Assembly (NCBI GenBank): GCA_027623555.1
Contig: JAQBSZ010000005.1
Coordinates: forward strand, 1-64,000
Length of the DNA: 64,000 nt
Direction of reading: 5' to 3'
Origin: Pseudomonadota bacterium
GTDB lineage: Bacteria > Pseudomonadota > Gammaproteobacteria > Pseudomonadales > Pseudohongiellaceae
In this document: positions 1 to 64,000 of the stretch, one piece after another
How positions within the stretch are numbered: position 1 is the first letter of the stretch
Layout: each line of letters starts with the position of its first letter
Translations under genes and position numbers: made by a program
Notes under the pieces: generated by a model
What the model was told of the DNA's origin: nothing
The model's database searches: none
Seen by the model: the letters and a program-made list of their open reading frames with translations, nothing else

Positions 1-74
1 AGCCATAATCTGGCTAACTCAGGTGGGTCAATTTTCGATGCAAATCCTGGGTCAGTTTTAAATGCAAATTAACA
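1..74. mobile_element. End of an IS21-like insertion sequence
   Basis: Two imperfect 22-bp direct repeats stand at 24-45 and 48-69. Both read TGGGTCA-N-TTTT-NN-ATGCAAAT and agree at 19 of 22 positions. They are followed by TAACA at 70-74. Tandem copies of a GGGTCA...ATGCAAAT unit just inside a terminal TGT/ACA are typical of IS21-family ends, where they bind the IstA transposase. The istA/istB genes would lie to the left, outside the window. The family assignment rests on recalled end sequences, not on a search. Confidence 0.5.
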
Positions 75-297
75 GATTACCTTCTCAAAGTACTATGAAT
101 TGACTGCTGTGCTCGTTTGCCTCCCTTACCTCGCCCTGAGGGCGTGACCAGTCCCCTATGCTTGCTGTTCGGTGCGAAGATCCCATGAAATCTTGTCAAA
201 TTCGCTCTAGGTGTTGCATGGAATGTAATTTATCGGATATCAAAGGGGTATTTCCAAGCAGTAAGAAAGAGCATTGGCTATCTATACAAGCTCCATA

Positions 298-323
298 AAA
301 AAGGGGGCACAGGCCCCCTTTTT
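298..323 (-). terminator. Rho-independent terminator of the TonB receptor gene
   Basis: GGGGGC (303-308) pairs with GCCCCC (313-318) around the loop ACAG. The stem is flanked by five A on one side and five T on the other, so it can work on both strands. It lies 22 bases beyond the receptor stop codon. Confidence 0.85.
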
Positions 324-344
324 GTTACAGCACTAGCTGCCAGA

Positions 345-3242
345 CTAGTTGTTCAGCGAGTATGTAAACTCCATGCCATACAGGCGCGGCAGCGTGGTTG
401 CGGCTGTCTGTCGGAAGAACTCGGCCTGGCCATTGTTCAGAATCTGCAGTTTGCCCACTTCGTCAAAGATATTGTTGACGAAGCCGGAGACTACCCACTT
501 GCCGGAGCCAGAAGTCCAGGTTGCCCTGACGTCTGTCCTGCCGTAGGAAGGGGCTTTTTCATATTCACTCTGGAAGGATGAGAAATAGACCTCGTCAATC
601 CAGCTATAGACGCCGAATAAATCAATGGATCCGCTCGACAGCGGGATGCGATAACCCGCCCATGCGGTGTATTTAAGGTCCGGCACCTGCAGCAACTGAT
701 TGCCTTTGATGTTGGTTACCAGGCCTTCGAACGATGGAAACAGAGAACTTGGCCTGGAGACATTCGACGGGTCGCTGAGGAACAGATCTTCTGTATATTC
801 ACTTGGCGTGAAACTGAAGTTACCTCCCAGGGTGGTCCGGTCGGATGCCAGCCAGATCAGTTCCGCCTCGACACCGTAAATTTCAGCGCCAGGTGCTGCG
901 AGCGTCGAGGTGGTTACAGCCGACGCAGGTGAGCCGGGCAGCAGCCCGGGCGCGACTTCGGTAGCGACCGTGTGAATATTCTCATAGTCATAGTAGTAGA
1001 TTGAGCCGTTCAACTGGATCGTGTTATTGCGCATCTGACTCTTGTAACCGAGTTCATAGGCGACCAATTCTTCAGGTTCGTAAGTTGGAGACCGACTGAA
1101 GAATACAAGGTTGTAACCTCCGGAACGATATCCGGAAGTTGCCGACAGGTACATCAGGGTGTTGTCGGTAACGTTCCAGTCGAGGTTAACGCGGCCGGTC
1201 ACCTTGGTATCTTTTCGATTGAATGGGCGATACACGCTGATTGCTATCGGTACACCACCGTTAACGACGGTTGGAGTTGCACGGAATCCACCGGGAGCGG
1301 CTGTGTCGGCAACAAGACCCCCATTAATCTTGTTGTAGGTCGCGAGTGAAAGGCCGAACGCGCCGCCGGCAAAAGCGGCTCCACCGCCCTCGGTATAACG
1401 AAACAGATTCTCTTCGGCGGTCACTTCGTCTGACGCGTAGCGAATACCCATGGTCAATGTAAAGACATCATTGATATCCCATACGGCCTGGGTATATGCA
1501 GCATACGCTTCTCGCTTGGTTTGCGTGTGGTAAAGCAGATCCGTGGCCACAGTATTCGGCCCGTGCGATACATCCAGGTCAGACAGGGTACCGTTGTCAC
1601 CCTGCCATGAAGATATGTAGAGATTGTTGTTGGCCCGCGTTGGATTTTGTACGGCATAGTTGACCGCACAGGACGCGGCCGGAGTTGCCGCCGTTCGACA
1701 GACGGTTCTCGCGGAATGCAGAGTCGCCATAGGACGGTTGTTTCCAAAGAAGGAAAGTTCATCCAGACCGGTGTTGTCGGTGTAGGCGTTTGCAAATTTC
1801 CCCTCGCCGAGCGAGGAGTAGAAGTCGCCGCGTTGATCGATTGTCGCATCGTAGGAGAATATCCCGGACGTGAACGACAGCGAGTCGGTCAGCTCATAGA
1901 ACGCCTGCAATTCATGGGACTCGTAGGTGGCCTCATGATTTACGTAGAACTGGCGATCATGGAAGAGGCTGCCGGTGTTGTCGTCGTCGGTGGTGCGATA
2001 GTAAGACAGCTCGTTGTGTCCGTAGATATATTTCACCGTCACTGACTCGGACAGTTCAAATGTCGCAGTGAACTGGGTGCCATCCTGGTCAAACTGTTCC
2101 CGGTTAAGACCATTGGTTGCCGCGCAAACATCATCACCATCAACATCACTATCGAATACGCAGGCGTTATAGATCGCTGCGCTGGCTGCCGAGGTGTTGT
2201 TGAAGCCGTCGATTGAGGCGGCGGCATTCTGGAATCCATCGTTGGCGATTACATCAATGCCGGGTCGATTGCGCTGGGCCTGAACCATAGCGCCTGTAGC
2301 AGGATCGGTGAAATTCAGGATCGGCCGGGAGGCATCATAGAAGTTGCTCTGCTCGAAGTTTGCGATCGCGGTATTCGTCGTATCAATCCGGCGATAGCCG
2401 GGCACAAGATCGGTAGTGTTTCGGGTCGGTTCGCCGTCCTCGTTGAGGACTACCAGGCCGGCGCCATCGGCGCCACCGAAGGGCCGATCAATACGCATTT
2501 GGTTCATTCTGAGGTCGAAGGTGAGAGAGTCAGTGGGGGTCCACTTGAACAGAACCGCCGTGTTCTCTGTGCCAAGTCCGTCCAGGCCACCTCCTTGAGG
2601 GCCAATGTCCTTAACGACTCCATCGCGATCCCGCACACTGAAGTTGAGCCGTGCGGTTAAAACATCGTCGACAAGCGGGCCGGATATCATGCCATAGTAT
2701 TCCTGTGTGCCGAAGTTACCGATGATGCTCTTGAAGCCATAATCCAGTTCGTTAGTTGGCTCCTTGTAGAGAATGTTCATGGCGCCGCCGACGGCGTTAC
2801 GGCCATACAGGGTGCCTTGTGGTCCGCGCAAAACCTCGATGCGCTCCACGTCCCAGAAAGTGGCTGCGGTCGCGGTGAGCAGGTCTTCTGAATAGACACC
2901 ATTCATGTAGGTTGCAACGCCGGGGTCTCCACCCAATGCGCGAAAGTTACGCCCTACACCGCGAATAGTTGAGTCATAAGGCTGAATGGTAGTAGCAGGA
3001 ATGAAATTCTGTAGGTCTTCCTGATTTCTAATACCGAATTCGTCCAGAAACTCGGATGTAAATGCGGTTATCGATATGGAAGTATCCTGTATCGAGGCTT
3101 CCCTGCGTTCTGCAGTTACCATGACTTCTTCGATTTGTCTGTCCGGTGTTGCTTCGGCGGAAAATACAGCCTGGGTAAAGCCTGTGCTGAATAGAGTGGT
3201 TGCGACTGTCAACGGCAGAGTTACGGATTTAGCGCGTTTCAT
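345..3242 (-). CDS. TonB-dependent outer-membrane receptor
   Basis: A 965-residue outer-membrane receptor that would import a large substrate (siderophore, cobalamin, glycan or other nutrient) using energy from TonB-ExbB-ExbD. A signal peptide covers about residues 1-29. A TonB-box-like segment with EEVMVTAERRE follows near residues 38-48, then the plug domain (IRGVGRN, ERIEVLRGPQGTLYGRNAVGG near 134-155) and a long beta-barrel ending in FTYSLNN. The length and the LRGPQGTLYGRN motif fit the large CirA/FecA-like receptors of marine gammaproteobacteria. The ATG has a GGGGA-type ribosome site in AAAAAGGGGACCTAT. It is a lone gene: no sigma/anti-sigma pair, regulator or catabolic gene lies beside it, so the substrate cannot be inferred. 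It sits between IS remnants, so it may have been acquired. Confidence 0.93.
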   Translation of the reverse strand: MKRAKSVTLPLTVATTLFSTGFTQAVFSAEATPDRQIEEVMVTAERREASIQDTSISITAFTSEFLDEFGIRNQEDLQNFIPATTIQPYDSTIRGVGRNFRALGGDPGVATYMNGVYSEDLLTATAATFWDVERIEVLRGPQGTLYGRNAVGGAMNILYKEPTNELDYGFKSIIGNFGTQEYYGMISGPLVDDVLTARLNFSVRDRDGVVKDIGPQGGGLDGLGTENTAVLFKWTPTDSLTFDLRMNQMRIDRPFGGADGAGLVVLNEDGEPTRNTTDLVPGYRRIDTTNTAIANFEQSNFYDASRPILNFTDPATGAMVQAQRNRPGIDVIANDGFQNAAASIDGFNNTSAASAAIYNACVFDSDVDGDDVCAATNGLNREQFDQDGTQFTATFELSESVTVKYIYGHNELSYYRTTDDDNTGSLFHDRQFYVNHEATYESHELQAFYELTDSLSFTSGIFSYDATIDQRGDFYSSLGEGKFANAYTDNTGLDELSFFGNNRPMATLHSARTVCRTAATPAASCAVNYAVQNPTRANNNLYISSWQGDNGTLSDLDVSHGPNTVATDLLYHTQTKREAYAAYTQAVWDINDVFTLTMGIRYASDEVTAEENLFRYTEGGGAAFAGGAFGLSLATYNKINGGLVADTAAPGGFRATPTVVNGGVPIAISVYRPFNRKDTKVTGRVNLDWNVTDNTLMYLSATSGYRSGGYNLVFFSRSPTYEPEELVAYELGYKSQMRNNTIQLNGSIYYYDYENIHTVATEVAPGLLPGSPASAVTTSTLAAPGAEIYGVEAELIWLASDRTTLGGNFSFTPSEYTEDLFLSDPSNVSRPSSLFPSFEGLVTNIKGNQLLQVPDLKYTAWAGYRIPLSSGSIDLFGVYSWIDEVYFSSFQSEYEKAPSYGRTDVRATWTSGSGKWVVSGFVNNIFDEVGKLQILNNGQAEFFRQTAATTLPRLYGMEFTYSLNN

Positions 3243-3685
3243 ATAGGTCCCCTTTTTATATGTCTTATTGTCAGGAGGAAAGCAGAACTGGAGTTATCCA
3301 GTACACCGGGCCTGTAGTTACGAGTCAGAAAATACGAACAAGGCGAATAGCATCAAATATGCTGACCAAGCCCCCACTTGGCAGAAAGAAAGACAGCGCC
3401 CAGAATAGAAGGATTGCAATGCCAAAGCAAGCCTGGCTAACATTTACAGACCTGGAATAAACGTTACATAAATACCCATCTCGTGCGTTGCGGCACCCGT
3501 ACCTGCCGAGCGAGTAGTATCCGGATTAAAGACTGATCGTTAATCTGGGCGGCTGAAGGTCGACCTCTAGTTTCTGTTCGGTCCCTTCCACCGATGCTTC
3601 CTGTTGATATGTATCACCTTTTCGGACAGTCCCGGTAATCCCCCCTAGAAACCACAGGATCCATAAGTAGAATTAGGGGTTCTCT
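3243..3685. other. Intergenic region upstream of the TonB receptor
   Basis: 443 bases between two minus-strand genes. Apart from a weak promoter candidate and the receptor ribosome site, no gene, RNA or strong repeat is visible. Short open frames here lack family resemblance. Confidence 0.6.
3329..3356 (-). promoter_or_regulatory. Weak sigma70-like promoter candidate for the TonB receptor
   Basis: On the minus strand TTGATG (3356-3351) and TATTTT (3334-3329) are separated by 16 bases, leaving a leader of about 80 bases. Both hexamers are imperfect. Confidence 0.3.
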
Positions 3686-4132
3686 TTACTTGCTATGCTG
3701 GCCATTCCACTTTTTCTTCATTTCGGCATGTACTTCCGCTTCGAATAGGTCAAGGATCGTGGCTACAAGTCGTCGATGCTTTATAGCCATAATCGTTCCG
3801 CCGTTCTCCCAGTTCGACCAGGTGCAGGGATCTACTCCCAGGTGTTTTGCAGCGGTTCGCGGAGACCAGCCAAGTTCACGTCTCTTGGCGGCCAGACGCT
3901 CAGCAATGGTGGATGGGTTAGACGGCTCTGGGTCGTAGCCAAGGAATTTGATCAGGGTCGGTATATGGTGAATTTCTGGTCTAGTGATGTCATTTTCCCA
4001 ATTAAAAATCGTCTCCGAGGTCACTACCATTATTAAGGCCAACTCTTTCTGCTGAATCCCGAGATATAGCCTCCTTCTCTTTATATGCTCCCCAAGGGTC
4101 CTTGGCTCAAAATCATAAGGCTTAGATATCAA
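3686..4132 (-). CDS. XRE/Cro-type helix-turn-helix regulator
   Basis: A small DNA-binding protein with two helix-turn-helix segments. The first is TLGEHIKRRRLYLGIQQKEL followed by TSETIFNWEND. The second is ERLAAKRRELGWSPRTAAKH followed by DPCTWSNWENG. Both carry the NWEN motif of XRE domains. The open frame extends upstream to 4243, but the extra N-terminus (QLQAWRVSPAWPQGQGR) is antisense to the comM fragment and is not expected to be real. TTG at 4132 or GTG at 4150 is a more plausible start, although neither has a clear ribosome site, so the 5' end may have been lost at a recombination junction. Targets are unknown; it may be a relic of an integrated element. Confidence 0.6.
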   Translation of the reverse strand: MISKPYDFEPRTLGEHIKRRRLYLGIQQKELALIMVVTSETIFNWENDITRPEIHHIPTLIKFLGYDPEPSNPSTIAERLAAKRRELGWSPRTAAKHLGVDPCTWSNWENGGTIMAIKHRRLVATILDLFEAEVHAEMKKKWNGQHSK

Positions 4133-4169
4133 TGAGTTAAGTGAAGTGCGCACAAATGGTAAAAAGGCA

Positions 4170-4655
4170 ACGCGTCCCTGCCCCTGCGGCCATGCCGGCG
4201 ACACCCGCCAGGCCTGTAGCTGTTCACCAGATCGCCTGCGCAACTATGTGGGTAAACTATCCGGGCCCCTGCTGGATCGCCTGGATCTACTGATAGAGGT
4301 GCCTGCTTTATCCCCGGCTGAACTGCTGGAACCCGAACAGTTGCCCATGGATTGGGAGTCGATTCGGCAGCGCATCGCCGACTGTCGTGCCTTGCAACTG
4401 CAGCGCAGCGGCAAACTCAATTCGGATCTTGGGGTAGAAGAACTGCTTGCGGTAAGCCCCTTGCCTGCTGCACGACGCTCGCGGCTGGCGCAAACCATGG
4501 AAAAACTCGGTATGTCCGCCCGCACTACCCATCGCGTCATCAAGGTGGCGCGCACGATAGCGGATTACAACCAAAGGCAGGATGTCACTGAGGCCGATCT
4601 GTTTGAGGCGATAAGCTATCGGCGTTGTGCCTTGCTGCGCTCACTGGTGCGCTGA
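4170..4655 (+). pseudogene. comM: 3' fragment of comM (Mg-chelatase-like AAA+ helicase)
   Basis: The reading frame matches only the last third of ComM (family length about 500 residues), the AAA+ helicase that promotes branch migration in natural transformation. Visible are PCPCGHAGD, the Cys-rich CSCSPDRL, KLSGPLLDRLDL and the C-terminal EADLFEAISYRR. The Walker A/B part and the whole N-terminus are missing. Homology starts abruptly near 4170, where XRE-gene DNA begins on the other strand, and ends with a stop at 4653-4655 against the IS256 fragment. It therefore looks like a gene destroyed by deletion or insertion. A functional comM elsewhere cannot be excluded. Confidence 0.8.
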
Positions 4656-5235
4656 GGTGGTCCATATTCACACCCAGAGCCGGGTAAATGGATTTGCTGA
4701 TAACCTGCTTGTCCTGCCGAATCTTGAGTACAATACAGTCCAGATACACGATGGGATAAATGGTATCCAGAGGTCGCGATTGCCAGTCAATGACCTGCTC
4801 AATCACGGCATCGGTAACTTTCGAGATCAGCGCAGCTGAAACATCCGCACCGTACATTTCCTTGAAGGTCTTGACGATCTCTCGGGTGGACAATCCCTGC
4901 GCGTACAAGAATAAAATCTTGTCATCCATTGAAGTGAAACGGCGCTGGTGCTTTTTGACCAACTGGGGCTCAAAACTGCCTTCTCTATCGCGAGGCGTGT
5001 TCAGATCGAACTGGCCATCTTCGGTCTGCAGGGTTTTGCTGGTGTAGCCATTACGGCTGTTGGAGCAGTCGGAGTGCTCGTGCTTGTCAAAGCCCAAGTG
5101 ATGATCCATTTCACCATTAAGAGCAGCTTCAACAGTGATTTTAGTGAGCATCTGCCTGAACTCATTGAGGTCAGCTTCAGTCTTGATGCTCTTTGCGGCC
5201 GTATTGGCCAGTGCTTGAAGATCTTTCCTATTCAT
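4656..5235 (-). pseudogene. Truncated IS256-family transposase
   Basis: The first ~195 residues of a DDE transposase of the IS256 (mutator-like) family; full members have about 400. Recognisable are HHLGFDKHEHS, SRNGYTSKTLQTEDG, LNTPRDREGSFEPQLVKKHQ and the segment with the first catalytic Asp, YLDCIVLKIRQDK. The match stops at YPALGVNMDH. The frame then runs on into antisense comM, so the second Asp and the Glu of the triad are missing and the protein is inactive. The start ATG at 5235 lies just inside the IS terminal repeat, so this is the 5' half of an IS cut off at the comM junction. Confidence 0.85.
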
Positions 5236-5271
5236 AATCTGCCTATCCTTACCCGTTATCGGGTTTAATGA

Positions 5272-5303
5272 TAGGCAGTTACACAGAATTTAATACAGTC
5301 TCT
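5272..5303. mobile_element. Terminal inverted-repeat end of the IS256-like element
   Basis: Read on the minus strand the DNA is AGACTGTATTAAATTCTGTG followed by TAACTGCCTAT. This resembles IS256-family ends (…CTGTGTAACTGCC…) and lies 37 bases upstream of the transposase start. The partner repeat at the other end is gone. Confidence 0.55.
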
Positions 5304-5383
5304 AGCTAGCATGGGAAGCTGCACAAAACTATAAAGCCCCTCACTTCTAAGTTCTGGTCCTGCCATGTCTTCGTCACAATTTC

Positions 5384-6676
5384 TTACCTCTCTGGATAGT
5401 CCACTTTAATCCGCGACTTAGCTACCGAGCCTGTCGAATTAGCGTGCTCATGCCACGCCCTCAACATAGCTTCCTCCGCCCACTCTTCATTGCACTGCAC
5501 TACAGCGACTGCGTCGTGAACTGGCAAAGCTACGATGCCTGCATCAACTCCTTCGAGCATCACCTGCCTCAATATCTGCCCCTCAAGGTTTTGCGCCAGA
5601 ATACCGAAGCCGCTAAATAGCCTTACTTTCGGATAGCGCTTTAGTGTTGCGGCCTCTAGCTTTTCAAACAGCTTCTTGCTTATACGCTCTCGATAAGAAG
5701 CGTTTAGAGCACCCTCCCGATCACTCGCGCCCATAGCAATTGTTATAAACGACTTGATCCGCTGCCGGTCGTCAAAGCCTGCTAGCTCGCCTATGTCTTC
5801 GTAGGGACTCTCTCCTGCATCCTCACCTGCAAATACAGCCAGGTTCAATCTGATGTGGTTAGCACTAAAGTCCACTTCACAGATCGGCTGCCCGTCGATG
5901 AGGGTGTTAATTCTGAGACGCATCTTCTTGTCTGGGAGAGATTGGAAAGGCGTCGTAAGCCTGCCTGACTGAAATGGGTCGTGTTTGTAAGTAAGCCTCA
6001 CTGGAGCTTTACAAGCCCAAGAGTGTCCCTTCAAGAACTCATTGATTAATGTCATCCCAACCAAGTCAGGATGATCGTCGTCTAACTCGGCAATCACTTC
6101 GCCATAACCGCCATGTGGTTCGTTAATGGTTACGTATGGAGGCTCTATAGGTTGCTCAGCTTCGAGGAAGCACTTCCACAGCGTTCTCTGCAGCTCTTTA
6201 GTCGGATAGATGCGAGTTCTGAGCGGTTGTTTGCTGTATTTCTTGCCAGGAAGTCTCTCGATAACTCCCTGAGCGGTCAGGGCTTCAACGATGTCTTTCA
6301 TATAGGTCTGTGATAGTCCGTATCTCTTCAACCAATAGTCTTTAGCGTAGGCATGCTTATCTAGAGCAACAAGCGTCCATTGACGAACGTACATACCCCT
6401 ACTCAGATTAAGAAGCATATAGAGTAGATGACGTTCTAGCTCTGCTAGTTGCTTAGGCCCCCTTTTGCCGCCGAGACCACCCATGCAAAACCGCACAAAG
6501 CCTTCGATGCTTTGATAGGAAGGCTTAGCTTTATCTAGGACTAATGGAGTTAAGAAGCGGTGGTGGTCGGTGTCATCAGGAGGATACTCACTGTATGACT
6601 CCAACAAGGAATGGAGGAGCTTCTGGTTCTCTATAGCCGCTGTAGAACTAGAGGCTATGTTACTGGACCCTGTCAT
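5384..6676 (-). CDS. Protein with family A DNA polymerase-like palm motifs
   Basis: A 430-residue protein that would usually be called hypothetical. Residues about 115-145 (RYGLSQTYMKDIVEALTAQG) resemble a winged helix. The C-terminal half carries a series that matches family A polymerases in order. EVDFSANHIRL (267-277) resembles motif A (D-Y/F-S-x3-I/L-R). PYEDIGELAG (291-300) stands where DIHxxTA lies. DRQRIKSFITIAMG (303-316) has the R-x3-K of motif B. ILRQVMLEGVDAG then leads to LPVHDAVAV (384-392), resembling motif C (HD). No 3'-5' or 5'-3' exonuclease domain is present. The likely role is replication or repair synthesis of the integrative element; this is inferred from motifs read by eye. 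The motif C glutamate of Pol I is replaced by Ala389, and motif B lacks the usual Phe. Its upstream region has direct repeats. Confidence 0.7.
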   Translation of the reverse strand: MTGSSNIASSSTAAIENQKLLHSLLESYSEYPPDDTDHHRFLTPLVLDKAKPSYQSIEGFVRFCMGGLGGKRGPKQLAELERHLLYMLLNLSRGMYVRQWTLVALDKHAYAKDYWLKRYGLSQTYMKDIVEALTAQGVIERLPGKKYSKQPLRTRIYPTKELQRTLWKCFLEAEQPIEPPYVTINEPHGGYGEVIAELDDDHPDLVGMTLINEFLKGHSWACKAPVRLTYKHDPFQSGRLTTPFQSLPDKKMRLRINTLIDGQPICEVDFSANHIRLNLAVFAGEDAGESPYEDIGELAGFDDRQRIKSFITIAMGASDREGALNASYRERISKKLFEKLEAATLKRYPKVRLFSGFGILAQNLEGQILRQVMLEGVDAGIVALPVHDAVAVVQCNEEWAEEAMLRAWHEHANSTGSVAKSRIKVDYPER

Positions 6677-6725
6677 TAGGACACTAAACCTATAGATATT
6701 ATTCTTATTGGTTTCAGATAGTTAC

Positions 6726-6746
6726 TAACTTTAGTGTGTATAGGGA
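6726..6746 (+). repeat. 21-bp direct repeat, copy 1
   Basis: Core CTTTAGTGTGTATAGGGA. An identical 21-bp copy is at 6815-6835, 89 bases further on. It lies 50 bases upstream of the polymerase-like gene start. Confidence 0.85.
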
Positions 6747-6814
6747 CTGTGCCGCTCAGAAGCGCTACATCCAGTAGCTGTAGTTACCACTACCTTCTGT
6801 CTATAGTGGCTGAT

Positions 6815-6835
6815 TAACTTTAGTGTGTATAGGGA
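6815..6835 (+). repeat. 21-bp direct repeat, copy 2
   Basis: Identical to 6726-6746. Immediately to its left, TCTGTCTATAGTGGCTG (6796-6812) is a related motif that shares the 11-mer TATAGTGGCTG with 9563-9573 next to the integrase. Confidence 0.85.
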
Positions 6836-7318
6836 TTAATCCGCCCTTCAGCACAATAGCTCATTGAAGCCCGACTGGGTGCTATCGAGGTGCAAGAACA
6901 CGAGAGCTGTAGCGACTACTCAGCCTCTCCAGTCTACAGCGCTCTCTTCCACCCCCGATAAAGCGACAGAGCTACGCAGTCATTAAAGGCTGTGCAATGA
7001 GGCGACTGCGATCAGTCTAGATACCAGGCAGCAGTCCGACAATGCTATTCAGTGTCTATATAGGCTATCAAGCTATTGAGGTAAATCAGGGACAACAAAG
7101 GGTGACGGCAATTGGGTAGCAATGCCCTGCAGTGCCCGTGGTTGCTGGCCTGGCTGTGCAGACGGGTTAGCGGAAATAGGGTTAATTGGCGAATCAGTGG
7201 GTACCATATATAGACATTCTCATACCACCTGCGAGCGGTTTAGCTGTTTCACTCGGTCTAGATTAAGGCTAAGCTGGAAACGGAAGGCGCGAACACTTTC
7301 ATTCAGAGATATCGAGTT

Positions 7319-8212
7319 ATGAGGCTTCTTAACAACACACTACTCAAGACCTGCACCATTGCTGCCTCTTCATTGTTACTGATAGCCCTTGCCAACCCAG
7401 CCTCAGCGGCGCGGAAATGCTCTCCTCGTGTTGGTGTTTCAGGAGGGGACATATTTATGGATGACATTCAACGCTGTCCATCCAACTATCATGACATGGG
7501 TGTCACAAATAGCTCACTTGGAGGTCTATCTACTACAGGCTCTACCTCAAACCGAAGTGCTATTTCTTCAATCGGCGACACCGCGAATCAATTAGCAGCT
7601 CAGCGCGCAGCTCAGCGCGCGGCTCAGCAACAGCAGCAACACGAGCAAGCTTTGGTCAATGCCCAATTAGAGGAGCGCCGCTCAGCAGAGCGTCACCAGA
7701 ACAGCTTCTTGCCGCCTGATTCACAGTGTTTAGCTGGCTCATGGCGAATGCATACCGCAGAAACCAATGAATCGGTACAATTGGCAATTCCGCTAAACGG
7801 CGCAATCAGCTTCGATGGTTCTGAAATACCAGTCATTCCAATTTATGTTGGCAGCTCTTTTAGCCTGGTTTATAGAGAATCAGCTGGCGGCTTCGAAATA
7901 GATGGACGGCTGAACAATGGAATATTGGAAGGGTCTGTGATGATGGTGATGACGAAGAATGGTTTCTGGAAGGACACATCCGTTCGACAGAGAGGGGATT
8001 ATACAGCGACAAGGATCACTGCGATACCTTCCGGCTGCGATCAAGAAGGCGTTAGCGCTATCGGCCCAACTTCTTCATCTCCTTCTGAATCATCATCGGA
8101 GCGTGGAAAGAATTTGGTCGATAGCCTTAACCAACTAAATCAACTGCATCAGGAAGGAATCCTTAGTGATGAGGAGTATGGCGCCGCTAAGCGACGCCTA
8201 TTGGGTCTCTAG
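7319..8212 (+). CDS. Secreted SHOCT-domain protein, function unknown
   Basis: 297 residues. A clear signal peptide (hydrophobic IAASSLLLIALA, cleavage after ANPASA near residue 30) sends it to the periplasm or beyond; there is no lipobox. Residues about 90-125 are an Ala/Gln-rich helix with a small repeat (AAQRAAQRAAQQQQQ), encoded by repeated GCTCAGCGCGC DNA. The middle (about 135-235) looks like a compact beta domain starting CLAGSWRMHTAE. After a Ser-rich linker the C-terminus LNQLHQEGILSDEEYGAAKR is a SHOCT motif, a short domain often found at protein ends and thought to mediate oligomerisation. It is convergent with the integrase and is the only candidate cargo gene of the element. I do not recognise the central domain. 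Confidence 0.75.
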   Translation: MRLLNNTLLKTCTIAASSLLLIALANPASAARKCSPRVGVSGGDIFMDDIQRCPSNYHDMGVTNSSLGGLSTTGSTSNRSAISSIGDTANQLAAQRAAQRAAQQQQQHEQALVNAQLEERRSAERHQNSFLPPDSQCLAGSWRMHTAETNESVQLAIPLNGAISFDGSEIPVIPIYVGSSFSLVYRESAGGFEIDGRLNNGILEGSVMMVMTKNGFWKDTSVRQRGDYTATRITAIPSGCDQEGVSAIGPTSSSPSESSSERGKNLVDSLNQLNQLHQEGILSDEEYGAAKRRLLGL

Positions 8213-8288
8213 CCAGCAACTCTAGCTGCATCACAGTCTGGTACACGTGGTCCTACGCATTTGGGAGGCTATGAAGGTTGTTAGGTCG

Positions 8289-9527
8289 TCATAGGGCTTC
8301 GTCAAGATTAACACCCCTCAAATCCACATCCGTCGATTCGGTTTTATCGACATCATATGTAGCAAGTATTTCATCTTCAATTGTCTGAATAATTGGCCTC
8401 AGCGCCTCCGCTGTTCGCTGAACATATCCCTCTGTTACGTTTTTATTGGAGTGATTGAGTAGCCTGCCAATCTGATCAGTGCTAAAGCCATGTTGCGCCG
8501 CGACGGTGGCAGCAGTTCTTCGCAGGTCATGAGCTGTAAACTCGATTGCAAGAGCATCAGCGGCGTTCTTAATTACGGACGACATTGACGCTACCTCGAC
8601 TACTTTGCCGGGAAACACATAGGGGCTACCATTCTGGTTTCTATCAAATAGAGACTGCACTGTTGAGGTGATTGGCAGGGTATGGTCTTCTCCGTTTTTG
8701 GTATTGGTGATGGTATAAGTGCTGCCAGTGATGTTCTCCCACTTCAACAATCGAGCCTCGTCTAAGCGAAGCCCTGTCACCATCAGAAGCAAGATAAAGT
8801 CCGCCTGTGCTGGCTTGAGCTTGCCTGCATAGCCTGGATGCCGAACGCGACTCAACTCTGCAAACAATGCCCTCCTCTCCGCGCTCTCCAGAAATCGCTT
8901 CCGTTCCTTTAGCTTCTTCCTAGCCTTCTTGTCCTTTAGCACCAAAACAGGATTGCCGTCTGGGAGGAGTGGCTGACCTTGGTACGTATCGTTGGCATAA
9001 CTGTTCAGAATCGCTGAGAGATAGCGCATCGACTTTTGAGCGTCTGAAAGCCCTCTAGGATTCGCCTTTTCAGGCTGGAGTGCTCTCTTACTAATGCCCT
9101 GCTGGATTGCCTGATAGCGCTTAACAATCCCCTGTCTGGATATACTGCGTATAGGCTTATCAGCCCAATCTCCGAAAGATCGGATAATCACTTGTCGGTA
9201 GGACTTTATAGTGGATGGTTTAAGAGCACGGAGTTCCAGATACTCTTCAAGTGCCTCTTGAAGCGTAATTCCAAGCTGCTGGTCTGCTTCTCTGTTCTTC
9301 CGAGCTTCTAGATTAGGGTTGATACCTGCCGCCAACATAGCTAGTTTTTCTTTAGCCAGTCTTCGAGCCAATCGAGCATCGATGACATCGACGCGTCCGA
9401 GGGTTATTGTAACTGGCGTGTTTACACCGCGCTGCTTAGCTTTAACAACCCACTTGTTGCCTGTAGCTCTTTCTCTTTGATATAAGCCGCGTAACTGAGA
9501 GTCTGGAACAAACATGAATTTAGACAC
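8289..9527 (-). CDS. Tyrosine-type site-specific integrase
   Basis: A 412-residue phage/island integrase that cuts and joins att sites through a 3'-phosphotyrosine. An N-terminal arm-binding segment (about 1-85, with TPVTITLGRVD and LAMLAAGINPNLEARKNR) is followed by a SAM-like core-binding domain (87-185) and the catalytic domain. The catalytic set is complete: R254 in TGLRLDEARLLKW, K277 in TNTKNGEDHTLPI, H333 and R336 in HDLRRTAAT, H359 in LLNHSN, and Y368 in EGYVQ. It lies between the SHOCT gene (convergent) and the 3' end of tRNA-Leu. tRNA 3' ends are favoured targets of this family. Confidence 0.95.
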   Translation of the reverse strand: MSKFMFVPDSQLRGLYQRERATGNKWVVKAKQRGVNTPVTITLGRVDVIDARLARRLAKEKLAMLAAGINPNLEARKNREADQQLGITLQEALEEYLELRALKPSTIKSYRQVIIRSFGDWADKPIRSISRQGIVKRYQAIQQGISKRALQPEKANPRGLSDAQKSMRYLSAILNSYANDTYQGQPLLPDGNPVLVLKDKKARKKLKERKRFLESAERRALFAELSRVRHPGYAGKLKPAQADFILLLMVTGLRLDEARLLKWENITGSTYTITNTKNGEDHTLPITSTVQSLFDRNQNGSPYVFPGKVVEVASMSSVIKNAADALAIEFTAHDLRRTAATVAAQHGFSTDQIGRLLNHSNKNVTEGYVQRTAEALRPIIQTIEDEILATYDVDKTESTDVDLRGVNLDEAL

Positions 9528-9553
9528 CCTAGGTAGTCCATCAGTAGTCCAAT

Positions 9554-9573
9554 CTTAGTCTGTATAGTGGCTG
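9554..9573 (+). repeat. Integrase-proximal copy of the element repeat motif
   Basis: CTTAGTCTGTATAGTGGCTG lies between the integrase start and tRNA-Leu. Its last 11 bases are identical to 6802-6812, and its body resembles the 21-bp repeats at 6726 and 6815. It may be an integrase arm site, an operator of int or part of the attachment site. Confidence 0.5.
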
Positions 9574-9607
9574 GCTTTCAACAAGCAATTTAACCTATTG
9601 GTTTTAT

Positions 9608-9694
9608 TGGTGCCCGGGGCCGGAATTGAACCGGCATGGCCTTGCGGCCGAGGGATTTTAAGTCCCTTGTGTCTACCAATTTCACCACCCGGGC
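9608..9694 (-). tRNA. tRNA-Leu (anticodon TAA)
   Basis: 87 nt with encoded CCA. The acceptor stem GCCCGGG/CCCGGGC, the anticodon loop ACTTAAAAT giving TAA, a long variable arm and the TTCAATTCC T-loop identify a class II leucine tRNA. Its 3' end faces the integrase, which makes it the likely attachment gene. Confidence 0.95.
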
Positions 9695-9719
9695 ATGGGT
9701 TGGACTACTTGAGAAGTTA

Positions 9720-9793
9720 TGGAGGCTGGGGTCGGAATCGAACCGGCGTTAACGGAGTTGCAGTCCGCTGCATGACCACTCTGCCACCCAGCC
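9720..9793 (-). tRNA. tRNA-Cys (anticodon GCA)
   Basis: 74 nt with encoded CCA. Acceptor GGCTGGG/CCCAGCC, discriminator T typical of tRNA-Cys, anticodon loop CTGCAAC and T-arm GGTTCGATTCC. It lies 25 bases upstream of tRNA-Leu in the same transcript. Confidence 0.95.
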
Positions 9794-9944
9794 CTTAATA
9801 TTTCGTTCAATGGCTTAACGAAAGACGGCGCACTATACCAAAACTGGACCGTATCGGCATGCCTTTATGGGCGTATATTTGCCAGAAAAATTAGCTATAA
9901 GTCTTGCCTGGAAGTGATGCGAATACAGAAGTTCTTCTAAAAAT

Positions 9945-10020
<76 letters not shown>

Positions 10021-10032
10021 TTGAAGATTGGC

Positions 10033-10062
10033 ATTATGTGCAACTTACCGGCTGTTTGGCAA
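10033..10062 (-). promoter_or_regulatory. Candidate promoter of the tRNA-Gly-Cys-Leu cluster
   Basis: On the minus strand TTGCCA (10062-10057) and CATAAT (10038-10033) are separated by 18 bases, just upstream of tRNA-Gly. Confidence 0.4.
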
Positions 10063-10162
10063 TCAATTGCAAGGCCAGGAAGCACCTGCCAATGCAGCGG
10101 TAAAAAAGAGGCGACTATTCTAATGCTTGAACCATTGGAGTCAAGCTGATACTGGCAAGGAG

Positions 10163-10711
10163 TCAAGGTTCTCCCTGCAAGGTATTCCAGGCATTCCTGA
10201 AGTAATGAACCATCGAATAGACACTCAGCAAGGCGGACACGTGCAGTAGTGCGTACCCGAATTGCCAGAACCATTCGGGGTATTCGGGGGTCACCAGCAA
10301 CAGCGCAATGATGGCAATCATCTGCACGGTAGTCTTGAGTTTGCCGGAGAATGCTACGGCTACTGCATCGCGCTTGCCCTTTATCGCCATCCATTCCCGT
10401 AAGGCGGAAATGAGGACTTCCCGGCTGATGATCACGGCCGTGGCCAGCAACAGGCTCGGGTACACCGCCACCAGCATGATCAGCACAATCGCCACCAGCA
10501 GCTTGTCCGCCACGGGATCGAGGAAGGCTCCAAACTCGGAAGCCTGACTGAGGCGCCGCGCCAGGAATCCGTCTAGCCAGTCACTGAGACTGGCCAGAGT
10601 GAACAGCACGGCCGCCCAGAAGTGGGCATAAGGCAGTGTCGAATAGAAACACAGGATTACCAGCGGAATCAGCAGAAGACGAGCATAAGTGACCAGGTTT
10701 GCATAATTCAT
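10163..10711 (-). CDS. pgsA: CDP-diacylglycerol-glycerol-3-phosphate 3-phosphatidyltransferase
   Basis: Makes phosphatidylglycerol phosphate from CDP-diacylglycerol and glycerol-3-phosphate in the inner membrane, the committed step to phosphatidylglycerol and cardiolipin. The CDP-alcohol phosphotransferase signature is complete: D44-x2-D47-G48-x2-A51-R52-x8-G61-x3-D65-x3-D69. There are about five membrane segments, and the 182-residue length is normal. It lies 105 bases downstream of uvrC on the same strand, the usual gacA-uvrC-pgsA order of gammaproteobacteria. Confidence 0.96.
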   Translation of the reverse strand: MNYANLVTYARLLLIPLVILCFYSTLPYAHFWAAVLFTLASLSDWLDGFLARRLSQASEFGAFLDPVADKLLVAIVLIMLVAVYPSLLLATAVIISREVLISALREWMAIKGKRDAVAVAFSGKLKTTVQMIAIIALLLVTPEYPEWFWQFGYALLHVSALLSVYSMVHYFRNAWNTLQGEP

Positions 10712-10816
10712 GGATTAGATCTGAGAGTTTATTGTTTTTAAATATCATAGCGTTACAAGATTTTCATAACGCTATAACGGTAATACACTGCCGTGCTGAG
10801 ATTTTAGCCTGAATCG

Positions 10817-12700
10817 TCAGTTATTGTGCAGATACGCATAGATGTTTTCGGCCAATTTCGTACTAATCCCAGTAACTTTCGCGATTTCAGCCTCGCTGGC
10901 CTTCTTGATTTCCTGTTGACCACCGAAGTGCTTGAGTAATTCGCGGCGCCGCTTCGGGCCCAGTCCCGGAATCTGCTCCAGTACGGATTGCTTGCGCTTC
11001 TTGCCGCGACGCTGGCGATGCCCGGTAATGGCAAACCGGTGTGCTTCATCGCGCACCTGTTGCAACAAATGCAGCGCCGGAGATTCCGTTGCCACCGCTA
11101 TCTCTTTCGGTCCTTGCTCAGTGCTGAGAAACAGGGTTTCCTGTCCGGCGCGCCTGCTGATGCCCTTGGCTATGCCCAGTAGGTGGATCTCCGGCAGTTG
11201 AAACTTTTCCATGACCTTCTCAGCCTGACTCAGTTGCCCCTTGCCTCCATCGATGAGCAGGATATCGGGAAGCTTGCCCTCACCTTTGCTGAGCCGGGTA
11301 AAGCGTCTGTCGAGCACCTGTTCCATGGCGGCGTAATCGTCACCGGGCTGGATATTACGGATATTGAAGCGCCGATAGTCACTCTTTACTGCACCCTCCT
11401 CATCGAACACCACACAGGAAGCGACCGTGCCTTCGCCGGCGGTATGGCTGATATCGAAACATTCAATCCTGCTGGCCGGTTCTTCCAGATCTAGCAATTG
11501 TTGCAGCTGGCTGAAGCGCTTGCGGATGTTCTGCTTGTTGCTGATATGGCCCTGCAGCGAGTCCCGGGCATTGGTGGTCGCCAGCTCCAGCCACTTGGCG
11601 CGATGCCCACGCACCCTCATCGACAGTTTGATTTTGCGACCCGCCACATAACTCAGCGCCGTCTGTAGTTCTGCGCCGTCTTCCAACACTTCAGGCACGA
11701 TGATCTCGGGCGGAATTGAGGCAGCCTTGTCCTCACCCAGGTAGGCCTGCGAGACAAATGCGCTCAACAGGTCTTGTCGCGAGTTGGCTAGGCGATAGCG
11801 CGGAAAGAAATTCATGCTGCCGATAATGCGCCCGGCCCGCACATAGATCACGTGTACACAGGCATAGGCGCGTTCCAATTCCGCCGCGATGATGTCGGCA
11901 TCGCCACCGGAATTCGCCACGTATTGTTGCTGCTGGATGCGCCGTAAATCGATGATCTGATCGCGCAACCGTGCCGCTTTCTCGAAATTCTCCTCAGTGG
12001 CCGCCTGTTCCATCGTCGTAGTGAGTTCACGGGTCAGTACGTTGCTGCGTCCTTGCAGAAACAGCATTGAGTAATGCACGTCCCGTGCATAGTCCTCTTT
12101 AGAGATCAATCCGACGCAGGGAGCTGTGCAGCGATCGATCTGATATTGCAGGCAAGGCCTGGAACGGTTTTTGAAATAACTGTCTTCACACTGCCGAACC
12201 CGAAATACCTTCTGCAACACCTGCAGGGTTTCACGTGTGGCATGGGCACTGGGATAGGGTCCGAAGAATCGCCCCTCACGCTTGCGACTGCCCCGATAGA
12301 ATGACAGCCGCGGAAACCCGGCACTGTCGGTGAGCAAGATATAGGGATAAGACTTGTCGTCCCGCAACTGGATGTTATAGGCGGGTCGGTGAGTCTTGAT
12401 CAGGCTCTGCTCCAGCAGCAGCGCTTCGGTCTCAGAGTTAGTGATGGTAACTTCGATGTTGGCTATCTTCTCGACCATTGCCATGGTCTTGGCGGCCAGC
12501 CCCGAGGCGCGAAAATAACTGCCTACGCGCTTCTTCAAGTTACGTGCCTTGCCGATGTAGAGCACCTCGCCACTTGCGTCCAGCATTCGGTACACACCGG
12601 GTCGGCTACTCAGACGAGCGAGAAAGTGTTTGTGATCGAAGCTGGCTGAATCATGCTTCGATGCAGGGCTTTGCTTGGACACAGGGCTTTGCTTGGACAT
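10817..12700 (-). CDS. uvrC: Excinuclease ABC subunit C
   Basis: The endonuclease of nucleotide excision repair, making the 3' and 5' incisions at lesions handed over by UvrAB. Domains in order: GIY-YIG nuclease (PGVYRMLDASGEVLYIGKAR near residues 33-52), a Cys-rich linker (CLQYQIDRCTAPCVG), a UVR motif (EENFEKAARLRDQI), the RNase H-like nuclease (ECFDISHTAGEGTVAS) and a C-terminal tandem HhH (IPGLGPKRRRELLKHFGG). From ATG 12700 the protein has 627 residues (E. coli 610). An in-frame TTG at 12778 overlaps the gacA stop as TTGA and could be a coupled start. Neither start has a good ribosome site. The first codons are a tandem duplication giving SKQSPVSKQSPASK. Confidence 0.96.
   Translation of the reverse strand: MSKQSPVSKQSPASKHDSASFDHKHFLARLSSRPGVYRMLDASGEVLYIGKARNLKKRVGSYFRASGLAAKTMAMVEKIANIEVTITNSETEALLLEQSLIKTHRPAYNIQLRDDKSYPYILLTDSAGFPRLSFYRGSRKREGRFFGPYPSAHATRETLQVLQKVFRVRQCEDSYFKNRSRPCLQYQIDRCTAPCVGLISKEDYARDVHYSMLFLQGRSNVLTRELTTTMEQAATEENFEKAARLRDQIIDLRRIQQQQYVANSGGDADIIAAELERAYACVHVIYVRAGRIIGSMNFFPRYRLANSRQDLLSAFVSQAYLGEDKAASIPPEIIVPEVLEDGAELQTALSYVAGRKIKLSMRVRGHRAKWLELATTNARDSLQGHISNKQNIRKRFSQLQQLLDLEEPASRIECFDISHTAGEGTVASCVVFDEEGAVKSDYRRFNIRNIQPGDDYAAMEQVLDRRFTRLSKGEGKLPDILLIDGGKGQLSQAEKVMEKFQLPEIHLLGIAKGISRRAGQETLFLSTEQGPKEIAVATESPALHLLQQVRDEAHRFAITGHRQRRGKKRKQSVLEQIPGLGPKRRRELLKHFGGQQEIKKASEAEIAKVTGISTKLAENIYAYLHNN
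12664..12699 (-). repeat. 18-bp tandem duplication at the uvrC start
   Basis: The plus-strand unit CAGGGCTTTGCTTGGACA occurs twice back to back. It encodes SKQSPV-SKQSP directly after the proposed start ATG, and the second unit begins with an in-frame GTG. A degraded third unit encodes SKHDS. Confidence 0.85.
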
Positions 12701-12774
12701 AGTACGGGCGCCGACCAATCTGTGGCGGTGGGAAGTCTGGAACTGAAGGAGAGTAGCGGAAGCGGCGAATTGCC

Positions 12775-13476
12775 TCAACCGGCAATGCGGTCGAAGCGTG
12801 GTAGCCCGTCCATTTCCCTGGCATCGTCCGCCAGGCCGTGCTTCACGGCGAGGATGGTTAGCTCGACATCACTGCGGATACCGAGTTTTTCGAAGATGCG
12901 ATAGCGATAGCTGTAAACAGTCTTGGGACTCAATTCGAGATAAGCTGAAATCTGGCTTACTTTCTTGCCATCTGTGAGCATCTGGGCGATCTGCATCTCT
13001 CGACGCGACAGCTTGTCAAACAGCAAGCCGCCTTTTTCGTTGAAAGGGTCGGTTGACAGTTGCGTTGCCACTTCCGGTGTCACGTAACGCTGGCCCGTAT
13101 GCACCAGCCTGATGGCTTTGAGTAACTCATCAACCTCGACACTCTTGGTAATAAACGCACTCGCCCCGGCCCGCAACATCTGCGAAGGAATCACGCCGGA
13201 GGCAACGGCAGACATGGCAACGATGCGTATTTGCGGTGCCAGGCTGCGTAGTCTGTGGGTCGCTTCAATGCCGCCGATACCTGGCATGCGCGCATCCAGC
13301 AGTACGATATCGGGAAGGTTCAAGCGGACAAATTCGATGGCTTCTTCGCCACTGCCTGCTTCACCGATGACGCGCAAATCCTGCTCATCAGCAAGAAGCC
13401 GGGCGATCCCGGCGCGCACCAGCGCATGGTCATCGACGATGAGAATGGAGATTGTTTCTGAAGGCAGAAGATTCAA
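12775..13476 (-). CDS. gacA: GacA/UvrY-type response regulator
   Basis: A two-component regulator of the NarL/FixJ class. The receiver domain (about 10-125) has the acidic pair D15-D16, phospho-acceptor D61 in VLLDARMPG and Lys in FITKSVEVDEL. The C-terminal LuxR-type helix-turn-helix contains LSRREMQIAQMLTDGKK and SPKTVYSYRYRIFEKLGI. Its place upstream of uvrC and pgsA is the hallmark of GacA/UvrY, which with GacS/BarA controls Csr/Rsm small RNAs. No sensor kinase is nearby, as is usual. The start appears to be TTG (13476) with no clear ribosome site. It runs 10 codons before the family's usual start region, so a slightly later start is possible. Confidence 0.88.
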   Translation of the reverse strand: MNLLPSETISILIVDDHALVRAGIARLLADEQDLRVIGEAGSGEEAIEFVRLNLPDIVLLDARMPGIGGIEATHRLRSLAPQIRIVAMSAVASGVIPSQMLRAGASAFITKSVEVDELLKAIRLVHTGQRYVTPEVATQLSTDPFNEKGGLLFDKLSRREMQIAQMLTDGKKVSQISAYLELSPKTVYSYRYRIFEKLGIRSDVELTILAVKHGLADDAREMDGLPRFDRIAG

Positions 13477-13635
13477 TTTATTGTTCTAAACAGCCGGGTT
13501 ACCGGCTTCCCACTAGATTCCCGATGTTCTGTATTAGCATAGCGTAAAGGCTAAGCACAACTTTAATTGAAGGAAACAGGAACTGGGTCACAGTCCTGAC
13601 CTGCCAGGCACAGCGTGGGGTTGAAGCAGCCGGAT

Positions 13636-14643
13636 TTAAATAATCTGCACTTCCGGCTGCAGGGCGATGCCAAACCGCTGCAGGATCGAGCTGCTCATCT
13701 CCTGGGCTAGCAAAAATATGTCCTCACCAGTGGCCTCGCCCGGATTCACCAGAACCAGCGCGTGTTTGGCTGAAACCGCGGCTCTGCCGTGTTGCCGGCC
13801 TTTCCAGCCCGCCTGCTCGAGCAACCAGGCCGCAGGAACCTTCACCAGATCCTGATCATCAGTGGGGAAACACGGAATATTTGCAAAATCGACCTGCAGG
13901 GCGGCGAATTTCTCGCTCGAGATCACCGGATTCTTGAAGAAACTCCCTGCATTGCCGGTGATAGCGGGGTCCGGGAGCTTGCTGCGACGTATCTGGCACA
14001 CTGTCTCAAAAACCTGCTCCGCCGTGGGCGTCTCGCTGCTCAGAGCGTCTCGCAGCGCCTGATAGCTGAGGTTTGGCTGCCAGTGGGCAGAGAGTTGCAG
14101 CGTGACGTGGGTGACGATGAGATGACGTCCTGCCCCCTGCTTGAACAGGCTGTCGCGGTAGGCAAATTCACAGGCTGCATGATCGAATAGTGCCACCCTG
14201 CCCGTCCGGGTATCCACAGCCCGCACCTCGACCAGAAATTGCTCCAGTTCCACCCCATAGGCACCGATATTCTGGATTGGAGCAGCACCAACGGTACCTG
14301 GTATAAGTGCAAGATTTTCAAGGCCATGGAAACCTTTCGTCATGCAGTTTATTACAAAGCTATGCCAATTCTCACCACAGGCTGTTCGCACCAGGCCTGC
14401 TTCGTCCAGCCAGTCAATGCCCTGCCAGTTCATATACAGGATCAGGCCCGGGAAATCGCGTACGAATAACACGTTAGTACCACCGCCAAGCACGAAAACC
14501 GGCAGATGGTGCTGCTTGCCATAGGCCAGCGCCTGGAGTAATTCCTCCTCTCCCGTGATGTCGGCGAAATGGGCTGCCCGGGACGACACACCGAAGCCGG
14601 TGTAGGCAGACAAGTCAACCTGCTGCGCTACCCGCAGAACCAC
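13636..14643 (-). CDS. murB: UDP-N-acetylenolpyruvoylglucosamine reductase
   Basis: The FAD enzyme that reduces UDP-GlcNAc-enolpyruvate to UDP-MurNAc with NADPH in cytoplasmic peptidoglycan synthesis. The FAD-binding segment contains VLGGGTNVLF and GLENLALIPGTVGAAPIQNIGAYG; the C-terminal domain has GNAGSFFKNP, with the catalytic Ser. 335 residues is the normal length for the type I (E. coli-like) form. The start is GTG, overlapping the upstream phosphatase stop as TAGTG, which implies translational coupling. It is the last gene of the lipid A/peptidoglycan cluster. Confidence 0.96.
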   Translation of the reverse strand: MVLRVAQQVDLSAYTGFGVSSRAAHFADITGEEELLQALAYGKQHHLPVFVLGGGTNVLFVRDFPGLILYMNWQGIDWLDEAGLVRTACGENWHSFVINCMTKGFHGLENLALIPGTVGAAPIQNIGAYGVELEQFLVEVRAVDTRTGRVALFDHAACEFAYRDSLFKQGAGRHLIVTHVTLQLSAHWQPNLSYQALRDALSSETPTAEQVFETVCQIRRSKLPDPAITGNAGSFFKNPVISSEKFAALQVDFANIPCFPTDDQDLVKVPAAWLLEQAGWKGRQHGRAAVSAKHALVLVNPGEATGEDIFLLAQEMSSSILQRFGIALQPEVQII

Positions 14644-15158
14644 TAGTCCGCCCTCAGTTCGGGGTAGTGCTCGGTCTGAATGTGCAGCAGCAGCTGCTCA
14701 CAAGCCTCTTCCACCAGATCCAGTACCAGTTCGAAGCCCTGGGCACCGCTGTAATACGGATCGGGTACCGATTCGTGACCAGAATTCGAGTATTGCAGCA
14801 ACAACTGCAGCTTGGATTGATGTGCGCCGGGGCAGCGGTTCTTCAACTCACGCAGATTGGTGCGATCCATGGCAAGAAGGTAATCAAATTCTTCGAAATC
14901 GGCCTGGCACACCTGCCGGGCCCGTAAACTAGCAATTTGATAACCCCGGCCCGCCGCTGCCTGCACGGCGCGTTGATCCGGCGAGGCGCCAATATGCCAG
15001 TCTCCTGTTCCTGCAGAATCGACTCGAATATATTTATCTAACTTTTTGTTTTGTATGTATTTATCCATCACACCATGGGCTGTAGGAGAGCGGCAGATAT
15101 TACCCAGGCAGACCATCAGCACCTGGATAACGGGGGTTTTTTGCGGCGCACTGTGCAT
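14643..15158 (-). CDS. Low-molecular-weight protein-tyrosine phosphatase
   Basis: A cytoplasmic phosphatase of the LMW-PTP (Wzb/arsenate reductase-like) family. The P-loop is C17-LGNIC-R23-S near the N-terminus and the general acid lies in VPDPYYSG. The open frame extends to 15287, but those 43 residues are antisense-like shadow of kdsB. ATG at 15158 lies 13 bases after the kdsB stop and gives 171 residues, the family norm. Position between kdsB and murB is conserved in Pseudomonas-type genomes. The substrate is unknown; polysaccharide tyrosine kinases are typical partners but none is in view. Confidence 0.92.
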   Translation of the reverse strand: MHSAPQKTPVIQVLMVCLGNICRSPTAHGVMDKYIQNKKLDKYIRVDSAGTGDWHIGASPDQRAVQAAAGRGYQIASLRARQVCQADFEEFDYLLAMDRTNLRELKNRCPGAHQSKLQLLLQYSNSGHESVPDPYYSGAQGFELVLDLVEEACEQLLLHIQTEHYPELRAD

Positions 15159-15171
15159 GCTTACCCCATCC

Positions 15172-15906
15172 CTAGCGGGTTGCCATGAAGGCTCGCACCG
15201 CCTCCAGGTCGCGCTCGGTATCGATCCCGGCCGGTATCTTCGCTGAGGAGACTGCGACGTGGATTCTGACGCCGTTGTAGAGCGCACGCAGCTGCTCGAG
15301 TTTCTCGGAGATTTCCAGCTCTGAGGCAGGCCAATGGATGAACTGGTTCAGTATCGCCACCCGGTAGGCATAGATACCCACATGGCGAAAACAGTTCTTC
15401 GCTGAAGCACTGGCCTGGTGGGGAATTGTTGAACGACTGAAATACAGCGCCAGGCCGCTGCTGTCCATTACCACCTTAACGGCATTGGGATCCTCGATCT
15501 CCTCCTGGGAGGTGATAGTCTCACACAGCGTGGCAATGCCGACCTCCGGGTGTTCCAGCAGATTAGTCGCTACCTGGTTGATGACCTGCGCAGGTAACAG
15601 AGGCTCATCGGCTTGCACGTTCACAACGACTTGCTCCTCGGGCATCTGCAGAGCCGTGGCGACTTCCTGAATCCGGTCGGTTCCCGAGCGATGTTCAGCC
15701 GATGTCATCAGCACGGTAGCACCGAAGTCTTCAGCTACCTGTTTGATACGCTCATCATCAGTGGCGATGTAAACCGCCTCTGCATCACTCGCCCGCGCCC
15801 TCTCATAGGCATGCTGTAACATCGGTTTTCCGGCGATATCCAGCAATGGTTTGCCTGGTAGACGATTGGCCCCATAGCGGGCAGGTATCACAACGGAAAA
15901 TGCCAT
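15172..15906 (-). CDS. kdsB: 3-deoxy-manno-octulosonate cytidylyltransferase
   Basis: Activates KDO to CMP-KDO with CTP for transfer to lipid A. The nucleotidyltransferase motif IPARYGANRLPGKPL is at residues 6-20. VVNVQADEPLLP and the C-terminal GIDTERDLEAVRAF are typical. 244 residues matches the family. Its ATG overlaps the stop of the ycaR-like gene by one base (TAATG). Confidence 0.96.
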   Translation of the reverse strand: MAFSVVIPARYGANRLPGKPLLDIAGKPMLQHAYERARASDAEAVYIATDDERIKQVAEDFGATVLMTSAEHRSGTDRIQEVATALQMPEEQVVVNVQADEPLLPAQVINQVATNLLEHPEVGIATLCETITSQEEIEDPNAVKVVMDSSGLALYFSRSTIPHQASASAKNCFRHVGIYAYRVAILNQFIHWPASELEISEKLEQLRALYNGVRIHVAVSSAKIPAGIDTERDLEAVRAFMATR

Positions 15907-16094
15907 TACAACTTTTCTCGCTCTTCTACGGATAATTCCCGCGCTTCACTGCTGAGCATTACTGGTACATCATCTCTGATGGGGTAGGCAAGGGCATCAC
16001 CGCGACATATCAACTCACCGGCAGCCCGCTCGTAACGGAGTTCACCCTTACAGATTGGGCAAACCAGAATACTCAACAACTTCTCATCCAACAT
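15906..16094 (-). CDS. ycaR: Trm112/YcaR family small protein
   Basis: 62 residues with a C12-PI-C15 pair and C30 in the Trm112-like pattern ([14 protein letters not shown]…[20 protein letters not shown]). The gene is almost always between lpxK and kdsB. Its bacterial role is not established; eukaryotic Trm112 is a methyltransferase activator. It is coupled to kdsB by overlapping stop and start. Confidence 0.9.
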
Positions 16095-16193
16095 GGTCCT
16101 TACCCTGCCTCGATTGAATTCACTCGATTGATGATGCGCTTGCCAGGCGGTGATTCCTGCAACAGTCCTGCATGTTAAAAGAATGCCCCAGCA

Positions 16194-17204
16194 CTATTCA
16201 GTCAACTTCCTTACCCTGGATGTGAATTCATCTAGAAAGGCCCGTGGCAGGGATAATTCAGTGGACAGATACCAGTAGTTGTTGCGGGCAAAGCCCCGGC
16301 ATTTTACCGCATCCTTTTCGGTCATGACGACTGGTTGATGTTCATCTATCAGGCGCTCGGCAAAATCTTCTGCAGTGAATAGATGATGATCGGGAAAACT
16401 GAACTTTTGCAATGGATAGGGCAGTTTCTCCAGCAGTGTATAAAATCGGTCGGGATTGCCAAGCGCCGCGACTGCCTGCACCGTAGTACCCATATTAAAA
16501 GGCGCACCTCCAAACGGACGCTTCTCTTCCGTGGCCAGGTTTACCAGGTACTTCGGTAAAAGCTCCATCTGAATGGCTGCACTTAAACTGTCGAGCTTCT
16601 CGGCGACCAATCCATTGACTACAACATAATCCATCTCTTCTAAACGAGAGATTGGTTCGCGCAAGGGTCCAGCAGGGAGACAAAAACCATTGCCGAATAG
16701 TCGCTGTCCATCGACCACACAGATCTCGATGTCCCTGGGAAGGCGATAGTGCTGCAGGCCATCGTCGCTGAAAATGACATTGACGTCTTCCTTCGCGACC
16801 AGGTGGTTGAGCGCGGCCACTCGATCAGGTGCTATAACAACAGGAGCTTCAGTTTTTGCGGCGAGCAGAATTGCTTCATCACCACACTGAGCGATGCTTG
16901 AGTCAGCGGTCACCGCCAGGGGATAAGTGTCGCTCTTCCCGCCATAACCTCTACTGATGATGCCAGGCTTAAATCCTTGTGCTATTAGATGCGTAGCCAA
17001 CCCAATGATAAGCGGAGTCTTGCCAGTGCCTCCAACCGAGATATTGCCAATAACAATGATTGGCAATTTGTCACCTGGAGGGCAGCGGCCCGCCTCCTGG
17101 GATTTGCGCCTTAATGACGCAAGCACACGATACAACATTGCAACAGGCCATAATAAAATAAGCCACCCTGCTTTTCTGTACCAAGCTGATTCGAGAAATC
17201 TCAT
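16194..17204 (-). CDS. lpxK: Tetraacyldisaccharide 4'-kinase
   Basis: Phosphorylates the 4' position of disaccharide-1-phosphate to form lipid IVA at the inner face of the inner membrane. An N-terminal membrane-associated helix (GWLILLWPVAMLYRVLA) precedes a P-loop, GNISVGGTGKTP at residues 53-64. IFSDDGLQHYRL and the C-terminal VMTEKDAVK are family motifs. 336 residues is normal. The start overlaps the msbA stop by 4 bases. Confidence 0.96.
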   Translation of the reverse strand: MRFLESAWYRKAGWLILLWPVAMLYRVLASLRRKSQEAGRCPPGDKLPIIVIGNISVGGTGKTPLIIGLATHLIAQGFKPGIISRGYGGKSDTYPLAVTADSSIAQCGDEAILLAAKTEAPVVIAPDRVAALNHLVAKEDVNVIFSDDGLQHYRLPRDIEICVVDGQRLFGNGFCLPAGPLREPISRLEEMDYVVVNGLVAEKLDSLSAAIQMELLPKYLVNLATEEKRPFGGAPFNMGTTVQAVAALGNPDRFYTLLEKLPYPLQKFSFPDHHLFTAEDFAERLIDEHQPVVMTEKDAVKCRGFARNNYWYLSTELSLPRAFLDEFTSRVRKLTE

Positions 17205-18982
17205 CCAGAATTTGCCGCGCCATTCTCCGAGAACTGAATCCTGTGAAGCCTGGAATATTGTCCGTTCTTCGCGATTAATTCAGCGTGAGTGCCCGACTCC
17301 ACAATGCGTCCCTCATGCATAACCAGTATCAAGTCAGCCTTCTCGATTGTAGACAGGCGATGTGCGATAACAAAGGTAGTGCGGCCCGCGATAAGTGTCT
17401 CTAGCGCCGCTTGAATGTACTGTTCCGATTCCGAATCCAGCGCCGATGTCGCCTCATCGAAAATCAGCACGGGGGCGTCCTTTAGTAGTGCCCGGGCAAT
17501 CGCAATGCGTTGACGCTGACCGCCCGATAACAAGTTGGCGTCATCACCCACCTGGGTATCGAGTCCCTGGGGTAGTTGTTCAATAAACTCCATCGCATGG
17601 GCATTGGTTGCTGCTTCGAGTATCTTCTCGCGATTCTGTTCTTCCTCGCCATCTCCGTAGGCAATGTTTTCTGCCACTGACCCGTTGAACAAAACAACCT
17701 GCTGAGTCACTAATGAAATATGCTGGCGCAGGTTTGCCAGGGTGAAGTGTTTTATTGAAATGCCGTCGAGGGTGATCTCTCCTTCTTTAATATCATAAAA
17801 GCGCGGGATCAGACTGACCAGGGTGGATTTGCCGCTGCCAGACTTACCCACTAGCGCAATAATCTTTCCCGCTTCGGCGGTGAAACTAATATTATCCAAC
17901 GCCTTGCCGTCATCGGAATAGGCAAAACTTACCTGATTGAATTGAATTTTACCTGTTACTCGCTCGACTGTATGGGTGCCATCGTCGGTCTCGGGTTTCT
18001 CATCGAGCAGGGTAAAAATACTGAAGGCCGCAGACAGCCCTCGCTGAATCACGGCGTTTACCTGAGTCAACTGCCGGATTGGCTTGGCAAGTAATCCTGC
18101 CGCTCCCAGGAACGCCACAAAATCACCCGGCGTCTTGTCTGCGAAGAAATCCGGTGAGAGTGCCAACCACACTAACAAGGCCAACGCCATGGAAACGATT
18201 AGTTGAACGAGTGGGGTACTGGCACTACGCGTTAATTCCATTTTCAAGTTTTGCCGACGATTTCTTTCACTGGCCTGCATTAACTTGTCACTCACAAAAT
18301 CTTCGGCCGTGAAAGTTCGGATTACCCGTTGTCCCTTTATTGCTTCTGAAGTTATCTGGGTAACTTCCCCCATAGAATTCTGCATCTGCGTGCTGTAACG
18401 GCGAAATCGCCTGGAGGCGACATTGACTATCAGCGCAACGAATGGCGCGACGATCAAAAAGGTCATGCTCAGTAACCAATCGATGTAGAGCAGATACATT
18501 AACAAGCCAATGACAGTAAATCCTTCGCGGATAATGACTGCCACTGCATTACTGGCAGCACCAGTAATCTGCATCACGTCATAGGTTAACTTTGAAACCA
18601 GTTTGCCAGCGGTGTTCCGGTCGAAATAAACAGCCGGCAGTATGATCAGGTGATCGATTAATTCACAACGCAGCTTGTGAATGACATGGTTGGCAATTGT
18701 TGCCAGCGAGTAACTTCCCAGGAAACCACCGATGCCGCGTACAATCACGATAGCGATACAGATCAATGGGCTGATTATGCGTAACTCGGCATAGTTTTCC
18801 GCGTTTATCGCATCGACAGTCATGCCCAGCCACCAGGTTGTGGCCGGCGTCGTTGCCGCGAAGATGATATAACCAATGAGGCTGCCGTAGAGCGCCAGCT
18901 GATGAGGTCGGACATAGCGAAACAGCCGTTTGTAAAGCTGCCAGCCCTGATAGCTTGAATCTTGTTGCGTAGTGTTTGCCAT
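17201..18982 (-). CDS. msbA: Lipid A export ABC transporter MsbA
   Basis: A homodimeric ABC exporter that flips core-lipid A across the inner membrane. Six transmembrane helices fill residues about 20-320. The ATPase domain follows with Walker A (VGKSGSGKST, about 377-386), signature LSGGQRQRIAIARAL (near 485) and Walker B LIFDEATSALD (near 503). 593 residues and contact with lpxK support MsbA over other exporters. It begins 6 bases after exbD. Confidence 0.95.
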   Translation of the reverse strand: MANTTQQDSSYQGWQLYKRLFRYVRPHQLALYGSLIGYIIFAATTPATTWWLGMTVDAINAENYAELRIISPLICIAIVIVRGIGGFLGSYSLATIANHVIHKLRCELIDHLIILPAVYFDRNTAGKLVSKLTYDVMQITGAASNAVAVIIREGFTVIGLLMYLLYIDWLLSMTFLIVAPFVALIVNVASRRFRRYSTQMQNSMGEVTQITSEAIKGQRVIRTFTAEDFVSDKLMQASERNRRQNLKMELTRSASTPLVQLIVSMALALLVWLALSPDFFADKTPGDFVAFLGAAGLLAKPIRQLTQVNAVIQRGLSAAFSIFTLLDEKPETDDGTHTVERVTGKIQFNQVSFAYSDDGKALDNISFTAEAGKIIALVGKSGSGKSTLVSLIPRFYDIKEGEITLDGISIKHFTLANLRQHISLVTQQVVLFNGSVAENIAYGDGEEEQNREKILEAATNAHAMEFIEQLPQGLDTQVGDDANLLSGGQRQRIAIARALLKDAPVLIFDEATSALDSESEQYIQAALETLIAGRTTFVIAHRLSTIEKADLILVMHEGRIVESGTHAELIAKNGQYSRLHRIQFSENGAANSG

Positions 18983-18988
18983 GAGTCT

Positions 18989-19432
18989 TTAGTTGGGGGC
19001 GATTGCAGTCGGTGCAACTTCCTCTGGGCGCTGGGTTGCTATGCTCAGTCGCGTAAATCCTGACTGGCCAATGGCGTCCATCGCCGTGACTACCGACTGG
19101 TGTGTCGCTTCGGCGTCGGCGATAAGCAGGATTGGTAAGCCTGAATCGCCCCCCGATTCGAGTTCGAGACCTCGCATCAGCGTTTCGATTCTATTATTGA
19201 CCAGCGCCCGACCATTGATCGCATAGTTGCCTTCACGAGCCACCGTGATCTCGATCTGGGCAGGTTGACTCTCAATCAACTCGGCATCGGCCTCCGGCAG
19301 ATTTACCAATAAGCGCGTCTCGCGACTGAACGTTGTTGTGACCATAAAAAATATTAGCAGCAGAAAGACCACATCAATCAACGGCGTGATATTGATGGCT
19401 AGTTCTTCGCGGACCGAGCGCTTAAATTTCAA
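18989..19432 (-). CDS. exbD: ExbD/TolR-type biopolymer transport protein
   Basis: A single-span inner-membrane protein of proton-driven ExbB-ExbD/TolQ-TolR motors. The N-terminal helix carries the essential Asp, D20 in ITPLIDVVFLLLIFF. A periplasmic domain follows with the usual LPILLIADAEATHQSVVTAM. 147 residues. Pairs with the adjacent exbB. Its place between comEC and msbA is conserved in pseudomonads; the energised partner there is uncertain. Confidence 0.92.
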   Translation of the reverse strand: MKFKRSVREELAINITPLIDVVFLLLIFFMVTTTFSRETRLLVNLPEADAELIESQPAQIEITVAREGNYAINGRALVNNRIETLMRGLELESGGDSGLPILLIADAEATHQSVVTAMDAIGQSGFTRLSIATQRPEEVAPTAIAPN

Positions 19433-19475
19433 TTCAGAACCATGGCGTTGTTGCTAATCTAGACTATGCCCATCC

Positions 19476-20096
19476 CTATTTCACCTCAACCTTGCGGTCA
19501 CTATGCAAGGCATCGACCAGCTTGATCGATTCCTGCTCGAGGTTTAGCACCAGGGAATCGACTTTGCGTGTAAAGAAACGATGAAACATAAAAGTCGGGA
19601 TGGCGACTGTCAGCCCGGCGGCGGTGGTAATCAAGGCTTCCGATATCCCTCCTGCCAGGGCACTGGCATTACCCGTTCCCTGCAGCATGATCTCACTGAA
19701 TACCCGAATCATACCGACCACAGTTCCAAGCAAACCCAACAAGGGTGTTATCGCCGCAATGGTACCCAGCGTATTCAGGTAGCGTTCCATGTCATGAATG
19801 ACCTGGGCTGCTGCCTGCTCAATGCTGTCGATCATCGCATGCCGCCCATATTTCGAGCTTAACAAGCCGGCCGCCAGAATCTGGCCGAGCGGCGATGAGA
19901 GTCGCAATTCCCGGAGCTTGGTGGAATCGAGCTGGTTATTCTTCAGCCAGGTCCATACCTGGGCGAGAACGTATTTCGGTGTTATGCGGGCAGCGCTGAG
20001 GGTCCAGAATCTTTCAATGATTATTGCAATTGCCACAATGGAACACAGGATGATTGGCAGCATAAGCCAACCCCCTGCCCTGACGATTTCAACCAC
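19476..20096 (-). CDS. exbB: ExbB/TolQ-type proton channel subunit
   Basis: An inner-membrane MotA/TolQ/ExbB protein of 206 residues with three membrane segments (about 10-30, 105-130 and 145-170). The characteristic segment LGTIAAITPLLGLLGTVVGMI and the later ALITTAAGLTVAIP are present. With ExbD it converts proton motive force into mechanical work for TonB-like or Tol-like partners. No TonB gene is nearby, but it could energise receptors such as the one at the left end of the window. Confidence 0.92.
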   Translation of the reverse strand: MVEIVRAGGWLMLPIILCSIVAIAIIIERFWTLSAARITPKYVLAQVWTWLKNNQLDSTKLRELRLSSPLGQILAAGLLSSKYGRHAMIDSIEQAAAQVIHDMERYLNTLGTIAAITPLLGLLGTVVGMIRVFSEIMLQGTGNASALAGGISEALITTAAGLTVAIPTFMFHRFFTRKVDSLVLNLEQESIKLVDALHSDRKVEVK

Positions 20097-20186
20097 GCGT
20101 TTCCTCCGTTCAATCGGCGCATTAGGTTACCATATCCGCGCTTCGCCAATGTAATACAAGTATCGGCACTTAATGCTTTTTGCTGA

Positions 20187-22550
20187 CTAGCGCCAGTAGC
20201 GCCGATGTTGCTCTCGAAAGCCCACTGGCGGGGCAATTGGGGAACCCCGAGTGAGTGAAAAGCTCAGCATACCGGTCTCAGAAGTGGTGAACACCTGGGC
20301 GTCCAGCTCTTTATAGCGAGCAACAATTGGCGCTGCCGGATGGCCGAAGCTGTTGTGATAGCCTGCGGAAAAAACCACATAGCGGGGCTGCAGCCGCTTG
20401 ATAAACGCATAGCTCGAAGACGTGTTACTGCCATGATGGGGAGCCAGCACGACGGCGCTGCGTAAGGCATCCCCGTAACGGATGGCCAGCTCCCGTTCAA
20501 CTCGCGCCTCGATATCTCCAGGCAGCAGCAGGCGGTGTTCTCCGAAGCTTACTTGCAACACACAGGAATGGTTATTGTCGGCCGGCCCGGCTTCCTGCGG
20601 ATGAAGAAACGAAAAATCTACCGCGTCCCAGCGCCAGTGCTCACCTGCCAGACATTGGCGTCGTTCGACTGGTAGCGACTGCTCCAGTTCACCACTGTAG
20701 AGTCTGGTCACGGGTAGCTCCGCCAGTATTCCCGGCAAGCCCCCGGCATGGTCATTGTCACCATGACTGACCACCACCGCATCGACACTACTCACACCCA
20801 GGTGTTTCAATACCGGCACTATCACCGAAGTACCAAGGTTTGACTCGGCATTTTCGCCAGCGCCGGTATCGTAAATCACTGTGTGCTGGCGGGTCTTCAA
20901 GATCACGGCCAGCCCCTGACCCACATCGAGGATATACAGCGAGAGCGTGTCTACTTCCGGCTCGAGGGTCGCCGGTAGAAAAACCGGCAGCAGCAGTGGT
21001 ACACATAAAAACCGGTAAGACATCGACTGGGTCAACAACATCAGCAATACACCCACAGAGGCTGCGCAGATCGCGCCGACGCTCAATGGGGCGAGCTGAA
21101 GAATCGACCACTGGCCAAGAGTGGAAACCATGTAGTGCATCGCGAAGAATAAACTTCTCAATAAGTAGTCCGCTCCACTCAGGAGCAACAGGCTTACCTC
21201 TGGTACCAGCAGGCTTGCCAGCAATCCGGCCAGGCACAGCGGTACTACTACAAATCCGACCAGGGGAATGGCGAAGATATTCACCAGTGGAGCGAGCAGA
21301 CTGAGTTGCCCGGTCCAGATTACAACCGGCACTAGCAGTCCGAGAAACACGACTATCTGTGGCTTGACGAATTTTTTCAGCAGCTGCCGGCGCGGTCGAG
21401 AATCAATATCGGCATCAACATGCTCAGCTCTGGCTGGCAAGCCAGGCAAAAAACACAGCAGCGCAGCAACCGCCAGAAACGATAGCCAGAACCCGGCACT
21501 CATGCCTGCCAGGGGATTCAGCGTCAGGACGCAGGCCAGGGCCAGCAAGAATCGAAACGAGACCGGGCTCGGCCGCTGGCTTAAGTATCCAGACATGAAG
21601 ATGGCGATCATTATAAAGGCCCGCTGGGTCGGCAGCGTGAAGCCGGCCAACAGACTGTAGAGCAATGCGCCCACCAGCGCGGCGCAAGCCGCCAGTTTCT
21701 GGCGCGGTATCCCTCCCGCCCCGGAAAAAACCAATGGGTGAAGCAGGCTCATCATCCAGAAGGAGATGGCAGCCACCATGCCGATGTGCAGTCCGGATAT
21801 CACGAACAGATGATTGGTTCCAGTCTCTGTGAACAGCCTCCACTGCGACCGACTAAACTCACTACGCTCTCCAAAAGTCAGCGCCAGTAACGCCGCACTG
21901 GTAGACATTTTATTAGCCTGTAGCTGGAACGATTGCCTGATCGAGGCGCGTAACGCTTCTATAGAATGGGTGTTATGGCCAAGCAGAGTAACCGGCCTAT
22001 TCAGTCGTACATAACCCCTGGCCGCAATCTTCTTCTGAAATAACCAGGCCTCATAGTCGAATGCCCCTGCATTTATATAGCCATGGGGTTTATTGAGTCG
22101 CACTGTGAACTGCCGGAGTTGCCCGGCGTGGAATGGTGACTCTCCGTAATAGTTGAGCAATACCTTGCGCCTGGCGAAACCAGCATCGCTCGAGTAAATG
22201 TAGAATTCGAAGCGTTGTGCCCTGCTGTTGCGTTGCGGTGAGCTGATGACTTCGCCGATCACTGCAATGTCGCGGCCTTCCAGTGCCGCCGGAAGCTGCT
22301 GTGAGAGCTGGGTGTGAGCCCACCAGCCATGCCAGCTTAATCCCAAACAGAGTGCCGACGCAAAATGCAGGGGACGCCTGAGTCCAGGCAATTGCAAGCC
22401 GCCAGCTGTGCTTCGCAACCTCTCACGACAGGCCGCTAGAGTGAACAAACCGGCAGCGGACAACCCCCACAGCAGCACGGCGGAGAGCGAACCATCCAGA
22501 AAACTTCCCAACAAATTACCCAGGCTATAGCCGGCGAGCCCAAGTCTCAT
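20187..22550 (-). CDS. comEC: ComEC/Rec2 DNA-uptake channel
   Basis: A 787-residue inner-membrane protein that passes single-stranded DNA into the cytoplasm during natural transformation. Layout: N-terminal hydrophobic helices and a DUF4131-like region (about 1-190), the Competence domain with many membrane segments (about 215-500, containing TNHLFVISGLHIGM), and a metallo-beta-lactamase-like domain (LYILDVGQGLAVIL; VVSHGDNDHAGGL near 590) that may degrade the non-transported strand. Length and order are complete. It lies between lolE and exbB, as in Pseudomonas. Whether the cell is competent is open, since the only comM seen here is broken. Confidence 0.94.
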   Translation of the reverse strand: MRLGLAGYSLGNLLGSFLDGSLSAVLLWGLSAAGLFTLAACRERLRSTAGGLQLPGLRRPLHFASALCLGLSWHGWWAHTQLSQQLPAALEGRDIAVIGEVISSPQRNSRAQRFEFYIYSSDAGFARRKVLLNYYGESPFHAGQLRQFTVRLNKPHGYINAGAFDYEAWLFQKKIAARGYVRLNRPVTLLGHNTHSIEALRASIRQSFQLQANKMSTSAALLALTFGERSEFSRSQWRLFTETGTNHLFVISGLHIGMVAAISFWMMSLLHPLVFSGAGGIPRQKLAACAALVGALLYSLLAGFTLPTQRAFIMIAIFMSGYLSQRPSPVSFRFLLALACVLTLNPLAGMSAGFWLSFLAVAALLCFLPGLPARAEHVDADIDSRPRRQLLKKFVKPQIVVFLGLLVPVVIWTGQLSLLAPLVNIFAIPLVGFVVVPLCLAGLLASLLVPEVSLLLLSGADYLLRSLFFAMHYMVSTLGQWSILQLAPLSVGAICAASVGVLLMLLTQSMSYRFLCVPLLLPVFLPATLEPEVDTLSLYILDVGQGLAVILKTRQHTVIYDTGAGENAESNLGTSVIVPVLKHLGVSSVDAVVVSHGDNDHAGGLPGILAELPVTRLYSGELEQSLPVERRQCLAGEHWRWDAVDFSFLHPQEAGPADNNHSCVLQVSFGEHRLLLPGDIEARVERELAIRYGDALRSAVVLAPHHGSNTSSSYAFIKRLQPRYVVFSAGYHNSFGHPAAPIVARYKELDAQVFTTSETGMLSFSLTRGSPIAPPVGFREQHRRYWR

Positions 22551-22632
22551 CGTTTATTCCGGTCCCTGGAATTGACCTGCAGAAGAGCATAAGGCTAGTG
22601 GAGAATTATTGAATTAGCGAATCAGCAGCAGA

Positions 22633-23892
22633 TTATTCCGCGCGCAGAGCGGCGGCGGGCTGTACTGCCGCTGCCCTTCTTGCCGGATAGATAGTGGCCA
22701 GTAAAGACATGACAAGCACCCCGCCAATCACCAGAATGATGTCGACAACACTCAATTGCGAAGGCAGAAAATCGATCGGATAGACCTCGGCATTTAATAA
22801 CTGAATGGAAAATCGATCTTCAATCAGCGCGGCTAGATTGCTGACTTGCAGAGAACCGATAATACCGAGCACTACCCCAATGATAATTCCAATCAGGCCA
22901 ATCAAACCGCCCTGCCACATGAAGATCCGGTGGATCATTTGCGGGCTGGCGCCCAGTGTACGCAGGATGGCGATGTCGCCGCGTTTGTCACGCACAATCA
23001 TAATCAGGCTCACCACCAGATTGAATGCCGCCACTCCGATCAGCAGCCAGAGCATGAAACCAATTATTGTGCGGGAAAACTGGATGTTGCTGTAGATAGC
23101 GCCAAACTGTGAAGTCCAGCTTGCCGTGTCTATCTCCGCTGGAAGCGCCTGCCGCAGATCGGCTCGAATCTGATCCGCTTGAAGCACATCCGTGGTGCGC
23201 AGTCGCAAACTATTGTAAGGTGCGCGCAGCTTGAATAAGGCCCGTGCGGCAGCCAGGTTGATCATGACAAAGTCATTGTCCAATTCCTGAGCACCGACCT
23301 TAAAAACAGCAACCACCTCGAAACTGCGAAATACAGCTAGCGGTGTAATTGGATTAATCGAGACCGTGGGTGAGTACAGATCGACTCGGTCCCCTACTGC
23401 TACCTGCAGTCGATCAGCAAGGGTCTGGCCCAGCACCAGGCCCCAGCGTATGTCTTTCAGCGCTTCCAGGCTTCCTTCCACAATGAATCTGTCTATCGCA
23501 GAAACGGTCGGCTCAAGTTCTGCATCGATGCCGTTGACAAGCACGCCTTTACTGCTCACCGAATTGGCGAGCACGCCCATTGCTTCTATAACGGGAGAAG
23601 ATGACACTACCATAGAATGTTCGTTAGTTATTTCGGCAATCCTTTGCCACTCACTACTGTTGAGGTTCTCTGCTGAGCTCAAGGTAATATGAGGAATGAT
23701 ACCGAGTATGTTTTCGCGCATTTCGCGATCGAAACCATTCATCACCGAAAGCACCATGATAAGAATGGCAATACTGAAGGCGAGTCCGAAAATTGAGATC
23801 GCCGACATAAAAGAAACCAGCTGGCTCCGCTTGCCGACACTGACATAACGCAGCGCGATGAATCGGGCAACCTGTACCGGGCTGTCACGCAT
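22633..23892 (-). CDS. lolE: Lipoprotein-releasing ABC transporter permease LolE
   Basis: An inner-membrane subunit of LolCDE, which extracts outer-membrane lipoproteins and hands them to LolA. An N-terminal membrane helix ([20 protein letters not shown], about 29-48), a large periplasmic domain (50-270) and three C-terminal helices match the FtsX/MacB fold. The end [17 protein letters not shown] is typical. 419 residues. The start overlaps lolD by 8 bases. LolE rather than LolC is assigned by position as the third gene. Confidence 0.9.
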
Positions 23893-24568
23893 GTAACTCT
23901 CCGTCCTTTAGAACCAGAGTTCGCTGCATGGAATTTGCCAGTTGTTCATCATGGGTAACAATAATGAAACTGGTGGACAGTGCAGCGTTCAGCTCGGCCA
24001 TCAACTGCTGTATCTCCAGCGCCGTATGGCGATCCAGATTACCGGTTGGCTCATCGAGCATCACGCAACGAGGGTTAGTGACCAGTGCCCTGGCAATAGC
24101 GACACGCTGGCGTTCACCGCCGGATAACTCAGCCGGTTTGTGCGGCAGCCTGTCCCCGAGAGCTACCCTGGTAAGCATCTGGGTTCCACGTTCCGAGGCC
24201 TCCCTGACACCCATGCCGGCAATCAGCAGTGGCATGCAGACATTTTCCAGCGCCGTGAATTCTCCCAACAGATGATGGAACTGGTAGACGAATCCGAGGT
24301 ACTTATTGCGCAGATGACCGCGCTCCGTTTCATTCACCTGTGCCAGATTTTTCCCCGCTACATGTACCGTCCCAGCAGTGGGAAGATCGAGACCGCCGAG
24401 CAGATTCAGCAGCGTGGTCTTACCCGAGCCGGAACTGCCAACGATGGCGATCTGCTCGCCACTGGCTATTTCCAGGTTTACGTCGCGAAGTACCTGAACA
24501 ACCTGTGGCCCTTGGGAGTAGGTCTTCTGAAGATGCTCGCAACTGATGACTGAGGTTTTGCCTACCAT
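23885..24568 (-). CDS. lolD: Lipoprotein-releasing ATPase LolD
   Basis: The cytoplasmic ATPase of LolCDE. Walker A is GSSGSGKT (44-51), the signature [15 protein letters not shown] starts at 148, and Walker B is [12 protein letters not shown] (168-179). The 227-residue length is normal. It lies between the two permease genes. Confidence 0.95.
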
Positions 24569-24623
24569 GTGAATTAACCGATATCCCTATGTCGAGGTAG
24601 AGTGTTGCGTAGCAATGTTGGTG

Positions 24624-25868
24624 CTATTCATAACGCAATACTTCGGCAGGTTGTATCTTGCTCGCCCGAAAGGCCGGGTAAAGCGTCGCCAGAAAACTGA
24701 TAATCATGGCGGCAACGCAAACAAGAACAACCTCACTCATATCGACGCGAGTCTGCAAATGTGAAATAAAGTAGAAATTGGCATTGCTAAAGAGGCTGTT
24801 AATGGCGTTTTCCAATTGCAGACTCAGGTAAGTAATATTGTTCGCCAGTATCACTCCCAGCACAGCGCCCAAAAATGTACCAAGCGCGCCAGCAACCAGG
24901 CCTTGTATCACGAAGACCTTCAGGATCGTGGCACGACTCGCCCCCATGGTGCGCAAGATCGCGATATCAGCACCCTTATCGGAAACTGCCATCACCAGCG
25001 TGGAGATGATGTTGACCGCTCCAACGACGACAATCATCAGCAACATGAAGCTGGTCAGTATCTTTTCCATATTCAATGCATTAAACAGGTTAGCCTGGAC
25101 TTCCTGCCAGGGCTGAATACTCACACCAGGCATTCCTCCGAAAAGCTCTTGCGCGATAGCTCCTGCCGCGAAGATATCTTCCACGCGCAGACGCAACTTT
25201 GTGTCGACCCCGGCATCATTCTCAAATATCGTCTGGGCTCGCGCGAGATTTACCAGGGCAATATTGTTATTGCCATACACTCCAAAATCGGCGAAGCCGA
25301 CAACCTCAAATCCCTCAGTATCGGATAAAGATCTGGCCAGCAAACTGCCGAGGGCGGTGATGCTGACTTCACCAGTAGAGTAAATACCCAGTGCGCCGGC
25401 TAACTGGGTGCCGAGTATGATGCCGTTGTCGGTCTGCGCAAGTGCTGCAAGTAATTCGCTGTACCGCTGCCCGGCGTTATTGACAACTTCAGCCTCCAGT
25501 GCCGGTTCTACCCCGCGCAGGCGAATGAAACTGTTCTGTCCCTGGAAGCGCAGCGCCGCCTCACCTTCCAGGTACGGGGCTGCCGCCAGGACGCGGCCGG
25601 AACTGACAGCGGTGTTTAAGTGCGCCTGCCAGTCAGTCTCGAGTTGCGCACCGGCTATGGTGACGTGGGGAACCGACTTCAGCGCCTCGCTGCGCAGCGT
25701 CGCGATAGAGCCATTAATAACCGAAAGCGCGACGATCAGAATTAGCACACCGAGACTAATCCCCAGCATAGATATCAGAGACACGAAGGATAGAAAGAAA
25801 TTGCGCTTGCGAGTTAACGTGTACCGCAAACCGATGAATAACGAAAGAGGTTTAAACATGGCTGGCAA
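24624..25868 (-). CDS. lolC: Lipoprotein-releasing ABC transporter permease LolC
   Basis: The first gene of the lolCDE operon and partner of LolE. A membrane helix near residues 25-48 (FLSFVSLISMLGISLGVLIL), a periplasmic domain and three C-terminal helices (AVNIISTLVMAVSDKGADIA motif) give the FtsX-like topology. 414 residues. It is separated from lolD by 55 bases and probably begins the operon that continues through comEC. Confidence 0.9.
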   Translation of the reverse strand: MPAMFKPLSLFIGLRYTLTRKRNFFLSFVSLISMLGISLGVLILIVALSVINGSIATLRSEALKSVPHVTIAGAQLETDWQAHLNTAVSSGRVLAAAPYLEGEAALRFQGQNSFIRLRGVEPALEAEVVNNAGQRYSELLAALAQTDNGIILGTQLAGALGIYSTGEVSITALGSLLARSLSDTEGFEVVGFADFGVYGNNNIALVNLARAQTIFENDAGVDTKLRLRVEDIFAAGAIAQELFGGMPGVSIQPWQEVQANLFNALNMEKILTSFMLLMIVVVGAVNIISTLVMAVSDKGADIAILRTMGASRATILKVFVIQGLVAGALGTFLGAVLGVILANNITYLSLQLENAINSLFSNANFYFISHLQTRVDMSEVVLVCVAAMIISFLATLYPAFRASKIQPAEVLRYE

Positions 25869-25997
25869 TCCAGACTATTCCCTTAAAGATGGATCGGGGA
25901 CGGGCGGAGTTTGCAACTTACCCTGGGATAACGCAATGCAGAGACTCCGGGTAATCTACACTGCTGTGTGTTTAACCTTGTCTGGAAGGTCCCGAAC

Positions 25998-26678
25998 TTA
26001 AAGCTGATCCGCGTGACGCTGCAGCAGGCGTTGCACAGTCTTAAAACTTATTGGCATTACCGGAGTCGATACCGCATTGGAAATCGCGCGTACTGACTTG
26101 CCTTGCTTTTTCAGGTCCATAATCCGCCTCAGCACCCGTTGCTCCATGGGATTCTCTATCAGGCGACCATTTTCATGGATCATATAGCCAAATGGCCGGC
26201 TACCGCCGAGGTAACGACCCTGCTTGCGCTGTCGTTGCTTGACGCCTTTTATGCGTTCGGCAGATTTACGTTTTTCGAGTGAGGAGAATAACTCGGCAAT
26301 TCTCAGAAAGTTTACCGAAAACTCCGGACTGACAATATTGCCTCCCAATTCGACGATGTGTAGCTGCACATGCTTATCCTTCAGCTTAGCAACCAGGTTC
26401 ACCGCTTCCTGGCTGGAGCTGACAATACGCTCCAGTTTGCTGCATAGCAGGACATCACCGGGTTTGAGCAGCCCTAGCAAGCGTCTGCCATTTTCCCGTT
26501 TGTGAAAGTCCAGATTCCAGCTGCAATTGGTGTCTCTCAATGCTTCAGTATGGAACCAGCGTTGCCCCAGACAGTAAGTCTGAATTCCCAGAAATTCTGG
26601 CTCTAATATGGCTTCAAGTTCATCGGTATCCAGGCCAGCTTCCAATTCGGAAGTTCGGCAATAGGAATAAATCGTCAT
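25998..26678 (-). CDS. Divergent serine recombinase (resolvase family)
   Basis: 226 residues. The N-terminus YSYCRTSE supplies the R8-x-S10 nucleophile pattern of serine recombinases. GRRLLGLLKPGDVLLCSKLERIVSSSQEA corresponds to the resolvase region GD.l...kLDRLxRS. Here Asp is Glu83, the first Arg is kept (R84) but the second, normally catalytic, is Ser87. A following part (YLGGSRPFGYMIHENGRL…RVLRRIMDLKKQGKSVRAI) resembles the start of the Recombinase domain of large serine integrases, but the Cys-rich end is absent. It lies alone between lolC and the rne leader. It may be a resolvase relic or a DNA-binding regulator. Confidence 0.75.
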   Translation of the reverse strand: MTIYSYCRTSELEAGLDTDELEAILEPEFLGIQTYCLGQRWFHTEALRDTNCSWNLDFHKRENGRRLLGLLKPGDVLLCSKLERIVSSSQEAVNLVAKLKDKHVQLHIVELGGNIVSPEFSVNFLRIAELFSSLEKRKSAERIKGVKQRQRKQGRYLGGSRPFGYMIHENGRLIENPMEQRVLRRIMDLKKQGKSVRAISNAVSTPVMPISFKTVQRLLQRHADQL

Positions 26679-27005
26679 CTATTTCGTCCCCGCCCCAATA
26701 GAATCCGCTACCCGTTTCAGAGAGGCGGAGTCGTGCTCTGACGACGCCCTGCTTGAGGAATCGTGCAGTGATTTTAGTAAGTATTATTTGGCGTGGGCTT
26801 TGCCGCTGATCTTGTTATTAACGGTCTAATGTCGGTTTTTGTGTCTGTGTATTGGCAAAGCCACGTTGCCAGGTATTTTAACCACAGGGCATTTGGATAA
26901 GCAAGCAAGCGCCTGCTTGCCCGAGCCGAAGTGAAACCAGCGTTTTCACCGGATTTGAAAAGCCTGCATGCCATTGTTTTTATAGGAAATTCTTAGTTTT
27001 AATTG
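26679..27005. other. Intergenic region between recombinase and the rne promoter
   Basis: 327 bases with no credible gene. One perfect stem-loop stands out at 26901-26920: GCAAGCA pairs with TGCTTGC around AGCGCC, without a T-tract on either strand. The recombinase promoter should lie here but is not clear. Confidence 0.5.
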
Positions 27006-27034
27006 TTGAGTAACCCACACAGAGATGTTATATT
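27006..27034 (+). promoter_or_regulatory. Candidate sigma70 promoter of rne
   Basis: TTGAGT (27006-27011) and TATATT (27029-27034) are separated by 17 bases. Transcription would start near 27041 and give a leader of about 680 bases. Confidence 0.55.
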
Positions 27035-27040
27035 CCAACG

Positions 27041-27723
27041 CCAAGCTATGCCCAAGAGTTGCTCCGGGGCAGTGTGCGAGGTTGACCTGATCCTGACTTT
27101 GACGGGACGGCAGCCCGATTTTAGCGAAAACCACTCAAATTAGAGGCTTTGCCTTGTGGTTATCGCATAACCCGCCGATATCGGCTCTATGCAGATCTGC
27201 AACTTTGTAAGACTAGCCAGAGGAGCTAGCAATGAATTGCCTCTGCTGTGTAAGACTGAAAACACATATTTTAACGTCATGCATTTTAAATGCATTGAAA
27301 TACAACTATTTAACGTCATGCGGTAAGCATGCTGAATTAATCAGAACGTAATCAGAAAGTAACCAGGAATTCGAATTTAGACAGACCCGGCACAGGACTC
27401 AATAATTATCAGGAGTCCACTTCAAGATGTACGGGTTAACAGAATCACACTAAGGCGCTAATTATTTAGTTAAAACAAGAAGTTATATGTATGTCGAAGA
27501 ACCCGTAACAGGTTGCTCACGGTCCATGCACTATCCTTGCGGGTAGTGGCGCTTTGTTGTTGTAATTAACTCTATCCCTTATTGGGTTCTGTTGGCAGTA
27601 GAAGGCGAACCTTCTTGGTCGCCCCCGCTGCAATCGCCTTTGTATCACTGCCAATGTGTGCGAAGCGCGGTCAATTCCTTCCCCTGAGTTTACTTCTCTG
27701 GTGTAACAGAAAGTGAACTAATC
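27041..27723 (+). promoter_or_regulatory. Long structured 5' leader of rne
   Basis: No gene is visible in about 680 bases before RNase E. The segment has two copies of TAACGTCATGC (27272-27282, 27311-27321), each running into a stem-loop: TGCATTT/AAATGCA at 27280-27294 and CATGC/GCATG at 27317-27331. Near the start codon AGAAGG/CCTTCT closes a CGAA loop (27600-27615). E. coli rne also has a long leader whose hairpins let RNase E cut its own mRNA. By analogy this leader is probably an autoregulatory element; that is inference. Confidence 0.55.
27272..27321 (+). repeat. Pair of 11-bp direct repeats with hairpins in the rne leader
   Basis: TAACGTCATGC at 27272-27282 and 27311-27321, 39 bases apart. 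The end of each copy forms the left arm of a stem-loop, so the pair may be duplicated structural units. Confidence 0.6.
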
Positions 27724-30492
27724 ATGAAAAGAATATTAATTAACGCAACGCAGGAAGAAGAACTTCGCGTTGCACTCGTCGATGGGCAGCGACTCTACGA
27801 TCTCGATATAGAGCACCGCACCCGAATTCAGAAAAAAGCCAATATCTACATGGGCAAGGTCACCCGCGTGGAGCCTAGCCTGGAAGCCGCATTCGTGGAT
27901 TTTGGTGCCGAGCGCCACGGGTTCCTGCCTCTAAAGGAAATTTCCCGGCAGTATTATCGGGATGGCAAGAGTAATGGTGATAGAAACAATATCAAGGCGA
28001 TGATACCGGAGGGCACCGAGGTAATCGTGCAGGTGGAAAAAGAAGAGCGCGGCAACAAAGGCGCTGCTCTCACTACCTATGTGAGCCTGGCTGGCCGCTA
28101 CCTGGTGTTGATGCCAAACAACCCCAAAGCGGGTGGAATTTCCCGTCGTATTGAGGGAGATGAGCGATCGGAACTGCGCGAAGCCCTGCGTAGTCTGAAC
28201 CTTCCCGACGGTATGGGCATGATCGTGCGTACCGCGGGAGTCGGTAAAGAGCAGGAAGAACTGCAATGGGACCTGGATTACCTGCTGGCACTGTGGAATG
28301 CCATTCAGGAAGCGGCCACAGAGAAACCAGCGCCCTTCCTCATTTACCAGGAAAGCAATGTCATCATCCGCACCATCCGCGATTATCTGCGCAAGGACAT
28401 CGGCGAAGTCTTGTTTGACACGCAGGAATCCTACGATGAGGCCATCGGCTTCATCAACCAGGTGATGCCACAGTATGAGAGTCGCATCAAACTCTATACA
28501 GAAAAGCTCCCCTTGTTCAGCCGTTTCCAGATTGAGAGTCAGATCGAGAGTGCCTTTGAGCGCGAAGTAAAACTGCCGTCAGGCGGGTCGGTGGTAATCG
28601 ATCCAACTGAGGCCCTGATTTCGATTGACATCAATTCCTCGCGCGCTACACGCGGCTCAGACATCGAAGAGACTGCACTGAACACTAACCTGGAGGCAGC
28701 CGATGAGATTGCCCGTCAACTCAGACTTCGTGATATGGGTGGTCTGGTGGTAATCGATTTCATCGACATGAGTTCCAACCGCAATCAGCGTGAAGTCGAA
28801 AATCGCATGCGCGATGCACTGGAAGCGGACCGTGCCAGGGTACAGGTTGGCCGGATATCGAGATTCGGCCTGCTGGAGATGTCCAGACAACGGTTACGAC
28901 CATCCCTGGGTGAAACCAGCGCGATTGTCTGCCCACGCTGCAGTGGCCAGGGCAGCATTCGCGATGTGGAATCCCTTTCGCTGTCAATTTTGCGAATTCT
29001 GCAGGAAGAAGCGAACAAGCAGAAAAGTAAGGAACTCCGTGCGACCGTACCGTTGGTGGTTTCTTCTTATCTGTTGAACGAAAAGCGTGCGGTAGTAGCG
29101 GAAATAGAGCAGCAAAGCGGTACCAGGCTCGTCATCATTCCTAATCCAGAAATGGAGACACCCCATTTCGAAATCACTGGAGTTAACCTCCAGGCGAAGA
29201 CTTATGAAGTAGAGGCCACCGTCGAGCCGGAGCCAGCGGCCAATGTGAAGCCGCAGGCACAGCAGGCGGCGGTACAACAACTACCCTCGGTTAGTAATGT
29301 TTCTACGCAGCGCGCGCTGCCACCCAAGAAGGGCTTATTCGGCTCATTTATCGCGGCGCTGCCAGGTCTATTCAGCACTGCAAAGCCAGCCGCGAAAGCG
29401 CAGCCGCCACAAAGCCAGCAATCCTCACGCAATCGAAATCGCCAGGCTTCCCGAGGTCAACAAGGTCAGCGCACTCAACAAGCCCGTAGTAACGAGCAGA
29501 CTCCTCGCGATAATCGCCATAAAGCGAATCGCGACGATAGCGGAAAGCGCGGCGGGCAACAGCGTCGCAAGCCAGCAGCTACCAGGACTGGAGACGAGTC
29601 TCAGAAACAGCAAGCCAGGCCCGCCGAGGACCAAAACCCGACCCGCAGTACCCAGGCCCAGGAGCAACCTGAATCGGCCGAAAAATCCGCTAAGGCGCAA
29701 CGCAGGCCGGCGAACAAACGTCCCAGGAACACCCGCGAGCGAAAGCGCGGCCCGCGCTCTGAGCAACCGAATGACCAGGTCGCACAATCCGCGGCTGGGA
29801 ATGAAATGGAGCAGGCTGAAACCGCTGCACCACCAGCCGCTTCACAGACCGGTGCTTCGCCAAACGCGGCAGTCGAGGCTTCGCCAAAAACTGGGCAGCA
29901 CAGACCCAGACCTGCAAACAATCAGGTAGCAGCAGACTCGTCTGCCATACCCGAACCGATCCCGGTTGAGCTGGGAAACGCCCAAACCAGGCCGCAGGAC
30001 GCTAGCAAAGACACTCAGCCGTTGCCGAGTGCAGCACCTGAGGGTTCGGTGGATGTTGGAACTGCGGCCGCAAAACCGAAGCGTGCCAGACGAGCTCCTA
30101 AAAAGACGCCTCGCGCGGCAGCAGCAGATTCCATACCCCAGGAGTTTTCAGCCTCAGATACCAATCTGCCTGCTAGTGAAGTGAAACCAGTGCACAACGT
30201 TTCAGCGACTGAAGAGCCGATGTCAGACCTGGCAGTGAGCCCGGCACCTGAAGCTGAACCGCGCGCTGACAACGTCGCTACCAATAGGGCCGCCGCTAGC
30301 CCAGCAGTAGGGAAACAAACAGACAGCCCTGAGCCAATAAACAGCCCTGAGCCAATAAACAGCCCTGAGCCGATAAAGAGCCCAGAAGCGCAGACTTCTG
30401 GTCAGGTTGTAGCGGCACCCGCCGTGCCGGCTGGTGGCCGGGCGTCGAATGACCCGCGTGAAGTACGCAAACGCCAGCTGGCTGAGCAGTAA
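27724..30492 (+). CDS. rne: Ribonuclease E
   Basis: The endonuclease of bulk mRNA decay and of rRNA/tRNA processing, and scaffold of the degradosome. The S1 domain is near residues 35-120 ([20 protein letters not shown]). Catalytic D302 ([12 protein letters not shown]) and D345 (VIDFIDM) are present, as is the Zn-link C403-PR-C406. Numbering is one less than in E. coli. [20 protein letters not shown] (535-554) looks like the amphipathic membrane-targeting helix. The remaining C-terminus is low-complexity, Arg/Pro/Gln-rich RNA-binding and scaffold sequence with three SPEPIN repeats. 922 residues, stop followed by a bidirectional terminator. Confidence 0.97.
30325..30378 (+). repeat. Three 18-bp tandem repeats inside rne
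   Basis: Unit AGCCCTGAGCCAATAAAC occurs twice exactly and a third time with two changes, encoding repeated SPEPIN hexapeptides near the RNase E C-terminus. Confidence 0.9.
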
Positions 30493-30539
30493 CGCAATCA
30501 ATGAAAGGGGTATTCGTCGAAGCAGCATGCTGTGCATGA

Positions 30540-30594
30540 AACTACGTCTATCGATACGCATGTAACTGCGTCTATCGATACGCCTGAAACTGCG
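30540..30594. repeat. 24-bp tandem repeats downstream of rne
   Basis: Two units, at 30540-30563 and 30564-30587, share AACT-R-CGTCTATCGATACGC. A third begins (AACTGCG, 30588-30594). Each contains the palindrome TATCGATA. They lie between the rne stop and its terminator. Confidence 0.75.
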
Positions 30595-30614
30595 CAGCTG
30601 ATTATTGCCAGGCC

Positions 30615-30643
30615 AAAAAAAGCCCGTTTTAGCGGGCTTTTTT
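30615..30643. terminator. Bidirectional terminator between rne and etfA
   Basis: AGCCCG (30621-30626) pairs with CGGGCT (30633-30638) around TTTTAG, with six A before and six T after the core. It serves the converging rne and etfBA transcripts. Confidence 0.92.
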
Positions 30644-30658
30644 GCGCGAAGAAACCTG

Positions 30659-31585
30659 TCAGAGAGCCTGTTCCAGTTCCGGCAATACCTTGAACAGATC
30701 GGCTACCAATCCGTAGTCGGCAACTTGAAAAATGGGTGCTTCCTCATCCTTGTTTATCGCCACGATGACCTTGCTGTCTTTCATACCAGCCAGATGCTGG
30801 ATGGCGCCAGAGATACCCACGGCAATATACAGGTCCGGAGCTACAATCTTGCCGGTTTGACCCACCTGGTAATCATTTGGTACGAAGCCCGCATCGACGG
30901 CGGCTCTGGAAGCCCCGATCGCTGCACCAAGCTTGTCAGCTACCTTTTCCAGCAGTACGAAGCTTTCACCGTTCTGCATGCCCCGCCCACCCGAGATAAT
31001 AATGGACGCCGCGGTCAGCTCGGGCCTTTCCGATGCAGAAAGCTGTTCCCCCACGAAGCGGGAGAGCGCTTGCTCGACAACAAAATCCGTGGCTTCAACC
31101 GGCGCACTGCCGCCACTTGCGACTTCGTCGAATGCCGTCGTCCGCACCGTAATCACCTTAATCGGATCCGTAGACTGCACTGTGGCCAAGGCACTGCCAG
31201 CATAGATCGGACGCACAAACGTATCGGGAGATTGCACTTGAATGATGTCGGAGATTTGTGCCACGCCCAACAACGCGGCCACGCGCGGAAGCAGGTTCTT
31301 GCCGGTAGTGGTGGCGGCAGCCAGGATATGCGTCGCGTTTTTACCCAGTTCAACAACCAGGGGTGCCACACTCTCGGCAAGCTGATGTTCATAGCAGGGA
31401 TTGTCGGCGACGATGACCTTGCTTACGCCACTGAGCTGCGCAGCACTCTCGGCGGCAGCCTGGCATGCACTTCCGGCAACCAGCAGTTCGATGTCGCCAC
31501 CGATGGCCTGGGCGGCCGCGATGGTACTTCCGGTTGCTGGCTTGAGTGAACTATTGTCGTGCTCGGCTATTACTAATATAGACAT
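30659..31585 (-). CDS. etfA: Electron transfer flavoprotein alpha subunit
   Basis: The FAD-carrying subunit of ETF, which accepts electrons from acyl-CoA and related dehydrogenases and passes them to ETF-ubiquinone oxidoreductase. The C-terminal FAD domain is clear: [40 protein letters not shown] and [16 protein letters not shown]. 308 residues. It starts 18 bases after etfB. No dehydrogenase or ETF-QO gene lies in the window. Confidence 0.96.
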
Positions 31586-31603
31586 ATTCGGTGTCGGAAC
31601 CTC

Positions 31604-32353
31604 TCAGATGACCTTGGCTTCTGAACGCAACTTTTCAACCAGTTCTGCAACTGACTCGACCTTGATTCCAGCTAAACGTTCTGGTGGTGGTGCAACACTC
31701 AGGATTTTCAGGCCTGAGCGGATTTCTACTCCGAGCTCTGCCGGAGTCAGCTTGTCGATAGGTTTCTTCTTCGCCTTCATGATATTTGGCAATGAGGCGT
31801 AGCGAGGCTCGTTCAAGCGTAAATCAGTGGTTACGATGGCCGGTAAAGTCAGCAGAACGGTCTGCTCACCGCCGTCGATTTCGCGACTCACCTTGATTTT
31901 ACCATCCTGCAGTTCGGCCTTGCAGGCAAAAGTGCCTTGCGGGTAGTTACACAGCGCGGCAAGCATCTGACCAACCTGGTTATTGTCAGTATCGATCGAG
32001 AGCTTGCCCAGAATTACCAGGTCGATCTGCTCTTTGTCGACTAGCGCTTGCAGAATCTTGGCCACGCTCAGTGGATCGACAGACTCTTCAGCTTCCACCA
32101 GAATGCCGCGATCGGCGCCTAGCGCCAATGCGGTGCGAATCTGTTCCTGGCAGGCCTGCGGACCAACTGATACCGCGATGACTTCTTCAGCAGAACCTGC
32201 TTCTTTGAAACGTATGGCTGCTTCTACGGCAATCTCGCAAAACGGATTAATCGCCATCTTGGCATTGGTCAGATCAACTCCGCTGCCATCGGATTTCACC
32301 CGGACTTTCACATTAGCGTCGACAACGCGCTTAATTCCAACAAGAATCTTCAT
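31604..32353 (-). CDS. etfB: Electron transfer flavoprotein beta subunit
   Basis: The AMP-binding partner of EtfA. It begins [19 protein letters not shown] and contains [18 protein letters not shown] and the recognition-loop region [29 protein letters not shown]. The open frame reaches 32416, but ATG at 32353, preceded by GGAGA at a good distance, gives the family start and 249 residues. Confidence 0.96.
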
Positions 32354-32428
32354 GGATTCTCCAGTACCTGCATTCAGATGAGATTGGCCGCCGAAAATCG
32401 AGCCAGTGTGGCCCAAAAAAGGCGGCTA

Positions 32429-32457
32429 ATAATGCCGTTTTTGCCTGGCAAGGTCAA
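32429..32457 (-). promoter_or_regulatory. Candidate promoter of etfBA
   Basis: Minus strand TTGACC (32457-32452) and CATTAT (32434-32429) with 17 bases between. It overlaps a small CGGC/GCCG hairpin followed by six T, which might end DUF1285 transcription. Confidence 0.45.
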
Positions 32458-32469
32458 CCAGGCCCCAGT

Positions 32470-33114
32470 TCACTCGGTGCCGCCGGAGCCGCCAAATACG
32501 AAGAATTGCTGGCTACTCCAGACTCCTACAGAGCCATCGCATTCCTGGGTATTCGCCTCGCACAAGTCAACCAGCCGGTAAAATACCGCGCGCGTTATCA
32601 AGGCATGCAGACCACGGCGCACGTGTACCATCGGATGTGGCTCCGCGCCCGCTGCGCTGAGGTCAACAATGATGGGGTGCTCCTTATCGGCAGTTACCGA
32701 CTCGCCGGTGTTCGTGGTGAACACAATAACCTGGTCCCGGCCGCTAGCATTCACCTCCATCTGGTTAGCGATGAACGGACAATCTTCCACGCGGATGCGC
32801 ACCTTTTCTACCGGGGTAACCAGGTAATAGTGTTGATCTGCGTCGCGCCGGAGTATCGAAGCAAACAGATTCACCATGGCATGCCGGCGGATCGGTTTGC
32901 CCTCATGCAACCAGGTGCCGTCCCGCGCAATCAGCATATCCATCTCCCCGCAGAACGGAGGATCCCAAAGGTGTACCGGCGCCGGTCCACGCTGTTTGAT
33001 CTTCGCAACCAGCTTGAAAGGATCTATGGGGGCGCCCTGGTCAGCTGTCGGCGCATCAGGTGATGTAGCGGAGATGGGATTACCTCGTCTCAGTATCGAT
33101 GTGGGCTTAGCCAC
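32470..33114 (-). CDS. DUF1285 family protein
   Basis: 214 residues, cytoplasmic, no signal or membrane segment. The core matches DUF1285: GTWLHEGKPIRRHAMVNLFA, SILRRDADQHYYLVTPVEK and IRVEDCPFIANQM. The biochemical function of the family is not known. It is transcribed away from mnmH and lies upstream of etfB on the same strand. The C-terminal tail beyond about residue 195 (EANTQECDGSVGV) is not conserved as far as I can tell. Confidence 0.8.
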   Translation of the reverse strand: MAKPTSILRRGNPISATSPDAPTADQGAPIDPFKLVAKIKQRGPAPVHLWDPPFCGEMDMLIARDGTWLHEGKPIRRHAMVNLFASILRRDADQHYYLVTPVEKVRIRVEDCPFIANQMEVNASGRDQVIVFTTNTGESVTADKEHPIIVDLSAAGAEPHPMVHVRRGLHALITRAVFYRLVDLCEANTQECDGSVGVWSSQQFFVFGGSGGTE

Positions 33115-33282
33115 TGGTCATCTGTGGTGATTGCTAACTATTGTAAATCAGGTTACACCGCCAGCCGATAGCAAAAGCAAGCTCTGGCTACTTCTCGCCG
33201 AACCCCCGGTAGCAGCCCGACTGACCGATAGGGAGATACGGCACCCGATGGTACACTTATTGATCGCAATAGATATTCCGTA

Positions 33283-34392
33283 ATGCCAGAACTCATCACC
33301 CTGTCTAGTTTCGCTGATTTATTCCTGTACGACATTCCACTACTGGACGTGCGTGCACCGGCTGAGTTTGCGCATGGAGCATTCCCCCAAGCAGTTAATT
33401 TTCCCCTGTTATCCGATGCAGAGCGGCAAGCCATCGGCATTCGTTATAAGCAAGCTGGGCAGGATGCTGCCGTGAGTCTCGGGCATGAACTGGTAAGTGG
33501 CACAACCAGAGAGCAACGTGTCGCCGACTGGTTAGCATTTCTGGCGGAAAACCCTTCCGCACTGTTGTATTGCTTTCGTGGTGGACTGCGTTCGAGTGTG
33601 GTACAGCAATGGCTCGATGAGTGTGGAATAAAAATTCCACGCATTGCAGGTGGCTACAAGGCACTACGGCGCTTTCTCATCGACGAGCTCGACAAGGCCG
33701 GGCGATGCGATAATTTTATTATTGTCGGGGGCAAGACCGGGAGTGGCAAGACTCACCTGATTAAGCAACTACCGTCCAGTGTCGATCTGGAAGGTTGTGC
33801 TCAACACAGAGGCTCTGCCTTTGGCAGGCGCACCATTCCCCAGCCCAGCCAGGTAAATTTCGAGAATGTTTTGTCTGTGGCGTTTTTAAAACTACCCTAT
33901 AAGCAGGCGAATAGAATTTTTCTGGAAGATGAGAGCCGTGCCATTGGCTCCCTTTCCCTGCCTCTGAAGCTTCACGAAAGCATGCGGCAAGCGCCCATTG
34001 CAATTATTGAAGAGACTACCCAGTCGCGTGTCGATACCGTACTCAATGATTATATACAGGCAAACTTCCTCGACTTTCAGCAACTTTACCCGGAAGATTT
34101 CAAAGATCGATTCAACGAATCGCTCTTATCAAGTCTGGATCGTATCAGACGCCGCCTGGGCGATGAGAACTACCGGGCTGTTAAACAGTCGATGGCAGCA
34201 GCCCAGCTTGCTCAAGACCAGCACGAAGCCATGCATCTACATCGACTATGGATTACTTGTCTCTTGAAGAATTACTACGACCCCATGTATGACTACCAAC
34301 TCAACAAGAAAGGTCAGCATGTAGTATTCAGAGGCAACAGGGCCGAATTTTTAACCTGGGCCGGTCATCTGGATACCCAACTTGCCTCCTGA
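33283..34392 (+). CDS. mnmH: tRNA 2-selenouridine synthase
   Basis: Replaces sulfur by selenium (through a geranyl intermediate) at the wobble 2-thiouridine of tRNA-Lys, Glu and Gln. An N-terminal rhodanese domain carries Cys97 in YCFRGGLRSS, the same position as in E. coli YbbB. A P-loop GGKTGSGKT follows at 149-157. 369 residues is normal. The enzyme needs selenophosphate from SelD, which is not in the window. The 3' end overlaps the AddB-like gene by 11 bases, so the three genes here form an operon. Confidence 0.95.
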   Translation: MPELITLSSFADLFLYDIPLLDVRAPAEFAHGAFPQAVNFPLLSDAERQAIGIRYKQAGQDAAVSLGHELVSGTTREQRVADWLAFLAENPSALLYCFRGGLRSSVVQQWLDECGIKIPRIAGGYKALRRFLIDELDKAGRCDNFIIVGGKTGSGKTHLIKQLPSSVDLEGCAQHRGSAFGRRTIPQPSQVNFENVLSVAFLKLPYKQANRIFLEDESRAIGSLSLPLKLHESMRQAPIAIIEETTQSRVDTVLNDYIQANFLDFQQLYPEDFKDRFNESLLSSLDRIRRRLGDENYRAVKQSMAAAQLAQDQHEAMHLHRLWITCLLKNYYDPMYDYQLNKKGQHVVFRGNRAEFLTWAGHLDTQLAS

Positions 34393-37141
34393 GTCTTCAT
34401 CTATTCATCGCATTGATCTTGCCAGCCTGGGTGATGCGCTGATCAGAGGAGCTACTGTGCTGGTTCCCAATCATCGAATTCGTGAAGCTGTACTTGCTGA
34501 GTTCACGACCTCCTTCAAGCCAACTACTTTTCGCACTCCCCAAGTCATTGCTATCGATATATGGATTAAAAAGCAATGGGAGACTCTGGCAATAGCTGGG
34601 GAACAACCCTTTATCAGTTACCGGATAATGAGTGCAGCAGAAGAGTTGCTACTCTGGACTTCGATTGTTGAGAATACCCGGGACTTGCTACCTCTGCTTA
34701 ATCCGGAAGAGACCGCCGCGCTGGTAAGTCACAGTTACCTGCTCATGAAGCAGTGGATACCGGCCACACGCGCACAACTTCAATTGCAAGCTAACGCCGG
34801 TCTGGTGGATATTTCTGCTTTCATGGCATGGGTGGAGCAGTTTCAGAAACAGTGTGAAGAAAAGCAACTCATTAGCCTGGTGGACTGTACCGAAAAGCTT
34901 GTCGACACACTGGATCATTCGGAGTTGCTACAGAACTCTACTGATATCCTGCTCCTCAATTTTTACCAGCCTCCTCCCCTTTACCAGGCATTGTTTGCCA
35001 AGCTGCCAGATGCCAGGCAAATCTTCACCATCGCTATCGAGAGCAGCGATTCTCGCTGCGCTACTCGCCGACATGAATTTATCGACAGTCTCAGCGAGAT
35101 CAGGGCTTGTTGTAACTGGGCACAGGCGCTCTTAGCCGCACAGCCCAACATGCATATTGGCATTATCTGCAATAGTGATGACACCGAGAAACGCGCCATC
35201 GAAGCGGTGTTCCGCGATGTATTGCAACCTGATGCGCTGATCGAGCTGGCAAATGAAACCCATCTCTTTAATGGCAATCGCGCAAAGGAGCGGCTCGATG
35301 GGGCCGGCTTCATACATGACGCCTTGTTGTTGCTGGGGCTTATGCATGAAGAGCAAAACAGTCACAACTTGAGTCGCCTCTTGCAGTCACCCTTTATTCC
35401 AGCGGACCAGGACGAGAGCGAAGCACGCGGGCAGATGGATCTCTACATGCGCCGCCGCTTGCCAGCGACCTGTTCATTGCAGGACTTCTCTTATCACCTG
35501 TCACGGAAGGACAAATCATTTCACTGCCCTCATCTGAGTGACGCCATCACCGCGATGAAGACGCTGTTGCGCGGCGCGCGCTCAACTGCCAGCTGCGCAG
35601 ACTGGTCGGCATGTTTTACTGCGATACTCGACAGATTCGGCTGGCCTGGTGAAGTACTTAGCGCCGCAGAACAACAGGTGTATACCGTGTGGCAGGAAGC
35701 ATTGGCCACGTTTGCAGCAGCGAGCACCGCCCTGGGCTCGCTCGATGCCAGATCGGCACTCGCCTGTCTGCAACTGATCTGCAGTCAGACTTATCAGCGC
35801 CAAAGATTTGACGCAAGCAGACCGCTCTCGCTGCTCTCGGTTCAGGAAGCCGTTGGTTTGCAGTTTGATCATGTCTGGTTGCTCAGCTTCGATGACCAGC
35901 GCTGGCCCCAGGCAGCCAGCCCCTCACCATTCTTGCCCTACAGCCTGCAGCGGGAATTTTGCCTTCCCGGGAGTCATAGCGACGTGCAATTCCAGCTGTG
36001 CCGCGAACTGTTTGCTTTACTGCTCCGCTCGGTAAGCGATTCTTGCATTGTCAGCCATCACCTCACTGAGGGTGAGCAACAATTTCGCGGCAGCAGCTTC
36101 ACGCGACATTTTCCGCTAACGGCCATTGACCTGGTGTCGGTGAGTGCCATTAACGGCTATGCAGCGCAGCTGGCGAATCGGAGCAGCCTGGTCCAGGTCA
36201 GTGATTGCCCGACCTTTCCGGTCCTCGATGACGAGAGTGTCCAGGGTGGGCAGAGTGTAATCAGCAAGCAATCGAGCTGTCCGTTTCGAGCCTTTGCACA
36301 TCACCGTCTGCATGCCGAACCATTGGAAGAATTTGCTACAGGTCTGAACAGCATGGCCCGTGGCTCGGCCATGCATGTAGCCCTTGAATCCCTGTTCGAG
36401 TCAGTCACCTCGCGTGCAGTACTCATTGCCCTGACCGAGGAACAGATTGCTCAGCAATGCCGTGACTCGGCCGCACTGGCTGTGGACTACCTGGCCAGAA
36501 ACTATCGCAGCGTGATGACGCCAAGATTCCGGGCCATAGAACAACAACGCATTTGCAAATTATTGCGCGCCTTTCTCAGCCTGGAGACAAAGCGCGAAGA
36601 CTTCGAGATTATCGCCCGTGAAATCTCCCAACAGAGTCGGCTCGAAGGTCTCACTCTGAATCTGAAGATTGATCGGATCGACAGACTTGGCGATGGTTCA
36701 ATAGCAGTGATGGATTACAAAACCGGGAAGTATACCCCTACCCGTCAATCCTGGCTGGAAGCACGCCCGGAGGATATGCAATTACCACTGTACTACACAG
36801 TCACGGCAGAACAACAATCCGCAGAGGTAAGTGCGGTTACCATCGCCCATATCAATGCCGGGAATATTGCCTACTCCGGCCTGGCTGCTCGCAATAATTT
36901 CGATTCGGCACTAAAACCGATTGACGAAGATGCCAAACTCGCTACCACCTGGTCGGCAGTTACCGAGCAGTGGGAAAACCAGGTTCGCTCGCTCGCGCGA
37001 GAATTTATTCAGGGCCAAGCTCAGGTTATGCCGGCGCGGGGATTTCATTCCTGCCAATACTGCGGATTACAGCCCCTCTGTCGAATCCAGGAACTCACGG
37101 GAAAAGATGCCCAACTCGGTGCTGATGAGGAAGTGCCATGA
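34382..37141 (+). CDS. AddB-like helicase-nuclease subunit with Fe-S cysteines
   Basis: 919 residues, resembling the 'probable DNA repair protein' group related to AddB. The N-terminal two thirds is a degenerate UvrD-like fold (ATVLVPNHRIREAVLAEF; LSVQEAVGLQFDHVWLLSFD) with no intact Walker A. A RecB-type PD-(D/E)XK nuclease lies at the C-terminus (IDRIDRLGDGSIAVMDYKTGKY, D778 and K780). C633 (SCPFRA) with C891, C894 and C900 (C-x2-C-x5-C) reproduces the four cysteines that bind a 4Fe-4S cluster in AddB. It would act with the following gene in double-strand-break end resection. The start is TTG inside mnmH; its end overlaps the next gene by 4 bases. Confidence 0.88.
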   Translation: MPPESSSIHRIDLASLGDALIRGATVLVPNHRIREAVLAEFTTSFKPTTFRTPQVIAIDIWIKKQWETLAIAGEQPFISYRIMSAAEELLLWTSIVENTRDLLPLLNPEETAALVSHSYLLMKQWIPATRAQLQLQANAGLVDISAFMAWVEQFQKQCEEKQLISLVDCTEKLVDTLDHSELLQNSTDILLLNFYQPPPLYQALFAKLPDARQIFTIAIESSDSRCATRRHEFIDSLSEIRACCNWAQALLAAQPNMHIGIICNSDDTEKRAIEAVFRDVLQPDALIELANETHLFNGNRAKERLDGAGFIHDALLLLGLMHEEQNSHNLSRLLQSPFIPADQDESEARGQMDLYMRRRLPATCSLQDFSYHLSRKDKSFHCPHLSDAITAMKTLLRGARSTASCADWSACFTAILDRFGWPGEVLSAAEQQVYTVWQEALATFAAASTALGSLDARSALACLQLICSQTYQRQRFDASRPLSLLSVQEAVGLQFDHVWLLSFDDQRWPQAASPSPFLPYSLQREFCLPGSHSDVQFQLCRELFALLLRSVSDSCIVSHHLTEGEQQFRGSSFTRHFPLTAIDLVSVSAINGYAAQLANRSSLVQVSDCPTFPVLDDESVQGGQSVISKQSSCPFRAFAHHRLHAEPLEEFATGLNSMARGSAMHVALESLFESVTSRAVLIALTEEQIAQQCRDSAALAVDYLARNYRSVMTPRFRAIEQQRICKLLRAFLSLETKREDFEIIAREISQQSRLEGLTLNLKIDRIDRLGDGSIAVMDYKTGKYTPTRQSWLEARPEDMQLPLYYTVTAEQQSAEVSAVTIAHINAGNIAYSGLAARNNFDSALKPIDEDAKLATTWSAVTEQWENQVRSLAREFIQGQAQVMPARGFHSCQYCGLQPLCRIQELTGKDAQLGADEEVP

Positions 37142-40100
37142 GACTTCTCGACCAGGATGCCCGCACCCGGGCGCTGGACATAAATTCTTCGTTCATTGTG
37201 CAGGCCCCGGCCGGTTCCGGAAAGACCGAACTATTAACGTTACGCTTTCTTAAACTATTGTCGGTGTGTGAGCAGCCCGAAGAAGTGCTGGCCATTACCT
37301 TTACCCGTAAGGCTGCCAGCGAAATGCGTAATCGCATCGTTGAGACGCTGCACTGGGCACTGTCGGCTGCCGAATCTGCAACACTACCGGATTCTGCCTT
37401 CGATCAGCAACGTCTGGCCATTGCCCAATCAGTTCTCGATCGCGACGCGGAATACGCCTGGCATATCCTTCAGAACAGCGCCCGCCTGCGTGTGCAAACC
37501 ATTGACAGCTTTTGTTTCTACCTGGCTAATCAGTTGCCGGTCTTGTCACGCGTCGGAGGCAATCCAAGCATTAGCGAAGATGTCGAACACTGTTTTATTG
37601 AAGCAGTCTCCAGGACTATTGCTCGGTTGGAATCCGCAACCTCCCTGAGTGATGACATAGCACTTTTGTTAGGACATCTGGACAATGACCTGAGTCGTGT
37701 CGAAAGAATGCTTGTCAACCTGTTATACCGCCGTGATCAGTGGCTCCCGTACGTATTAGAAATTGGCGCCTCTCCCGACGACGCCCAGCTTTACCTGCAG
37801 CACAGCCTGCAGGAACTCATCTGCGAGTCACTGCTGGAAGCAAGAGAAGGCCTGGCGGATTACCACAGTGAAGTGCTTGAACTGGTCAACTTCGCCGCAA
37901 AAAACCGGCGTGAAGCTGGAATCCTGCCCATAGAGTCTTACCGACCATTGACCGCCCTGCCTCAGGCTGACTTTGCCAGCATCGGATATTGGTTATTTCT
38001 GGTCGACATGCTCGTTACTCAAAAAGACTCCTGGCGCCTGCAAGTAGATAAACGCAATGGCTTCCCGACAGGAGAAGGTGCTGACAAAGAGTTCAAGTCG
38101 CTGTGCAAGCAGCGCAAGGCGCAAGTGAAGGCCCTGCTTGGAGAATTAGCACTAAATGACGACCTTCTTGAATCGCTGCGTTATTTACGTCTGCTGCCAA
38201 ACCCGGAACTGGAAACCAGTCAATGGCGATTTATCGCCTCCTTAACCCGCACCCTGATTCATCTTGGTGGAGAACTACTGGTCGCCTTTCGCAAATTCAG
38301 GCTCATCGATTACACGCAGACCGGCGCAGCAGCCCGTGCTGCCCTGGGAACTGCAGAGAATCCGACGGAGTTGGCCCTCGCCCTCGATCACAAACTGCAA
38401 CACATTCTTGTCGATGAGTTTCAGGATACTTCGAAATTGCAGCAGGAACTCCTGGAACAACTTACCCTTGAGTGGCAACCGGAGGATGGTCGCACGCTGT
38501 TTCTGGTAGGCGATGCCATGCAATCCTGCTATGGCTTCCGCAATGCCAACGTGGGAATCTATCTCGATGTACGCGCGAACGGACTCGGCGCCATTAAACT
38601 GCAGGCGCTAACCCTGCAGACAAATTTTCGCTCCCAGGCAAAGATAGTCGACTGGGTCAACTCGATATTTCATTCGGCGTTTCCCAAAATAGCCAACGCC
38701 TCGCGGGGCGCTGTCCCCTATTCCGACTCCATAGCGATTAAACCCGCTTTGGAAAACAGCGAAGTGCGGACAGAATTACTGCTGCATGATCGCAATCAAG
38801 TGCAGACTGCCCTATTGCTGGAAGCACAGTTGGTCGCCAGGCGGGTTCAGGAAATCAGGCAGCAAGAACCACGGGCGTCAATCGCGATTCTGGTGCGTAG
38901 CCGGTCTCATCTTGAGAACATCATTCCGCAACTTCGTGCGGCAAATATCCAGTGGCAATCCACCAACATTGACAGGATGGAAGCGCTCCCGGTAATCGAA
39001 GATCTCATCAGCCTCACGCATGCCTTGCTGAATACAGCAGACCGCCTCAGCTGGCTGGCGATCCTGCGCGCTCCCTGGTGTGGATTGAATATTGCGGAAC
39101 TGCATGCAATCAGTAGCTACACAGCACAAAGGAGCCTCTGGTCAACCCTGCAAGACCCAGCTGCCATACCCGGACTTCTCGATGCCAGCCGTGACCGCAT
39201 CGCAGGATTAGTCGAAGTACTCGGTTTTGCCATGGCCATGCGGTTTCGAGTTTCGTTGCGCAAACTAGTGGAGACAACCTGGACGCTTCTGCGAGGTTCG
39301 CTTTGTATAGGCAGTGCAGTGGAGCTGGAGAGTACTGCCCATTATTTTCAACTGCTTGAGAAATATCAGATGGCAGGAGGGCTCAGGAATCCTCGCGAGT
39401 TCCAACAGCAAGTAACAAAGTCCTTCGTGCCCTCTCCAGCCATCCGGGACGATGACGAGTCCATCCATTTATTGACCATGCACAAGGCCAAAGGCCTCGA
39501 ATTTGATCATGTCATCCTGCCTGGTCTGTCTCGATCGCCACGCAGTGATGAAAAGGAGCTATTGCAATGGCATCAACGAGTTAACCAGCAGCGCCAGACC
39601 AGATTGTTTATCGCAGCCCTCACGGAGACCGGTTCAGATGAGGACATGCTCTATAAGCTTATTCGTCACGAACAACAACACAAACGCGCACTCGAAGACA
39701 CGCGATTGCTATACATTGCCATTACCAGGGCGCGTAGCTCAGTCAGCCTGTTCGCACCGCTCGCCCGCAATAGCAAGGGCATTGCGGAACCTACCAAAAG
39801 TAGTTTGTTAGGAAAAATCTGGCGGGAATTGTCAGCGCAATCGGATCACCTCTCTCATCACGAGGTCGCTGTCAGCAGCCAGGCAGCAGAATCTACACAA
39901 TCATTTCCAGCACTTGAGTCGCCCACCCCTGTCAAACGCTTCGAACCAGCCCTGCAGCTCGAGACGGCGGAATCACAAAGCTTGCGATCACAGCTTGATG
40001 ATCTGGACGAAAACCAGGCCCAGCCCGAAGCGGCTAAAACCTTCCAAATCGACAGCCTCGCCACGGCAACGGGTACTTTAATCCACCAGTGTCTTGAACA

Positions 40101-40590
40101 TTACGTCAAGTCAGCCGATCAGGCGAATTTCCTGAAGCAGCTTGATGGATTGGATAATTTCTGGCTGCACCGTCTGCGTGAATTCTCCACAGATGCAAAA
40201 TTGCTCTCCGCGGCTAGCGAGTTTATCAAAGACTCAATACGGCAAAGCGTCTCTAGCGAAGAGTTCAGTTGGATATTTGATGCAGGACTTGAGGATAGCC
40301 AGGCTGAGCTTGCGTTTACTGTGCGCAGTGGAAACATGATCAGGCAATATAGTGTGGATCGAACCTTTGTTGACAAGACAGGAACTCGTTGGATCATCGA
40401 CTATAAGACTGCAACGCCAGATGTTGAGCAGAGCGTCGACAGCTTCCTGAGCGAGCAAAGAATCCAGCACACCGAACAGCTCGGCAGCTATGTAAAGTTA
40501 TTCCAACAGACAGAGAATCGACCGATCCGGACGGCGCTGTTCCTGACTGGTTTGCCCAGGCTGCTCGAGCTGCAAGTGCCGCGCGAATAG
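37138..40590 (+). CDS. AddA-like UvrD/Rep helicase-exonuclease
   Basis: 1150 residues. An SF1A helicase: Walker A QAPAGSGKTELL (K29), AITFTRKAASEMRNRI (motif Ia), LVDEFQDTSKLQ with D426-E427, TLQTNFRSQ, SIHLLTMHKAKGLEFDHVI (motif V) and LLYIAITRARSSVSLFAP (motif VI). The C-terminus has a RecB-family nuclease (TLIHQCLEHY; RWIIDYKTA with D1088 and K1090). With the AddB-like partner it would unwind and degrade broken DNA ends for RecA loading. Translationally coupled by a 4-base overlap. The stop is only 9 bases from the converging hpt stop, with no terminator visible. Confidence 0.93.
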   Translation: MRLLDQDARTRALDINSSFIVQAPAGSGKTELLTLRFLKLLSVCEQPEEVLAITFTRKAASEMRNRIVETLHWALSAAESATLPDSAFDQQRLAIAQSVLDRDAEYAWHILQNSARLRVQTIDSFCFYLANQLPVLSRVGGNPSISEDVEHCFIEAVSRTIARLESATSLSDDIALLLGHLDNDLSRVERMLVNLLYRRDQWLPYVLEIGASPDDAQLYLQHSLQELICESLLEAREGLADYHSEVLELVNFAAKNRREAGILPIESYRPLTALPQADFASIGYWLFLVDMLVTQKDSWRLQVDKRNGFPTGEGADKEFKSLCKQRKAQVKALLGELALNDDLLESLRYLRLLPNPELETSQWRFIASLTRTLIHLGGELLVAFRKFRLIDYTQTGAAARAALGTAENPTELALALDHKLQHILVDEFQDTSKLQQELLEQLTLEWQPEDGRTLFLVGDAMQSCYGFRNANVGIYLDVRANGLGAIKLQALTLQTNFRSQAKIVDWVNSIFHSAFPKIANASRGAVPYSDSIAIKPALENSEVRTELLLHDRNQVQTALLLEAQLVARRVQEIRQQEPRASIAILVRSRSHLENIIPQLRAANIQWQSTNIDRMEALPVIEDLISLTHALLNTADRLSWLAILRAPWCGLNIAELHAISSYTAQRSLWSTLQDPAAIPGLLDASRDRIAGLVEVLGFAMAMRFRVSLRKLVETTWTLLRGSLCIGSAVELESTAHYFQLLEKYQMAGGLRNPREFQQQVTKSFVPSPAIRDDDESIHLLTMHKAKGLEFDHVILPGLSRSPRSDEKELLQWHQRVNQQRQTRLFIAALTETGSDEDMLYKLIRHEQQHKRALEDTRLLYIAITRARSSVSLFAPLARNSKGIAEPTKSSLLGKIWRELSAQSDHLSHHEVAVSSQAAESTQSFPALESPTPVKRFEPALQLETAESQSLRSQLDDLDENQAQPEAAKTFQIDSLATATGTLIHQCLEHYVKSADQANFLKQLDGLDNFWLHRLREFSTDAKLLSAASEFIKDSIRQSVSSEEFSWIFDAGLEDSQAELAFTVRSGNMIRQYSVDRTFVDKTGTRWIIDYKTATPDVEQSVDSFLSEQRIQHTEQLGSYVKLFQQTENRPIRTALFLTGLPRLLELQVPRE

Positions 40591-40599
40591 ATTGAGTGA

Positions 40600-41163
40600 C
40601 TACTTGTCCTCATCGGCAATCGCAAAAATACCTGCCGCATTACGAAGATAGCCCTTGTAATCCATGCCGTAACCGTAAAGATAAAAATCTTCGACCTGAA
40701 GCCCGACGAAATCTGCCCTTATCGGGCTCAGTTTTTGGTTGTGTAGTTTTTCAACGAGAACCGCAGACAGCACTCTGGATGCGCCCTGTTCGATGCAATA
40801 CGCCAGGATTCGTTGCAGCGTGACTCCTTCATCGAGTATGTCATCGATAACTAACACCACACGATCCTCTAAAGAGCACGCTGGATAGCTTTTCCATTGC
40901 AGATCAGCTCCGCTGGTTTCGTTGCGGTAACGCGTTGCATGCAGATAGTCCATCTGTAAAGGAAAATTCAGCCTGGTGGCCAGACTGCCGGTCACGATCA
41001 AACCACCGTTCATGACACACAGGATAATGGGATTGCTGTCGCCGATCTCGCCGCTGATAGCTACCGCCATCGCATCGAGGGCAGCCTCCACTTGCTGCGC
41101 TGTGTAGAGACAGCGGCCCCGCATGCTCACGCCACGAATGCTTTCTGCACTTACCTCACCCAT
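40600..41163 (-). CDS. hpt: Hypoxanthine-guanine phosphoribosyltransferase family
   Basis: A purine salvage enzyme: hypoxanthine or guanine plus PRPP to IMP or GMP. The PRPP-binding loop is VVLVIDDILDEGVTLQ and the PPi loop lies in CVMNGGLIVTG. The C-terminal VGLQVEDFYLYGYGMDYKGY is the purine-contacting end of this family. 187 residues. It is preceded by mscS and nagZ on the same strand. Confidence 0.93.
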   Translation of the reverse strand: MGEVSAESIRGVSMRGRCLYTAQQVEAALDAMAVAISGEIGDSNPIILCVMNGGLIVTGSLATRLNFPLQMDYLHATRYRNETSGADLQWKSYPACSLEDRVVLVIDDILDEGVTLQRILAYCIEQGASRVLSAVLVEKLHNQKLSPIRADFVGLQVEDFYLYGYGMDYKGYLRNAAGIFAIADEDK

Positions 41164-41197
41164 CTACATACTCCAAGCATCGAGTTACCTCACCCAT

Positions 41198-42343
41198 TTA
41201 TTTCATCGGGCCGGCAATCGATGTTTCACCGCCGACCTGCCCCGGCACATCGGCCAACAGGGCATCGATGCCGTCGAGCGTAGTAGTCGGGAATGCGAAG
41301 TCGGCGTCGTTGGCATGCACTATCTCGATAATCTTCAGCATTACGTCCTGTTTGATTTCATGAAACTTCACCCAATTCGTGGTCTTGGTAAATGTGTACA
41401 CAAAAAACTCCAGCGACGAAGTGGCATAACTATTGAAGTTGACGATCAGTGTCTGGCTGGTATCAATCTCTTCATGTGCTTTGAGCATGGCCTTTACCGA
41501 TTCCACAATCTCGCCCATCTTGTCCGCATCCTGATAGCGGATGCCGATTTTCTCGTAAATCCGGCGATTACTCATGCGCGAAGGATTTTCCACAGCCAAT
41601 GTAGTAAACACAGAATTCGGAATATAGAGTGGCCGTTTGTCGAATGTGCGTACTATCGTGAGCCTCCATCCGATCATCTCTACCGTGCCTTCGATATCCC
41701 GGTCAGGTGAACGGATCCAGTCGCCAATGGTGAAGGGTCGGTCGAGGTAGATCATCAACCCGCCGAAGAAGTTTGCCAGCAAATCTTGTGCGGCGAAGCC
41801 CAGCGCAATTCCACCCACACCACCGAATGCCAGCAAGGCGGTAATTTCGATTCCCAAGGTTGGCAATGCTACCAATACTGCAGAGATTACCACTGAGAGC
41901 CTTAACAGTTTCGCCAGCGCGTGCAATGTGGTTGGATCCATGCGCGCCTGCTCCGAGCCATCTGCTTCTTGCAGTTGCTCGATCAGATTGGCTTCGGCGA
42001 GACTGATGAACTTCACCAGAAACAACATGATCAGGACGATGAAGGTGATTTGCCTCACCAGGCCCAGGTTCTCCGTTGAGAACAAGTCTGTTTCCAGGAA
42101 ACCGCCACTGACTTCAATTGCCCATAACAGTCCGATTATCAGGATGAACCAGCTCAATGGCGCCCTTGCCGCTTCCAGGAAGGCATCGTCCCAGATATTG
42201 TCAGTCCGTTTCAGGTGTTCCCCTATGGTCTTAAGGAGACGCAAGGCGATAAATCTGGCCAACAGCGTAATGGTGACGATTGCGAAGAGCTCCACTGCCC
42301 AACCCAGTTCACTTAAACTCTCCAGAGATAAAAAATTAACCAT
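41198..42343 (-). CDS. Small-conductance mechanosensitive channel family protein
   Basis: An inner-membrane channel of the MscS family that relieves osmotic pressure. The N-terminus has about four membrane helices and then the pore helix ALLAFGGVGGIALGFAAQDLLANFFGGL, with the Gly/Ala packing of MscS TM3. The beta domain IGDWIRSPDRDIEGTVEMIGWRLTIVRT follows. The open frame continues to 42415 inside nagZ, but ATG 42343 with a GAGAGG site gives a sensible membrane N-terminus and 381 residues. It lies 30 bases after the nagZ stop. Confidence 0.92.
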   Translation of the reverse strand: MVNFLSLESLSELGWAVELFAIVTITLLARFIALRLLKTIGEHLKRTDNIWDDAFLEAARAPLSWFILIIGLLWAIEVSGGFLETDLFSTENLGLVRQITFIVLIMLFLVKFISLAEANLIEQLQEADGSEQARMDPTTLHALAKLLRLSVVISAVLVALPTLGIEITALLAFGGVGGIALGFAAQDLLANFFGGLMIYLDRPFTIGDWIRSPDRDIEGTVEMIGWRLTIVRTFDKRPLYIPNSVFTTLAVENPSRMSNRRIYEKIGIRYQDADKMGEIVESVKAMLKAHEEIDTSQTLIVNFNSYATSSLEFFVYTFTKTTNWVKFHEIKQDVMLKIIEIVHANDADFAFPTTTLDGIDALLADVPGQVGGETSIAGPMK

Positions 42344-42372
42344 CAAGCTATCTACCTCTCTTTCCTTATCAT

Positions 42373-43401
42373 CTAACTGGTAAACGAGCGCACCACTGCG
42401 CTGGCACTCGCCCATTTGTCTTCATTGTACAGATCTGCAATCTCCGGCGCTGGACTTGCACGCATCGCGGCAATGCGCGAATTGCCGGGTACCGATTCCT
42501 GTTCGAGCCAATCTGCAACAGCAACTGCCGCCTCCCGGTCATTGCAAACCAGCACCATATCGCAGCCCGCTGTCAGAGCCAGCTCTGCTCGTTGCTCCAC
42601 ACGACCCACTGCATGGGCAGCGCGCATGGATAAATCATCACTGAATACCACCCCATCAAATGCTAATTCCTTGCGCAGTTTCTGCTGAATCCAGATGCTC
42701 GAAAATCCAGCTGACCTGGTATCCAGCGCCGGGTACACCACGTGTGCCGGCATTATGCCAGCAAGCGCTGCAATGCAGCCCGCAAATACCTGGTAATCAT
42801 TTGCAAGAATCTCTTCTGCGGTCCGCTCGTCGATGGGTAGTGCGTCGTGAGAATCGAGCGCTACGAGCCCGTGTCCGGGATAGTGTTTTCCGGTGGCAGC
42901 CATGCCTGCGCTGTTCATGCCCTTAATATAATAGGAGGCGAGATCGACAACGACATCTACCTCGGCGGCAAAGGCGCGCTCCTTGATTACCGGACTGGCT
43001 GGTGAATAAAGATCGAGCACCGGCGCAAAGCTGATATCGATTCCATAGTGCAATAACTCTGCTGCCATCGCCCAGGCACACCGAGTAGAACAATCTCGCG
43101 CTTGCGCAGGATCACGCTCGTACATTTCACCCAGCGCGTGCAGCGGGGGTAATTTCAGAAAGCCATCCTGGAATCGTTGTACCCGGCCACCTTCCTGATC
43201 GACAGCGATGAGCAGTTCCGGATTGCTGTCTCTTATGGAACTTACCAATGCTTTGAGTTGGGAAGGTGAAGCATAATTCCTGGCAAATAAGATCAACCCA
43301 CCGACTGAGGGTCGTAGCAGAAGCTCCCTTTCAAATGCAGAAAGCGAAGTACTCTCAACGTCCAGCATCAATACGCCGGGAGCTCTGTGAAGTTCAATCA
43401 T
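42373..43401 (-). CDS. nagZ: Beta-N-acetylglucosaminidase NagZ
   Basis: A cytoplasmic glycoside hydrolase family 3 enzyme that removes GlcNAc from anhydro-muropeptides in cell-wall recycling. The motifs are VDQEGGRVQRF, the Lys-His KHYPGHGLVALDSHDALP loop, and the nucleophile Asp in VVFSDDLSMRAA. 342 residues matches E. coli NagZ. It heads a nagZ-mscS-hpt series on the minus strand. Confidence 0.95.
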   Translation of the reverse strand: MIELHRAPGVLMLDVESTSLSAFERELLLRPSVGGLILFARNYASPSQLKALVSSIRDSNPELLIAVDQEGGRVQRFQDGFLKLPPLHALGEMYERDPAQARDCSTRCAWAMAAELLHYGIDISFAPVLDLYSPASPVIKERAFAAEVDVVVDLASYYIKGMNSAGMAATGKHYPGHGLVALDSHDALPIDERTAEEILANDYQVFAGCIAALAGIMPAHVVYPALDTRSAGFSSIWIQQKLRKELAFDGVVFSDDLSMRAAHAVGRVEQRAELALTAGCDMVLVCNDREAAVAVADWLEQESVPGNSRIAAMRASPAPEIADLYNEDKWASASAVVRSFTS

Positions 43402-43654
43402 CGTTATTAACTTATGCGTTCGCTGGGATTATCACAAATCTGACCAGGTCCGGCAAAGAAGATTTACAGGAGCGTCAAACAGTTAGCTTTTCTTGTTAAC
43501 TCAATTGCTCTACTTGTCACAAAATTTCTGAAAAAAGGCTTTCTTTTTGCCGTTAATAGTATCTATAGTGACTACTCACTAAATAATAGCAACTGCGAAC
43601 CAGGAGAGTTTCAAGCAGTTAATTCTTCTCGTTCCGAAGTGAGCGCCCGGAGAT

Positions 43655-43987
43655 ATGGCAATGAAAAATCTCATGCCAGAAGTTGCAGTCTGGTATCAAG
43701 ACATCATCAATGGCAACCTATTCGAAGTTGTTGCGATTGACGAAGCCAGTGACACCATCGAGTATCAAATGGTCGATGGCGAAGTTGGTGAATATGACTC
43801 CAGCAGTTGGCAGCAACTCTACCTCTCTCCTGCCGAAGCGCCTGAAGACTGGCGCAGTCCTTACGAGCTTAATGCCGAAGACCAGGTCTATTCCGACCAA
43901 ACCATGGTGCCTGAAAACTGGTCAGGTGTACTGTCTGATATCGAACCTGATCTTATGGACCTGGACGACGACTTTCTGATTCTGTAG
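43655..43987 (+). CDS. Small acidic conserved protein (DUF6763-like)
   Basis: 110 residues, strongly acidic, no membrane segment. PEVAVWYQDIINGNLFEVVAID and DGEVGEYDSSSWQQLYLSPAEAPEDW recall a gammaproteobacterial family of unknown role that I remember as DUF6763. The C-terminus is Asp-rich (DLMDLDDDFLIL). Start ATG at 43655 or the second Met at 43661. It stands alone between nagZ and lexA, with about 200 bases on either side. No function can be inferred. Confidence 0.7.
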   Translation: MAMKNLMPEVAVWYQDIINGNLFEVVAIDEASDTIEYQMVDGEVGEYDSSSWQQLYLSPAEAPEDWRSPYELNAEDQVYSDQTMVPENWSGVLSDIEPDLMDLDDDFLIL

Positions 43988-44128
43988 TCCGCAATTGAAT
44001 TGAGTAATCTCTCGCACCTCTGCCTCACGCCAGCCTTAAACTAATCCTTATGGGCCTGCTGTCCAGCCGAACCGCATTGGCGTCGCTGACGCTATGCCGC
44101 GGCAATCCCGTCAATCACTAAAGATATC

Positions 44129-44166
44129 TTGAGATGATCAGATAACTGTATATAATTACAGTTATC
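44129..44166 (+). promoter_or_regulatory. lexA promoter with overlapping SOS box
   Basis: TTGAGA (44129-44134) and a perfect TATAAT (44151-44156) are 16 bases apart. CTGT-ATATAATT-ACAG (44146-44161) is a canonical LexA box laid over the -10 element. The whole is a 26-bp inverted repeat with perfect 10-bp arms (GATAACTGTA/TACAGTTATC) around TATAAT. LexA should therefore repress itself strongly. Confidence 0.93.
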
Positions 44167-44186
44167 TCAATTTTGAGGGCATTGTC

Positions 44187-44795
44187 ATGCACAAGTTAAC
44201 CAGCCGCCAGGAGGAGATCCTGGGCTATATCAAGGACTACCTTCACAGCACCGGCTATCCACCCACCCGTTCGGAAATCGCCCAGCAAATGGGGTTCAAA
44301 TCCCCTAACGCGGCTGAAGAACACCTCAGAGCTCTGGCCCGCAAGGGTGCGATTGAAATGCTACCGGGCACTTCCAGAGGCATAAAATTACCCATGAATG
44401 AGCAACTGGGCCTGCCGATCATCGGCCAGGTCGCTGCCGGTAGCCCCATCCTCGCAGAGGAATCAATTGCCGACTATTGTGATATTCCACCAGACCTGTT
44501 CTCGCCACGGGCGGATTATCTGTTGACTGTTAAAGGCACCAGTATGATCGATATCGGTATCTATGAAGATGATCTGTTGGCAGTTCACAAGACCGAGCGG
44601 GCTAACAATGGCGATATCGTGGTGGCCAGGATAGATGATGAAGTCACGGTGAAACGCTTCGCAACTTGCCGCAGTAAATATCGGGTAAACCTGGTTGCAG
44701 AAAACCCCGAATTCGCCCCCATTGAAGTAGATCTGCGCACCAGTAATTTCGCCATTGAGGGAATCAGCGTTGGTGTAATTCGCCGCCGCGTGTGA
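44187..44795 (+). CDS. lexA: SOS repressor LexA
   Basis: Represses DNA-damage genes until RecA filament triggers self-cleavage. The winged helix covers residues 1-70 ([21 protein letters not shown]). The cleavage bond is Ala84-Gly85 in QVAAGSPI, with Ser119 (GTSMIDIGI) and Lys156 (EVTVKRF) as the catalytic dyad, all at E. coli positions. 202 residues. It has its own SOS box and is convergent with topA 33 bases away. No sulA-like gene follows. Confidence 0.97.
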
Positions 44796-44828
44796 ATTGC
44801 TCAAGTCCCATAGATGGAACCCGGACGG

Positions 44829-47522
44829 TTATTTTTTCGGAGTTTTCTTCGCCGCTTTTTCCGCTGATTTTTTAGAAGCACGCTTCGCTGACTTCCCGGC
44901 AGGCTTGGTTACTTCCCACTTGCCATCCCGATAGAAGGCCTTCCAGCCAGTGGCTTTCTTGTCCACCTCACTCTGCACATACTGCTCTTTAGTCTTACGA
45001 CTATACCGAACCAGGGTCTTGTTACCTTTATCATCCACGGCAGGTGCGTCAAACAGAAACGCGTACTTCGGGTTGATCTCATCCCTGTGCGGAATGAGTT
45101 CTTCCAGATAGGGGGCCCGCGTCTCCCGATTGAGTGGAAACTTGCTTGCAGCGAGGAACAAGCCAGATGCTCCATCTCTCAACACGTAGTGATCCTCTAC
45201 CGTTTCACAGCGCAGTTCCAGCATGGCAACAGGATCCATCTTCGGAGGCGCCGCTTCACCACTGCGCAATAGTTTGCGAGTGTTCTTGCAATTATCGCTG
45301 CTACATCCGAAATATTTTCCAAACCGGCCGGTTTTCAACTGCATGTCGGCGCCACACTTGTCGCATTCGATCACCGGGCCATCGTAGCCACGAATCTTGA
45401 ATTCCCCATTCTCCACCTCATAACCCGCACAATCCGGATTGTTACCACAGACATGCAGCTTGCGCTTTTCATCGATCAGATACGCATCCATTGCGGTATT
45501 ACAAATCCCACAGCGATGCTTCTTCCGGAACAGGATATTCTCCTGGGCTTCTGCCTCCTCGACCGTATCCGTACGAATTGCTTCCTCACCGGGAGTGAGG
45601 TTCAAGGTGCTCTTGCAGCGCTCCTTGGTTGGTAATGAGTAGCCTGAGCATCCGAGAAACACGCCGGTGGACGCCGTGCGGATTTGCATGGATCGGCCAC
45701 ATTGAGGACATGGAATATCGGTATCTGTTGGATCATTGGTGCGCATCCCACCTTCATCTGCCTGAGCCAGAGCCAGCTGACTGGTAAAGCCTGCATAAAA
45801 ATCATTCAGCAGTTTTTTCCAATTGGTATCGCCGGCTGCAACTTCGTCGAGCGAATCTTCCATTTTCGCCGTGAAATCATAGTCCATGAGGTCGCTAAAG
45901 CTCTCTTGCAGGCGCTCGGCAACAATGTCACCCATCTTCAAGGCGTAGAATCGTTTATTTTCAACTTTGACATAGCCGCGGTCCTGGATGGTGGAAATGA
46001 TCGAGGCATAGGTTGAAGGACGGCCGATGTCCTTCTTCTCAAGCTCTTTAACCAGGCTTGCTTCAGTAAAGCGCGCCGGAGGCTTGGTGAAATTCTGAAA
46101 TGGCTCCAACAGTTTCAACTCCAGTAGTTCACCTACTCTTACATCCGGGAGCACCACGTCTTCCTCTTTGGAAGGCATCGCCCGGAGATAGCCATCGAAT
46201 TGCATGATGCGCCCCTTGATGCGCAATTCGAAGCGGTCGGCTTCAACTGAGATACTGCTGCTCAGGTATTGCGCTGCCGGCATCTGGCAGGCTACGAAGA
46301 ATTGCCAGATCAGGGTATATAAACGCACCGCATCGTGCTCCAACCCTTGCAGTTGTTCGGCAGGGACTCTGACATCTGTCGGCCTGATCGCCTCGTGGGC
46401 TTCCTGGGCTCCCTCTTTCGAACTGTATATCAGTGGCTGATCCGGCAGGTACTGGGGCCCGTAACTCTTATTGATGAAGTCGCGACACATCGCGATGGAG
46501 TCCTCGCCCAGGTGAGTAGAGTCGGTGCGCATATAGGTGATGTAGCCTGCCTCGTAGAGACGCTGTGCCATAACCATGGTCTTTTTGACGCCATAACCCA
46601 GCCGCGTACTAGCCGCCTGTTGTAAAGTTGAAGTGATCAGTGGCGGTTTCGGCTTGGAGGAAGTAGGACGATCTTCCCGCTTCTGGACCTTGAATTCAGC
46701 AGACTCGAGGATGGCCAGCGCCGCATCAGTATCGGCTTTGTTATCAGGACGAAATTTCGTAGCTCCGTCCCTGGTTACCTGGCAGCGTAGTCGCTTAAGT
46801 TCCTTATTTTCAAGGCTGGCAAATACCTCCCAATACTCTTCAGGGATAAAGGCGCGAATTTCCTGTTCCCGCTCTACCACCAGACGCACCGCAACTGATT
46901 GGACTCGCCCGGCGGATAAGCCCCTGGCCACTTTTGCCCAGAGCAGTGGCGATACCATAAACCCGACAACCCGATCGAGAAAACGCCGGGCCTGCTGCGC
47001 CTCGACATAGCGCATATCGAGCTCACCAGGTTCTGAAAAAGCTTCGGTTATCGCGCGTTTGGTAATTTCATTAAAGACTACGCGCTTGTAGCGATCGGGA
47101 TCACCTCCGATCGCTTCTTTCAAGTGCCAGGCAATCGCCTCACCCTCTCTATCAAGGTCCGTTGCCAGGTAGATATTCTCAGCGTTCTTGGCGAGCTTCT
47201 TAAGCTCGGCCACTACTTTTTCCTTGCCCGGAAGAATTTGATAATTCGCCTTCCAGTCGTGCTCCGGATCGATACCCATGCGAGATACAAGTTGTTGCTT
47301 GGCTTTCTTCTTCTTGTAAATTTCCTTTTCTTCCGGGGCCATCTTCCTGGTGACGGCGGCAGCAGCAGCGCGTGCCTTGGTGTCAATGGCTTTGCCATTG
47401 CCGCTGGTCGGGAGATCGCGAATATGGCCCACGCTGGACTTAACAATGAACTCAGATCCAAGGTATTTGTTGATAGTTCTGGCCTTTGCAGGTGACTCAA
47501 CTATTACCAGTGATTTTGACAT
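44829..47522 (-). CDS. topA: DNA topoisomerase I
   Basis: A type IA topoisomerase that relaxes negative supercoils. The Toprim domain opens the protein ([19 protein letters not shown], catalytic E9; [15 protein letters not shown]). The active tyrosine is Y330 in [10 protein letters not shown]. Three C-terminal Cys4 zinc-ribbon units follow ([27 protein letters not shown]), then a domain resembling the E. coli C-terminal repeats and a Lys/Ala-rich tail ([18 protein letters not shown]). 897 residues. Confidence 0.97.
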
Positions 47523-47874
47523 TTGCAGTACTTTTTACCTTGTTTCGAGGATTATGGTGGCCCGGGCAGCGCACATATATAAGGGCTAGTTGCGCATCGG
47601 TCAAGTTTTCCGTTAAAAAAATTCAGACGCGAATCACAAAACCGCAACTCTAATTTAAGCTGAGGACTTGTGCATATGCATAGGAAATAAAGCAAATTCA
47701 GTCGCAGGGATTAGTAATTTTGGATATCGAATCAGCCATTGCCTGGGCAATCCGTAAATAGCCACACATTATTTTTCGGTTAGGAAATTTTCCAGCAATA
47801 GTAGATGCAGAAACTAACGCTATATAAACAATGCAACTTGGCACCATTTATAACGATATTTAAAAGGTGGGTGT
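47523..47874. other. Intergenic region between topA and ilvE
   Basis: 352 bases, visibly A+T-rich. It holds the topA promoter. No gene or clear terminator for ilvE is seen. Confidence 0.6.
47576..47604 (-). promoter_or_regulatory. Candidate topA promoter
   Basis: Minus strand TTGACC (47604-47599) and TATATA (47581-47576) separated by exactly 17 bases, about 54 bases before the topA start. Confidence 0.6.
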
Positions 47875-48927
47875 TTAGATATTAACTTCGTGGAGCCAGC
47901 CGTACTGATCAGTTAGCTCACCCTTCTGAATCCCGACCAACAGATCGTAAATCTCCTGCATGATTGGACCGACGCTCTGGCCGTCTGCAAAGATTGTATG
48001 CCACTGATCATCGAACCAGATCTTCCCTACTGGCGACAAAACTGCTGCCGTTCCACAAGCAGCCATCTCACTGAAATCGGCAACTTCTGCGCGCAGGTCT
48101 ATGGGGCGTTCTGTGGTCTGCAGATGCAGCTGCTGCGCGGCTATTTCCATTATTGAACGCCGCGTAATACTGGGTAGTATCGCTTTGGAGGACGGAGTAA
48201 CAAAGCCGCCATCTTTCATGGCAATCACTATGTTCGCCGATCCAGCCTCATCGATATAACGGTGCTGGGCGGAATCGAGATAGAGCGCTTCATTAGCACC
48301 TAGCTCCTGGGCTTTTCGAGTGGCCAACAATCCCCCGGCATAGTTGGCGCCGACCTTAAAACAACCCGTGCCATTCGGCGCCGCACGATCCATTTCAGAG
48401 ACTGCCAGGCTGATCACTGCCAGTCCTGCTTCTTTATAATAGGGACCCACTGGAGAGACGAAGATGCGGAACTCGAATTGCTGTGCCGGTTTTAATCCCA
48501 GGTTTTCTCCGATGCCAATCAGCATCGGTCGTATATATAAAGAAGCACCAGAACCATACGGGGGAACCCAGGCATAGTTGGCTCGCACTGTCTGGGCTAC
48601 CGCGTTGAGAAACATTGCCCGGGGTACTTCTGGCATCAGCAACCTGGATGCAGCGAGATTCAGGCGCTCGCTGTTCAGGTCCGGGCGAAACAGCAGGATA
48701 CGCCCATCGGCGGCGGTCTGCGCCTTGAGTCCCTCGAAACACTGCTGGGCGTAGTGAATTGCAGGCGCACCCTCGTGTACCGCAATAATCTCATCACTAA
48801 TCAGCTCACCGTCATTCCATTTGCCGTTGCTATGGACAGCCGAAAACCTGAAATCAGTCTTGTGATAGCGAAATCCAAGCTCCGCCCAGTTCAGGTCTTT
48901 CTTGTTAACTTTAGCGTCCAAGTTCAA
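47875..48927 (-). CDS. ilvE: Branched-chain amino acid aminotransferase
   Basis: A PLP class IV transaminase interconverting Leu/Ile/Val and their 2-oxo acids with glutamate. AIHYAQQCFEGLKAQ, GSGASLYIRPMLIG, the predicted PLP lysine K191 in GCFKVGANYAGG, and ITRRSIMEIA mark the ilvE_II (eukaryote-like) subgroup. 350 residues. The first start is TTG 48927, but the AAGGGA site lies too close to it. A second TTG at 48921 has better spacing, so the protein may start two residues later. Divergent from tatD. Confidence 0.94.
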   Translation of the reverse strand: MNLDAKVNKKDLNWAELGFRYHKTDFRFSAVHSNGKWNDGELISDEIIAVHEGAPAIHYAQQCFEGLKAQTAADGRILLFRPDLNSERLNLAASRLLMPEVPRAMFLNAVAQTVRANYAWVPPYGSGASLYIRPMLIGIGENLGLKPAQQFEFRIFVSPVGPYYKEAGLAVISLAVSEMDRAAPNGTGCFKVGANYAGGLLATRKAQELGANEALYLDSAQHRYIDEAGSANIVIAMKDGGFVTPSSKAILPSITRRSIMEIAAQQLHLQTTERPIDLRAEVADFSEMAACGTAAVLSPVGKIWFDDQWHTIFADGQSVGPIMQEIYDLLVGIQKGELTDQYGWLHEVNI

Positions 48928-49074
48928 TTCCCTTGTCCCACACCAATGAAGGCCGCATATTATCAGCCATTAATCGCCTAAAAGCCAGACAGGACGGGCA
49001 TTGCCACCGCGTTCACTGGTTCTGTGCAGGGGCTTGCGATAGACTCTGTGCCCTCTCGATTCAGCAATTGGTTG

Positions 49075-49920
49075 ATGGCTTTGATTGATATAGGCGCAAA
49101 CCTGACCCACAAGTCATTCGCGCACGACTTCGAGTCCGTAGTTGCTGACGCTGTTGAGGCGGGACTGGCCCATATCATCCTCACGGGTACCGACTTGCCG
49201 ACAAGCCGTGCCGCTCTGGCTCTGTCCACAGAGCGTCCAGAGCTATTCAGCTGCACGGTGGGCTTTCATCCCCATATCGCCCAGTCAGTATCGGCAGCGG
49301 ACCTGAATGCTGCCGATGAGCTCTCAGCGCTGCCTGAAGTTGTTGCTGTAGGCGAAACCGGGCTGGACTTCAATCGTAATTACTCGCCACCGGAGCGGCA
49401 GCTGGCGATCTTCGAGCGCCAGCTCCAATTAGCGGTCGCACTGCAAAAACCCGTGTTCCTCCATCAACGCGACGCGCATACTGCCTTTCTCGACCTTCTG
49501 AAACGCTACCGGTGCGATCTTCCAGGCGGCGTCGTGCATTGCTTTACCGACAACGAAGCGGCGTTACTGGACTACCTGGAACTGGATATGTACATCGGGG
49601 TGACCGGGTGGATCTGCGATGAGCGACGCGGTGAACTCCTGCAATCCCTGGTGGCAAAAATTCCGGACGATCGGCTTCTCGTCGAAACGGATGCTCCGTA
49701 CTTGTTGCCCAGGACGCTTACTCCGCAACCAGGCAGCCGGCGAAATGAACCGAAATACCTCATTGAAGTGCTGAAAACAATCGCCTATCACCGGCAACAG
49801 GCGGTCGAGGTCGTTGCCAGGCATAGTGCGGAGAATGCGATAAGGCTGTTTGGACTGCGCAAGCGGCTGAAAAGCCAACAAACGGGTGCTGGATCACTCC
49901 CTGAGGGTCAGGTTTCTTAA
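49075..49920 (+). CDS. tatD: TatD family metal-dependent hydrolase
   Basis: A TIM-barrel DNase/exonuclease of the TatD family, implicated in DNA repair and quality control. It begins ALIDIGANLTHKSFAHDF, the TatD-proper form that lacks the HxH pair of YcfH/YjjV. The other metal motifs are kept: GFHPH, VGETGLDFNRNYS, PVFLHQRDA, VVHCFT and LLVETDAPYL. The open frame starts at 49024, but ATG 49075 fits the family N-terminus (281 residues). Confidence 0.93.
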   Translation: MALIDIGANLTHKSFAHDFESVVADAVEAGLAHIILTGTDLPTSRAALALSTERPELFSCTVGFHPHIAQSVSAADLNAADELSALPEVVAVGETGLDFNRNYSPPERQLAIFERQLQLAVALQKPVFLHQRDAHTAFLDLLKRYRCDLPGGVVHCFTDNEAALLDYLELDMYIGVTGWICDERRGELLQSLVAKIPDDRLLVETDAPYLLPRTLTPQPGSRRNEPKYLIEVLKTIAYHRQQAVEVVARHSAENAIRLFGLRKRLKSQQTGAGSLPEGQVS

Positions 49921-49952
49921 CCATTGCGCTGGTTTTTGTTATATTTTGGCGT

Positions 49953-49972
49953 ACCCGGTGACGCTACCGGGT
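49953..49972. other. Stem-loop between tatD and the VanY-like gene
   Basis: ACCCGGT pairs with ACCGGGT around GACGCT. The downstream sequence (TAATTATG) is not T-rich, so it is a poor terminator. Confidence 0.4.
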
Positions 49973-50015
49973 TAATTATGGGGTATTGTCTGGCGGCATC
50001 AGTAACAGGGTCACA

Positions 50016-51020
50016 ATGAATAAAAGGGCATTTCTAGAAGGTTTCTTTACCGCCAGCACGGTCGCATTTGGTGGTCATTTCATGTGGCAGCGCATCGGTC
50101 AGCAGGATCCGCTGATTCTCAATCAAGCTACGCCGCGCAGACCGCAGCTCATGGATACGAAATCCGGCATCACCCGGGTTGGGGGATTCAAATTTACCCC
50201 CATTGAGATCCAGTCTGCTCAACCAACCCGTGGCATCCCTACTCCAGCCCCAGTCGCACAAAGTGCGGATCCTGCGGGAATCGCCGGATTCAGTGATCTG
50301 GAAGTCGAGAATTACCTGCGCAAGATTCGCAACTTCGATGCCGTTTTTGCCAGTGATATCTACCTTGATCCAAGGTACGAACCACTGCTGTTGAAGACAG
50401 CACAGCACCTTGCCCGGGTTGAAGCCTATATCGGTCACGGCAACTTCAATCTCATGAGTTTCGATGAGATGTTGCAGAGCGGTCGTGACTTTTCCCGGAT
50501 CGGTGAGTTCAAAGCGGATGAGCTGAATTTTCTCGAAGAGATCTTCTTTGCAAATCCGCACCGCTATGGCTTCTTTGGCAAGAAGATCAGCAGCGAGATT
50601 ACTGAATCAATCGCTAAGGCAGAAGTCACCAAGATCAGTGGCACGGGGCACTTTTTGCTCAGGGGCGAATCACTCAATCTCTATGAGCAGATCAAGCGCG
50701 ATGTTGGTGGACAGGTTGTCCTGACTTCGGGCGTGCGCAGCATCGTCAAACAGATGCACCTTTTCCTGGCCAAAACAATTGAAGCTAATGGCAATTTGTC
50801 GAGGTCGTCCCGGTCACTGGCACCGCCCGGCCATTCCTATCACGGCGTGGGTGACTTCGACATTGGTAAAATTGGCCTGGGTGCGCGCAATTTCACGGCC
50901 GACTTTTCAACAACTGATGAATACAAGAAGATTGCCGGCCTCGGTTATGTAGATATCCGCTATCCTACCGACAATCTGTTTGGTGTTCGCTTCGAACCCT
51001 GGCACATCAAAATAAGCTGA
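50016..51020 (+). CDS. VanY-like D-Ala-D-Ala carboxypeptidase (peptidase M15)
   Basis: 334 residues from ATG 50016 (AGGG ahead). An N-terminal hydrophobic segment (LEGFFTASTVAFGGHFMW) resembles a signal or anchor, so it should act in the periplasm on peptidoglycan stem peptides. The zinc site of family M15B is visible: H273-x2-H276 followed by D280/D282 in GHSYHGVGDFDIG, and E327-PW-H330 at the C-terminus. VLTSGVRSIVKQMHLFLAK is the usual preceding helix. Its 3' end overlaps the converging glutaredoxin-like gene by 14 bases. Confidence 0.87.
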   Translation: MNKRAFLEGFFTASTVAFGGHFMWQRIGQQDPLILNQATPRRPQLMDTKSGITRVGGFKFTPIEIQSAQPTRGIPTPAPVAQSADPAGIAGFSDLEVENYLRKIRNFDAVFASDIYLDPRYEPLLLKTAQHLARVEAYIGHGNFNLMSFDEMLQSGRDFSRIGEFKADELNFLEEIFFANPHRYGFFGKKISSEITESIAKAEVTKISGTGHFLLRGESLNLYEQIKRDVGGQVVLTSGVRSIVKQMHLFLAKTIEANGNLSRSSRSLAPPGHSYHGVGDFDIGKIGLGARNFTADFSTTDEYKKIAGLGYVDIRYPTDNLFGVRFEPWHIKIS

Positions 51021-51240
51021 GTAGATCGGCCACCTGAAAAGGCCATCCAATCTCCTGTTCTGTGGTCGGGTTTTTTACTACCGGAATACGCATTCCATAA
51101 GCATCAACCAGTGCGGCATCGGCGCTGATATCCACTGACTGCAAAGTAAAATTCCTGGAGGCCTGTAATTCCTCGAGCAATTCCTCTGCCAGTTCACAAA
51201 GATGACAATCCTCAGTAGTGTAGAGAACCAAAGTTGGCAT
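51007..51240 (-). CDS. Glutaredoxin-like DUF836 protein
   Basis: 77 residues with a thioredoxin-like start LVLYTTEDCHLCELAEELL. The redox pair is C12-HL-C15, and IPVV carries the cis-Pro. Members of DUF836 are small cytoplasmic thiol proteins of unclear partner. It lies just downstream of the glutamate dehydrogenase gene on the same strand. Confidence 0.85.
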   Translation of the reverse strand: MPTLVLYTTEDCHLCELAEELLEELQASRNFTLQSVDISADAALVDAYGMRIPVVKNPTTEQEIGWPFQVADLLSLF

Positions 51241-51266
51241 GATTAATCCGGGGCTGCCAGTAGAAC

Positions 51267-51458
51267 TTAGCTGTGGGCCGTTGACTGGGCAAGGTTCAGC
51301 AACTCCCGCAACGCCACCGAGAACATGGCGTAATCCGGCTGCGATTCTGCCTGCAATCGCGTCAGTATATTGCTGACTCGGGTAATCGGAATCTGGTGGG
51401 TGGCCGCCCAGGTCTTGACCCGGGTTTCTGCACTGCCACGCAAGTCAGCCGAATTCAC
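51267..51458 (-). pseudogene. gdhB: Detached C-terminal tail of gdhB (frameshift)
   Basis: A 63-codon frame that starts 12 bases after the gdhB stop, in a different frame. Its sequence RVKTWAATHQIPITRVSNIL and DYAMFSVALRELLNLAQS matches how large NAD-glutamate dehydrogenases end in other gammaproteobacteria. Reading back in this frame gives LTNNVV before NSADLR. That would follow DDLAWH of the main frame if one base plus perhaps a few codons were restored. The GTG start has no ribosome site. It is most likely the displaced end of gdhB, not a gene of its own. Confidence 0.7.
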
Positions 51459-51469
51459 TACATTATTCG

Positions 51470-54400
51470 TTAATGCCAGGCCAGGTCATCCAGGTAGGAT
51501 TCCCGCGCCAGCGCCTGCCAGTAATTCGCAACTGGCAGTTGATTGATGATCTTGCCTAGCCAGTTTAGCTGCAGTGTTTCTCCGATAGCATAGTAAACGT
51601 CCACGACGATACCCAACTTTTCGCCACTTGTCTGGCTGATCTCGATGAAGCTGGTGGCTGGAAATAGAAAATCGCAGCGACTGATCTCCAGAGACAAACC
51701 ACCAGGAACTTCGTTCTGATTCAAGTGAGACAGCTTTTCATTGAACATCGCCTTGAAATCCGGTGGCAGCTTGTCCGGGAGCATGCGGCGAAACTGTTGA
51801 ACCCTGCTGCGGAAAAATTCAATTTCTGCCTTGAATGTCAGGCTTGACCTGCGGTTACGCAATAACCAGCGGGTAACCCGCCGAACCAGGCGAATCAATC
51901 TGATCATCATCTCTGCCTGTATCTCGGCATCAATCTTGTAGTCGAGCACCTCCACCTTCGCCCAGGCCGCTTCAATTTGAAATACGTCTGTGGCAATAAC
52001 CGCTGCTTTTATTACATCGGCAATAGATGATGCCGTAGAGTCCACCATGCGATAGATAAAACTGGGACCAAGCAGGTTCACTACGGAGTTGGCGAGTTGG
52101 GTGGCGATAATTTGATTACGCAGTGGATGCTCGTGAATGGATTGCTTGTACTGATTGACAAGTTTTTCAGGAAAACCACGGTATAAATAGGGCAGCAGAT
52201 AGTCATCAGACAAATAAGCAACCGGCGCAAGTTTCGCTTTCAGGTGCATTTTCATGTACGAAGTGACAATGGCAATCTCTGGCCGAGTTAGATATCTGCC
52301 TCTGGACGCACGCTCCTCCAACTGTTCTTTATCCGGCAAATTCTCCAGGTCGCGATCGAGCCCGGCATTGTTCTCCAGGTAGGTAATCAAGTCCGCATAT
52401 TCCTTATGACGAATATCCATCTGGGTTTTAGCGATACCGATTGCCTGAACCTGGCTGTAGTTATTATCCAGCACAAGCTCAGCCACAGCGTCGGTCATGG
52501 AAACCAATAATGCATTGCGTCGTTGCTCGGAAATTTTCTTTTTCGACTGCAGCTTGTTTAACAGGATCTTGATGTTTACCTCATGATCTGAACAATCCAC
52601 ACCTGCCGAGTTATCAATAAAATCAGTAAGCGAAACCCCTCCTTTAAGGCCGAATTCTACGCGGGCTGCCTGAGTAAGCCCGAGATTGCCGCCCTCACCT
52701 ATCACTTTGCAGCGCAGCTCATCGGCATCCACCCGTAACGTATCATTCGCTTTATCACCTACCTCGACATGATTCTCTGTGCTGGCTTTCACGTAGGTGC
52801 CAATTCCGCCGTTCCATACCAGATCAACTGGGCTGCGCAGCAACAGACTGATGAGCTGATCTGGGGAGACTTCGCTCTTTTCAATGGCGAACCTGGCCTG
52901 CATTTGAGGAGTGACAGCGATCGATTTGGCTGCTCGCGAAAAGACTCCACCACCTTTAGAGATCAACTTGGTATTGTAATCTCCCCAGCTGGATCGCGGC
53001 ATTTTGAACAGACGGGAGCGTTCCCTGAAACTGCTTGCTGCCTCAGGATCTGGATCGATGAAGATATGCAGGTGATTGAATGCTGCCACCAGACAGATAT
53101 GTTTTGAGAGCAACATGCCGTTTCCAAACACATCGCCTGACATGTCTCCAATACCGACAACGCTGAAATCCTGCTTCTGGACATCCACACCAAGTTCGCG
53201 AAAGTGTCGCTGCACCGAGACCCAGGCTCCTCTGGCGGTAATGCCCATCTGCTTATGGTCATAGCCATTGCTGCCGCCGGAGGCGAATCCGTCTCCCATC
53301 CAGAATTCATAGTCTTGGGCAATGCGATTGGCAATATCTGAAAAGGTCGCCGTGCCTTTATCCGCCGCAACCACCAGGTAAGGGTCGTCATCATCTCGAC
53401 GAATCACCTGCTTGGGAGCAACCAGCTTTTCATCTACCAGGTTATCGGTGATATCCAGCAAGCCGGAGACAAACGTCTCATAACAACGGATACCGGTGGC
53501 CATAAACTGCTCACGGTCTGCCGGGTTAGTGGCCTCCTTCACGACGAAACCGCCTTTGGCACCTACCGGGACTATCACTGAATTCTTGACCTGTTGTGCC
53601 TTTACCAGGCCTAACACCTCGGTACGATAATCTTCCCGGCGATCCGACCAGCGTAAGCCCCCACGAGCGATCTTGCCACCTCTGAGATGAACCCCTTCCA
53701 TTGACCTGCTGAAAACGAAGATTTCATACCTGGGCCTGGGCAATGGCATGCCGTTGATTTGCTCAGGGTTGAACTTGAAAGAAAAGTAAGGTTTTTGCTC
53801 GCCCATTGTGGAGAGCTGAAAATAGTTGGTTCGCAATGTGGCGTCGAAGAGATTGAGATACGCACGCAGGACACCATCTTCCGACAGATTCACTACTTTA
53901 TCGATGAGAGACAGGATTGCGGTTCTGAGTTTGGGCGCTTGTTGACGTTCCGATCGTTTCACAGCAGGATCGAACAGCGTGTAAAAATAACCAATGAGCA
54001 AACGGGTGACGGCTTCGTGAAGGGATAGCGTCGCAGCGATGAATTGCGCGCTATAGCCAAATTGTATCTGCTTCAGATAGGCAGCGTAGGCTCGCATCAG
54101 CGCGGCATCCCGCCACTGCACACCGGCAGTTACCACCAACTCATTGAATGAGTCATCATCAATCTTTTCGTGCCATATCGCATTGAAGGCATCTTCGAAC
54201 TTGCTCTTCAGCTGTTCCCAAAATTCATTCTCGCCAGGCTGTTTACGAAACAACGAAAAGTCATGCAGCCATACCGTGTGATCCCCACTGGGATCCAGTT
54301 TGAAGGTCTTCTCACTGATAATCTTCAACCCCAGGTTTTCCAGAATTGGATCGACATCAGAGAGGAACAATTGCTGCTGAAAACTGAAAATCTTGAAACT

Positions 54401-56113
54401 AAGTTCAGCACCAACTTCCGATGAACAGGTATCCAGATCCAGTGCCAGGCCCCGATTGGCTAATACAGTATCGATCCTGGCAATGTCTTTGACCCCCTCC
54501 TCCGGACGATAGGCTTCCTTGTAGGCAGCTGAGTAACAGTCGGCGAACACTTCCAGTAAATCTTCCGCCTCGGCATCCGCATACTGCGCCTGCAAGGACT
54601 CAAGAAAGTAATCATCCCAGGGTTTGATGAGTTTGATCAGTTGCTCTTCAAGCTCATCTTCGTCGTACTTCACCATGTGAATCTGCGGGACCCTGAGAAC
54701 AAAATGTAATCGTGCCAGCACGGATTCTGAAAAATAGGTATTGAACTCAACTTCTACTGCATGCAGCTGCTCTTGCAAAAACCCTTGCACCTTGAGGCGT
54801 ACTTCGGTGTTGTAGTTATCCCTGGGTATATACACCAGACAAGAGAAGAAATTTCCGTAGTCATCCTTGCGAATGAACAATTTGCTCGTGCGGGTTTCTT
54901 GAATCCGGGTAATTTCCAGTGCTGTTGCAAACAGTTGAGTCTTGCTTATTTGAAACAACTCGTCCCTGGGAAACACGTTGATAACCTGCAACAGGTCTTT
55001 GATGCTATGACCGTTGGGAGCGAATCCGGATCGATCCAATACCGCATTCACCTTATTTCGCACCAGTGGAATATCCAGCGCTGCACGATAATAGACAGAA
55101 GAGGTGTAGAGGCCGACGAAGCGATGTTCGATTGCAACATCACCTTTCTCGTCAAACTCCTTGATCAAAATATAATCATAATAGGCAGGCCGATGGATCT
55201 TGGAGCGTGTTGATGATTTGGAGAAATTACAGATTTGCTTTTTCAGAATCAGGTGGCTGGTGCCGACAGGCAGGCTCTTCAAGCTGACGCTTTGTCTCAA
55301 TGTAGACTTCAGCCGCGAAATCCCCAACAGGGATTGCTGCTGCAGTTCCATTACCCGGTCCTGCTTCGCTTTTTTAATGGAATATTCTTCGTAACCGAGG
55401 AACGTAAAATGGTTATCCAGTAACCAGGAGATGAATTCTGCGGACTCCTGCAGTTCGCTCTTGCTTACGGGGAGATTCTTCGCATTGGCGAGTAACGACT
55501 CTCTAACTTCCGCTGCCTTTTCGCACATGGGTATAAAATCCACCACGGCGGCAGCAACATGTCTTAAGGTTTCTCTGATCTCCTTCTCTATTAGCTTGCT
55601 TTGTGACTCGCTGATATAGGCACAGTTTATACAGCTCAAGGCTTCGGCATGATTCGTTTCAGACCGGTTCTTTGTGAGCCTTTTCAATCGCCCGATATTT
55701 CGTGACCCTGCCGCGTGTCGATCAACATGCAAGACAGCATTGTTTACGTTTTTTACGATCACCCCGCAACGATTCAAACATTGGCGCAGTGAATCCACCA
55801 GAAAGGGCATATCGTTCAGCAAGATATAAATGCCGGTGCCCATGCGGCGATGTTTGTCCTTAACCAGTTGCTTGCTCAAGAACTGAATTTTGGGTTTTTC
55901 CGAATTACGTTCCTGGATGAATTTCCACGCATCCATTACCGAATCGAAGAGTTCCTGGGCGGTGAGTTTATTCAGTTCAGAGATAGCTGAACTGGCAAAG
56001 TATTGCCTGCTAAAGAGTTTCAGGCTTTCTGCTTTTGATTTGCCAAAAGCGCTAGCTATTTTTTTATTTACTGTGACAAGCGGCGACTTATCTTCAGTAG
56101 GTCGGGTACTCAT
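51470..56113 (-). CDS. gdhB: Large NAD-specific glutamate dehydrogenase
   Basis: Oxidative deamination of glutamate to 2-oxoglutarate with NAD in the cytoplasm; the ~180-kDa class found in pseudomonads and marine bacteria. N-terminal regulatory regions with ACT-like parts (about 1-600) precede the catalytic part: RGGLRWSDRREDYRTEVLGL, PVGAKGGFVVKE (near 850), VGIGDMSGDVFGNGMLLS and WNGGIGTYVKAS. A helical C-terminus follows. The reading frame ends after 1547 residues at DDLAWH, short of the usual ~1600, because the tail lies in another frame (51267-51458). ATG has a GGAGAA site. It is divergent from moxR. Confidence 0.94.
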   Translation of the reverse strand: MSTRPTEDKSPLVTVNKKIASAFGKSKAESLKLFSRQYFASSAISELNKLTAQELFDSVMDAWKFIQERNSEKPKIQFLSKQLVKDKHRRMGTGIYILLNDMPFLVDSLRQCLNRCGVIVKNVNNAVLHVDRHAAGSRNIGRLKRLTKNRSETNHAEALSCINCAYISESQSKLIEKEIRETLRHVAAAVVDFIPMCEKAAEVRESLLANAKNLPVSKSELQESAEFISWLLDNHFTFLGYEEYSIKKAKQDRVMELQQQSLLGISRLKSTLRQSVSLKSLPVGTSHLILKKQICNFSKSSTRSKIHRPAYYDYILIKEFDEKGDVAIEHRFVGLYTSSVYYRAALDIPLVRNKVNAVLDRSGFAPNGHSIKDLLQVINVFPRDELFQISKTQLFATALEITRIQETRTSKLFIRKDDYGNFFSCLVYIPRDNYNTEVRLKVQGFLQEQLHAVEVEFNTYFSESVLARLHFVLRVPQIHMVKYDEDELEEQLIKLIKPWDDYFLESLQAQYADAEAEDLLEVFADCYSAAYKEAYRPEEGVKDIARIDTVLANRGLALDLDTCSSEVGAELSFKIFSFQQQLFLSDVDPILENLGLKIISEKTFKLDPSGDHTVWLHDFSLFRKQPGENEFWEQLKSKFEDAFNAIWHEKIDDDSFNELVVTAGVQWRDAALMRAYAAYLKQIQFGYSAQFIAATLSLHEAVTRLLIGYFYTLFDPAVKRSERQQAPKLRTAILSLIDKVVNLSEDGVLRAYLNLFDATLRTNYFQLSTMGEQKPYFSFKFNPEQINGMPLPRPRYEIFVFSRSMEGVHLRGGKIARGGLRWSDRREDYRTEVLGLVKAQQVKNSVIVPVGAKGGFVVKEATNPADREQFMATGIRCYETFVSGLLDITDNLVDEKLVAPKQVIRRDDDDPYLVVAADKGTATFSDIANRIAQDYEFWMGDGFASGGSNGYDHKQMGITARGAWVSVQRHFRELGVDVQKQDFSVVGIGDMSGDVFGNGMLLSKHICLVAAFNHLHIFIDPDPEAASSFRERSRLFKMPRSSWGDYNTKLISKGGGVFSRAAKSIAVTPQMQARFAIEKSEVSPDQLISLLLRSPVDLVWNGGIGTYVKASTENHVEVGDKANDTLRVDADELRCKVIGEGGNLGLTQAARVEFGLKGGVSLTDFIDNSAGVDCSDHEVNIKILLNKLQSKKKISEQRRNALLVSMTDAVAELVLDNNYSQVQAIGIAKTQMDIRHKEYADLITYLENNAGLDRDLENLPDKEQLEERASRGRYLTRPEIAIVTSYMKMHLKAKLAPVAYLSDDYLLPYLYRGFPEKLVNQYKQSIHEHPLRNQIIATQLANSVVNLLGPSFIYRMVDSTASSIADVIKAAVIATDVFQIEAAWAKVEVLDYKIDAEIQAEMMIRLIRLVRRVTRWLLRNRRSSLTFKAEIEFFRSRVQQFRRMLPDKLPPDFKAMFNEKLSHLNQNEVPGGLSLEISRCDFLFPATSFIEISQTSGEKLGIVVDVYYAIGETLQLNWLGKIINQLPVANYWQALARESYLDDLAWH

Positions 56114-56327
56114 GGCGAGAATTCTCCAACAACATTGGCAATAAAATTTGTAACAAGAACCTACTTCTTAACAACCACAGATGAATTCATTTCAGCAGTA
56201 CCAATAACCGCCCGAGACCAGCAGCAATGCTACATTACGCTACAATGTGGACCTAGACATCCATTTTAAAACGTTTACAATCCCTGTCTTTGTCTTACGC
56301 GCTCCATTACTACAGAGAATCCGCAAT

Positions 56328-57287
56328 ATGAGCCATCACGCAATAATAGCAGAACTTAAAAACTGGTTATCACAACAAATCATAGGCCAGGAGCGGTTAC
56401 TCGATCGCTTGTTAATTGCATTGCTGGCTGACGGTCATCTGCTAGTTGAAGGCGCACCGGGACTTGCCAAGACCAAGGCAATTAAAGATTTATCCAGAGC
56501 CATCGAAGGCGATTTTCACAGGATCCAATTTACACCGGATTTGTTACCGAGCGATATCACCGGAACTGAAGTGTTCCGACCCGAAGACGGTTCTTTCCGG
56601 TTTCAACAGGGACCCATATTCCATAACCTGGTGCTGGCAGACGAGATCAATCGAGCTCCAGCAAAAGTTCAGTCTGCCCTGTTAGAAGCTATGGGTGAAC
56701 ATCAAGTCAGTGTCGGTCGCGAATCTTTTACATTGCCACCGCTATTTCTGGTGATGGCTACCCAGAACCCGATCGAACAAGAAGGCACTTACCCCTTACC
56801 CGAAGCGCAACTCGACCGCTTCCTGATGCACGTTACCATCGGTTACCCGTCAATCGAGGCCGAGCGTGAAATTCTTCAGCTGGTCAGAAACGAAGCGCGC
56901 AATAAGCTTCCAGAACCACCCAAGCAGATTGCCCAAACCGACCTGTTTGCCGCTCGGCAGGAAATCCTGGCAATGCATATGGCACCCGAGGTAGAGGAAT
57001 ACATTATCCAACTCATCATGGCCTCACGAAAACCTGAGGTGTACGGTGACGACCTTGCCTCCTGGTTGGAATACGGTGCCAGTCCGCGGGGTACAATCTC
57101 GCTCGACCGCTGCTCCCGCGCCCACTCCTGGATACAGGGTAGGGACTTCGTCAGCCCTGACGACGTACAGGAAATCATGTTCGACGTACTCAGGCATCGA
57201 ATCCTGCTCAGCTTCGAGGCGGAGGCCAGCGGCATAACCCCCGATAAAGTATTGGAAACTATTCGCGAACGCGTCCCTTCGGCCTGA
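56328..57287 (+). CDS. MoxR-family AAA+ ATPase
   Basis: A chaperone-like ATPase that works with the VWA proteins encoded downstream. Walker A EGAPGLAKT (41-49), Walker B LVLADEINRAPAK and the sensor segment ATQNPIEQEGTYPLPEAQLDRF are complete, and the C-terminal lid has SPRGTISLDRCSRAHSWIQGR. The open frame can start at GTG 56247, but ATG 56328 gives the family N-terminus and 319 residues. First gene of a six-gene operon. Confidence 0.95.
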   Translation: MSHHAIIAELKNWLSQQIIGQERLLDRLLIALLADGHLLVEGAPGLAKTKAIKDLSRAIEGDFHRIQFTPDLLPSDITGTEVFRPEDGSFRFQQGPIFHNLVLADEINRAPAKVQSALLEAMGEHQVSVGRESFTLPPLFLVMATQNPIEQEGTYPLPEAQLDRFLMHVTIGYPSIEAEREILQLVRNEARNKLPEPPKQIAQTDLFAARQEILAMHMAPEVEEYIIQLIMASRKPEVYGDDLASWLEYGASPRGTISLDRCSRAHSWIQGRDFVSPDDVQEIMFDVLRHRILLSFEAEASGITPDKVLETIRERVPSA

Positions 57288-57303
57288 TTCGCCGGGTCAA
57301 GCC

Positions 57304-58284
57304 ATGTCGGTCAAGCTGCAAATCGATCCTCATCATGCTCGCTACCAGAGCAGAGGCGCTATCGTCACCCTGCAGCAGTTGCTGGTGCAGCGCTATGCGG
57401 CCAAGACCCTGGAATATCTGGCCCATACCCGCTCTATCGCGGGAATCTCCGGGCTGCACCTGTCCAAGATGCGTGGGCGGGGCATCGATTTCGAGGAGTT
57501 CAGGCCCTACCAGCCTGGCGATGATATCCGCCTGATCGACTGGCGTGTCACTGCGCGCACGGGTAGGCCATTTACCAAGGTGTTTCGGGAAGAGCGGGAA
57601 CGGCCGGTAATCATTGCCGTGGATCAAACCCACAATATGTATTTTGGCAGTCAGGTCGCATTTAAATCTGTTGTTGCCGCCCAGGCGGCCGCGGTTTTCT
57701 GCTGGCTGGCCATCGACAACGGCGATCGGGTCGGTGGCCTGGTCTTCTCGGATGTTGAGTCGAGCCTGGTCCGCCCCAAGCGGAGTCGTCGTTCGGCACT
57801 GCACCTGCTTAACCAGGTCTACCAGTTCAATCAGCAACTGCAACACGTTAAAGACCCGGAATCCCAGATACCGACGGACCCGGATTTTCGACCGGGCCTC
57901 GCCCATGCCCTGGGCCAGATTCGACGCATCACCAAGCCTGGCAGTACCTTGTATGTCATTTCTGATTTTGTCACTTTGGATGAGAAGGCCCTGCAATACC
58001 TGAATCAGCTATCCAGGCATAACAACGTTATCTGTTGCTTTGTCTACGACACGCTGGAAGAAACGCTACCTGTGCCTGGCATTTACAGCATTACCGATGG
58101 TAGCCGCAAAGGCGCATTGAATACCCACAGCAGCAAGGCCAGAATGCGTTATCGTGAACAATTTCAAGAACGCATGGCTAACCTCGAAACGGAACTGGAC
58201 AAGTTGCAGATCCGGCTTATCAAGATGCGCACCAATCAACTGGTCGTGGAGCAGATCCGGCAATGGATAGCGAAGAGTTACTAG
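57304..58284 (+). CDS. DUF58 domain protein
   Basis: 326 residues. The DUF58 signature is RPYQPGDDIRLIDWRVTARTG near residues 73-93, followed by VFREERERPVIIAVDQTHNM and a VWA-like fold with VISDFVTLD. In MoxR operons this protein is the constant partner of MoxR; its biochemical role is unproven. It begins 16 bases after moxR and overlaps the next gene by 22 bases. Confidence 0.92.
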   Translation: MSVKLQIDPHHARYQSRGAIVTLQQLLVQRYAAKTLEYLAHTRSIAGISGLHLSKMRGRGIDFEEFRPYQPGDDIRLIDWRVTARTGRPFTKVFREERERPVIIAVDQTHNMYFGSQVAFKSVVAAQAAAVFCWLAIDNGDRVGGLVFSDVESSLVRPKRSRRSALHLLNQVYQFNQQLQHVKDPESQIPTDPDFRPGLAHALGQIRRITKPGSTLYVISDFVTLDEKALQYLNQLSRHNNVICCFVYDTLEETLPVPGIYSITDGSRKGALNTHSSKARMRYREQFQERMANLETELDKLQIRLIKMRTNQLVVEQIRQWIAKSY

Positions 58285-58820
58285 AGCAGCTTGCTGACAT
58301 TCACCTGCCACAAGCAGTGAGTTACTGGCCACCGGCACCCGGCTGGTGGATCCTTGCGTTGCTTCTACTTATTACCAGCTATTTCCTGGTCAAGCGCTAT
58401 CTCAGCTATATCACTCAACAGAGGATCTGCCAGCACGCCCTGGCGGAACTGAATCGCTGTTACCGGGAATTCGCTGCCGCCGAAGGCGTCAGCAGAGACG
58501 AGGCGAACCTGCGCTATGTGAATGCCTTCAATTCAGTCTTAAGGCGGGTCGCTCTGGTACATTTCCCACTGGCCAATGTGGCGAGCCTGGATGGCAGAGA
58601 GTGGGTTGATTTTATTCGGGAAAAAGGTGACTCTACTGGGTTAACTGAAGAAATTGCCACTGCTCTCAGCTACGGCCGTTTCCAGATGACTCTCGACGTC
58701 GATGTCGATGCGATGAATAATCTGGGCCTGGCCTGGATTCGTAGCCTCTATCTGGGCAGATCAGGAACTGAATCGGACCAACTGCACGTGGCGCCTACTC
58801 ACAAAGGACTAACTACCTAA
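58263..58820 (+). CDS. DUF4381 membrane protein
   Basis: 185 residues with one membrane helix near 28-45 (WWILALLLLITSYFLVKRYL) and a cytoplasmic domain containing RYVNAFNSVLRRVALVHFP and LDGREWVDFIREKG. This matches DUF4381, the small gene between DUF58 and VWA genes in gammaproteobacterial bat operons. Function unknown; likely membrane assembly of the complex. Confidence 0.88.
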   Translation: MDSEELLEQLADIHLPQAVSYWPPAPGWWILALLLLITSYFLVKRYLSYITQQRICQHALAELNRCYREFAAAEGVSRDEANLRYVNAFNSVLRRVALVHFPLANVASLDGREWVDFIREKGDSTGLTEEIATALSYGRFQMTLDVDVDAMNNLGLAWIRSLYLGRSGTESDQLHVAPTHKGLTT

Positions 58821-59882
58821 ATGCTTGAATTCACCTGGCCTTGGGTATTCCTGGCTCTGCCACTGCCACTGCTAATCTACCGTCTGCTTGCCCGGGCTCC
58901 ACGGCAAGACGCCGCGCTGTATGTGCCCTTCTTCAGTGTCCTCAGCAGGCTCCAGTCCGACAACGAGAACCTCACCAGTTCCCGCCTGTTAAACCTGATT
59001 TGTTGCACACTGATCTGGCTGCTTATCATTATTGCGGCCAGCCGCCCACAATGGCTGGGCGAACCTGTGCAACTGCCCTCTACCGGCCGTGATCTGATGC
59101 TATCGGTCGACATCTCCGGCAGCATGGAAGCCCAGGACATGGTGGTGGGTAACCGCCAGGCCTCCAGAATTGATGTTGTTAAAGCGGTGGTTGGTGATTT
59201 TGTCGAGCGCCGGGAGGGCGACCGACTCGGTCTCATCCTGTTTGCAGCGCACGCCTATATCCAGGCGCCGCTCACCTTCGACCGCGGGACCGTCGGCATC
59301 CTGCTGGAGGAAGCAGAGATAGGCATTATCGAAGAATCCGCCACGGCGATTGGAGATGCCATAGGACTCGCCGTTATCCATTTACGCAATCGTCCTGAAA
59401 ACAGTCGCGTACTGGTGCTACTGACCGACGGGGTCAACAATGCCGGCGCCGTTTCACCAGAACAGGCAGGTCAGCTTGCCCAACAGGAGAGTATAAAGAT
59501 CTACACAATAGGCATTGGCGCGGATCAGGTTGTGCAACGCACCTTCTTCGGTGCGCGTGCCATCAACCCTTCTGCCGAGCTTGACGAGGCTGTCTTGACC
59601 CGCATCGCTGAATCCACAGGTGGTCGCTATTTCCGGGCCCGCGACGTGAATGACCTGGTAGACATCTATGAGGAACTCGACCGCCTGGAAACCATCGAGC
59701 AGGATGAACAGACCTACCGGCCAACCCGGGTGCTGTTCTTCTGGCCCCTCGGCGCCGCCTTGCTGATCAGCTTCATCCTGGCCTTGTTTTCCGTTCCCTG
59801 GTTGTCTCTGACTGGCAAGGCGCGTCTTGAAAATTACCAGGATGAGAACGAATCCATCGCCAGTGGCGGGAGTCGAGCCTGA
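58821..59882 (+). CDS. batA: BatA-like von Willebrand factor A membrane protein
   Basis: 353 residues. Two N-terminal membrane helices (about 5-22 and 57-74) precede a VWA domain with the complete metal-binding MIDAS D97-I-S99-G-S101, then TDGVNNAGAVSPEQ, and a C-terminal helix (FFWPLGAALLISFILALF). The bat genes are linked to aerotolerance and envelope stress in some bacteria. It starts directly after the DUF4381 stop and its TGA overlaps the next ATG by one base. Confidence 0.92.
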   Translation: MLEFTWPWVFLALPLPLLIYRLLARAPRQDAALYVPFFSVLSRLQSDNENLTSSRLLNLICCTLIWLLIIIAASRPQWLGEPVQLPSTGRDLMLSVDISGSMEAQDMVVGNRQASRIDVVKAVVGDFVERREGDRLGLILFAAHAYIQAPLTFDRGTVGILLEEAEIGIIEESATAIGDAIGLAVIHLRNRPENSRVLVLLTDGVNNAGAVSPEQAGQLAQQESIKIYTIGIGADQVVQRTFFGARAINPSAELDEAVLTRIAESTGGRYFRARDVNDLVDIYEELDRLETIEQDEQTYRPTRVLFFWPLGAALLISFILALFSVPWLSLTGKARLENYQDENESIASGGSRA

Positions 59883-61672
59883 TGGATCTTTTGATTCCCG
59901 TTAACTTGCTGGAGCAATTCCACTTCCTGCGGCCGCTGTGGTTACTGGCTATGATACCGGCCGTGTTCTTCTTCGTGGCGATGTGGCGGATTAACTCGGT
60001 AGTTACCGCCTGGGACAGGGCAATCGACAAATCCCTGTTGCCCTATCTGCTGGATCGCAGCAAGAATGCGGCACAGCGTACGCCACTATTATTACTAATC
60101 AGCGCCTGGTCACTCTCAGTCATCGCTATGGCAGGCCCGGTTTGGGAGCAATTGCCACAACCGGTCCAAAAACGCGAAGATGCCATGGTTATCGTCATGG
60201 ACCTGTCCCTGTCGATGTTTGCACCTGACCATGCGCCGAGTCGCCTGGACCTGGCGAAACGCAAGCTGCGGGATATTCTGGCTCTGCGCAAAGAGGGACA
60301 GACAGCACTGGTGGTCTACGCCGGTGATGCTCACACCGTCACCCCGCTTACCGATGATGTAGTGACAATCGATGCACTGGTGCCCTCTCTCAGCCCCAAT
60401 ATCATGCCGCTATTTGGCAGCAATCCGCTGGCTGCACTCGACATGGCTATCGGCCTGCTGGACGATGTCGAGTCCTCCCGCGGCAAGATCCTGCTGATGA
60501 CCGATGGTATTCGGGGATTCGATGAAGAATTGCTCATCACTGAACGTATGCAGGAAACTGAGTATGAATTGCTAATTATGGGTATCGGTACTGAAGCCGG
60601 TGCCCCCATTCGGACCAGTGATGGCAGTTTTCTTACTGATGAGACTGGCGCAATGGTGACCCCCACACTGAACAAGAATGCACTGCAGTCCCTGGCCAAT
60701 CGAGTGGGTGGCCGCTACCACGATATCCAACTCGCCGATTCTGACCTGGCCTTCCTCCTTGCTGAGAACGAGTTTCTGGATGACACGCAACTAAGCGACG
60801 TCGAAGAAGAATTCGACGTCTGGTACGAGACTGGACCCTGGCTGCTCTTGCTGGTACTGCCACTGTGCGCACTTACCTTCCGGCGCGGCTGGCTGTTCAG
60901 CATTACTCTGCTACTGGGCAGTGGTTTGATGTTTCCCAGCCAGCCTGCCCAGGCACAACTGATTGAATGGCGCAACCTGTGGCAGACCAAGGATCAACAG
61001 GCGGCGAAGGCATTTAATAACGAAGAGCATGCCGTAGCAGCGGCGTTGTTTGAGTCTCCTGATTGGCGCGGCAGCGCCAGTTATCGCGCTCAAGACTATG
61101 AGTCAGCAATCGCCGCCTTTAGTGCCAGCGATACGCCGGATGGCCATTACAATCGTGGCAACGCACTGGCCCTGGCTGGCAACTACGCCGAGGCGATCGC
61201 AGCCTACGACATCACTATCGGTCTCGTACCGGAACATGCCGATGCAATACACAATAAAGAGATAGTTCAGCAGCTATTGGAAGAGCAGCAATCAGAAGAA
61301 GGTGAAAACCAGGACGGCGACAGCCAGGAGAATCAATCCGAACAGAATTCCCAGAACCAGTCCGAAGAACAGAACGAAAACAGCGATCAGCAGGATCAGG
61401 AAAGCCAGGAAGGCAACGAAGACCAACAGCAGCAGGAACAACAGAATCAACCACCCGAAGAACAGGAAGGTTCAGAATCTAACAGCGAACAGAACACGCC
61501 GAGTGAAAGTAGCAATGAAGAGTTTGAGGAACAGCAAGCTCTTGAACAATGGCTGCGACGCATCGAAGATGACCCGGGTGAATTACTCAGGCGCAAGTTT
61601 CGCTATCAGTACCGCCAACGGCAGTTGAATGGCACAGCCAACAGCATTCAGAACGGAGGGCAAATCTGGTGA
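59882..61672 (+). CDS. batB: BatB/BatC-like VWA-TPR fusion protein
   Basis: 596 residues combining the BatB and BatC parts. Membrane helices near 20-35 and 68-85, VWA domain with MIDAS D107-L-S109-L-S111, and helices near 315-352. TPR-like repeats follow (SYRAQDYESAIAAFS; GHYNRGNALALAGNYAEAIAAYD), then an extreme Glu/Gln/Ser/Asn-rich stretch (about 462-555) and a basic end (RRKFRYQYRQRQLNG). This fused layout is common in gammaproteobacteria. The acidic segment is probably disordered. The stop overlaps batD by 4 bases. Confidence 0.92.
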   Translation: MDLLIPVNLLEQFHFLRPLWLLAMIPAVFFFVAMWRINSVVTAWDRAIDKSLLPYLLDRSKNAAQRTPLLLLISAWSLSVIAMAGPVWEQLPQPVQKREDAMVIVMDLSLSMFAPDHAPSRLDLAKRKLRDILALRKEGQTALVVYAGDAHTVTPLTDDVVTIDALVPSLSPNIMPLFGSNPLAALDMAIGLLDDVESSRGKILLMTDGIRGFDEELLITERMQETEYELLIMGIGTEAGAPIRTSDGSFLTDETGAMVTPTLNKNALQSLANRVGGRYHDIQLADSDLAFLLAENEFLDDTQLSDVEEEFDVWYETGPWLLLLVLPLCALTFRRGWLFSITLLLGSGLMFPSQPAQAQLIEWRNLWQTKDQQAAKAFNNEEHAVAAALFESPDWRGSASYRAQDYESAIAAFSASDTPDGHYNRGNALALAGNYAEAIAAYDITIGLVPEHADAIHNKEIVQQLLEEQQSEEGENQDGDSQENQSEQNSQNQSEEQNENSDQQDQESQEGNEDQQQQEQQNQPPEEQEGSESNSEQNTPSESSNEEFEEQQALEQWLRRIEDDPGELLRRKFRYQYRQRQLNGTANSIQNGGQIW

Positions 61673-63456
61673 TCAGGCTAGCTCGAATTATGCTGCCTAT
61701 GTTGTTGCTCGCTTTGCTGACCTCGTTTACTTACGCGCAAGACCAACAGATTGAGGTGTCCGTAGACCGCAGTGAACTCGCTCGCGGTGAGACCCTGACT
61801 TTTACGATCAGAGTTTACGATCAACGCCAGGGCATGCAGTTAGACCTGACCCCCCTTACAGAAGAGTTCGACGTTTTGGGCACACGCACCTCCAGTCAGA
61901 TCAGAAGCGTAAATGGAGCGGTAGAATCCTGGACTGACTATATCGTCACTTTATTTCCACTAAGCGAAGGCGAACTCAGCATCCCTTCCCTGGAGATTAA
62001 TGGGACTGTCACCGACCCGATTGCCATTAACGTAATCAATGAAGGACCGCGATCAAACCAGTCGAACGAAGAACTGTACCTCGAAATCGAGGTCAACAAG
62101 GAGGCGGTCTATGTGCAGGAGCAACTGCTGTTTACTATCCGTCTCTACTACACCATAAACGGCATTCGTAATCCCCAGTTTACCGAACTGGAAATGCCCG
62201 ACACGGTAATTCAGTTGATCGGCTCTCCCAATCAATACGAAAAACTCCTGGACGGGGTGCGCTACGGTGTATACGAGAAGCGCTATGTCATTTTCCCGCA
62301 GCGCAGCGGTCCCCTGGAAATTCCCGACATCCTGTTCCGCGGGGAGGTAACCGATGGCTCCAGTAATTTTGTTTTCCGTAACCTCAACACCCGGCGCGTC
62401 ACGGCATTCATCGACGGCATTACGATCGACATAGCGGAACGCCCGGCTGCTACCCGGAACAGCACGTTCTGGTTGCCAGTGGCAAACCTGTCAGTCGAGG
62501 AAAGCTGGAGCACTGATATCAGCAACCTGCGGGTCGGCGACTCTGTAGTACGCACGCTGACCATGGTAGCTGATGGCCTGGATGGCGCGGTGCTGCCTCC
62601 TTTCAGTCCCGAGAAAATTGAGAATTTTAACCTCTATCCTGACCCACCCGATATTCAGCGCACCTTTGTAGAAGGCAGTATTGTGGGTACCCGAGTGGAG
62701 ACTACAACAATCGTTCCCACCGTAGCCGGCGCCATCGAAATTCCCCAGATAACCATCCCGTGGTGGAACATAAATACCGACCAGGCTGAGGCGACGATCG
62801 TGCCTGCCACACGCCTCACTGTGGCTACCATCCAGGGTGACGTGCCTTCCGAACAGGCTGTTGCCAGTACAATCGACATCGAAGAATTGCTACAGACTGC
62901 CCCGGTGGTGGATCAGGACATGATCGATGCCCAGGCTGCAGCTGAATTCATCGAAGTTGACGCCTCGTGGCTCAATTACTTGATTGCATTCGCTTTTATT
63001 GTTGTCGGTCTAAGCATCTACCAGCTCGTGCTGGCGCCGAATAAGCAAGAAATCAGCGCCTTCATTGCCACTCAACTCGCAAGCCTGGCCGCCAGATACA
63101 GCCCCGAGAACAACGAAGGGGTTGCGTTCCGTCAGTTCATGAAGGCTTGCCGCAGTAACGACCTGACCCTGATCCGGGAAACGCTCATACTCTGGTGCGA
63201 CCATTTTCTTGGTTCCCGTAGAGTATTAACCATGGAAGACATACTGCAACAGCGCGAGACTCCCGCACTGCATCCCCACGTTGCCGCGATCCAGTCAGAT
63301 TTGTTCAATATCGAATCTGGACAATCCGCTACCGGGTCATTTAACCCCCGGGAATTAACCAGATTGGTAGCTGACCTGCGCCGCATAAAACGTCAGAGCA
63401 ACAAGCAGCAACAGCGCAACGCACGCTACGCCCTGCCTCCTCTGTACAGGACTTAG
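61669..63456 (+). CDS. batD: BatD-like protein
   Basis: 595 residues. Signal peptide to about residue 23 (MLLLALLTSFTYA). Several periplasmic beta domains of the BatD type follow (VDRSELARGETLTFTIRVYD; VQEQLLFTIRLYYTINGIRN), then one membrane helix near 434-456 and a cytoplasmic tail rich in Lys/Gln/Asn (RIKRQSNKQQQRN). It completes the moxR-DUF58-DUF4381-batA-batB/C-batD operon. The role is presumed scaffold of the membrane complex. Confidence 0.9.
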   Translation: MIRLARIMLPMLLLALLTSFTYAQDQQIEVSVDRSELARGETLTFTIRVYDQRQGMQLDLTPLTEEFDVLGTRTSSQIRSVNGAVESWTDYIVTLFPLSEGELSIPSLEINGTVTDPIAINVINEGPRSNQSNEELYLEIEVNKEAVYVQEQLLFTIRLYYTINGIRNPQFTELEMPDTVIQLIGSPNQYEKLLDGVRYGVYEKRYVIFPQRSGPLEIPDILFRGEVTDGSSNFVFRNLNTRRVTAFIDGITIDIAERPAATRNSTFWLPVANLSVEESWSTDISNLRVGDSVVRTLTMVADGLDGAVLPPFSPEKIENFNLYPDPPDIQRTFVEGSIVGTRVETTTIVPTVAGAIEIPQITIPWWNINTDQAEATIVPATRLTVATIQGDVPSEQAVASTIDIEELLQTAPVVDQDMIDAQAAAEFIEVDASWLNYLIAFAFIVVGLSIYQLVLAPNKQEISAFIATQLASLAARYSPENNEGVAFRQFMKACRSNDLTLIRETLILWCDHFLGSRRVLTMEDILQQRETPALHPHVAAIQSDLFNIESGQSATGSFNPRELTRLVADLRRIKRQSNKQQQRNARYALPPLYRT

Positions 63457-63473
63457 GGAATTCCGGCTCGAAA

Positions 63474-63827
63474 GTGGCTAACTCCCGGCTGGTCTATTCA
63501 ACCTCGGGCAGTAATACCTGTGGCCAATGCAACAAGCCATTGCGCAAGTGTGACTGCCAGCAGCCCCTTGAACATGCCACGGGTCATGGCGATGGCATAC
63601 GCATTCAACTTCAAACCAAAGGCCGCAAAGGCGCTGGCGTAACCCTCATCATGGGACTGGCAGCCCCCGAAGAGGAATTGAAGGACCTGGCCAGGCTGCT
63701 GAAGACACATTGTGGAGCCGGGGGTACGGTCAAGGCTGGTGTCATTGAAATTCAAGGCGACAAGCGCGAGCAGATCAAGTCATTCTTCGCCCGACGGGGC
63801 GAAGCCGTAAAAATCAGCGGCGGTTGA
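63474..63827 (+). CDS. yciH: YciH/SUI1 family translation factor
   Basis: 117 residues, an eIF1-like protein that may affect start-codon fidelity. The SUI1 core is KGRKGAGVTLIMGLAAPEEE, then LARLLKTHCGAGGTVKAGVIEIQGD and the C-terminal VKISGG. CGQCNKPLRKCDC near the N-terminus is a short Cys cluster found in many YciH proteins. The start is GTG 63474, 17 bases after batD, so it is probably co-transcribed with the bat operon. Confidence 0.93.
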   Translation: MANSRLVYSTSGSNTCGQCNKPLRKCDCQQPLEHATGHGDGIRIQLQTKGRKGAGVTLIMGLAAPEEELKDLARLLKTHCGAGGTVKAGVIEIQGDKREQIKSFFARRGEAVKISGG

Positions 63828-63849
63828 TTTTCTGGCCCGCTCTCATTTG

Positions 63850-64000
63850 CTAGCGGAACCGGGCGATTGGCGATAGCTTGAACCGCAATTCATTCAATGC
63901 AGCCTTGAGGTCTTTAAGATCGCGCTTCTGCTGCTCGCTACCGGGGGATTTCGAGCGATAACTCAGGCTGATATACAGGTCGGTCAACTCGGTCATGACT
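63850..64000 (-). CDS. C-terminal part of an unrecognised gene running off the window
   Basis: The minus strand is open from the window edge to a TAG at 63850-63852. It encodes MTELTDLYISLSYRSKSPGS, then a charged helix (QQKRDLKDLKAALNELRFKL) and SPIARFR. An ATG at 63996 is present, but it could be internal. I do not recognise the family. It converges with yciH, 22 bases away. Confidence 0.5.
   Translation of the reverse strand, partial: VMTELTDLYISLSYRSKSPGSEQQKRDLKDLKAALNELRFKLSPIARFR

Follow-up and report, generated by a model that had tools for sequence, protein, structure and literature searches.

A divPolA2-like polymerase-fold protein encoded near tyrosine recombinases in small integrative elements

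The analysis presented here places a compact protein of the window (the whole 64,000-nt stretch of contig JAQBSZ010000005.1, Pseudohongiellaceae) in the divPolA2/phrog_4756 family, as judged from its sequence matches, and finds its relatives often close to tyrosine recombinases. The polymerase and the recombinase may constitute the core genes of small elements located at tRNA or similar RNA genes, mostly in Gammaproteobacteria, with the polymerase replicating or priming the element; we put the probability of this joint reading at about one half. Its computed support consists of the family, the fold, the conserved active site, the recurrent recombinase and RNA-gene neighbours and one insertion for which a relative has the empty site. 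The novelty appears to lie in the integrative-element context of divPolA2, not in the family itself. The features of the window are listed below, with the residue numbers of E. coli Pol I and T7 RNA polymerase (RNAP) at paired positions.

5384..6676 (-), divPolA2-like (phrog_4756) polymerase-fold protein, 430 aa (ORF, PHROGs, AlphaFold2 fold and conservation)
5390..6154 (-), predicted palm/fingers domain, about residues 175-429 (VIA-align ranges mostly within 173..430, Z up to 14.0)
5501..5527 (-), motif C, LPVHDAVAV, residues 384-392, with H387 and the predicted catalytic D388 (model, hhalign and conservation)
5729..5767 (-), motif B helix, from R304-x3-K308 to G316, the latter at the position of Pol I Tyr766 and T7 RNAP Tyr639 (model, hhalign and conservation)
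5846..5878 (-), motif A, EVDFSANHIRL, residues 267-277, with the predicted catalytic D269 and with H274 at the Pol I E710 position
5960..5965 (-), motif 1, G238-R239, pairing with the Arg of Pol I 'TGRLSS' (hhalign and conservation)
6203..6457 (-), probable winged-helix segment, about residues 74-158 (model of residues 34-185, weak structure matches)
7319..8212 (+), SHOCT-domain protein between integrase and polymerase, probable cargo (PF09851, E 1.3e-6)
8289..9527 (-), tyrosine recombinase (integrase), 412 aa (PF00589, E 4.7e-19; phrog_1, E 3.3e-51)
9608..9694 (-), tRNA-Leu(taa), presumed integration site

In PHROGs, the window protein matched phrog_4756 at 3.1e-17, the divPolA2 reference AUR84708 (L106:25469-26761) matched it at 1.8e-91 and gp100 of phage ICP1 (L105:11536-13203) at 2.5e-163. 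Since all three fall in phrog_4756, the idea of a family new to science was rejected: it corresponds to divPolA2, described from tailed phages (PMC11348598). The preliminary description had noted that such a protein would usually be passed over as hypothetical; PHROGs lists phrog_4756 under 'unknown function'. A profile made from 18 window-like rows gave AUR84708 28 bits and E. coli PolA -1.6 bits. ICP1 is a much-studied Vibrio phage, and its gp100 is annotated as hypothetical. General family databases were silent: Pfam returned a single match (E 0.023) under its cut-off for the window protein, NCBIfam and PADLOC returned none, PF00476 (DNA_pol_A) had no match up to E 10 in the window protein and nine relatives, and the Pfam RNA polymerase families had none up to E 10 in the window protein. 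According to the account of Yutin et al. (2024), divPolA2 occurs in barbaviruses and other phages, keeps the palm, lacks the exonuclease and the canonical thumb, and has an N-terminal domain without detected similarity; a repair DNA polymerase or an RNA polymerase was proposed, and the barbavirus protein, whose gene lies in variable neighbourhoods, was thought not to be the replicase, a regular PolB being present (PMC11348598). The window protein resembles divPolA2 in its palm motifs A, B and C, its separate N-terminal domain and the absence of an exonuclease. The words integrase and mobile do not occur in the main text of that article. The term 'divPolA2' was found only there and in its preprint, and literature searches, with subscription journals mostly outside their coverage, returned no paper on divPolA2 in integrative elements. 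Islands at tmRNA have been described (PMC12595487), with no polymerase as far as that account goes.

The ORF at 5384..6676 (-) was intact, with an ATG start, 430 aa and no internal stops, in line with the 430-residue protein of the preliminary description. Motifs A, B and C were also found where that description had put them and in the same order (EVDFSANHIRL at 267-277, R304/K308 and LPVHDAVAV at 384-392), and they were near-invariant in an alignment of 80 relatives, restricted to non-identical rows of at least 190 aa with an E of 1e-20 or better and with gaps left out of the counts. Specifically, D269 was present in 79 out of 79, R304 in 78 out of 80, K308 in 80 out of 80, H387 in 76 out of 77 and D388 in 77 out of 77; an initial alignment of 11 relatives had shown no variation at these five residues. 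R239 (78/79), R255 (79/79) and Y292 (80/80) were conserved to a similar degree in the larger set. When aligned by hhalign to a family A alignment, R239, D269, R304 and K308 paired with the motif-1 Arg, D705, R754 and K758 of E. coli Pol I (P 4.5e-4), and a second, weaker local alignment paired H387-D388 with the Pol I 'HD' (P 0.028). Against T7 RNAP, H387-D388 paired with 'HDS' (P 0.0048) and R304/K308 with 627/631 (P 0.27). The target alignments held 32 rows for Pol I and 6 for T7 RNAP. As the hhalign probabilities were low (33% at best against Pol A and 7% at best against T7 RNAP), we built the case on fold and conservation. Chance motifs in an unrelated protein were considered and rejected, because fold, conservation and profile alignment concur.

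Positions of the E710 and Y766 type usually sort ribose from deoxyribose, the Glu at E710 of Pol I being the ribose gate. The canonical Pol I set of E710, Y766 and HDE was absent: the window protein has H274, G316 and A389, and its relatives mostly have H, N/G and S/A. In the 80-relative alignment, position 274 was H in 68 of 79, position 316 was N in 56, G in 13, S in 5, Y in 3 and another residue in 3 of 80, and position 389 was S in 54, A in 18, G in 4 and E in 1 of 77. Judged from these alignments, the family retains both predicted catalytic Asp residues, and the residues that sort ribose from deoxyribose are changed. The Ala in motif C had been taken as a reason to doubt activity; as the family normally has S, A or G at this position, we read Ala389 as no sign of inactivity and rejected an inactive window protein on that ground. 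T7 RNAP likewise does without the motif C Glu.

The structure model pointed to the same enzyme class. AlphaFold2, run on alignment A4 (53 sequences), gave a model of the window protein with a pLDDT of 92.9 and a pTM of 0.90, in which strand 263-270 contains D269 and the hairpin 384-386/389-393 has D388 at its turn. In a Foldseek search of the PDB, the best 50 rows were all family A DNA polymerases (top E 2.1e-5, 40 rows at 0.001 or below). VIA-align 2, run on the top 1000 Foldseek chains and with Z differences below 1 regarded as ties, gave Z 14.0 for mitochondrial RNA polymerase (238 aligned, 3.8 A), 13.3 for the apicoplast polymerase (220 aligned, 3.5 A), 13.0 for T7 RNAP (237 aligned, 3.3 A) and 12.9 for Taq (228 aligned, 3.7 A). 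On this model, the window protein is predicted to share its palm/fingers fold with family A DNA polymerases and with single-subunit RNA polymerases, an assignment that covers the families listed by VIA-align, as does that of the winged helix below. The structural check by AlphaFold2, Foldseek and VIA-align hence bore out a family A type palm with the motifs in place, which supports the earlier proposal of a family A DNA polymerase except for the word 'DNA'; this is too specific, because mitochondrial and T7 RNA polymerases match equally well. The best matches among viral models were phage proteins without a function (from E 5.5e-18 down), one of them, from Rheinheimera phage Barba31A, being named 'DNA polymerase'.

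The model matches included no exonuclease domain, as had been anticipated; specifically, none appeared among the Foldseek and VIA rows for the first 174 residues. The modelled protein therefore appears to lack an exonuclease, and a canonical thumb was not recognised in it. For the N-terminal part, a winged helix had been suggested, and weak matches favoured it. AlphaFold2 of residues 34-185 alone reached a pLDDT of 90.2, with an order of helices and strands that looked winged-helix-like by eye. Most of the best 50 Foldseek rows with this model were winged-helix regulators (MarR, ArsR and others), all weak (best E 0.015); the best VIA-align score, Z 6.6 over 74 residues, lay below the level of trust advised for the tool, and a profile search gave seven winged-helix-type chains at E 0.35-0.9. 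Although each match is weak, together they make a winged helix probable for a domain to which the published account of divPolA2 assigned no similarity (PMC11348598).

The preliminary description had placed the gene in a tRNA-linked integrative element. The integrase and the tRNA-Leu are real, but the far end of the element was not found in the window. Between the integrase and the 3' end of tRNA-Leu there are 80 bp; the integrase is upstream of the polymerase gene and on the same strand, and the SHOCT-domain protein between them is, from its position, probably cargo. A search for exact and mismatched repeats found no partner of the tRNA-Leu 3' end within the window, and the left flanks of tRNA-Leu in genus relatives gave only tRNA, IS-like, recombinase-like and short matches, with no empty site for the window. 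To the left of the polymerase lies a truncated Mutator-type transposase (4585-5235), its end overlapped by a C-terminal ComM fragment (4146-4655) that is 70% identical to a longer ComM on contig C69 of the same genome. With the second att not found and these fragments on the left, the window copy may be immobile. Each of the five 1-kb steps between 5 and 10 kb had a G+C content of 47-50%, which is a weak sign, as 11 of the 59 other steps also fell below 50%. In a further genome (G025, L130:1772-11707), a 57-bp partial repeat of tRNA-Leu was found about 10 kb away, and beside it a recombinase related to that of the window; for this reason tRNA-Leu is probably an integration hot spot.

A search of 146 relatives' genomes with the window protein gave a match in 7 and a search of 274 genomes of the class with alignment A1 gave a match in 5, the own genome included in both; the latter carries a second copy, at a contig end (C54). 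Scanning of genome contigs yielded 21 loci (L081-L101), mostly gammaproteobacterial by title and many of them marine; the titles also included two Bacteroidota and one Sedimentisphaerales, and L081 is the locus of the HTCC2207 homologue. A tyrosine recombinase lay within 4.1 kb of the polymerase in 12 of the 21 as a raw count (L081, L082, L084, L086, L088, L092, L093, L096, L097, L098, L099 and L101), that of L096 being a 53-aa fragment at a contig end. The nine others (L083, L085, L087, L089, L090, L091, L094, L095 and L100) had none in the flanks examined, several of which were short on one side; L083 and L085, both with an intact polymerase ORF, lacked a nearby recombinase and a nearby tRNA. 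To the earlier question whether homologues always sit beside an integrase, the answer is 'often', and many family members belong to phage genomes. Recombinases were also present near members on plasmid or viral loci, namely L020 (13 bp away), L021, L028, L031, L077 and L040.

The recombinase profile had been seeded with eleven ORFs picked by eye, ten of them from neighbour lists near the polymerase. Among ten recombinases compared with Pfam, eight were above the PF00589 cut-off, L084 was below it and L088 was unmatched; phrog_1 supported the last two (5.8e-16 and 5.5e-7, respectively), and L101 matched phrog_216 at 5.6e-35. The subtypes (DUF6538-type, Arm-DNA-bind_3, Int_N) varied within the same polymerase clade, and the polymerase therefore pairs with several kinds of integrase. 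The recombinase was upstream and on the same strand in the window, L081, L082, L086, L088, L092, L093, L096, L097, L099, L007 and L020, and arranged otherwise in L084, L098, L101, L021, L028, L031, L077 and L040. Polymerase copies were broken or cut in L095, L098, L099 and L100.

RNA genes were the other recurrent neighbours. A tRNA gene lay within 3.2 kb of the polymerase in 12 of the 21 loci, this cut-off having been set after the distances were viewed (the largest was 3,175 bp). With the cut-off chosen post hoc, 13 tRNA genes were counted in 119 kb of near sequence and 4 in 191 kb of far sequence (binomial p 0.0016). L089 and L094 gave marginal tRNA-like matches. At L098:11663-13333, the recombinase had an RNase P RNA gene, a non-tRNA integration site, some 60 bp away. 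In L101, an int-alpA RNA (RF02996, L101:9085-9154) ended 10 bp before the polymerase ORF, the recombinase being 4 kb further on; among nine loci scanned, this was the only one with such an RNA ahead of the polymerase. Repeated tRNA ends marked the limits of four elements.

L092, 3,887 bp, repeat of 20 bp
L088, 5,039 bp, repeat of 15 bp
L099, 7,900 bp, repeat of 61 bp
L082, 8,567 bp, repeat of 27 bp

The L088 insertion is absent from the relative G444, which provides the empty site: there (L197), the left flank of L088 (6005-7510, with short matches to 7670) adjoins tRNA-Leu (12953 on, 97% over 99 bp), with a 20/20 bp match across the att. Two further genomes (G447 and G448) have about 300 bp beside the tRNA in common with the inside of the L088 element and may carry insertions related to it. 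In L092, the ORFs of at least 60 aa comprised, besides those of recombinase and polymerase, one for a cytochrome c, one of 128 aa and one lying over the tRNA. L088 held the recombinase, the polymerase, an LRR_5 protein and a 106-aa ORF; in L099 the polymerase was broken, and the recombinase was accompanied by a DoxX and two Sel1 proteins; L082 also encoded one HTH-type, one Sel1 and one Helicase_C protein. This last protein was the only one with a replication-type domain among the ten longer cargo proteins scanned from the four elements.

The family also occurs in phages. One viral-contig member matched 115 of 50,697 phage records, 94 of these from Vibrio. Viral contigs scanned with single sequences gave 0 relatives; the scan with alignment A3 gave at least 51 among the matches listed (600 stretches). 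In a quick tree of 75 rows of at least 230 aa, the window protein fell in a 17-row chromosomal clade (support 99), nine rows of which had a recombinase. Unlike the published phage divPolA2 (PMC11348598), this clade is chromosomal and often lies near recombinase and tRNA genes. It adjoins three phage rows, which lie beside a UvsW-like helicase (read from the sequence by eye), and is separate from most phage rows. Its all-chromosomal make-up is partly a product of sampling, because most rows came from patterns built on the closest relatives of the window protein; the same closest-relative alignment gave only 2 loci in viral contigs. Among 54 phage loci, near-copies included, no neighbour cluster was common to more than eight, and those eight shared small proteins.

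Several arrangements near family members were observed in passing. A small Cys-rich protein with a C..C...W..Q/DV...C...C pattern, read by eye, was encoded near the polymerase at L024:2285-2641, L025:973-1290 and L093:9724-9912. On a Paracoccus plasmid (L020:1-7194), two recombinase-polymerase pairs stood in tandem, the first partial within the stretch. L040:1-11102 and L173 are one IMG/VR contig of 21.4 kb, in which L040 has three tandem units of a small RHH-like ORF, a 215-aa tyrosine recombinase and a divPolA2-like ORF; the units are 99.6-100% alike, with spacings of 4659 and 3347, and terminase, portal and capsid-like ORFs, read by eye, stand beside them. The same contig encodes a 487-aa ORF (L173:352-1815, -) with a family A-like pattern seen by eye (YDVDIANCHWSLL, K..LLAVVYGA, LQHDGLTV). 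This ORF differs from the divPolA2 rows and may represent an additional polymerase family.

Two known types of mobile element are close in layout. Pipolins, whose hallmark is the gene for piPolB, a family B polymerase that needs no primer, are integrative elements with tyrosine recombinases and att repeats; those of E. coli nearly always occupy tRNA-Leu (PMC7385651). Like them, L082, L088, L092 and L099 have a polymerase gene, a tyrosine recombinase and tRNA-associated att repeats; the window has a recombinase and tRNA-Leu, and the search for a second att there found none. Unlike in pipolins, the polymerase palm is predicted to be of family A type; no family B polymerase was found among six window ORFs scanned. 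PICMI are marine satellites of about 6 kb with an integrase and one replication gene (prim), which form concatemeric DNA, lie beside fis and carry alpA (PMC10803314). The elements described here resemble them in small size, in an integrase with one polymerase-type gene and in marine hosts. They differ from the int-alpA-prim set in that the ten cargo proteins of the four elements and the scanned window ORFs gave no primase or AlpA match.

How might such an element work? We favour, at even odds, a window protein that acts as the element's own replication or priming polymerase, with the winged helix choosing the start site; the models for this are piPolB of pipolins (PMC7385651) and prim of PICMI (PMC10803314). 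The recombinase would excise the element as a circle, the winged helix would bind a site (the origin) on it, and the palm domain would start or extend a strand at the bound site. The element would thus be copied, perhaps only with host or phage help, and then reintegrate or be packaged. In this scheme we infer an active enzyme, replication or priming of the element and origin recognition by the winged helix. A core role is suggested because the association with the recombinase holds across differing cargo. A bolder version, which we consider rather doubtful, would add the recombinase-polymerase elements, the smallest of them below 4 kb, to polintons, casposons and pipolins as another self-synthesising integrative kind; a miniature family A-type primase-polymerase would drive them, and its winged helix would mark the origin.

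Because H, G/N and A/S stand in place of the E710-type Glu, the Tyr of motif B and the Glu of motif C in Pol I, substrate and priming are not readable from these positions, and an RNA product has to be weighed. The protein could be a dedicated RNA polymerase of the T7/mitochondrial type or an RNA primase, its N-terminal domain recognising a promoter or origin and its RNA transcribing the element or priming the host DNA polymerase; Yutin et al. also raised an RNA polymerase (PMC11348598). The likeness lies in the palm/fingers fold, with scores (Z 13-14) tied with those of DNA polymerases, in the HD-S/A motif C shared with T7 RNAP and in the His at the E710 position, and some RNA polymerase VIA rows start at model residue 45-55 (aligning as many as 343 residues, with an rmsd of about 6 A or more), which leaves room for an N-terminal likeness as well. 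The protein is, on the other hand, about half the size of these enzymes, has no Pfam RNA polymerase match and mostly has Asn or Gly (Tyr in 3 of 80) in place of O-helix Tyr 639 of T7 RNAP; the best Foldseek rows were DNA polymerases throughout, and hhalign favoured Pol I (P 4.5e-4 vs 4.8e-3, from alignments of 32 vs 6 rows). We regard this alternative as possible, at a lower probability than the element's own polymerase.

A non-replicative role is conceivable too, since barbaviruses with divPolA2 also have a regular PolB (PMC11348598). The protein would then be a repair or translesion-type polymerase, carried as cargo to help the host or phage survive damage; the variable gene neighbourhoods in barbaviruses (PMC11348598) and the UvsW-like helicase beside the three phage rows that adjoin the chromosomal clade agree with this, but in the delimited elements it is the polymerase that adjoins the recombinase while the other genes (Sel1, LRR, DoxX, cytochrome c) vary, and the 3.9-kb element has so few ORFs beside these two that we find cargo unlikely. 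Least probable, and by a wide measure improbable, is a phage-interference or defence factor of islands and rival phages. Its occurrence in both phages and chromosomal islands would suit such a factor, and PICMI satellites protect their hosts from other phages (PMC10803314); a known defence protein was nevertheless not supported, as five members tested had no PADLOC-DB match, and the strictly conserved polymerase active site and the adjacency to recombinases fit a core role better.

Altogether, divPolA2 is a widespread polymerase family, and elements with about four ORFs offer a small natural setting for its role. If the polymerase replicates these elements, mobile elements with their own polymerase would gain a family A-type branch. 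Should the self-synthesising reading be true, large phages would have recruited the same enzyme, or the reverse.
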